Assembly: GCA_946481095.1 (NCBI GenBank)
Contig: CAMLML010000050.1
Span: 1 to 32,422 of the forward strand
Direction of reading: 5' to 3'
From: an uncultured Cellvibrio sp.
GTDB lineage: Bacteria > Pseudomonadota > Gammaproteobacteria > Pseudomonadales > Cellvibrionaceae
DNA length: 32,422 nt
The notes beneath the pieces are model-generated. The model made no database searches and was not told where the DNA came from. It saw only the letters and a list, made by a program, of their open reading frames with translations. The position numbers and the translations under genes are program-made. Numbering within the stretch: position 1 is the first letter of the stretch; each line of letters opens with the position of its first letter. Shown here piece by piece: positions 1-32,422 of the stretch.

Positions 1-5
1 AAAAA

Positions 6-1472
6 ATGAAGATAGTAATCGCCGGTGGCGGCACAGCGGGTTGGATTGCAGCCGCAGCGCTTTCACATCAAATGGGAGAAATACTCGATATTACCTTGGT
101 GGAATCCCAGGACATTGGAACCATTGGTGTTGGCGAAGCCACCATCCCACCTATGAGAACATTTCATCGATTATTGGGTATTAACGAACAGGAATTTATG
201 CGTGCAACCAATGCCACATTTAAACTCGGTATTCAATTCGAAAACTGGAAACAAATTGGCGAAAAATATATCCACTCTTTTGGTGTTACAGGCAAACAAA
301 CATTAATTACTGACTTCATCCATTTTTGGCTTAGAGGCCGAAAGCTGGGAATAGCCGATGAATTTGGTCATTATTGCCTTGAATATAAAGCAGCTTTAGC
401 AAATCGTTTTGCGATCAATGACAATATCAAAATAAATTATGCCTTTCATCTTGATGCGGGACGCTATGCCAGTTTTCTTAGACTGCGCGCTGAAGCACGT
501 GGTGTAGCACGAGTGGAAGGAAAAATAGCCGATGTACAACAAGAGCCCGAGTCCGGTTTTATCACGGCAATCAAAATGGAATCAGGCCAGGAAATTGCTG
601 GAGATTTATTTATCGATTGCACCGGCATGAGAGGCTTATTAATAGAACAAACTCTGCAAACAGGTTTCGAAGAATGGGGGCATTGGCTACCCTGCGATAG
701 CGCTATTGCAATTCAAACTGAATCGACAACTCCGGCTGTACCCTACACAAAATCGATTGCACATCATGCGGGTTGGCGCTGGCAAATTCCTTTACAGCAT
801 AGAGTGGGTAATGGAATAGTTTTTTCCGGTTACCATTTGTCTGATGATGAGGCAACTAATATGTTGCTCTCAAGTGTGGATGGAAAAGTGCTCACTGAAC
901 CCAGGGTTATCAAATTTAAAACTGGCAGACGCAAAAAATCCTGGAATAAAAATTGTATTGCAATGGGCCTTGCTTCCGGTTTTTTGGAGCCGCTGGAATC
1001 AACCAGTATTCATATGATCATGACAGCAGTAACCCGCTTGTTACAACTATTTCCACACGACGAAATCAAACAATCAATTGTTGACGAATACAATCTTCAG
1101 GCAGCAAGCGAATTTATCCGAATCAGGGATTTTATTATTTTGCACTACAAAGCTACCGAACGTGATGATAGCGATTTTTGGCGTTACTGTAAGAATATGG
1201 AAATTCCTGATGATCTTATACATCGCATAAAACTGTTTAAAGATTTTGGAAGATCCTTTCAGGTTGAAGGCGAATTATTTCGATTGGATTCATGGACTCA
1301 GGTTATGCTTGGGCAGGGGCTTGTTCCTTCATCCTATCACCCTATTGTTGATTTGATGTCGGAACGGGAACTGCAACACTTCCTGAATAATGTTGCAGCT
1401 GAAGTTGATAAAAATATGGCGATGCTGTCAACACATCAGGATTTTATTAAAAAATACTGCGGCAGTATGTGA
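6..1472 (+). CDS. Flavin-dependent tryptophan halogenase family protein
   Basis: This 488-residue protein belongs to the flavin-dependent halogenase family (PF04820), which uses FADH2, O2 and halide to halogenate aromatic, usually indole, substrates. What is visible: an N-terminal FAD-binding GGGTAGW motif (residues 7-13); the GVGEAT(I)P segment (41-48); a Lys at 73 in FKLGI, where the family's catalytic lysine lies; the diagnostic WRWQIP motif (257-262); and a PLEST motif (329-333) containing the conserved acidic residue. Length is a little below that of the classical PrnA-type enzymes (about 530). The ATG lies 5 bases from the window edge, so its ribosome binding site and upstream neighbours cannot be seen. 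The substrate is unknown; many relatives in Cellvibrio-like bacteria lie beside TonB-dependent receptor genes rather than in antibiotic clusters. Family assignment is secure, substrate is not. Confidence 0.9.
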   Translation: MKIVIAGGGTAGWIAAAALSHQMGEILDITLVESQDIGTIGVGEATIPPMRTFHRLLGINEQEFMRATNATFKLGIQFENWKQIGEKYIHSFGVTGKQTLITDFIHFWLRGRKLGIADEFGHYCLEYKAALANRFAINDNIKINYAFHLDAGRYASFLRLRAEARGVARVEGKIADVQQEPESGFITAIKMESGQEIAGDLFIDCTGMRGLLIEQTLQTGFEEWGHWLPCDSAIAIQTESTTPAVPYTKSIAHHAGWRWQIPLQHRVGNGIVFSGYHLSDDEATNMLLSSVDGKVLTEPRVIKFKTGRRKKSWNKNCIAMGLASGFLEPLESTSIHMIMTAVTRLLQLFPHDEIKQSIVDEYNLQAASEFIRIRDFIILHYKATERDDSDFWRYCKNMEIPDDLIHRIKLFKDFGRSFQVEGELFRLDSWTQVMLGQGLVPSSYHPIVDLMSERELQHFLNNVAAEVDKNMAMLSTHQDFIKKYCGSM

Positions 1473-1490
1473 GTGATTCGCCCACAAAAC

Positions 1491-2369
1491 TCATTTTGAA
1501 AAAAATTTATTAAATATCGCAGCGACTTCCTGAGCATCATTTTCCATGTGCAGGTGATGTCCACCTTCCAATAAATGAGCTTTGACGAAAGGAAAGCTGG
1601 CAACTTCTTTTAAATAATTTGAATAGGTTTTTTGCAACCCATGCTTACCCAAAATTAATTCACAAGGCGCCGTAATATTATTGATAAAGGAATTGAATTG
1701 TTCGGTTGTCAGTTTTACCGGTGTTGGTGCCAACAGGCGCGGATCTGTACTCCAGGAATAACCGCCTTTACTCTCTTTTAATCCACGCTCTGTTATTGCG
1801 GTTGCCGCTTCATGACTCAAAGGAAACATGCCGCGTTCACGAACTTGTATTGCTGTTTTTATATCAGGATAAACAGAAAGTGATTTGTTAATTTGATAAT
1901 TTAATCCTTTAATCGCAGAAGCCAATTGTTGTGGCGATTTTTCGGGTGGAACACCTTCCAGCAAAAAACCTTCAATTAAAGCCAGATGAGTGATCCGTTC
2001 AGGAAAAGTACCTGCTGCCAATCCACTGAATATGGCACCGCGGGAATGCCCCAGAAGTGCAAATTTATCCCAACCAAAATAATCGGCGATTGAAAACATA
2101 TCACTGATGTCATCAAAACAGTGATATGCACTGGCTCCCAATCGATGATCAGTTTGTCCGTGCCCTGCCATATCAACTGCAATAATATGCACGTTTGACA
2201 TCAAGGGCGCTATGCGAAAAAAACTGGCGGCATTATCCAGCCAACCGTGTAATGCAAGCACTGGAAGTTGTCCGGGGCGTCCCCATTCCAAAGCAGAGAA
2301 TTTCATTGAATTAATGTTGAATTCAATATTTCTTGGTTGTTCTTTAATCGATTTAACAGCAACTGACAT
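1491..2369 (-). CDS. Alpha/beta hydrolase (serine hydrolase-like)
   Basis: A 292-residue cytosolic alpha/beta-hydrolase fold protein. The oxyanion-hole HGWLDN motif is at 41-46, the nucleophile elbow GHSRG at 107-111 puts the catalytic serine at 109, and a GGHHLHME segment near residue 270 supplies the catalytic histidine. There is no signal peptide. The pattern HGWLDNAASF plus a terminal GGHHLHMEN resembles the serine hydrolase-like (SERHL) subgroup; the substrate cannot be deduced. The ATG at 2369 lies 13 nt downstream of the cheV-like stop, so the two are probably co-transcribed. It converges with the halogenase gene, with only 18 bases between the two stop codons and no obvious hairpin there. 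Confidence 0.85.
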   Translation of the reverse strand: MSVAVKSIKEQPRNIEFNINSMKFSALEWGRPGQLPVLALHGWLDNAASFFRIAPLMSNVHIIAVDMAGHGQTDHRLGASAYHCFDDISDMFSIADYFGWDKFALLGHSRGAIFSGLAAGTFPERITHLALIEGFLLEGVPPEKSPQQLASAIKGLNYQINKSLSVYPDIKTAIQVRERGMFPLSHEAATAITERGLKESKGGYSWSTDPRLLAPTPVKLTTEQFNSFINNITAPCELILGKHGLQKTYSNYLKEVASFPFVKAHLLEGGHHLHMENDAQEVAAIFNKFFSK

Positions 2370-2382
2370 ACACCATATCCCT

Positions 2383-3333
2383 TTAAGTTTCCGAGTGCTC
2401 GGCGAGAAACACTTTTAACCTTTTTTGCACTACAACAGCAAGATCATCCGGTTGAAATTTTGATAAAAAATCATTACACCCCACTTTATCCACCATGGCT
2501 TTGTTGAAACTGCCTGACAATGAAGTATGCAGAACTATATAAAGATCTTTAAGCAAGGGATCTTTGCGAATTTCAGACGTCAATCGGTAACCATCCATCT
2601 CCGGCATCTCCGCATCAGTAACCAGCATGATAATTTCATCGGTAACTTTTTTACCTTGGGCAGACCATTGTTTAAGCATGTTCAACGCCTGCAACCCATC
2701 TTGTACAGAAATGATCTCAATTCCAAGATTACCCATGGTTTCCTTCACCTGCCTTACTGCAGTGGGTGAATCCTCTGCTAGAAGTATCTTTAGCTTACGA
2801 CTCCTCGCACACTCGGCAAGTTCCCGATTCAGTACATCAACCGACACCTGGGTATTGTAGGGAATGATATCGGCAAGCACTCTTTCAACATCCAGAATCT
2901 CCACAATCTGGTCATCAATTTTGGTAATAGCAGTGAGGAAATGCCCACACCCTGTACCTTTGGGCGGCGACAAAATAATCTCCCAGTTGAGGTTCACTAT
3001 GCGGTCAACAGAGCCAATCATAAATGCTTGTACGGATCGATTATATTCAGCGATGATCAGGTTTGACTTGCACTTATCAGGCAAAGGACCTGCACCTATT
3101 GCGGCACTCAGGTCTATCACCGGCACCGTTTGCCCCCGCAAATGCGCCACACCCAGAACATGCGGATGACTATGCGGTACAGATCTGAGCTGCGGCACAT
3201 TCACCACTTCCTGAACCTTGAATACGTTAATTGCAAATAATTGTTTCCCCGCCAAACGAAACATCAAGAGTTCAAGGCGGTTTTCACCAACCAGACGTGT
3301 ACGCTGGTCAATCGAATCCAGTAATTTAGACAT
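2383..3333 (-). CDS. cheV: CheV-type chemotaxis coupling protein (CheW + receiver)
   Basis: The protein (316 residues from the chosen start) joins an N-terminal CheW domain (about 16-158) to a C-terminal response-regulator receiver (about 181-312). CheV proteins couple chemoreceptors to the CheA kinase and adapt the signal by receiver phosphorylation. Visible receiver residues: acidic pair in LLAEDSP (187-188), phospho-acceptor Asp240 in LVTDAEMPEMDG, Thr/Ser in LHTSLSG (about 270) and Lys292 in FLSKFQP. The CheW part has the PPKGTG and LDVE segments typical of CheV. I chose the ATG at 3333 because MSKLLDSIDQRTRLVGENRL matches the usual CheV N-terminus; a GTG at 3378 with GGGGA upstream would add 15 residues. 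No other che gene is near, so it serves a chemotaxis or pilus-signalling cluster elsewhere. Confidence 0.9.
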   Translation of the reverse strand: MSKLLDSIDQRTRLVGENRLELLMFRLAGKQLFAINVFKVQEVVNVPQLRSVPHSHPHVLGVAHLRGQTVPVIDLSAAIGAGPLPDKCKSNLIIAEYNRSVQAFMIGSVDRIVNLNWEIILSPPKGTGCGHFLTAITKIDDQIVEILDVERVLADIIPYNTQVSVDVLNRELAECARSRKLKILLAEDSPTAVRQVKETMGNLGIEIISVQDGLQALNMLKQWSAQGKKVTDEIIMLVTDAEMPEMDGYRLTSEIRKDPLLKDLYIVLHTSLSGSFNKAMVDKVGCNDFLSKFQPDDLAVVVQKRLKVFLAEHSET

Positions 3334-3402
3334 GGTTTGCCCCAATACGGCAGTTCTGCTCGCATTGAGTATAGGCACTAATTCCCCGGTGAAGGATTGA
3401 AT

Positions 3403-3645
3403 TCAGATTTTTGATTGGATCAAAGAAATTATCTGTTCCTGGTCAAAAGGCCAGTCCAGCTCACCACAAGAAGTTGCAACCACTGGAATGCGGACACCGT
3501 AAGACTCTATGAGAAAGTCAGATTCCGCTATATCAACTTCTTTCAGGTTTATGTTGCGGGAAGATAACAAAGGCCAAAGTACATCTCTGGCCTTTTCACA
3601 CAGATGGCAACCAGCGGTATGGTACAAAACCAGTGAAATTGCCAT
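3403..3645 (-). CDS. Small glutaredoxin-like protein (DUF836 family)
   Basis: An 80-residue thioredoxin-fold protein of the glutaredoxin-like DUF836 group. A CHLC redox motif sits at about residues 14-17 after the first beta strand (LVLYHTAGC), and the cis-proline loop appears as GVRIPVV (about 51-57). It probably performs thiol-disulfide or glutathione-linked chemistry in the cytosol; the partner is unknown. Its ATG overlaps the stop codon of the upstream FHA gene by one base (TAATG), indicating translational coupling. The overlap is noteworthy because the two proteins have no obvious functional link. Confidence 0.8.
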   Translation of the reverse strand: MAISLVLYHTAGCHLCEKARDVLWPLLSSRNINLKEVDIAESDFLIESYGVRIPVVATSCGELDWPFDQEQIISLIQSKI

Positions 3646-4514
3646 TAGCGATTCAACATCACCAATGCAACCAACACCAGTGTTATGGCAGCTATCAACA
3701 ACAAACCATACAAGCCTTTATTGGAACTGGATGGCGCCTGATCAACCTGTTTGGGCTTGTGAGGCGACGAACTGGAAGATGAATGGATAACCGGCTTGAC
3801 TACAGGTTTGGGCTTTGGCGCTTCAGGCGGTACCAAGGGGGTACTACGCACAGTAGTTTTGGAAAGCTCTTCAGTACTGGGGCCCATTACACCAAAACTC
3901 AGGGTATCAAAGCGAATCTCATCCCCTTTTTTGGCCCGACCTTCAGTAATTCTTTGACCATTGATGAAAGTGCCATTGGCAGAACCCAAATCTTTTACCA
4001 GCAATCCACCTTCAGTCACCTGTATTTGCGCGTGGCGACGGGACAAATGTGCAGCAGCAAGACTGATATCACACTCACTGGCACGGCCGATGATAGTCAA
4101 TTCTTTCAGGGGAAATACCCGATTGGCCAAAGCCGTGTGGTTGGCCTTCAATGACCACATTGTAGATCTGCCGGGTGAACGCAATTGGGTGGTATTGGAG
4201 GACTCTTCAGTCAGCGCTTTTGGTTCACGTTTGGGATCAATCACAATCAAATCAACAATGCCCAAAGTAATCACATCCTCAGGGTGAAGATTGCATGGGC
4301 CGATTACTTCAACATCGTTAACCAATACCGGTCTGGTCGGTGCCAGATTCTTCAGGGTCAGGGTTTCGTTATCCACCAGAATTTCAAGATGAACATCAAC
4401 CACGTGCGGATCATCCACAACCAAGGCATTGGTTGCCGACCGGCCAACCGTAATTTTCGGCTCTACCAACCAGACCGCATTGTATTTATTTTCTTTGAAG
4501 CGGAGTTTCAGCAT
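3645..4514 (-). CDS. Tail-anchored protein with two FHA domains
   Basis: A 289-residue protein. The second FHA domain (about 138-212) is canonical: GRASECD (143-149), LSRRHA (157-162) and GSANGTFING (177-186) make up the phosphothreonine-binding site. The first (about 20-92) is degenerate: it keeps VGR at 23-25, but the usual Ser-x-x-His motif reads VVDVH, so phosphopeptide binding there is doubtful. A proline/serine/lysine-rich linker (about 220-265) leads to a single C-terminal hydrophobic helix (about 266-288) ending in NR. This predicts a cytosolic FHA module tethered to the inner membrane by its C-terminus. FHA proteins read Ser/Thr phosphorylation; no such kinase is in the window. A glutaredoxin-like gene overlaps its end by one base. 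Confidence 0.85.
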   Translation of the reverse strand: MLKLRFKENKYNAVWLVEPKITVGRSATNALVVDDPHVVDVHLEILVDNETLTLKNLAPTRPVLVNDVEVIGPCNLHPEDVITLGIVDLIVIDPKREPKALTEESSNTTQLRSPGRSTMWSLKANHTALANRVFPLKELTIIGRASECDISLAAAHLSRRHAQIQVTEGGLLVKDLGSANGTFINGQRITEGRAKKGDEIRFDTLSFGVMGPSTEELSKTTVRSTPLVPPEAPKPKPVVKPVIHSSSSSSPHKPKQVDQAPSSSNKGLYGLLLIAAITLVLVALVMLNR

Positions 4515-4547
4515 ATGTAAGACCTTATTGATGCAGCTATGCGCAGG

Positions 4548-4576
4548 ATAATGCTATAGCCCCAACCCTATTTCAA
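4548..4576 (-). promoter_or_regulatory. Candidate sigma70 promoter for the FHA gene
   Basis: On the minus strand a TTGAAA -35 box (4571-4576) lies 17 bp upstream of a CATTAT -10-like box (4548-4553), about 35 bp before the FHA start codon. The -35 matches the consensus at 5 of 6 positions and the -10 at 4 of 6. The spacing and position are good, but this is a visual match only. Confidence 0.3.
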
Positions 4577-4616
4577 CCGGTTTTTATCTATCGACGAGCG
4601 TCTTCAAAATATCGGC

Positions 4617-5312
4617 TCAGGGAATGAACAATTCCACTTTTGCGCCAGAATCAATTCCACCATTACTTAAAGATAAGTACCCCCTGTTTCCACTTGAATA
4701 ATGTAAATCCAAAATTCTTTGTGCAAACAGCAAACCCAATTGTGTACTTGAAATCAAACGATTGTTGTTATGATTGTCCGGATTTTTATCCAGCATTTGC
4801 GCCGGAAAACCATCACCATCATCCTCAATACTGATATGTAGATAAGCGCCTTCATCTTCGACTGAAATATTAATTTTACTTTTTGCATAACGTGAAGCAT
4901 TCACCAGAAGATTATTCAACACACTACCAATCAGTTCCGCATCAAGATACCAATGCAAACTTTCATCGCAATTCAGGTTGATTACAATATTTTTATAAGC
5001 CAGCAAGGATTCATTACGAACCAACTGCTCTGCGATTAATTCTATAACAGGAAATTCATCAATATTCGCAGCCAGGGTTTTTTCATCCAACCGATAAAGT
5101 GTCAACAATTGAATGAGATCATTATTAATGCGTGCAGCTTCATATTCCAGTTTGGACAATTGTGCTTTTTGAGGTTCCGATTCCGATGAGCTTTGCGCCA
5201 ATAAATCCTGCACATTCAACAACAACATAGTCACAGAATTTTTCATATCGTGAACGCTGGATGCCAGCAATGTTGAAAAATCCAGATTGGAATTGGTATT
5301 CATATTAGCCAT
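4617..5312 (-). CDS. Solitary cytosolic sensor histidine kinase
   Basis: A short (231-residue) histidine kinase with no membrane segment and no input domain beyond a few N-terminal residues. The H box is SSVHDMKNSV with the phospho-accepting His at 21. A dimerisation helix follows, then a HATPase_c domain: N box NNLLVNASRYAK (about 135), G1 box EDDGDGFP (about 163-170) and a short G2 region ending near the C-terminus. The HDMKN H box is typical of small bacterial kinases of this kind. I chose the ATG at 5312 (an in-frame TTG lies just upstream; another ATG is at 5303). No response regulator is adjacent; the nearest receiver is the CheV-like protein 1.3 kb away, and a link to it is speculative. 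Confidence 0.85.
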   Translation of the reverse strand: MANMNTNSNLDFSTLLASSVHDMKNSVTMLLLNVQDLLAQSSSESEPQKAQLSKLEYEAARINNDLIQLLTLYRLDEKTLAANIDEFPVIELIAEQLVRNESLLAYKNIVINLNCDESLHWYLDAELIGSVLNNLLVNASRYAKSKINISVEDEGAYLHISIEDDGDGFPAQMLDKNPDNHNNNRLISSTQLGLLFAQRILDLHYSSGNRGYLSLSNGGIDSGAKVELFIP

Positions 5313-5382
5313 CAATTCGATTTTCCTATAGATGCATTCAGTCTAGTCGAAAATAAAACACCCATCGAAAATAAAGCGCTTA

Positions 5383-6309
5383 TCAACAATCAGCCATCGA
5401 AAACACCAACATTTTTAATGCACGCCGGGGCTCAATATCCGGAAAGTCAGGATCAGGTGCCAATTGTTGTTCAAACAATGCACCAGGACAGTGCTCAAAA
5501 AAAAGTTGGGTCAGGAATTCAGCATCAAGATCAGGATTGTTCAAACAACTTAATACCTTGCCCCCTGATGGCATCAATTCCGGCAGGCGCTTGATTAATT
5601 TTACGTAATCCTTAATCGAGTCGAAACTGCCTTTTTGAAAACTGGGAGGATCCAGTATCACCAGATCATAAGGCCCTGCACGTTTTATTCTTCCCCAGGA
5701 TTTCAAAATATCCTCTGCAAGATATTGACTGCGGTTTTTATCCAAACCATTCAGCATATGATTGGCGCGCCCTTGATTAAGAGCGGCACTGCTCATGTCA
5801 ACATTGACTACTTTTTCCGCACCGGCAGCAACTGCAATCACCGAAAAACTGCAGGTATAAGCAAACAAATTTAACACCCGTCGATTAACTGCATGTTGCT
5901 CCAGCCATTGACGGGCAGGTTCAATATCCAGAAAAAAACCGATGTTCTGTTGTTTGACAAGACTCAAATAAAATTTCAATTCACCGCGTTTGGCAAAAAC
6001 CTGTGCAGGTAATTCACCATAAACAACCTCACTCGGATCGCCCGGCGCATACCGATGTTGCACTACAATCGTTTGAATTTTTTGAGAAATATTTTCTTTG
6101 AATAACATCAGGGCCTGATGTAACCAACCGTCAGGTGGTTGATGAAATAATGTCATCAACAATACCGGGTGAAAATAATCCAGAGTCACAAATTCAAATC
6201 CGGAATAAGTTTTCCCCCGACCATGAAAAACACGATAGCTATCAATCACATTATTTTCTGAATCAACTCGATTCTTTAATTTATTTAATTTTTCCAATAT
6301 AGGCTGCAT
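5383..6309 (-). CDS. Class I SAM-dependent methyltransferase, RlmI/RlmK-like
   Basis: A 308-residue Rossmann-fold methyltransferase of the COG1092 group, which includes the 23S rRNA methyltransferases RlmI and RlmK. Visible motifs: the SAM-binding segment VLNLFAYTCSFSV (145-157), the acidic residue after strand 2 (VVNVDMSS, 168-174) and the catalytic-site motif LDPPSF (219-224). Unlike RlmI (about 396 residues) it lacks an N-terminal PUA domain. The target base is not known. I chose the ATG at 6309, preceded by GGGACA, because a longer reading frame (to 6384) would run into the upstream kinase-like gene. The gap to that gene's stop is 10 bases, so they are likely co-transcribed. Confidence 0.85.
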   Translation of the reverse strand: MQPILEKLNKLKNRVDSENNVIDSYRVFHGRGKTYSGFEFVTLDYFHPVLLMTLFHQPPDGWLHQALMLFKENISQKIQTIVVQHRYAPGDPSEVVYGELPAQVFAKRGELKFYLSLVKQQNIGFFLDIEPARQWLEQHAVNRRVLNLFAYTCSFSVIAVAAGAEKVVNVDMSSAALNQGRANHMLNGLDKNRSQYLAEDILKSWGRIKRAGPYDLVILDPPSFQKGSFDSIKDYVKLIKRLPELMPSGGKVLSCLNNPDLDAEFLTQLFFEHCPGALFEQQLAPDPDFPDIEPRRALKMLVFSMADC

Positions 6310-6319
6310 AGCTGTCCCA

Positions 6320-7477
6320 TTAAATTTCTGCCTGGATTTCTGCCATGCCAAGCTGGTACAAAATATATTCCTGATAACCAACAATCACTCTATAGATACC
6401 AGACAAAGATTGATCCAATTCCGGATCATGGGTATCAACCAATAACGGCCTTCCTGCAAGGGATAATATTTTCCCACGCGTGGCAATAATAACAATATTG
6501 TCCTTGCCAACCTGCCGGATTACTTCCGGTGTAAATTGCTGATTCCCTCTCCCAAAAATATGTCCCTGACCACCAATAGCGGTAACAATAATTTTTACAG
6601 CGCCTTGATGCTGCGAAATATATTTCAGGATTTCATTTGCGTTTGCATCTTTGGCAATTAATTGCCTGTTCAATAATAAATCCACACCCAGCAAACTGCC
6701 TTCCAGACCTATCTCCTGTAAAAAAAGATGCGTAGTAGAACCTGTTCCTACCAAATACAAAGTGTCTGTATCCAATTCTTCGATTAATGTTTGCACCGCA
6801 TCCAATTGTGCCAATTCATCTTTTTCCACTCCGGAATTTTTGACTTGTTGCAGCAGATCACCGGCTTCAGGAACCCATAATTCTCCATAATATTTTGCTT
6901 TGACTTTTCCTTCACGAAAAGCTTCTTCATCTATGTCTTTTACATCGCGATGTGCCAGGTTGACTAATTTTCCGCTTAATAATTGACAAACCAAATCACC
7001 GGCAGCTTCAGGTGAAACGGCATAAACACCGGAATGAATTTTGACCCCGGCAGGCACACCCAAAACAATTTGTTTTTCAGGGAGTGTATCAACGAGAATT
7101 CTGGCTGTACCGTCACCACCGGCAAACAACAGTAAATCAATTTTATGCAGCAGTAACTGCTCAATTGCAATTATTGTATCCCTGGCTGTTGACGGAACAT
7201 TGTTGGCGCGTCCCAGAATAATTGGATCAAAACCTGCCGCTTTTACACTGGTTTCACCCATATCACCGGCAAAACACACAACATCAATATTATTGGAAAA
7301 AGAAATAAATTTTGACAAAGCGCGCTGCATACGGCCAATGGCTCGCAATTCAGCCCCCATTGCCAGAGCTTGATCACGAATAGCAATACCATCCGAACCT
7401 TTTAAACCAACACTACCACCAATACCGGCATAGGGATTGACCAACACGCCCAATCGAAATCGCTTTTTACTCTGCAC
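6320..7477 (-). CDS. ATP-NAD kinase family protein
   Basis: A 385-residue protein of the COG3199 ATP-NAD kinase-like group. It has the GGDGT signature (120-124) that NAD kinases and diacylglycerol kinases use to bind ATP, a glycine-rich NPYAGIGGSVGLKGSDG stretch near the N-terminus (14-30), and a GTGSTTHLFL segment around residue 245. The expected role is phosphorylation of NAD or a related nucleotide, but this branch is much less studied than canonical NadK, and the substrate is uncertain. The start is a GTG at 7477 with AGGG 7 nt upstream; it lies inside the 3' end of pdxB (11-base overlap), indicating translational coupling. Confidence 0.85.
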   Translation of the reverse strand: MQSKKRFRLGVLVNPYAGIGGSVGLKGSDGIAIRDQALAMGAELRAIGRMQRALSKFISFSNNIDVVCFAGDMGETSVKAAGFDPIILGRANNVPSTARDTIIAIEQLLLHKIDLLLFAGGDGTARILVDTLPEKQIVLGVPAGVKIHSGVYAVSPEAAGDLVCQLLSGKLVNLAHRDVKDIDEEAFREGKVKAKYYGELWVPEAGDLLQQVKNSGVEKDELAQLDAVQTLIEELDTDTLYLVGTGSTTHLFLQEIGLEGSLLGVDLLLNRQLIAKDANANEILKYISQHQGAVKIIVTAIGGQGHIFGRGNQQFTPEVIRQVGKDNIVIIATRGKILSLAGRPLLVDTHDPELDQSLSGIYRVIVGYQEYILYQLGMAEIQAEI

Positions 7478-8606
7478 AATTAAACCCTAATAAGGAAAGC
7501 CAATTTTTGGTTTCCTGACTTGCTTGATGACATCTGACTTGATAATTATGAAATTCGTTTCTTTTTGGATAAAGTTTTCGCAGCAAATCAAAACCCTCAT
7601 TGATTGCAATATTTTTTACAATTGCATCATGAGCTGTTTCACGCAAACGCATATTATCCGCATTGATATTATAAGCTTGCAGTACCAAATGTTTTACTAT
7701 CATCCAGGGATCGGTTAAATGTCCTGCATCCAAAATATTATCATTCAAATCCGGCACCAGATCTTTCAAATTTTTTTCCGGTTTTCGATTTAAAAACCGA
7801 CAGAAAGCACGATAAATCATTTCTGTTCCATTGAGTTTTCCATCAAAACTGTAACCCGCAATATGCGGCGTTCCAATCACCACTTTTTCAAGCAGAGGAA
7901 TACTGATAGCAGGCTCGGGTTCCCATACATCCAATACCACACGTAAATCAGCTCGCTGATTCATCACCGATAATAAATCCTGATTACTAATGACCGAGCC
8001 ACGACCTGCATTTATCAACACAGCCCCCGGTTTCAGCTGCATCAGTTCCTGTCTTTTTAATAAATGAAAACTGGGATAAGGACCTTCCGTGACCAAAGGG
8101 GTATGCATGCAAACAACGTCGCAAGCCAATACTTCTTCCAGACTGCAAAGATCGGAAATCTGTTCAACTGTTAAATTCGGATCGTAACAACGCAGTTCCA
8201 CACCCTGGGCTTGCAATCGACGATACAAAAGGCCGCCCACATTGCCACAACCTATAATGCCAACACGCGATCGGATCCAATTAACATCGAGCGCAGCCAA
8301 TGCTGCATAAACATATTCCACAACTGAATTGGCATTGCAGCCAGGAGCGTTAGCCAAGGCAATTCCCTGCTTATCGAGATAAGTAATATCCAGATGGTCA
8401 ACACCAATTGTGCAGGTTCCAACAAACTTTACACGGCTGGATTCCAACAAGGACTGATTGACCCGGGTAACCGATCGAATAATCAATGCATCGGCATCTT
8501 TTACGTCGGCAGGATTAATTTTGCGCCCCGACAAGTGTTGAACCTCACCCAAATGGGAAAAAAACTCTGATCCCAATGGAATATTTTCATCAATAATTAT
8601 CTTCAT
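7467..8606 (-). CDS. pdxB: Erythronate-4-phosphate dehydrogenase PdxB
   Basis: PdxB oxidises 4-phospho-D-erythronate in the DXP-dependent vitamin B6 (pyridoxal phosphate) pathway. The 379-residue protein shows the D-2-hydroxyacid dehydrogenase layout: NAD-binding GIIGCGNVGG (116-125), catalytic Arg202 in INAGRGS, Glu229 in DVWEPEP and His248 in TPHIAGYSFDGK, the last being a PdxB signature. The C-terminal part (about 285-379) fits the PdxB dimerisation domain. I chose the ATG at 8606 because AAGG lies 5 nt upstream; a GTG two codons earlier is possible. It is followed by the overlapping ATP-NAD kinase-like gene and is divergent from the gene at 8751. Confidence 0.95.
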   Translation of the reverse strand: MKIIIDENIPLGSEFFSHLGEVQHLSGRKINPADVKDADALIIRSVTRVNQSLLESSRVKFVGTCTIGVDHLDITYLDKQGIALANAPGCNANSVVEYVYAALAALDVNWIRSRVGIIGCGNVGGLLYRRLQAQGVELRCYDPNLTVEQISDLCSLEEVLACDVVCMHTPLVTEGPYPSFHLLKRQELMQLKPGAVLINAGRGSVISNQDLLSVMNQRADLRVVLDVWEPEPAISIPLLEKVVIGTPHIAGYSFDGKLNGTEMIYRAFCRFLNRKPEKNLKDLVPDLNDNILDAGHLTDPWMIVKHLVLQAYNINADNMRLRETAHDAIVKNIAINEGFDLLRKLYPKRNEFHNYQVRCHQASQETKNWLSLLGFNCAE

Positions 8607-8750
8607 ATACACCTTGAAAATGAAGGATGGGAAAAAAAAGAGGGGCTACCAGTTGTGCTTTCAGTGTTTAGCATATACTTTATATAGTGATGGTGACGCA
8701 AAAAAACATCATTCTTGGGATTAAATCCTACTTTTTTCGGGAGGTGTATT

Positions 8751-9452
8751 ATGAAGACCTCGGACACCGGCCACAATATGAACAATGTGGTTGATTTTTT
8801 CACCCGCAAATCCTACTCCGAACTACACAACGAGCGATTTATCCGCCTGGCTCCCGAGCTGGATGGATTGGAGATGCTTTATTCCAACGACAGTAATTCC
8901 GAAAAGCTCTATAGCTTGAAGATTTTGTGTTGGGGTCTCAGGGCGAATGGTGAAGTTGTGGGATTGGTTCCCTGGCTGAACGATATAGTCCCCTGCCCTG
9001 ATCTTGCAGATCCATTAAATGGCCATTGGGAAGGCTATTATGATCCAGGTATTGATGAAGTTTTCTTTGATGCACCCATGCACAAAGTCATCGAACTGGA
9101 AACTGCCGCTGAATATTACGAAGTGGAATGTGAAAATGGCGAGGATCTGGTTCAGGAGCTACCTGACACCATAGGAACTCACGCCGTTTTGAGAGTGGAT
9201 AGCTCGAAACGCCTGATGCTGGTTGAAGTTGTAAGTTGGTGCTTGCATTACGACGGCAATATATTTGCGATGATCACCGATTCGAGCAAAGTAAAAAGTA
9301 CACCTGTACTACCCGGTGATGAGTGTTTATATGAAGCACAATCCAGCGACAACTTTTTGTACTTTTTCCAACATCAAATCGCCAACAAAATCAAATCAGA
9401 AGATCCTGAAGCACTGGCTGCATTTTCACTTCTGGTTGATGGTTTGACCTGA
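8751..9452 (+). CDS. Conserved hypothetical protein, soluble, acidic
   Basis: I do not recognise this 233-residue protein. It has no signal peptide, no membrane segment and no clear catalytic motif. It is acidic and rich in aromatic residues (for example HWEGYYDPG near residue 95 and EYYEVECENGEDL near 125). The start is well defined: GGAGG lies 6 nt before the ATG at 8751. It stands alone, divergent from pdxB across a 144-bp spacer, and is followed at once by a strong terminator, so it is probably monocistronic. The ordinary codon use and strong ribosome binding site suggest a real, expressed gene. Confidence 0.75.
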   Translation: MKTSDTGHNMNNVVDFFTRKSYSELHNERFIRLAPELDGLEMLYSNDSNSEKLYSLKILCWGLRANGEVVGLVPWLNDIVPCPDLADPLNGHWEGYYDPGIDEVFFDAPMHKVIELETAAEYYEVECENGEDLVQELPDTIGTHAVLRVDSSKRLMLVEVVSWCLHYDGNIFAMITDSSKVKSTPVLPGDECLYEAQSSDNFLYFFQHQIANKIKSEDPEALAAFSLLVDGLT

Positions 9453-9490
9453 TAAAACAGGTGAACATTAAGTTCACCTGTTTTATTTGC
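9453..9490 (+). terminator. Intrinsic terminator (perfect 14-bp stem)
   Basis: A perfect inverted repeat, arms 9453-9466 and 9472-9485, encloses a 5-base ATTAA loop. The right arm ends in TTTTA followed by TTTG; the left arm starts with TAAAA, so the structure may also work for tusA transcription arriving from the right. It begins directly after the stop codon of the upstream gene. Confidence 0.85.
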
Positions 9491-9542
9491 AACAAACTGT
9501 TTATTTATTTCAAATTACTTATTCCCGCGCAAAGATTTCTTT

Positions 9543-9782
9543 CTATTTCTTATTTTTTCTAATAATAAATTGATATTCTTTTTCAGTTTCTGTTTGACTA
9601 ATTAACTCATGTCCCAAAAAGCTGCAAAATTTGGGAATGTCTCTTTTGGTAGAAGGATCAGTCGCTGTCACCTGAATTAACTCACCATCCTGCACTTCCC
9701 TGACAGCTTTATGCAGCATCATAACCGGCTCGGGACACAGCAGTCCGGTCGCATCTAAAAATCTATTAATTGTCTGATTCAT
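9543..9782 (-). CDS. tusA: Sulfurtransferase TusA
   Basis: A 79-residue TusA-family protein. The active-site Cys16 sits in [13 protein letters not shown], the family hallmark (CPxP). TusA receives persulfide sulfur from cysteine desulfurase and passes it to the TusBCD/TusE relay for 2-thiolation of tRNA wobble uridine, and also serves molybdenum-cofactor sulfur supply. The rest, including [12 protein letters not shown] and the C-terminal strand [10 protein letters not shown], matches the usual length and layout. It is a stand-alone gene that converges with the gene at 8751 across the terminator. Confidence 0.95.
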
Positions 9783-9907
9783 AGCTTAAAAACGTCTATA
9801 GATAAAGCTGCAAAATTGTTAACCCTTGCTATCCTTGGTGCAAGGGAATTCAAACTTGATTGATAGCAAATTTTGGTCATTTATAACTAACCGGGGAACC
9901 CTGTTCG

Positions 9908-10309
9908 ATGTCTCGGAATCAACCAGATTATTATATGCCATCTGATTTTTTTAGTCGTCAAACACTTGAAAAAACTATATTGATTCTTAAAAAAGAACAT
10001 CCGGCTTTATCGCAATGTGTGCAGGGTGCATTGGAAAATCTGCATGTTGTGCCATTCGAAAAACTGCATCGAGCCTACACGGGTGAAATGATATTCAACT
10101 ATGAATTGGTTGACTATATGAAAGCCCATGTTATTGGCCGCATCGTTTCATGCCTGACAGAAATAGGCAAAAAAGTATTGTCCAACAAACACACTGCACA
10201 GATAGACATGATCAGTTTACGCAGCATTATAGAAGATTGGATGTTACTAACTGAATGGATTTTACTCAAAAGCAATGCTGACGCAAAAGACTGTACTTCT
10301 TATCAATAA
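9908..10309 (+). CDS. Hypothetical protein, small and helical
   Basis: I do not recognise this 133-residue protein. It appears mostly alpha-helical, has two cysteines in the middle, no signal peptide and no convincing membrane segment. An N-terminal DYYMPSDFFSRQTLEK stretch and a TGEMIFNYELVDYMKAH segment are its most distinctive parts. A GGGGAA sequence about 11 nt upstream of the ATG is a weak ribosome binding site. It converges with rlmM with only 15 bases between the stop codons. It may be a lineage-restricted gene; no function is proposed. Confidence 0.6.
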   Translation: MSRNQPDYYMPSDFFSRQTLEKTILILKKEHPALSQCVQGALENLHVVPFEKLHRAYTGEMIFNYELVDYMKAHVIGRIVSCLTEIGKKVLSNKHTAQIDMISLRSIIEDWMLLTEWILLKSNADAKDCTSYQ

Positions 10310-10324
10310 TTCAATTAAACCGAT

Positions 10325-11380
10325 TTATTTTTTAATGACAATATACCCTGTGACTTCTTCTCTATCATGAAATAGTTGTTTGAATTGCAACTCTGCATTG
10401 ATATTATTTTGTTGTAACGCTGACATTATTTTTTCATAGCACAGCTTCACTTCCAGATATCGTTGCTTCATGGGCAGCTTCAAATTAAATACTGCATATC
10501 GGCAATAACCTTGCACAAACCACTTACTAATCAAACTGGCTGTTCTTGCAGGTTTGTCAACAATATCACAGACAAGCCAATCAACAGGTTTATCAGGTTC
10601 AAATATAAATCCGTCACTTTTTATGTGTGTAACCAAACCGGAATCCATTAATTCAGCATCCATCGGACCATTATCAATAGCCTGCACATAAATACTGCGC
10701 TGAACCAGTTGCCATGTCCATCCACCTGGCGCTGCACCCAAATCGACTGCACGCATTCCCGGCGCTAACACATCATCCCATTTTTCAGCAGGAATAAAAT
10801 GATGCCAGGCTTCTTCCAGTTTCAAAGTCGCACGACTGGGTGCCGATTTTGGCAAACGCAAACGAGGAATTCCCATAGCCCAAAACGAACTGTTGCGAAT
10901 CGGACTCATACCCAGATAAGCCTGATGTGTTGAAATAAAAAGCAAATGCATTCGCCATTTTGATTGCGATGATATACGTTGATTTTTTTCCAGGGATTTG
11001 ACAAATGGGACTGAAAATTTATTGCCTAAAACCAACAGTTCTTTTCCTGAATTGGTATCAGGCGTTTCAACCACAACTTCTTTAACCAAAGGCAAAGAAT
11101 GGGCTGCGTCGAGCAGCGGTGTCAATCGATCACTAACCGGCAAATTATCCTGTAGACCTGTACAAACAAACCACTGACGTATAAAAATCAAACTCTGGAA
11201 ATCCAGTTTTTGTATCAGTGATAAAGCACCTTCAGGCTCATGGGTAAAGAAAAGAACAAATGCAGATGAATCCTGAACTTTACTGTAGCCATATATTTGG
11301 AGTTGATGTGCTTTGTCAGTAATTTCTGCAGCGCATTCTTTTTCAAAACCTGTACGACAATGTAGAAACAAACAATTCAA
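10325..11380 (-). CDS. rlmM: 23S rRNA 2'-O-ribose C2498 methyltransferase RlmM
   Basis: RlmM methylates the 2'-OH of C2498 in 23S rRNA. The 351-residue protein has an N-terminal THUMP-like region beginning LHCRTGFEKECAAEITDKA, closely like E. coli RlmM, and a C-terminal Rossmann domain with SAM motif VDLGAAPGGWTWQL (212-225), CDIVDKPAR (271-279) and the catalytic-lysine segment FNLKLPMK (298-305). The alignment of the N-terminus with E. coli fixes the start at a TTG codon (11380), with AAGG about 8 nt upstream; no ATG or GTG gives a better fit. It lies 26 bp after the DUF2721 gene and may be the last gene read from the MSHA transcript. Confidence 0.95.
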   Translation of the reverse strand: MNCLFLHCRTGFEKECAAEITDKAHQLQIYGYSKVQDSSAFVLFFTHEPEGALSLIQKLDFQSLIFIRQWFVCTGLQDNLPVSDRLTPLLDAAHSLPLVKEVVVETPDTNSGKELLVLGNKFSVPFVKSLEKNQRISSQSKWRMHLLFISTHQAYLGMSPIRNSSFWAMGIPRLRLPKSAPSRATLKLEEAWHHFIPAEKWDDVLAPGMRAVDLGAAPGGWTWQLVQRSIYVQAIDNGPMDAELMDSGLVTHIKSDGFIFEPDKPVDWLVCDIVDKPARTASLISKWFVQGYCRYAVFNLKLPMKQRYLEVKLCYEKIMSALQQNNINAELQFKQLFHDREEVTGYIVIKK

Positions 11381-11406
11381 TGTAAAAGCCTTAAGAATTC
11401 GTTAGA

Positions 11407-11823
11407 CTAATTTTCTGTAAGATTATTGAATTTTTCCAATTCAATATTAATAGCATTGGTTGAAATATTGACCTCATAAAATGAAAACATCAATGAAATA
11501 ACCAATAAAATCAAACTCACAGCAAACAAAAACACACCGATTAATATCCATCCCAATAGTAAGGAAAACATGGATAAAGTACAAAACACGAAGGATAACA
11601 CACCAAATGCCTGCATCAGGCGAATAACCTGCAATCGCTTTCGCAAATTTTTTATCTGCCGAATAATGACATCCTGGGAGGATGCATTTTCGACATGGCT
11701 CAATTGTCGAATCACATTGGCCAACACCACAAAACGATTGGTATAGGCCAGCATTAATAAAGAAATGGCAGGAAACAATAAACTGGGGGTTGTTAATGAC
11801 ATGTCGAGGGCTAAATCACTCAA
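11407..11823 (-). CDS. DUF2721 family membrane protein
   Basis: A 138-residue inner-membrane protein of the DUF2721 type. An N-terminal hydrophobic segment (SLLFPAISLLMLAY, about 12-26) and two closely spaced hydrophobic helices (about 74-94 and 95-115) are visible, separated by a charged helical stretch. The function is unknown. Two starts are possible: a TTG at 11823 that overlaps the mshQ stop (TTGA) and has GGAGAG 7 nt upstream, or an ATG at 11802, which gives the N-terminus MSLTTPSLLFPA usual in this family. The overlap argues that it is translated from the MSHA transcript although it has no known part in pilus assembly. Confidence 0.7.
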   Translation of the reverse strand: MSDLALDMSLTTPSLLFPAISLLMLAYTNRFVVLANVIRQLSHVENASSQDVIIRQIKNLRKRLQVIRLMQAFGVLSFVFCTLSMFSLLLGWILIGVFLFAVSLILLVISLMFSFYEVNISTNAINIELEKFNNLTEN

Positions 11824-14800
11824 AATAATTCTCTCCAGTAAATAATACGATCATGGCCTCGATAAGAACCGAATCCAAAATTGGCATCAGGCAATTTGGT
11901 ATCGTCATTATGATCGCCATCCTGATCCCAATCAAAACGAAACCAGGGATAAGCCGTTAAATCAACCTGCACAACAAAAGATCCTGTTCCCGAAACGGGC
12001 GCCGTGAAATATTGTCCCGCATTACCTGATGTAAACAATACCTGTGTTGGTTGCAGGATTCCATATCGCCCTTGTGTAGATCCTCCGCTCAAGGTAACTG
12101 TACGATTGGCATCAGTGGCAATACTACCCTGCGGATAGGTTATTGCGGTGCGGCTAATAGTAGTGCAGGAATCAAAAGGATTCACCAACCAAAAAGAACC
12201 CGTCCAATATTCCGTATTAAAATTAACCGGCAAATTAGCTGTTTCAGGACCAAATGCATCTTCAAGTCGCAAGCGACCAAATAATAAATTTAAATTGGAA
12301 CCCAGACTCATCGCATTACAATTATTGGATGCACTGCAACTTCCGGTTGTAGTTGCATTCATATTTAAATTTGCCAGACTGCGCAAATCGAAAGTATCTT
12401 GAAGCTGTAACCCAAACTGCAATTGTGAATAAGGCCCATCCAATGTTGATGTGCGCGAAAAATTGGCATTGGTAGTTGAGTAATTTAAAACACCTGCATT
12501 CCAATTATTCGCCGTCCCCAAAACCACACGTGAACTTAATAATGATCCATTTCCTGAATTTGCATTTTCAGCTACATAACTGATAGCAGGAGCAGTTCCA
12601 TAAGCAGGACCATAATTACTGACAACAGAGTCTGACAAACTGCGGGCTTCAATCTGGAATGATGCTGCGACTGCATTTTGCTGCATGTAACTGAAACTGC
12701 CACAACTATTAATGGTAGATGATGATACCAGCGTAAAATGATCAGGATAAAAACGTCCTACCGTTGAACTGGCAACAAAATTCGGATTACCCGCTGTTAG
12801 CAAATAATTATTATTTAACAAGTAAGGAATAATGGTCAGACTGCCAACTTGATTCCAGTAAATATCAGGATTACGAAATACACCAGGTGTCGCTGTTGCA
12901 GAAAAAATACCGCCGTTTACCAAAGGCGTTAGAGTTCCGCCAACAGGATGAACCAGAGTGTTAGCACTTAGCCCTAAATTATTTCGTTCAGATGAAATTT
13001 CATTTCCAAAATTGGGAGTCAAATTTCCATTGGTATTCAATGATCGTATTGACACCGCAAATCTTTCTCCAGCAGCAACAAAACCTGAACCGGATGAACT
13101 GGTACCCGGGTTATTGGTTCCGGATATTGTCCGTACCGATTCGATTCCCAGTGAAAAAGGTCTCACAATAAAATCATTACTATTTCCTGTTAATTCGTAA
13201 GCCGGGTTTGAAGACGTAGCGGCCAGATTTAATCTGGCAAATAAGTTAACCTGACCAACATCGGAATAATTAATAGCAAGTGGCGCACGACCACTGCTAT
13301 CAAAATTCAAATTTACATTACTATAAGTCAAGCTGGGTGTTGCTACCGAATTCGCATTCGCTTGAATCGAAGATCCATTTGCAGTAAAAGTTTGCCCACT
13401 GATACACGAAACAGGATTTCGACATTTATATGCCATCTGCACTGTTTGCGGCGAAGTTAAACGCGCGACACATGCACCCGAAGACTGATCAGTAGTCACC
13501 GCTTTTAAATAAACACTGCTATCTGTTGTGCCTGCTATTTGATTGGGAATGTTGACAGACGAATTCAATGCACTGGAAAAAATAAATCCTGCTCGTTTGA
13601 AAGTTGTTGTACAACTATTGGCAACCGTGCAATCAGATGAACCTGTACAACACTTGCGGGAATTAATTGCTGCAGTTTGTTCGTTGGATAAAGTAACACT
13701 GACGTTTTGGCCCTCTGTCGCAGCAGGGTGTAATAAATACGCTGTTGCTTCACCCGACGACAATGTTAAATTGGTTGCACTCAAACTCCCATTTGATGCT
13801 GCAAGATTCACAGTGGTATTGATTGATAAATCTTTTGTACAAGGCACCATACTATTGGCACAAGCACGCACAGTCACCGCTGTGCCTTCACAGGCAATCG
13901 AATTGGCATTCACTTGTAATTCATAATGATCAGGCCCTGCACAGGTACGCACAGTTTGCATTAGTGATTCCAATGTTGTTTGCGTCACCGCACCGGAATA
14001 TATTTTCACTTCATCAATATTGCCAAGAAAATGCCATGAAGTTTGTGTTCCTTCCCCCGAAGCCGAAGATTCACCACCAATAGAAACCACACCGGTTCCG
14101 TCTTGCCAGGTTCCTGCGTAACTTGCTGATGTTCTGGCTAATAAAGTTCTTGATTGATTGTACACATAGAGCGTAACAGTTCGCGCTGTAGTATCGACAA
14201 CCGCCGCAACATAATGCCAGGCATTACTGGTAATCACGGCATTGGTATCAATACAAAAAACACCGCAGTTTGGATTACTTCCCTGCCCTGTGACTGCACC
14301 CGAGTTGGTCACATTGCGATTAAAAAAACGTAATATAGGTTGATTGGTTCCATCAGCCAAACTGAATCCCCAACCATTTTGCGCATCATCGCGAACCAGA
14401 ATGCGTTGGTGTTGCGCACTGGCATTGCTTGAACGAATCCAGGCAGCAAATGTAAAACCTTGAGGTAAAGAGGGAAAACCGGTTAACTCAACATAAGAAT
14501 AAGTTCGCGCAGGATTTATCGTTTTATCAAAGTCACCGTAATAACAAGTGCTTTGATTGCCACTGGTATAAGCCGGATTACCCGAAGAGGTTGTAGGCAA
14601 AGAAGTAGAACCTGCGGCAATACGCGCACGGCCATGATTATTATTGCCACTGGAATCGCGTACTTCATTGGCGGTGCCATTCCATAAATTTTCATCCATA
14701 TTCCATGCACCCAATAAAACCGGTGCCACAGTTCCACCACTGCAAAATGGCGAAAAATTAACTGAGGTTAAATTACTGCCTTGATAATTAATAGATACTT

Positions 14801-15548
14801 CATTGCCTGTTAAATAAACACTGGAACCAGCAACCGCTCCTGTAACAGATGAGCGATAATTCATAGTAACAGTACCACCAGCATATACATATGCATCCAA
14901 ATCCACTTCATTAGCAAAAGTAATATTGCCAGTCGCATAAATTAATAACTGATTGGATGCAAAAGCTTGTGTGATTACTTGATACCCAAACGAAATATTG
15001 CCGTTAACAAATATACGCGTAACCCCCGAAGCTGCTGACCGCCTTAAAGCAGTTGCCTGTGCAACATTTAAATTGCCATTAATCCAATAATCACCTGACT
15101 GAAAATTCACAACAGATTGATAATTGGTTGTGAAAGCTTGTGTACGATATACACCTGCAGCAGTAGTAAAATTCAAGGTCCCCTGTTGCCCAACATTGAC
15201 TGTTGTGTAATTTCCCGCAGCGCGACTAAGTGTTGCATTATTAGCAACAGTGATAGGAGTCGTACTGGGTGAGGTTAGAAATGTTGGTGTTGATGTAGAT
15301 GAAGGAACTCCTGTTGCTACACAACTGGAACCCGAGCAAGCAAGCCAGTTTGAATCATCCGTAATAGTTCTCGCTGAAATATTGGCCGACCCGTTTGTAA
15401 TTTGTGAATGATAACTTAATTCGACTTCACCGTTGGCACCATGAGCTTGTAATCCATTGGAGAAAATACTGGTACAAGTTTGTGCAAAAATTGTCGATGT
15501 CGAAACCAACAATAAAATACCGAATAATATACGCATTAATAATTTCAT
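11820..15548 (-). CDS. mshQ: MshQ-like large secreted LamG protein of the MSHA locus
   Basis: A 1242-residue exported protein. The signal peptide is residues 1-22 (hydrophobic core ILFGILLLVSTSTIFA). A beta-rich, Asn/Gly/Thr-rich N-terminal region (about 90-260) is followed by a LamG / concanavalin-like domain (about 278-545), starting LLGAWNMDE and ending IDEVKIYSG. A long Ser/Thr/Asn-rich C-terminal half with paired cysteines corresponds to the DUF6701/MshQ region. The last gene of MSHA loci characteristically encodes such a protein; a tip or surface adhesin role is inferred from position and the LamG fold, not demonstrated here. Its start codon overlaps the mshP stop by one base. The ending YWRELF is followed by the overlapping DUF2721 start. 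Confidence 0.85.
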   Translation of the reverse strand: MKLLMRILFGILLLVSTSTIFAQTCTSIFSNGLQAHGANGEVELSYHSQITNGSANISARTITDDSNWLACSGSSCVATGVPSSTSTPTFLTSPSTTPITVANNATLSRAAGNYTTVNVGQQGTLNFTTAAGVYRTQAFTTNYQSVVNFQSGDYWINGNLNVAQATALRRSAASGVTRIFVNGNISFGYQVITQAFASNQLLIYATGNITFANEVDLDAYVYAGGTVTMNYRSSVTGAVAGSSVYLTGNEVSINYQGSNLTSVNFSPFCSGGTVAPVLLGAWNMDENLWNGTANEVRDSSGNNNHGRARIAAGSTSLPTTSSGNPAYTSGNQSTCYYGDFDKTINPARTYSYVELTGFPSLPQGFTFAAWIRSSNASAQHQRILVRDDAQNGWGFSLADGTNQPILRFFNRNVTNSGAVTGQGSNPNCGVFCIDTNAVITSNAWHYVAAVVDTTARTVTLYVYNQSRTLLARTSASYAGTWQDGTGVVSIGGESSASGEGTQTSWHFLGNIDEVKIYSGAVTQTTLESLMQTVRTCAGPDHYELQVNANSIACEGTAVTVRACANSMVPCTKDLSINTTVNLAASNGSLSATNLTLSSGEATAYLLHPAATEGQNVSVTLSNEQTAAINSRKCCTGSSDCTVANSCTTTFKRAGFIFSSALNSSVNIPNQIAGTTDSSVYLKAVTTDQSSGACVARLTSPQTVQMAYKCRNPVSCISGQTFTANGSSIQANANSVATPSLTYSNVNLNFDSSGRAPLAINYSDVGQVNLFARLNLAATSSNPAYELTGNSNDFIVRPFSLGIESVRTISGTNNPGTSSSGSGFVAAGERFAVSIRSLNTNGNLTPNFGNEISSERNNLGLSANTLVHPVGGTLTPLVNGGIFSATATPGVFRNPDIYWNQVGSLTIIPYLLNNNYLLTAGNPNFVASSTVGRFYPDHFTLVSSSTINSCGSFSYMQQNAVAASFQIEARSLSDSVVSNYGPAYGTAPAISYVAENANSGNGSLLSSRVVLGTANNWNAGVLNYSTTNANFSRTSTLDGPYSQLQFGLQLQDTFDLRSLANLNMNATTTGSCSASNNCNAMSLGSNLNLLFGRLRLEDAFGPETANLPVNFNTEYWTGSFWLVNPFDSCTTISRTAITYPQGSIATDANRTVTLSGGSTQGRYGILQPTQVLFTSGNAGQYFTAPVSGTGSFVVQVDLTAYPWFRFDWDQDGDHNDDTKLPDANFGFGSYRGHDRIIYWRELF

Positions 15549-16036
15549 TATTGTTGCTCCAAAAACGCACTGGCCTGAATTTGTCGGGAAGCATTAATAG
15601 AGCCTGCATCACAAGAAGCGCTGCTGGTAATGGTATAAATACTGGTATGGTTGGCGGTTGTGCTGCTGTAATTCGCCGCAGTAGCGGCAGCACAAGCAAT
15701 ATTATTTTGATAAACACATGTACAAGAAACCTGCGATTGACACAATTGCAAACCATCTATTCCGGAAAAATCATAAGTTGTTGCCAATCCTGCACAGCGC
15801 GCATCGACTGCTTGCCTTGAACTGGCATCAGGAAAAAACAGTGTTTGCATCGCGCGCTGTGTCGATGTTTCGGCCGCATAAAATGCCTGGGTACTTAATA
15901 ATTCCTGAGTAAATCCCTGATGGGATATATTGGTCATGCGCGCCAATACCAAAGCCAACAAGCCCATCACTACCACAATAAATAAGGCCAGAGGAATAAG
16001 AAATCCTTGTTGACTGTGATGATTTTTAGGGCACAT
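15548..16036 (-). CDS. mshP: MSHA biogenesis protein MshP (PilX-like minor pilin)
   Basis: A 162-residue pilin-like protein. A short basic leader ending QQG precedes a hydrophobic helix FLIPLALFIVVVMGLLALVL, so cleavage would fall at G11/F12, though the usual +5 glutamate is replaced, as in PilX-type minor pilins. The rest is rich in cysteine (about ten Cys), suggesting disulfide-stabilised loops. Minor pilins prime pilus assembly or sit at the tip. It overlaps mshO by 11 bases at its start and mshQ by one base at its end. Confidence 0.85.
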   Translation of the reverse strand: MCPKNHHSQQGFLIPLALFIVVVMGLLALVLARMTNISHQGFTQELLSTQAFYAAETSTQRAMQTLFFPDASSRQAVDARCAGLATTYDFSGIDGLQLCQSQVSCTCVYQNNIACAAATAANYSSTTANHTSIYTITSSASCDAGSINASRQIQASAFLEQQ

Positions 16037-16805
16037 TTCTAATCATCACCTGTTGGGTAAAATCCAGTGACTGGCCTGTTTCTGAAAATCTTATTTGCAA
16101 TAAAATTTCAGTATTACGATTATCGCTGGCCATAGTAAGCTGAAAAGGGGTCGTCGCAGAAACATTATTAGCCAACAAACTGTAACCGACAGCTGTATTG
16201 ATACTGGCAGTAGAAATTGATTGGTTCTCAAAGAATTTAAGTTGGCCAGCATCAACACAAAATGCTTGTGGCGAATTTAATAAATAAAATCGTTTATTAA
16301 TCGAGTTACGCAACCATGTTTTAGCTGCTGTTAAACTAATACTGGTTGGTGTTCTCGATGCAACACTGGCTATCGATTGACCTGAACCACCGTAAATTTC
16401 TGCAGCAGACATAGCACCAATACTCAAAAAATTGGCAGAACCAAAATCAATTTGATGCGGTGCCACACTAATATTGGACTGGGCAACAGCTGCATTTTTT
16501 GTATCTGCAACCTGATTAAGATAAAAGCCGCCGGATGCAATCGGCATAAATTCAATGCACTGACCTGAGTTGATAATCCTGACTGAATAAGGCAAGGCAG
16601 AACGCAATTGCCTCGACATTCTTTCCAATGCCTGACGAGCATGCATTGTCAGTTTTGCTCTGGCCTGTGTTTGCTGATAAGACTCAATTGTTTTTACTAC
16701 AAATGAAACCCCAATACTGGAAAGCAACCCCAAAATGACAATAACCGAAATTAATTCAACCAGCGAAAAACCTTTTTGCAATTTCAATGTGCTGGTTAGG
16801 TTCAT
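16026..16805 (-). CDS. mshO: MSHA minor pilin MshO
   Basis: A 259-residue type IV prepilin-like protein. The leader ends QKG, and mature sequence starts FSLVELISVIVILGLLSS, with the conserved Glu at mature position 5. It is longer than the other minor pilins here, as is usual for MshO, a PilW-like component. Two cysteines (about 73 and 197) could form a disulfide. Its ATG overlaps the last base of the mshD stop, and its end overlaps mshP, so production is tightly coupled. Confidence 0.88.
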   Translation of the reverse strand: MNLTSTLKLQKGFSLVELISVIVILGLLSSIGVSFVVKTIESYQQTQARAKLTMHARQALERMSRQLRSALPYSVRIINSGQCIEFMPIASGGFYLNQVADTKNAAVAQSNISVAPHQIDFGSANFLSIGAMSAAEIYGGSGQSIASVASRTPTSISLTAAKTWLRNSINKRFYLLNSPQAFCVDAGQLKFFENQSISTASINTAVGYSLLANNVSATTPFQLTMASDNRNTEILLQIRFSETGQSLDFTQQVMIRNVP

Positions 16806-17254
16806 TAGAAATTTGCTCTTTCAGCTGTTAACAAAATACTGGTCGAATCAGGTGCAGTAACACGAACCTGAATGCGTTTACTATTGCCTACACGCGTAAT
16901 CGTCACCTGTCGTTGATATCCTGTGTAAGGCACATCGGAACTATTATGAAAATCATCAACATCATTCATATCGCCATCAGTAGCATAATTGCACGCAGGT
17001 GCTCCGGTTGAATCACAAGCAGGAACACCGCCCGTAGGTGTCATGGCGTCATACTTTAATGCCATTACTTCATCCATTTTTGCCTGTGCAAGATTCAGTG
17101 CACGTTGTCGAATGAGCGGTTCACTACTTTTGATTACACTTTGGTTGAAAACTGCAGTGAGCGTAGTCAACGCAATGCTCACCACCACAATGAAAACAAT
17201 CATTTCCAACAGGGTCACACCCCGATAAAGATTGATCCGGTTTTCAATGTGCAT
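16805..17254 (-). CDS. mshD: MSHA minor pilin MshD
   Basis: A 149-residue prepilin-like protein with leader ending YRG and mature N-terminus VTLLEMIVFIVVVSIALTTL, including the +5 Glu. Cleavage before Val rather than Phe is a common minor-pilin variation. It contains a CDSTGAPACN loop (about 75-84) and an acidic GDMNDVDDF stretch just after, a possible metal-binding or contact loop (inference). The start overlaps the end of mshC by 11 bases. Confidence 0.88.
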   Translation of the reverse strand: MHIENRINLYRGVTLLEMIVFIVVVSIALTTLTAVFNQSVIKSSEPLIRQRALNLAQAKMDEVMALKYDAMTPTGGVPACDSTGAPACNYATDGDMNDVDDFHNSSDVPYTGYQRQVTITRVGNSKRIQVRVTAPDSTSILLTAERANF

Positions 17255-17678
17255 AACCTGTTATCTCAACACTAACATTAATTGAATAAGCACCATCACT
17301 GGTTTGAATTTGTATAACGCCGGGAGAAGTTCTACCCAACTTGTCGTAACTAAAATTGGATGGCGTAGCGGCGAGTGAAATACCGCCCGGCATTGCAAGA
17401 GGATAAAAACTGGAATCCAATTTTATTGAATTACCATTCTCAGTGACATTGATAGAATTAGCAGAAACAGTTAACTGTATATTGCTGCGCGACATGGCAA
17501 GTTGCTGCGCAAAAAACAAAGCCGCGATGACATCATCGCGGCTTGCTTGAACACGTGAGGCACTGACCGAGTTTATGCGAGAAAACAAAACAACAGACAA
17601 CACACCAAGAAGCGTGATGACAGCGATCAATTCAACCAGTGTAAATCCCGTCTGTTTTTTTCGCTGAATCTCACACAT
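17244..17678 (-). CDS. mshC: MSHA minor pilin MshC
   Basis: A 144-residue GspH/FimT-like prepilin. The leader ends KQTG before FTLVELIAVITLLGVLSVVL, with +5 Glu. The globular part is short and beta-rich, and ends in a typical ISVEITGYAH-like strand. Minor pilins of this group belong to the priming complex. It starts 14 bases after the mshA stop and overlaps mshD. Confidence 0.85.
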   Translation of the reverse strand: MCEIQRKKQTGFTLVELIAVITLLGVLSVVLFSRINSVSASRVQASRDDVIAALFFAQQLAMSRSNIQLTVSANSINVTENGNSIKLDSSFYPLAMPGGISLAATPSNFSYDKLGRTSPGVIQIQTSDGAYSINVSVEITGYAH

Positions 17679-17692
17679 AATTACCCATTAAA

Positions 17693-18085
17693 TTATGGAG
17701 TATTGATACCCTGAAAAACTGCTGTTTTCCCACTTGAATTTTGTGTCAAAGTACATGGAACTGTATCGCCTAAAGCAGCACCAAGATCTGCAGGCGTCAC
17801 AGTGTAGGCAACCGTATCATAGCCCCCTATAAGAATAGTGGAAACGTCAGTGCAATTTTCAACAGTTAAGTTGGGTGTTCCAGACACACCTGCTGATGTT
17901 GCTACTGCAGCTGCATAATTCATCGCCATCGCGCTTCCCATACTGCCTGCCATTGCCTCAAGTGCGGCATCTTCTGCACCATCAGACATATCAATAAAAC
18001 GTGGGAGTGCAGTTGCAGCTAAAATTCCCAGAATAACAATGACTGCAATCAACTCAACCAAAGTAAAACCAGCTTGCTTGTTCAT
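17693..18085 (-). CDS. mshA: MSHA major pilin MshA
   Basis: A 130-residue type IV pilin, the expected main subunit of the MSHA pilus. The 6-residue leader MNKQAG is followed by FTLVELIAVIVILGILAATALPRF, so the prepilin peptidase site, +5 Glu and Pro22 of the mature helix are all present. The head domain carries two cysteines (about 78 and 111) that would form the C-terminal disulfide loop. A clear ribosome binding site (GGAG about 8 nt before the ATG) and its own upstream spacer fit the high expression needed for a major pilin. Short length compared with Vibrio MshA (about 170) suggests a trimmed head domain. Confidence 0.9.
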   Translation of the reverse strand: MNKQAGFTLVELIAVIVILGILAATALPRFIDMSDGAEDAALEAMAGSMGSAMAMNYAAAVATSAGVSGTPNLTVENCTDVSTILIGGYDTVAYTVTPADLGAALGDTVPCTLTQNSSGKTAVFQGINTP

Positions 18086-18266
18086 AAAAAAACTCCAAAG
18101 TGACAGATAGTTTTGACTGAAAGTCTTATGCTTGAATATCCATTAGGAAAATCTATTATTCCTTTAAGTTATCAAGCGATCAAAACTCTTCAGGCTTATC
18201 GAGGTTATCGGTTGTTTCTTTATTTCCTTTAATGAAATTTTTTTAACAACCCCGATCCTGTAGCTA

Positions 18267-18295
18267 ACTATAGTAGAAGCTCGATTCTCTGCCAG
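18267..18295 (-). promoter_or_regulatory. Candidate promoter for mshA
   Basis: In the 221-bp gap between mshG and mshA, the minus strand shows CTGGCA (18290-18295, 4 of 6 to the -35 consensus), a 17-bp spacer and TATAGT (18267-18272, 5 of 6 to the -10 consensus). That leaves about 180 nt of leader before the mshA start. No intrinsic terminator is obvious between mshG and this site. The rest of the gap has two near-repeats of GATAACCTCGATAAG-like sequence but no gene. Confidence 0.4.
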
Positions 18296-18306
18296 TTTGC
18301 AATAAA

Positions 18307-19527
18307 TTATTTTTGAATGTTGTACATTTCCCACATAGGTAAAAATATTCCAAGCGCCAACACTGTAACGAATCCTGCCATCATTATTATAATTAATGGT
18401 TCTATTCGATCACTTAATCGTTTCACTTCGTAATCAACTTCGCTTTCATAAAAATTGGCGACCTCTGCCAATAATGCATCTACCTGTCCACTTTCTTCAC
18501 CCACAGAAATCATTTGTAAAATCAGCGGCGTAAACATTCCGCTTACAAGATGCGTCTGATACAAGCCTTCGCCTCGCTCAACACCCGCACGAATTTGCCT
18601 GATTTTGTCACCTAAATAAGGATTATCTATAGCACGTGCGCAAAGCTCCAGTGATGGAGACAAAGGCAAACCAGCAGAAAGCATTAATGAAAATGTTCGC
18701 GAATATCGGGCAAGCGATGCGCGCTCGATAATATCGCCGATAATGGGAGCAGTTAATTTTTTTCTTCCTAAAACCCGCGAGCCTTCTTCTGTACGTACAT
18801 AGTGATAAATCCAAACAGAAACACCTATCACAACCAAACTGATCAACCACCAAAAATTAACAAAAAAATCTGAAATGCCTATCAGTATTCTTGTATAAAT
18901 AGGTAACTCAGCACCAAATTTTGCAAACATATCAGCAAACGCAGGAATCACTTTATAATTAACTATGGCCAGGGCTACAGCCATTACCAAAAGCACTACA
19001 CCGGGATAACGCAGCGCTGTTTGAATACTGCGAACCGTTCCATGATCACGTTCAAGATAATCAGCCAACTGTTTAAAAATAACATCCAGCTTTCCTGAAT
19101 TTTCACCAACATTAATCAAGCTCACCATTAAATTGCTGAATATTTTTGGATGCTGCCGCATGGCGGTTGATAATTCGGCACCCATTTCCAATCGCTCGAC
19201 CAGATCATTAATCGTTTGCTGGAAAGCATAGTTACGCAACGAAGCTGCAAGTCCACGCAAACCTTTTACTAATGGAATTCCTGCGCGTGTGATGGTATGC
19301 ATTTGTCGGCAAAACATAATCAGCTCAACTGCGGTTACTTTTCCCGAGTTGGTTGCACGTTCAAATTTTTCCGATAAAGATAATTTTTCTACAAAGGGAG
19401 TTAAATTAATCGGCGTAATGCCTCGTCCCAATAATTGATTGGCAGCAGCATCGGCTGTAGCGGCATCAAGTTGGCCCTGAATCATTTTGCCTTCCGAGCT
19501 GCGACCTTTAAATTCAAATACCGCCAT
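18307..19527 (-). CDS. mshG: MSHA inner-membrane platform protein MshG
   Basis: A 406-residue GspF/PilC-family protein, the polytopic core on which the assembly ATPase acts. Two type II secretion F domains are visible (about 70-195 and 272-395), each ending in hydrophobic helices; membrane segments lie near 168-190, 214-240 and 373-400. The NVGENSGKL and SVGEESGQVD motifs (one per domain) are family signatures. It starts 4 bases after mshE and ends just before the gap that precedes mshA. Confidence 0.92.
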   Translation of the reverse strand: MAVFEFKGRSSEGKMIQGQLDAATADAAANQLLGRGITPINLTPFVEKLSLSEKFERATNSGKVTAVELIMFCRQMHTITRAGIPLVKGLRGLAASLRNYAFQQTINDLVERLEMGAELSTAMRQHPKIFSNLMVSLINVGENSGKLDVIFKQLADYLERDHGTVRSIQTALRYPGVVLLVMAVALAIVNYKVIPAFADMFAKFGAELPIYTRILIGISDFFVNFWWLISLVVIGVSVWIYHYVRTEEGSRVLGRKKLTAPIIGDIIERASLARYSRTFSLMLSAGLPLSPSLELCARAIDNPYLGDKIRQIRAGVERGEGLYQTHLVSGMFTPLILQMISVGEESGQVDALLAEVANFYESEVDYEVKRLSDRIEPLIIIMMAGFVTVLALGIFLPMWEMYNIQK

Positions 19528-19531
19528 CAGA

Positions 19532-21253
19532 TCAATTCTCTATGTCATCGATTTGTGCTGAAATACTCATCACTTCTTCAAGGCTGGTAATACCATCGAT
19601 TGCATATTGCAAGGCCACCTGACTGAGCGGAACAAAGTGATGACTTTCGTTGGCTGCTTTGGTAAAACCGTTGATATCTTTTAATCTGAGCGCTTCTGCC
19701 ATCGCATTATTTAATTCCAATAATTCAAAAACACCCACACGACCGCGATAACCTGTGTTGTGGCAATGCGAACAACCTGTGCCCTGTTTAAAGGTTACAG
19801 ATGTAAGATCACGGCCTTTCGCCAGTAAAGCCAATAACTGTTTTTCGTTGGCATCCGGTGTATGGGGTTGCACGCAAGTCACACAAATTCGTCTTACCAA
19901 CCTCTGCGCAACAATTGCTTTTAATGATGCAGCAACCAGGTAGGAATCAACCCCTATATCAATTAATCGTAATGCCGATGTTACTGCATCATTGGTGTGT
20001 AATGTTGATAACACCATATGACCCGTCATAGATGCACGCAAAGCAATCTCAGCCGATTCCGCATCGCGAATTTCACCGACCAATAAAATATCCGGATCCT
20101 GACGCAAAGTTGCTCGCAGCACATTGGAAAAAGTTAAACCAATTTTTTCATGCAATCCGACTTGACTGATTCTGGGCAAACGATATTCAACCGGATCTTC
20201 TACCGTAATGATTTTCTTTTCCGGCTTATTTAATTCTGACAAAGCGCCATAAAGTGTTGTGGTTTTACCACTACCCGTTGGCCCTGTTACCAAAACCAAT
20301 CCGTGTGGACGTGTAATGGATTTACGAAATCGCTCAATCATCTGACGGGGCATTCCCACTTTTTCCAGAGGCAAAACACCATCCGTATGGTCGAGCAAAC
20401 GCATAACAACCGATTCGCCAAACTGCACAGGCATAGTGGATATACGCACATCGATATTGCGATGTTTTACTTTCAAATTAAAACGCCCGTCTTGCGGTAA
20501 ACGTTTTTCTGAAATATCCAGGCCAGACATGAGCTTCAAGCGTACTACCAATGCCGGTGCAATTCGTTTTTCATTCATGACTTGCTCTATCAAAGAACCG
20601 TCAATCCTGTTGCGAATACGTAATACTTTTTCATCCGGTTCTATATGAATATCAGATGCTTTTGTGGTGATAGCTTCTTCAAATATTTTTTGTAATAAAC
20701 GGGCAACCGGTGCTTCTGTATCGGTTGCATCAGTCACTATATCGGCTATATCAACTGCAGATTCCTGTAACTCTTCTTCCAACTCACCAGCAAGGCTGGC
20801 AATTTCATCTGCACGACTATAAGCGATATCCAAAATGTCCAGCAATTCGGACTCGCGAACTACGGCAGGTTTTAATGGTCGGGAAATTTGTCGCTGTAAT
20901 TCATCCAAACCAAAAATATCGGTTGGATCAGCCATACCCAATAAATAACCATCAAAATCTTCACGCAACAGGATTACGCGATAACGACGAGCTGTTGTTT
21001 CCGGCAATCTTTGCACCAGATCACGATCAAAACGGAATTGTTTTAATTCAACAAAAGGAATATGTAATTGCGCTGACAAAAGTTCCAGTAATGCATTTTC
21101 TTCAACATATTTTAACTCGACCAGCGTTGCGCCCAGCTTTCGGCCAGTCAACTTCTGCTCTTGCAAAGCATGTTGCAATTGCGTTTCAGTGATCATTTGT
21201 TTTTCAACCAGCAGATCACCAATACGAATTCTTTTTGGAGCGTTAGTCATCAT
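19532..21253 (-). CDS. mshE: MSHA assembly ATPase MshE
   Basis: A 573-residue GspE/PilB-type secretion ATPase that powers pilus extension. The C-terminal motor has Walker A GPTGSGKT (324-331), an Asp box near EDPVEYR (352-357), Walker B DPDILLVGEIRD (386-397), His box STLHTND (416-422) and a four-cysteine zinc motif (CVTC at 457-460, CSHC at about 494-497). The N-terminus carries the MshEN fold: tandem motifs starting RIGDLLVEKQMI (10-21) and KLGATLVELKYV (39-50), the region that binds cyclic di-GMP in MshE proteins. This implies that pilus extension responds to c-di-GMP. Its ATG follows the mshN stop directly; a second ATG is the next codon. Confidence 0.94.
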   Translation of the reverse strand: MMTNAPKRIRIGDLLVEKQMITETQLQHALQEQKLTGRKLGATLVELKYVEENALLELLSAQLHIPFVELKQFRFDRDLVQRLPETTARRYRVILLREDFDGYLLGMADPTDIFGLDELQRQISRPLKPAVVRESELLDILDIAYSRADEIASLAGELEEELQESAVDIADIVTDATDTEAPVARLLQKIFEEAITTKASDIHIEPDEKVLRIRNRIDGSLIEQVMNEKRIAPALVVRLKLMSGLDISEKRLPQDGRFNLKVKHRNIDVRISTMPVQFGESVVMRLLDHTDGVLPLEKVGMPRQMIERFRKSITRPHGLVLVTGPTGSGKTTTLYGALSELNKPEKKIITVEDPVEYRLPRISQVGLHEKIGLTFSNVLRATLRQDPDILLVGEIRDAESAEIALRASMTGHMVLSTLHTNDAVTSALRLIDIGVDSYLVAASLKAIVAQRLVRRICVTCVQPHTPDANEKQLLALLAKGRDLTSVTFKQGTGCSHCHNTGYRGRVGVFELLELNNAMAEALRLKDINGFTKAANESHHFVPLSQVALQYAIDGITSLEEVMSISAQIDDIEN

Positions 21254-22732
21254 TTAATGATCTCTTGATAACTGCATAATTCTGGTTTTGGCATATTCCT
21301 GTACCTCTGATTCAATTTGTTCAAATTCCAGTATTTTCTTGTAGGCATGAATCGCAGCAGGCACCTGATTCTGTGCATCCAGTGAAAGTGCCAAGCCCAA
21401 CCAATAAGCAGGTTTTGCATTAAAACTTTGCAATAGATTTCGATAGGCGCTGACAGCTTGCATATAGAGTTGCTCGCGTTGATACAAACCTGCCAATAAA
21501 GCGCGGTAGTTTTCGTTAGCTGCCGCTTCTGACAACCGGGATTCCAGCAAACCAATTGCAGATTGATTATCACCGTCTAACACTTTTACACGTGCCTGGT
21601 AATAGGTTTGATCCACTGCTGCCATATTTAAATTGGAATCCAACAGTGTTTGCATGGCCACTCTATTTTTATCCTGATAATAGAGATCCAATAAATATTG
21701 TTCAGACATGGGTGCTACATAAAGCTGGATATGATTTTCCAACCAGTCTACAGCTTTTAGTCTAGCGCCTTGTGCAATCAACTCTATCGCCTGCTTCACA
21801 GCTTGCTGATCAAGAAACTCTGTATTAGGTGTAATGACCATTTTTGATGTTTGTCCGGTTTGATGTTGTTCAAACGGATCATTTACAGCCAAAGATTTAA
21901 TTTCTGTGGATTTAATGTCTGTCGATTCAACCACAGCTGGTATTTTGTTCTGTTGATTTTCCATCACAACGACATCCTGCGACGGATAACTTTTTCTTAA
22001 TTGATCAATGCGTGGATCATCAGGTGTCACAGTGGTGGCTTTATCCAGAAAAAAATTCGCTTTGGTAAAAGCATTTTTTTGAATGGATTTTTCAGCCATT
22101 TGTAAATATCGATCTGTAATTTTCTGCATCCCCGCAACAGCAAGCCCATTGTTAGCATCCAATTCGAGTAACTGTTGATAATAAAAATACGCATTGTCAT
22201 TTTCCGGTGAAGTCAATCTATCCAGAGTCATGGCTCGACTGGCCTGATCTATCAATCGATAAATTTCAGTTTGTTTATCATCCAATTGATATTGCTGTAT
22301 TGAGGGATTTTGCTGTATTAATGAATTATCATGAGTGATTTGTACAGCCGGATTCGACTGCAATTGGGAATCAGGCTGCAATGTTTGTGGAGGCGGATCA
22401 ATCACAGGCCGTGATAAATTATTTTCCGGAGTTTCAATGATCGAATGCCGGTCACCGGATTGAACCGATTGCATTTCATTTGGCGATATCGCAGATGCGG
22501 CTTGCTGATTCACACCATATTGGTTGATCAAAAACTGCATCAGGGCATAGCCCGCAATAAAAATTGCGGCGGTTATCAACACCAAAGGAATGCGGGAATG
22601 TTGAAAAAAATTTCCTATGCTTTCTTGCTCACAGGATTGCGAATGCACATCATGGATTATGGCAGGCGTAACTTGCTGACCTGCCGTTTGCTTTTTGGAA
22701 AGATCACGCAACATATCGTTAATCAGGCTCAT
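21254..22732 (-). CDS. mshN: MSHA biogenesis TPR protein MshN
   Basis: A 492-residue protein with N-terminal cytosolic MSLINDMLRDLSKKQ, the recognisable MshN start, a single membrane helix (about 50-72, IPLVLITAAIFIAGYALMQF), then a Gln/Asn/Pro-rich linker and tetratricopeptide-like helical repeats in the C-terminal half (about 150-490). It probably joins the inner-membrane complex to the secretin side in the periplasm. The frame is open to 22804, but the ATG at 22732 overlaps the mshM stop (ATGA) and gives the family N-terminus, so it is the better start. Confidence 0.88.
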   Translation of the reverse strand: MSLINDMLRDLSKKQTAGQQVTPAIIHDVHSQSCEQESIGNFFQHSRIPLVLITAAIFIAGYALMQFLINQYGVNQQAASAISPNEMQSVQSGDRHSIIETPENNLSRPVIDPPPQTLQPDSQLQSNPAVQITHDNSLIQQNPSIQQYQLDDKQTEIYRLIDQASRAMTLDRLTSPENDNAYFYYQQLLELDANNGLAVAGMQKITDRYLQMAEKSIQKNAFTKANFFLDKATTVTPDDPRIDQLRKSYPSQDVVVMENQQNKIPAVVESTDIKSTEIKSLAVNDPFEQHQTGQTSKMVITPNTEFLDQQAVKQAIELIAQGARLKAVDWLENHIQLYVAPMSEQYLLDLYYQDKNRVAMQTLLDSNLNMAAVDQTYYQARVKVLDGDNQSAIGLLESRLSEAAANENYRALLAGLYQREQLYMQAVSAYRNLLQSFNAKPAYWLGLALSLDAQNQVPAAIHAYKKILEFEQIESEVQEYAKTRIMQLSRDH

Positions 22733-23643
22733 AAGCTCCCTCCCAAGGCAGGGGTAATACTGAAAGCCACCGCTGCTGTCAGTGCCAATAATGGCCACAA
22801 CCAATAATCACGCCGCGCTTGCCATCGTCCATATTTTTTTGCTTCTGCGGTATCCAATATCGCACTGACCATATGTTGCCGATCAACGGTTAAAGCTGAT
22901 TTTCCGTATGCAGCCAGCAAAGCTTTATGTGCAAGAATATTAATCAAACGCGGTACACCACCACTTGCCGCATAAAGCAATCGTAACGCAGATGATGAAA
23001 AAATATTTTTTTTACAACCTGCTGATGTAATCCGATAATTCACATAATGATAAACCTGTCGGCGATTCAAACAGGAAATCGTTTCTGCAAATACAATGCG
23101 CTGATTTAATTGACGTAGATCCGGTTGGCGTAATACATCATCCAATTCGGGCTGCCCCATCAATACTACTTGCAAGAGTTTGCTTTTTTCAGTTTCGAGA
23201 TTGGTTAACAAGCGCAGGGCTTCAATCGTTTCTCTTGGCATAGCTTGAGCTTCATCAACTATCAACACCACCTGACGTTTTTGCGATGCAAGATCAATCA
23301 GGCGTTGGGTAATTTCACGCAATAATTGATAGGAAGGCATTTGATTGTCGTAGGCAATACCAATTTCTTCTGCCAAAAACCATTTCAGTTCTTCAGGTGT
23401 TAAATAAGGATTGGGAATGTAAGCCGTGATAAAACGATCAGACAATGCCGTTAATAATTTTCGGCCCAATAAGGTTTTTCCCGTACCCACTTCACCAATT
23501 ACCTTAATAAAACCTTCACTGTGTTTCAGTGCCAACAACAGAGTATTCAATACATCGCGATGCCCCGGGCTATTAAAATAGAATTGGGTATCGGGTGTTA
23601 ATGAAAAGGGATGTTCATTAAGTCCAAAATGTTGCCTATACAT
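22729..23643 (-). CDS. mshM: MSHA AAA+ ATPase MshM (ExeA-like)
   Basis: A 304-residue ExeA/MshM-type ATPase. The N-terminus MYRQHFGLNEHPFSLTPD is the family signature. Walker A GEVGTGKT is at 50-57 and Walker B VVLIVDEAQ at 125-133, with a C-terminal hydrophobic helix (about 278-300) that anchors it to the inner membrane. ExeA-like proteins help assemble or place the secretin. I chose the ATG at 23643, preceded by AGGTGG, over upstream in-frame codons that overlap mshL. It lies 8 bases from mshL and overlaps mshN by 4 bases. Confidence 0.92.
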   Translation of the reverse strand: MYRQHFGLNEHPFSLTPDTQFYFNSPGHRDVLNTLLLALKHSEGFIKVIGEVGTGKTLLGRKLLTALSDRFITAYIPNPYLTPEELKWFLAEEIGIAYDNQMPSYQLLREITQRLIDLASQKRQVVLIVDEAQAMPRETIEALRLLTNLETEKSKLLQVVLMGQPELDDVLRQPDLRQLNQRIVFAETISCLNRRQVYHYVNYRITSAGCKKNIFSSSALRLLYAASGGVPRLINILAHKALLAAYGKSALTVDRQHMVSAILDTAEAKKYGRWQARRDYWLWPLLALTAAVAFSITPALGGSL

Positions 23644-23651
23644 AAAACCAC

Positions 23652-25373
23652 CTATTGTTTTCGGTAGGCGTCGCCTATAGCTTTCATTTTTGACTGCGAA
23701 TCTTGCAACTGATCTTTCCAAACCTGGTCATCAACCACTGTTGGCTTTAATAAAATAACCAATTCTGTTTTACTTTTGCTTTTATTTTTGGTTTTGAACA
23801 GAGAATTCAAAATAGGTACGTCACCGAGAATTGGTCTCTTACCATCTTGATTATTACTTCCCTCTGTCATCAACCCACCCAATACAATTACCTGCCCGTT
23901 AGCCGCTTTTACTATGCTGTCTGACTCACGCACACCGCGCAGAGCCAAAGGTAAAGAGAAATTTTCATTACCAACAGTAAACACTTTTAATTGATCCTTA
24001 ACTTCACTGACCACAGGATGTATGTGTAAAATCACTTCGCCATCTTCAGCAATTTGTGGCGTGACATCCAAGGAGATTCCACTAAAAAATGGAGACAACT
24101 CTATATTCGGTGTTGTAGTGGTAGCTGATGAATTGGTAGTAGTGTTGTTGGATATTCCGGTAATAAAATATTCATCCGAACCCACACGAATGACCGCTTT
24201 TTGATTATTCACCGTAGAAACGCGAGGGCTAGATAAAACTTGTACACTGCCTTGAGTTTCCAAAAATGAAACCAACTTGGTGATATCCCTGATTTGAAAT
24301 AAAGATGCAAACGTAGAGCCAGATGCTGTTGCTTCATTAACTACTGCTGATCCATCCGTATTTAATGGAAAACCTGCTGCCAAATTTTTTGCCTCAGTCA
24401 TTTGCCCGCTGATTTGTCCCCAATTAATTCCCGCTTCAAACCCTTCACTCAAACGCACTTCCAGAATTTTCGCTTCAAGAATAACTTGTCGCTTAATGGT
24501 TAATTCCGATTTCTCCAAAAATTCACGCACTGCACTTAATTCATGTGGAAATGCTTTTACTACAATCATGCCGGCTTGTGGTGACACCACTACCGATCTG
24601 TCTTCAATTTTTCCGCCAATAATGGATGTCACCGTTTGTTCAATCGACGCCCAGAAATCAGTTGTATTCAAGGTTTGTACTCTGGCGCCCGGCGTTAAAC
24701 CCTGACCTGAATTGCCGGATTTTTTTTCAGAGGATTCAATCATGCCTAATAAATTAGCTGTATCCCCTGGATCTGTTTGACCACCGCTGCGGTTGCCGTT
24801 TGAATTATTTCCAGAAGACTGACCGCGACCAATCATCACACTGGTATCAGACACACCTACCCTTTGTACGTCCAGATAATTAATCTGAAAAACCTGAGTG
24901 CGCATTTGATTGGGATAAACCGTATAGATGTTGTAGTCTTTTTTAAATTCATAGCCATAAATATCACGAGTCACTCGCAACACTTCATCCAGAGATACTT
25001 TTTTCAAATCCAATGTCAAGGTACCACTGACATCAGGATGTACCACAATATTCACACCCGTGCCATTTACCAATCCCAGAAAAAAATCTTTTGCTTCAAC
25101 GTTGTGTACAGAAACATCAAAACGTTCAATATCAGCCGCATAATTTGCCGTATTACCAGGCTCATCCAGTAATTTTTCTGACAAGTCTCGGGCTTTAGTA
25201 TCTGTTTTAGCCATTTCACTGGCTAGTATTGCCTCCATTTCTTTTTCTGCGTTGAGATTTTTTTCCTGTTTATTATTACAAGCAGATAAAAAAACAGTCA
25301 TAAACAAACAGATAGCTAACAAGGAATAATATTGTTTTTGCATATTGCAATCCCGATTGTGGAGGCAATTCAT
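23652..25373 (-). CDS. mshL: MSHA outer-membrane secretin MshL
   Basis: A 573-residue secretin. It is a predicted lipoprotein: hydrophobic core SLLAICLFMTVFL and lipobox LSAC, with Cys at residue 32 (or 22 from an alternative ATG at 25343). A secretin N-terminal domain lies around 95-170 (VNGTGVNIVVHPDVSGTL), then a Gly/Ser/Asn-rich loop and the C-terminal secretin barrel (about 340-560) with VLSSPRVSTVNNQKA and VIVLGGLMTEG. It forms the pilus exit pore. The ATG at 25373 overlaps the mshK stop and has AAGGTGA upstream; the ATG at 25343 gives a more usual signal length, so the start is undecided. Confidence 0.92.
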   Translation of the reverse strand: MNCLHNRDCNMQKQYYSLLAICLFMTVFLSACNNKQEKNLNAEKEMEAILASEMAKTDTKARDLSEKLLDEPGNTANYAADIERFDVSVHNVEAKDFFLGLVNGTGVNIVVHPDVSGTLTLDLKKVSLDEVLRVTRDIYGYEFKKDYNIYTVYPNQMRTQVFQINYLDVQRVGVSDTSVMIGRGQSSGNNSNGNRSGGQTDPGDTANLLGMIESSEKKSGNSGQGLTPGARVQTLNTTDFWASIEQTVTSIIGGKIEDRSVVVSPQAGMIVVKAFPHELSAVREFLEKSELTIKRQVILEAKILEVRLSEGFEAGINWGQISGQMTEAKNLAAGFPLNTDGSAVVNEATASGSTFASLFQIRDITKLVSFLETQGSVQVLSSPRVSTVNNQKAVIRVGSDEYFITGISNNTTTNSSATTTTPNIELSPFFSGISLDVTPQIAEDGEVILHIHPVVSEVKDQLKVFTVGNENFSLPLALRGVRESDSIVKAANGQVIVLGGLMTEGSNNQDGKRPILGDVPILNSLFKTKNKSKSKTELVILLKPTVVDDQVWKDQLQDSQSKMKAIGDAYRKQ

Positions 25374-25690
25374 TTTTTCACCTTTGAATCGACCAATGAG
25401 AGTAAGCGTGTGGTGTTATGTGATTGCACAGTGACCGAATTTTTTTTGATAGATACCACTCGAAAACCGGAACCTTTTATTTCTTCCCCTTGACGCAGGG
25501 CCTGCCCATTAATCACCGCAACCTTGCGTTGACTGCTGATCAATACTGAATTCAGATTGAGTACCACTGTCGGGTTTTCTCTGGTTGCCAGCACATTTCC
25601 CAAAGGTGTGGTGGGATCACGCAATTGTTCTGTATCAGCAACAACAGGCAATGCCATCATTAACACTAAGGCACAATACAATTTATACAC
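25370..25690 (-). CDS. mshK: MSHA biogenesis protein MshK (PilP-like)
   Basis: A 106-residue periplasmic protein with a signal peptide (MYKLYCALVLMMALPVVA). The mature N-terminus DTEQLRDPTTPLG and the compact beta-rich domain ending in SVTVQSHNTTRLLSL are typical of MshK/PilP/GspC-like proteins, which connect the inner-membrane complex to the secretin. The start codon is GTG, with GGAGGG about 9 nt upstream, and overlaps the mshJ end by 8 bases. Confidence 0.85.
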   Translation of the reverse strand: MYKLYCALVLMMALPVVADTEQLRDPTTPLGNVLATRENPTVVLNLNSVLISSQRKVAVINGQALRQGEEIKGSGFRVVSIKKNSVTVQSHNTTRLLSLVDSKVKK

Positions 25691-26450
25691 CGAGCAATCC
25701 CTCCTCTGAACTCAGAGTGAAAACCCGTAATTCAATTTCAGCATCCGGATAATCAACGACTTTGTAATCCAGACTTTCCCAATAAAATTTCCAGGATAAA
25801 TTCTCCAGCGATTTAATTAGATTCAACACCCGAAAATAATCACCGCGCAAATGCAAGACCACGCCATGTTTATAAACACCCGATCCTTGAGCTTTGGTTT
25901 CCTGAACAGGAGGTGGCTGTGGAATCGTGAGATCGGGAATCATACCCGCCGATGAGGCACTACTGGATGATTGTGCTGCAGGAGGTTCAATCGGCGTTAT
26001 TTGCACCAACATCATTTCCTGTGCAGACAATGTTTTAATGCTGATTAACTCCAGACCTTTTATCTGATGAAAAACACTTTCCAATATCTGTGGTAAATTT
26101 TCAGCTGCAATCAAACTTTGTGACACACCGGACAATTTTTCTTCAACATCACGCAAGACTATCTGTAACTGCTCAATTTCCGCCTGTTTGACTTTGGCTG
26201 GATCATTAGAAAATGCAGTAGCCAAACCGGTTAATTGATCCTGTGCTTGCTTGCGATCATTGCTCAATTGGAATAGTTGCGCTTTTAATTCAGCGCTACG
26301 TTTGTCATAGGGATATTGAATCAAAAAATTCCAGATTAAAAAAAACAAAGCAATAATACTTAAACCAATTAACACTCTTTCACGGAGAGGTTTTGAATCT
26401 ATCCATTCGCACGCTTTTGTGTAGTATTCCAGTATTGGACCGATGCTCAT
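25683..26450 (-). CDS. mshJ: MSHA biogenesis protein MshJ (PilO/GspM-like)
   Basis: A 255-residue bitopic inner-membrane protein. The N-terminal cytosolic part is about 24 residues, followed by one transmembrane helix (VLIGLSIIALFFLIWNFLI, about 26-44), a coiled-coil stretch (about 50-115) and a periplasmic ferredoxin-like domain, with a Ser/Pro-rich linker (about 160-190) that differs from PilO. It would form the alignment complex with the PilN-like protein. The ATG overlaps the upstream stop in an ATGA arrangement. Confidence 0.87.
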   Translation of the reverse strand: MSIGPILEYYTKACEWIDSKPLRERVLIGLSIIALFFLIWNFLIQYPYDKRSAELKAQLFQLSNDRKQAQDQLTGLATAFSNDPAKVKQAEIEQLQIVLRDVEEKLSGVSQSLIAAENLPQILESVFHQIKGLELISIKTLSAQEMMLVQITPIEPPAAQSSSSASSAGMIPDLTIPQPPPVQETKAQGSGVYKHGVVLHLRGDYFRVLNLIKSLENLSWKFYWESLDYKVVDYPDAEIELRVFTLSSEEGLLGV

Positions 26451-27109
26451 GGCAAGGCTCCTTTTTTTAATCCGCTCTCCTTAATGTAGGTTTGCACAGC
26501 AGAGACTTGTTTATCGAATTCCTTAACCGGTTCTGCCAACACAAACTGCAAGTATCCCGATCTATCTTTAAGAGGTTCTATTTCCAACACACCGAAACTG
26601 ACATTATGGAAATATTCTTCTGACTTTAACGAATGGATATAAGCGGGTAATTTATCAGCCGAAGTGGTTTTACCAACCAACTCAACATAATTACCACCTT
26701 GTTTAATAGAAAAAATTTCCAATGAAATGCCAGAATTGGAATGCTTGGCCATAGCTTCCAATTGTGTAGAAAATCCTTGATCATTGCCCAAACTTTGATA
26801 GGAAATCAGCTGTAACAATTGCTGTCGCCTGGCAATGTCGCTCTTTATCATGAAAATTTTATTATCCAAATCCACTATATTGACTTGTTTTTTAGAGGTA
26901 ACAAATTGTTGCAACTGGGATTTCAATGTCTGGGTTTGTATATTTTCCTGATCCAGATTTTTTTCCATACGCTTATTATCACTGGAGGTTTTCACTGTAA
27001 CAGCAATCAACAATATGACCGATATCAATAACAACACCAATATCTGTGAAGATCTGAAAGGTTCCCGGTTGGGTTGAAACTCCGGAAGATAAAAATTAAT
27101 CTGCTGCAT
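26447..27109 (-). CDS. PilN-like protein of the MSHA locus (MshI2 type)
   Basis: A 220-residue protein. The N-terminus MQQINFYLPEF resembles the INLLP-type motif with which PilN binds PilM; here the partner would be the MshI protein encoded directly upstream. One membrane helix (about 24-42, ILVLLLISVILLIAVTV), a coiled coil (about 43-85) and a small alpha/beta periplasmic domain follow. In some species the corresponding gene is called mshI2. It starts 1 base after the mshI stop and overlaps mshJ by 4 bases. Confidence 0.85.
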   Translation of the reverse strand: MQQINFYLPEFQPNREPFRSSQILVLLLISVILLIAVTVKTSSDNKRMEKNLDQENIQTQTLKSQLQQFVTSKKQVNIVDLDNKIFMIKSDIARRQQLLQLISYQSLGNDQGFSTQLEAMAKHSNSGISLEIFSIKQGGNYVELVGKTTSADKLPAYIHSLKSEEYFHNVSFGVLEIEPLKDRSGYLQFVLAEPVKEFDKQVSAVQTYIKESGLKKGALP

Positions 27110-27110
27110 A

Positions 27111-28058
27111 TTAACTTGCTCCTTCCTGTCTTAACGCAGCACCAATAGCATTAAAACAAAGTGGCAATATGGCAGACTGGGCAGCATCCTTTAATTGAAT
27201 TTTTTCTTCTACAGGCAAAAGCTGGATTGGCGTTGAAAAACTATTGCGTATGGTGGGCGTCAATTTATCGGCTGTAACATTTTCTCCGCAAAGATAAATT
27301 TGGCCAGGAGGAACCTGACGCATTTGTCGTTCAAAATAATCCAACGAACGCTGTACTTCCAAAACTAAATTATCGGCAGGTAAATCATCGAGCAACCCGG
27401 CGTTGTAAGGTAAATTAAATTGCCGTGACAAATACAGATTATTGTCGCGAACAATAATCAAACTGCCGCTTCCCTGTACCAATCTCACCAATGCAATACC
27501 ACGCTTGCCATCTTCCGCACAAAAATGAACAAGATTACGTAAAGCCAATTCGGGAATATCAATCGACAATAAATTCAGTTTCAAATTGCGGGCATGGCTA
27601 CTCAGGTTTTCAATGATGGAGCGTTGCACCGCCACTGCATAAGCCATACGGTTCGCGCCACGCGCACTGTCTTCCGGTAAAAAAAATCCTTGCACTACTG
27701 CCTGTTGAATTGGAAACTGGATCAGATCTTTAACACGCCATCGCAAAGCTTCTGCCAGTTCCTCTTCCGGAACCTTGGGTGCTTCACCCAAAATTATCTG
27801 GTAGGAACCACTGGTTAATACAAAATGGCATGGAAGATTTTGCAACCCCATTTTCGACAAACGGCTTCGCAATTCATCAACGGGATTTTCACTGTTTGAG
27901 ACAGGAATAAATTCTGCGTGTTGACAGACTATTTTTTCGTCGTCCCGTAATAAATGAACCCAGGCGACACCCGTTGCGGCAAACTCAATACCTAACAGGG
28001 CACCATGTCGTTTTGATCGAGGCAATAAACTTTTTAGAGATGCGGCAAAATTTTTCAC
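27111..28058 (-). CDS. mshI: MSHA biogenesis protein MshI (PilM-like)
   Basis: A 315-residue cytosolic actin-like-fold protein of the PilM/MshI family, the base of the inner-membrane alignment complex. The N-terminal LGIEFAATGVAWVHL segment (about 22-36) corresponds to the phosphate-1 strand-turn of PilM. ELAEALRWRVKDLIQFP (about 98-114) is also typical. It is the first gene of the MSHA run. The start codon is GTG at 28058, with GAGG 5 nt upstream. The promoter for the operon should lie in the 107-bp spacer shared with trmL, but I see no strong match on this strand. Confidence 0.88.
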   Translation of the reverse strand: MKNFAASLKSLLPRSKRHGALLGIEFAATGVAWVHLLRDDEKIVCQHAEFIPVSNSENPVDELRSRLSKMGLQNLPCHFVLTSGSYQIILGEAPKVPEEELAEALRWRVKDLIQFPIQQAVVQGFFLPEDSARGANRMAYAVAVQRSIIENLSSHARNLKLNLLSIDIPELALRNLVHFCAEDGKRGIALVRLVQGSGSLIIVRDNNLYLSRQFNLPYNAGLLDDLPADNLVLEVQRSLDYFERQMRQVPPGQIYLCGENVTADKLTPTIRNSFSTPIQLLPVEEKIQLKDAAQSAILPLCFNAIGAALRQEGAS

Positions 28059-28165
28059 TCTGGCCTCAAATAAAAGACTCGGAGACTTAATAACTCTTGC
28101 TTATAATCAAGCACTAATAGATAACCATCGTCTGTAGATATAGACCACAAAGTGACTTTACGCCA

Positions 28166-28630
28166 ATGTTTCATATTGTTTTGTTTGAACCGGAAATCCC
28201 GCCTAACACGGGAAATATTATTCGTCTGGCTGCCAATACCGGCTGCCAATTACATCTAATCGAACCTTTGGGATTTTCATTGGATGAAAAAAATGTAACG
28301 CGTGCCGGAATGGATTACATGGAAGTCCAGGCAGTTAAAATTCACCACAATTGGCAAGCTTTTATAGCGAGCGAAAGCCCCTCTCGATGGTTTGCTCTCA
28401 GCACCAAGGGCAAACAATGCCACAGCGAGGTTAGTTTTCAATCAGGCGACTATCTCGTCTTCGGCCCTGAAAGTCGCGGATTACCACAGGAATTACGCAA
28501 TGCTTTACCCGCAGACCGGGTCTTGCGCCTGCCCATGGTCGCCAACAGCCGCAGTATGAACCTGTCGAATGCTGTCGCTGTTATGGTGTATGAGGCTTGG
28601 CGGCAGATTGGTTTTGAGGGTGGTAATTAG
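28166..28630 (+). CDS. trmL: tRNA (cytidine/uridine-2'-O-)-methyltransferase TrmL
   Basis: A 154-residue SPOUT (trefoil-knot) methyltransferase that 2'-O-methylates the wobble position of tRNA-Leu isoacceptors. The three SPOUT motifs are present: [20 protein letters not shown] (8-27), FGPESRGLP (99-107) and [20 protein letters not shown] (120-139), the last forming the knot. Length and content match TrmL closely. It is divergent from the MSHA operon; a TATAAT at 28102-28107 could be its -10 box, although no good -35 precedes it. fldB starts 1 base after its stop. Confidence 0.95.
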
Positions 28631-28631
28631 C

Positions 28632-29147
28632 ATGCAAAAAATCGCTCTCTTCTACGGCAGTTCTACCTGCTACACCGAAATGGCAGGCGAAAAAATTCGT
28701 CAGCAATTGGGTGAAGATAAAGTTGATATCTTTAATATTGCCGAAACACCACTGGTGCAAACCGGTTTTTATGACTATTTGATTTTCGGTATTCCTACCT
28801 GGGATTACGGTGAACTACAGGAAGACTGGGAAAATTGTTGGGATGAATTGGATCAACTGGATTTCACCGGCAAGAAAATTGCTATTTATGGATTGGGTGA
28901 TCAAGTGGGTTATCCTGAGTGGTTTTTGGATGCTATGGGTTACTTGCACAGTAAATTAATTCATCGCGGTGCAACAGCATGCGGTTATTGGCCGCGCGAA
29001 GGTTACGAATTTGAAGCATCAAAAGCGCTTACACCCGATGGCAAATATTTTGTCGGACTGGCATTGGATGAAGAAAATGAATTTCAAAAAACCAATGAGC
29101 GAATTGCGATTTGGTGTGAACAGGTTTTGCGGGAGTTTGGTTTGTGA
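28632..29147 (+). CDS. fldB: Flavodoxin FldB
   Basis: A 171-residue long-chain flavodoxin carrying FMN as a low-potential electron carrier. The FMN phosphate loop is YGSSTCYTEM (8-17, with Ser/Thr contacts), followed by PTWDYGELQEDWE (about 55-67) and GLGDQVGYPEWFLDA (about 91-105), both very close to E. coli FldB. The ATG at 28632 follows trmL directly; a longer frame upstream is only overlap. The TGA stop sits in TTTGTGAAAAG, so a GTG overlapping the stop opens a short frame that runs into the repeat element. Confidence 0.93.
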   Translation: MQKIALFYGSSTCYTEMAGEKIRQQLGEDKVDIFNIAETPLVQTGFYDYLIFGIPTWDYGELQEDWENCWDELDQLDFTGKKIAIYGLGDQVGYPEWFLDAMGYLHSKLIHRGATACGYWPREGYEFEASKALTPDGKYFVGLALDEENEFQKTNERIAIWCEQVLREFGL

Positions 29148-29157
29148 AAAGCATTCA

Positions 29158-29308
29158 CCTCCTAACCTCCCCCTTGACAACGACTACATGGATGCAGGAG
29201 GTAGAACAACGTCAGGAACAGTTGTCGAGGAGAGGGAACAGATCTCACTCTGTTGCATACAGGGAGTCAAGTCCCTCCCCCTTACGAAGGGGGAGGTTAG
29301 GAGGGGGT
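29158..29308. repeat. Palindromic repeat element, copy 1 (intergenic)
   Basis: An 18-base terminal inverted repeat, CCTCCTAACCTCCCCCTT at 29158-29175, is matched by its exact complement at 29287-29304. Just inside the right end, CCTCCCCCTT (29274-29283) and AAGGGGGAGG (29287-29296) form a 10-bp hairpin with a 3-base loop. A 55-base core (29176-29230) is shared with copy 2 at 51 of 55 positions, and itself begins GACAAC and ends with its complement GTTGTC plus GAGG. No transposase gene is present. The element fills nearly all of the fldB-mnmC gap and ends next to the mnmC start. Confidence 0.85.
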
Positions 29309-29309
29309 T

Positions 29310-31460
29310 TTGCACGCATCAATTGAATGGGACGATCAAGGCCAACCAATTTCCAAATCGTTTGGCGATGTTTATTTTTCAAAGGCCAACGGTCTGGAAG
29401 AAACCCGTCATGTATTTTTACAACACAATCAATTAACAGAACGCTGGAAAAAATTATCCGAAAATAGTTTTTTCGTGATTGGCGAAACCGGTTTTGGATC
29501 AGGTTTAAATTTTTTAGCCGCCTGGGATTTATGGTTAAAGACCGCACCCTCTTCCGCACAATTCCATTTTGTTTCTGTTGAAAAATTTCCACTGCACAAA
29601 CATGATTTACAAAAAGCATTGGCACTTTGGCCCGAACTTGAGTTTTTATCCTCGCAATTAATTGATGCTTATCCTTGTTTTGTGGGAAAGACCCCCTCCC
29701 AACCTCCCCCTTGCCAGGGGGAGGAGCAGTCCCCTCCCCTGGCAACGACTGCATGGACGCAGGAGGTAGAACAATGTCAGGAACAGTTGTCGAGGGGAGG
29801 GTTAGGGTGGGGTCATGCTTTCCACCGACTCTCTTTCATGCAAGGCCGCATAAAACTCACACTGATTATTGATGATGCTGTTGAAGGTTTTACAAAATTA
29901 CTGGCATCAACCCACCCATTATTTATGCGCGCCGGTTTTAAAATGGATGCCTGGTTTCTTGATGGTTTCGCTCCGGCAAAAAATCCACAAATGTGGAGTG
30001 ATGAATTATTTTCAGCGATTGCCAATCTCAGTCATTTACAAACAACTGTTGCGACGTTCAGCGCAGCCGCTTTGGTAAAAAATGGTTTGAAAAAAGTTGG
30101 CTTCGCAATCGAAAAAGTAGCGGGCTTTGGTCGCAAACGTGAAATGGTCAAAGGGCAATTCGCGATTGAACCTGTCGCACCTGATGTAAAACAATTTGAA
30201 TTCAAAGGCAGCTTCTCACCCTACCCTATCCCCTGGACAATTTCCGACAATCAAACTGAATACACGGAAAAAACAGCAACAATTATTGGTGGTGGAATTT
30301 CAGGTTGTCACACAGCAAGAGCGCTAGCCGAACGGGGTTGGCAAGTCACATTAATCGAACGTCACCACGCTCTCGCGCAAGAAGCCAGTGGAAATCCACA
30401 AGGTGCTGTCTACGCAAAACTTTCAATGCTGGACGAAGCCCAGGCTGCATTTAATCTGCACGCGCTGCAATTTGCTCTTCATTATTATGCAGATTTGTGG
30501 CCGGAAATTGGTCAGCAATCGGGATTATTGCAACTGGCGTATAACGATGCGGAAACGAAATTACATCAGCATTTGCTAAAACGTTTTGCTAAAGCCGATG
30601 CGCTGGTGCAATTTGTCAGCGCCGAACAAGCCAGCGAAATTGCTGGAGTTAACTTGCAATACGGCGGCCTTTATTTTCCAACATCCGGTTGGATCAACCC
30701 AAAAAACCTCTGCAAACTTTTAACCAATCATCCAAACATCAATATTCGTTATGCATCACAAGCCATCGAATTAAATAGACTTGATGATTCATGGCAAGTA
30801 GGTACTGAAAATAATTTTCAAATAGAATCCAACATAGTTATTCTCGCAAACAGTCGCGACGCTGCAAATTTCGATCTGACTCGTCATCTTCCTTTTAATA
30901 GCATTCGCGGACAAGTCACCTATCTACCCCAACCCGAAACATTGCAATTAAAAACGGTGATTTGTACAGAGGGTTACATCAGCCCCGCTGAAAACGGACA
31001 ATTTTGCATAGGTGCCACCTTCAATTTACGCGACCACAACCCCAACACCACTTCAAAAGATCATCAAACCAATTTCAATAGTTTCAAACAACATTTACCT
31101 GCGCTGGCCAATTATTGGCAAGAAATTGAAATAGAAAAATTAACCGGCCGCGTCGCTTTCAGAGCCAGTCTGCCCGACTATCTCCCTGCCGTAGGCCAAG
31201 CACCCAACAAAGAAAAAATCCAACAAAATTTTGCCAAACTTTCCGTCAACGCCCGCGCCGGAATCACCCAACCCGGTAACTACCACCCAGGCCTATACCT
31301 CAACCTCGCCCAAGGCTCCCGCGGACTGGCCTACACACCACTGTGCGCAGAATTATTGGCATCCATCATCAATAAAGAACCACTCCCCATAAGCCAGCAA
31401 TTAGCAAATGCGTTGAACCCTGCAAGGTTTTTAATCAGAGACATAATAAAGAGAAAATGA
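29310..31460 (+). CDS. mnmC: Bifunctional tRNA U34 modification enzyme MnmC, with in-frame repeat insertion
   Basis: MnmC completes the mnm5s2U34 wobble modification of tRNA: its C-terminal FAD domain removes carboxymethyl from cmnm5U and its N-terminal domain methylates the product. The methyltransferase part has IGETGFGSGLNFL (57-69) and AWFLDGFAPAKNP (214-226); the FAD part starts with ATIIGGGISGCHTARAL (323-339). At 716 residues it exceeds E. coli MnmC (668). The excess is explained by residues about 128-168, encoded by repeat copy 2, which lie in a loop between LIDAYPCFVG and FHRLSFMQGR. The reading frame is intact, so the gene may still work. The start is a TTG (29310) giving HASIEWDDQG, which aligns with family N-termini; GGAGGGGG just upstream comes from repeat copy 1. 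Confidence 0.93.
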   Translation: MHASIEWDDQGQPISKSFGDVYFSKANGLEETRHVFLQHNQLTERWKKLSENSFFVIGETGFGSGLNFLAAWDLWLKTAPSSAQFHFVSVEKFPLHKHDLQKALALWPELEFLSSQLIDAYPCFVGKTPSQPPPCQGEEQSPPLATTAWTQEVEQCQEQLSRGGLGWGHAFHRLSFMQGRIKLTLIIDDAVEGFTKLLASTHPLFMRAGFKMDAWFLDGFAPAKNPQMWSDELFSAIANLSHLQTTVATFSAAALVKNGLKKVGFAIEKVAGFGRKREMVKGQFAIEPVAPDVKQFEFKGSFSPYPIPWTISDNQTEYTEKTATIIGGGISGCHTARALAERGWQVTLIERHHALAQEASGNPQGAVYAKLSMLDEAQAAFNLHALQFALHYYADLWPEIGQQSGLLQLAYNDAETKLHQHLLKRFAKADALVQFVSAEQASEIAGVNLQYGGLYFPTSGWINPKNLCKLLTNHPNINIRYASQAIELNRLDDSWQVGTENNFQIESNIVILANSRDAANFDLTRHLPFNSIRGQVTYLPQPETLQLKTVICTEGYISPAENGQFCIGATFNLRDHNPNTTSKDHQTNFNSFKQHLPALANYWQEIEIEKLTGRVAFRASLPDYLPAVGQAPNKEKIQQNFAKLSVNARAGITQPGNYHPGLYLNLAQGSRGLAYTPLCAELLASIINKEPLPISQQLANALNPARFLIRDIIKRK
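29691..29812. repeat. Palindromic repeat element, copy 2 (inside mnmC)
   Basis: About 122 bases bounded by ACCCCCTCCC (from 29691) and the near-complementary GGGTTAGGGTGGGG (to 29812). The left end folds as CCTCCCCCT (29703-29711), 4-base loop, AGGGGGAGG (29716-29724). The core 29741-29795 matches copy 1 (29176-29230) with four differences. It has no stop codon in the mnmC frame and encodes roughly TPSQPPPCQGEEQ to EVEQCQEQLSRGG. Confidence 0.85.
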
Positions 31461-31465
31461 TGAAT

Positions 31466-31638
31466 GGAAATATACAGCAACATTTTATCTACACTTTTAT
31501 TCAGCGCCCCTAACTCGCTGAAAACAAAAAACAATTTAAGACGACAACAAAATAAAAACGGAAATATACAGCGAAAAACCCGATGAGCTTGTAAATATAC
31601 AGTCTGGAGATATATAGTTGGCGCTGTATATTAAACTG
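31466..31638 (+). other. attI-like left boundary of the cassette array, with ATATACAG repeats
   Basis: The 178-bp stretch between mnmC and the first cassette has no gene. It holds GGAAATATACAGC twice (31466-31478 and 31560-31572), a third partial copy GTAAATATACAG (31591-31602) and an inverted copy GCTGTATATT (31623-31632) seven bases before the recombination point. The junction reads ACTG/TTAGGAA with crossover expected after G31638. Nothing to its left can fold into an attC, so this is where an attI site, or a secondary insertion site, would be. A 7-bp stem with a 9-base loop (31500-31522) lies after mnmC. Confidence 0.5.
31589..31618 (+). promoter_or_regulatory. Candidate cassette promoter (Pc-like)
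   Basis: TTGTAA (31589-31594, 4 of 6 to the -35 consensus), 18-bp spacer, TATAGT (31613-31618, 5 of 6 to the -10 consensus). It points into the cassette and lies about 30 bases before the cassette gene's ATG. Location and direction fit a cassette promoter; the evidence is by eye only. Confidence 0.35.
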
Positions 31639-32372
31639 TTAGGAAAAAAATGTCATTTAAAGAAAGCCTCTATGGAAGTAAAAATCCTGCCCTACGAAAA
31701 GTCATACTAATAAACCTAATGATTGGGCTACCTATCTTAACTATATATGGAATGATTTTTGGAAATTTGGTTGTTAATGAACGCCTTTGGGAATTTCTAA
31801 AAATATCTAGTATTTTTCTTTCAATTATTTTTTCAATATCATTTGCTTATATAATTCTATCCTACCCCAATAAAAGAGAAGCACTTAGAAGGCAACTTGA
31901 AAAAAGTAACAAATATTGCAAATATAAAATTATAAGGTTATTTTGCTATATATTATTAATTCCGCTATCTGGTGTATTATTTGCGCTGTTTCTATGCGGT
32001 TCAATTTATGGAACTTGTGATATTCATACAAAGATTTTTGGGGAAAAATATGGAACCTTAGCGATTCTTCATAAAGTTCACAAGCGCCATAGAAAAAGTT
32101 GCGACTATTATTTTTCTGGCAGTTTTTTTGAAAGAATGCCAAAGGGCAAGATTTGCCTAGATTATGAAGTCTTTGTTACTTTACCGGAAGGAAATATTAA
32201 AGTGAATTTATATGGAAAGAAGTCTATTTTCGGTGTGGTTGTTACTGAATGGGAAATTAATAATTCCTAACAAAGCAATCAAACGGATGGTTTTTAAGTT
32301 GCATTTTTGCCATTCCGCTTCGCTCCATTTTATGGCAAAAATGCAACTTAAAAACCACCGTTTATCGCGGCG
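31639..32372 (+). mobile_element. Integron gene cassette 1 (734 bp)
   Basis: The cassette begins TTAGGAAAA right after G31638 and ends at G32372 of GCG/TTATAA. If excised as a circle, the end G joins TTAGGAA to form GTTAGGAA, the exact complement of TTCCTAAC at 32264-32271 (the R'' box). This is the expected relation between the two outer boxes of an attC and is strong evidence that the unit is a genuine cassette. It holds one gene in the cassette direction and is clearly more AT-rich than the neighbouring DNA. No integrase gene is present at its left side. Confidence 0.88.
31650..32270 (+). CDS. Cassette-encoded membrane protein of unknown function
   Basis: I do not recognise this 206-residue protein. 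Three hydrophobic helices are visible (about 17-41, 50-71 and 93-119). A basic loop (PNKREALRRQLEKSNKYCKYK, about 73-92) lies between the second and third, so it is probably cytosolic, and the C-terminal 85 residues would be on the opposite face. That domain has CGSIYGTCDIH, KSCDYYFSGSFF and GKICLDYEVFV, with several cysteines, and ends VVTEWEINNS. The ribosome binding site AGGA, 5 nt before the ATG, is made by the cassette's own recombination core. Base composition is AT-rich, unlike the host genes. The stop codon overlaps the R'' box of the attC. No homology is claimed. Confidence 0.7.
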   Translation: MSFKESLYGSKNPALRKVILINLMIGLPILTIYGMIFGNLVVNERLWEFLKISSIFLSIIFSISFAYIILSYPNKREALRRQLEKSNKYCKYKIIRLFCYILLIPLSGVLFALFLCGSIYGTCDIHTKIFGEKYGTLAILHKVHKRHRKSCDYYFSGSFFERMPKGKICLDYEVFVTLPEGNIKVNLYGKKSIFGVVVTEWEINNS

Positions 32373-32379
32373 TTATAAA
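32264..32379 (+). other. attC recombination site of cassette 1
   Basis: Boxes in order: R'' TTCCTAAC (32264-32271), L'' ATCAAACGG (32278-32286), a perfect 26-bp inverted repeat with arms 32288-32313 and 32332-32357 around an 18-base loop, L' CCGTTTAT (32358-32365), and R' GTTATAA (32372-32378). L'' and L' are complementary except for one extra C in L'', which would leave an unpaired base in the folded strand, as integrases require. At about 115 bp it is of the long type. R' differs from R'' because its right half belongs to the next cassette. Confidence 0.92.
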
Positions 32380-32422
32380 TGAATATGAGAATATTGAAAC
32401 TTATTTTAATTATTTTTCTCCT
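32379..32422 (+). CDS. Start of a second cassette gene (truncated by window end)
   Basis: Six bases after the crossover point at 32372/32373 an ATG opens MNMRILKLILIIFL, still open at the window edge. The short basic start followed by a hydrophobic run looks like a signal peptide or a first membrane helix. An alternative ATG lies at 32385. No good ribosome binding site is visible. It is consistent with the array continuing beyond the window. Confidence 0.45.
   Translation, partial: MNMRILKLILIIFL

Follow-up and report, generated by a model that had tools for sequence, protein, structure and literature searches.

How does an array of gene cassettes come to begin directly after a tRNA modification gene, with no integrase gene beside it? 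In a complete integron the integrase gene, intI, stands beside attI, and the cassettes follow attI. The window analysed here, a stretch of 32,422 nucleotides from an uncultured Cellvibrio sp. that appears to make up an entire record, ends in cassette DNA downstream of mnmC, which occupies the side of attI where intI would normally be. The mnmC gene, the gap that follows it, the attI core, the cassettes and the attC site all lie on the + strand. Comparisons were made with a genus set of 21 genomes and a family set of 144 genomes.

The first cassette and its attC site

The first gene cassette occupies 31639..32372 and its boundary boxes can be read directly. It starts with TTAGGAA (31639), the reverse complement of TTCCTAA (32264), and ends at G32372 within GTTATAA; the 734-bp unit, the exact pairing of its start with the R'' box and the GTT crossover triplet given in the initial annotation are all as described there. 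The cassette gene (31650..32270) starts 11 bases into the cassette and has its stop codon within R''. Because the first bases pair with R'', the open reading frame is arranged in this way and a 114-bp attC stands at the end, we conclude that 31639-32372 is one complete integron cassette. A second cassette starts at 32373..32422; only 50 bases of it are present before the record ends, and an open reading frame from the ATG at 32380 is still open at that point.

The product of the cassette gene is 206 aa long, and its hydropathy profile peaks at three hydrophobic segments, near residues 14-43, 48-73 and 92-122. No homologue other than the protein itself was found at E 1e-3 among 267 word-sharing candidates, every match to Pfam and NCBIfam fell below cut-off, and the best PADLOC match had an E of only 0.015. 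A possible promoter for the first cassette lies within attI (31589..31618, + strand, TTGTAA-18-TATAGT). It is a consensus match, and such matches number six in the region against 5.8 expected from shuffles; at most, it might drive the first cassette.

The attC site spans 32265..32378 (114 bp), with R'' box TCCTAAC at 32265-32271 and R' box GTTATAA at 32372-32378; it was identified by its stem, its fold, blastn likeness and a covariance model. The perfect 26-bp stem that had been reported is present (32288-32313 / 32332-32357, with 18 bases between). The bottom strand folds at -36.1 kcal/mol; dinucleotide shuffles average -13.33 (sd 2.49), which gives z -9.14, and none of 200 folded as well. 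Unpaired bases stand beside the L boxes in the fold. In a palindrome scan of the window the site scores 33.5, while five base shuffles gave scores of 15 or less. The initial annotation had placed the site at 32264-32379 and asked whether covariance models recognise it; model R2, for which five Cellvibrio attC sites were used and the window's own left out, recognises it on the + strand at 32265-32378 (E 2.3e-17). Model R1 is no test of the site because it was built with it. No match to Rfam at gathering scores was found in the window. The attC sites of the closest relatives are 94-98% identical over 108-113 bases, and those of distant ones down to about 70%. The window attC is therefore real and typical of the genus Cellvibrio.

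A second class of Cellvibrio attC sites was also seen, of 131-141 bases, in which just one of the arms contains an additional small hairpin (alignment A3; examples are L070:4830-4968 and L096:6262-6401). The next-best site of the palindrome scan, at 29160 (score 16), belongs to an inverted element at 29160-29302 upstream of mnmC; it was rejected as an attC, being a dispersed palindrome of which a related copy lies within mnmC (29686-29815; 90% identity over 71 bases). The copy inside mnmC is in frame and adds about 40 residues. This insertion varies among relatives and is absent in three of eight MnmC proteins compared (P0003, P0004 and P0033).

The mnmC junction and the attI core

The mnmC gene (29310..31460) matches NCBIfam NF002480 at 677.8 bits, against a cut-off of 540. 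Its product is intact to the C-terminus, which matches that of relatives; the closest match, P0001, is 94% identical, and among the named proteins listed the closest are from Cellvibrio (P0014, 77% over 56% of the query; P0033, 58%). At E 1e-3, none of six IntI queries matched the window. The earlier remark that no integrase is in sight thus holds for the window, which comprises 31.6 kb to the left of the crossover and ends 784 bases to its right. Nor was a remnant of intI detected in 31201-31660, where the best E was 0.13.

In relatives the region following mnmC is different. The mnmC loci of 20 Cellvibrio relatives contain no attC at E 0.05 and nothing like 31461-31660 at E 1, and in none of them does mnmC adjoin attI. 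Instead, comFB follows directly 3' of mnmC in 17 of the 20 (330 bases read), and tblastn finds comFB in 19; the twentieth locus, L052, is short. One comFB product tested matches Pfam ComFB at 77.3 bits. No comFB was found in the window by tblastn. Since both the 178-base gap between mnmC and the cassette (31461..31638) and the array are missing in relatives, both are extra in the window. The empty site ending at G31638 that had been anticipated in sister strains is accordingly not what the 20 loci contain: they lack the gap altogether, and the attI core with it.

The right part of the gap resembles the DNA beside integrase genes elsewhere in the genus. With 31461-31660 as query, blastn gave matches just upstream of intI at L070 (E 4e-7) and L075 (E 6e-5), weaker matches (E above 0.02) near intI at L069 and L074, and a match of the gap region at E 1e-9 to L090, an orphan site, i.e. 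an attI without intI. By local alignment the gap reached z 7.2 to L075 and 4.5 to L070, with values below 4 for the other 15 of 17 intI loci. We built a 49-position profile, R3, from 26 attI sites, comprising 18 orphan sites (obtained by BLAST with the window) and eight beside intI, with the window itself left out. R3 places an attI core, including the crossover, at 31607..31642 (E 7.4e-10). On 29 control loci (20 mnmC loci and nine intI loci; 347,606 bases) it gave a single sub-threshold match, at E 0.032. When the family set was searched at E 1e-5, 13 of the 21 genus genomes had R3 sites, as did three of the 123 others; the latter three genomes hold four sites, one of which (G357:C9:201514) is 320 bp from intI. 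The crossover, G^TT, between attI and the first cassette is placed at 31638..31639 from likeness between species at intI-less pairs of loci. An attI core, identified by its likeness to these sites, thus heads the array of the window. It was suggested earlier that mnmC takes the place of attI; by both blastn and R3 the attI core lies between mnmC and the cassette.

The extent of attI within the gap is more limited. The likeness to L075, which ends at 31641, begins at 31560 by blastn and at 31546 by local alignment, and 31461-31545 is assigned to attI solely through a repeat copy. The segment 31461-31641 aligns at z>4 to 31 of the 64 profile sites described below, and 31461-31606 by itself to one of 64. 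About 35 to 95 of the 178 bases can be aligned to other attI sites, and we therefore rejected the whole gap as attI, because its right part alone aligns. The orphan sites L090, L091 and L093 are likewise alike over their last 30-40 bases only.

Four direct copies of TGGAAATATACAG were found by repeat search at 31465, 31559, 31590 and 31605 (31465..31617, + strand). A TATAYNG motif, which stands at -28, -43, -74 and -168 in the window, occurs at -28 in 25 of the 25 best-scoring relative sites, a count that partly reflects how the sites were chosen because the -28 copy falls inside the profile, and at -72 in 22 of 25. These repeats are candidate accessory integrase-binding sites. Other intI genes have different surroundings: by eye, the groups L064-L068 and L076-L078 have clearly different sequence just upstream, which R3 does not detect. 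Because these upstream sequences differ, the genus would seem to have at least three types of attI side by side.

Orphan attI sites and probable loss of intI in Cellvibrio

At E<=1e-3, 16 of the 21 genus genomes have R3 matches, 64 attI sites in all, a count that includes training members because R3 was built from 26 such sites. The counts exclude L104 and L109, which came up in the initial BLAST pass but do not figure among the R3 sites; G337, G350 and G379, outside the genus, matched parts of the query other than the core. For eight of the 64 sites an intI over cut-off is no more than 350 bp away, and in all eight intI is on the opposite side from the cassettes and reads away from them. The remaining 56 are orphan sites. 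For 54 of them the sequence extends 800 bp or more to the right; 41 of these 54 have a same-strand attC within 3 kb downstream and 13 have none; attC occurs upstream of three of the 56. The strand of an attC was taken as the better-scoring of two palindromic matches, and the count of zero on the opposite strand depends on this choice. Among sites of at least 45 bits, 21 of 24 have a downstream attC. Low-scoring orphan sites may be chance matches or dead.

Such sites are numerous within single genomes. Genes for IntI over cut-off number 17, in 15 of the 21 genus genomes; the highest number of attI sites per genome, eight, was reached in G311 and G314, and G311, of whose 4.5 Mb contig C1 (4,489,528 bp) comprises nearly all, has no intI over cut-off. 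R3-type attI sites head six of eight attC clusters in G311, five of eight in G314 (one being the intI locus) and five of 10 in G321; the remaining clusters may have other attI types or none. G327 carries one intI and three orphan attI arrays with a nearly identical attI core. In G319, a genome with 37 attC matches, the sole intI over cut-off (G319:C2:324219-325157) has an in-frame TGA.

Five attI copies of G311 have a mean identity of 93.1%. On a tree of attI sites the genome labels required 14 changes, as compared with a mean of 15.8 after shuffling, and values as low were seen in 24 of 200 shuffles. Concerted evolution of attI copies within a genome was considered and rejected, the tree being poorly resolved and the labels barely clustered, and attI subtypes differing between species at some of the loci that they have in common.

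Comparison of host loci suggests how attI may come to stand alone. In G327 (L070) intI lies at -286 to -1221 and the host gene ends at -1287, while in G319 (L132) a related host gene ends at -326, with no intI between and a long array after. G320 has an intI at L073, and in G318 (L120) codons 285-312 only (28) are retained, at -123 to -206. In G307 (L114) the intI beside attI has an internal gap and a frame change. Across L110-L146 the remains of integrase comprise this broken gene, the stub at L120 and a 31-residue fragment at L142, with no intact intI; in L090-L109 and the window the six IntI queries found none. Since intI is present at a given host locus in one species and missing from it in another, loss of intI is the simplest reading for the window as well. 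As the window holds no remnant, we infer loss at this site from the relatives, and displacement by rearrangement is also possible.

Cassettes have changed at such sites. By their left host flanks, the orphan sites L106/L103/L112, L111/L108, L110/L119 and L126/L128 are common to different species. Seven intI-less pairs were aligned in detail: the left likeness reaches the crossover, or comes within 4 bases of it, in four (L106/L103, L111/L108, L110/L119 and L126/L128) and stops 6 to 205 bases short in three (L102/L144, L096/L143 and L127/L139). The right sides of paired sites have little in common beyond attC-sized pieces at different positions; for L126/L128 and L111/L108 likeness resumes further on only. 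The differing right sides therefore indicate that cassettes changed at these sites after the species parted, be it before or after the loss of intI. L126 has an altered crossover triplet and no attC. At some loci the attI subtype itself differs (L102 and L117 as against L144 and L125; L096 as against L143), and this hints that attI has been replaced there or that favoured loci have been entered more than once.

Origin of the array and comparison with known systems

We consider it very probable that the window holds the start, on a Cellvibrio-like chromosome, of an attI-headed integron array without intI, and that intI has most likely been deleted or rearranged away. The attI core, the one cassette with its 114-bp attC and the start of the second would be the beginning of this array. 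To judge from the relatives, intI would formerly have stood at this site, to the left of attI; it would later have been deleted, or left behind by a rearrangement, leaving attI next to mnmC. The cassettes may still be exchangeable by an integrase elsewhere in the genome; service of the window attI in trans is possible, though unproven. On the scale of the genus, a distributed integron can be envisaged, with several attI arrays per genome, most of them without intI, filled and shuffled in trans by one integrase whose locus differs between species. We offer this wider proposal tentatively and regard it as rather doubtful, if reasonable.

Among the readings put forward initially, an integrase-less array is supported by these data, whereas insertion of the cassettes at a secondary site is contradicted, because the bases to the left of the crossover are an attI core. 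An integrase elsewhere acting on an attG site downstream of mnmC has in its favour that the larger part of the 178-base gap cannot be clearly assigned to attI. In its favour too, off-target insertion figures among the three origins put forward for clusters of attC sites lacking an integron-integrase (CALINs), next to loss of recognisable intI and rearrangement (PMC8618304). Nevertheless, blastn and an independent profile agree that the sequence adjoining the crossover is like attI cores. This sequence does not follow mnmC in relatives, so that the left flank is not continuous host DNA; we therefore hold this origin to be very unlikely. Among the proposed origins the window fits loss or displacement of intI.

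The array might also belong to a complete but rearranged integron, fully active, whose intact intI would lie past the right-hand limit of the record or, following an inversion, at some other place. The record does stop 50 bases into the second cassette, and intI over cut-off is present in 113 of the 144 family genomes, so the host probably has an intI somewhere. All eight intI genes beside this type of attI are, however, on the side held here by mnmC, and the orphan loci examined contain no intact intI, which makes such an arrangement very improbable. A chimeric assembly, in which repeated attI or attC sequence joined an mnmC contig to an array of another locus or strain, is a concern in that attI sites stand at contig ends in draft genomes (L140, L134, L063 and L073) and that similar attC sites are described as complicating assembly (PMC9024848). 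Against this, the best matches of 31461-31606 among 195 locus records (1.25 Mb) extend over just 20 to 33 bases (E 2.5e-4); matches being this short, no long repeat is seen at the junction, and we judge a chimera to be very improbable. Deletion of intI, or its removal by rearrangement, is thus the reading retained.

With respect to known systems, the window has two of the parts of a complete integron, an attI core and attC-bounded cassettes, and lacks an adjoining intI. It shares attI, the G^TT crossover, the attC class and the anatomy of the cassettes with sedentary chromosomal integrons having a divergent intI, of which L069, L070 and L079 are ordinary examples in the genus; it differs from them in having no intI and in having mnmC in its place. 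It resembles a CALIN in having an attC-bearing cassette with no intI in the 31.6 kb to the left or the 784 bases to the right of the crossover; what sets it apart is that its array retains attI. IntegronFinder 2 by default counts at least two attC sites as a CALIN, and would list the present array if it had them; its count comprised 2961 CALINs as compared with 2760 complete integrons, so that the two are about equally common (PMC9024848). The window contains one full attC, its second cassette being cut by the end of the record. Because attI sites other than those of class 1 are undetected by IntegronFinder (PMC9024848), attI-headed and attI-less CALINs are not separated by it.

CALINs have been proposed to be degraded integrons. 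In Xanthomonas, intI was inactivated at the ilvD integron and CALINs occur at seven other chromosomal loci (PMC12444791); the resemblance lies in decay of intI with arrays left in place. The Cellvibrio relatives differ in having many loci per genome with a recognisable attI, which is unmentioned for the off-locus CALINs in the passages on Xanthomonas concerned. Among the titles searched we found no report of dispersed attI-headed arrays.

The window alone is of modest interest; more is to be had from the family of orphan attI sites, which bears on how integrase-less arrays arise. A retained attI serves as a mark in the sequence by which loss of intI can be told from off-target insertion, and the series from a whole intI through a broken gene and a stub to none at all offers possible steps of that loss. 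If the orphan attI sites work, a genome would have many entry points for cassettes instead of the one.
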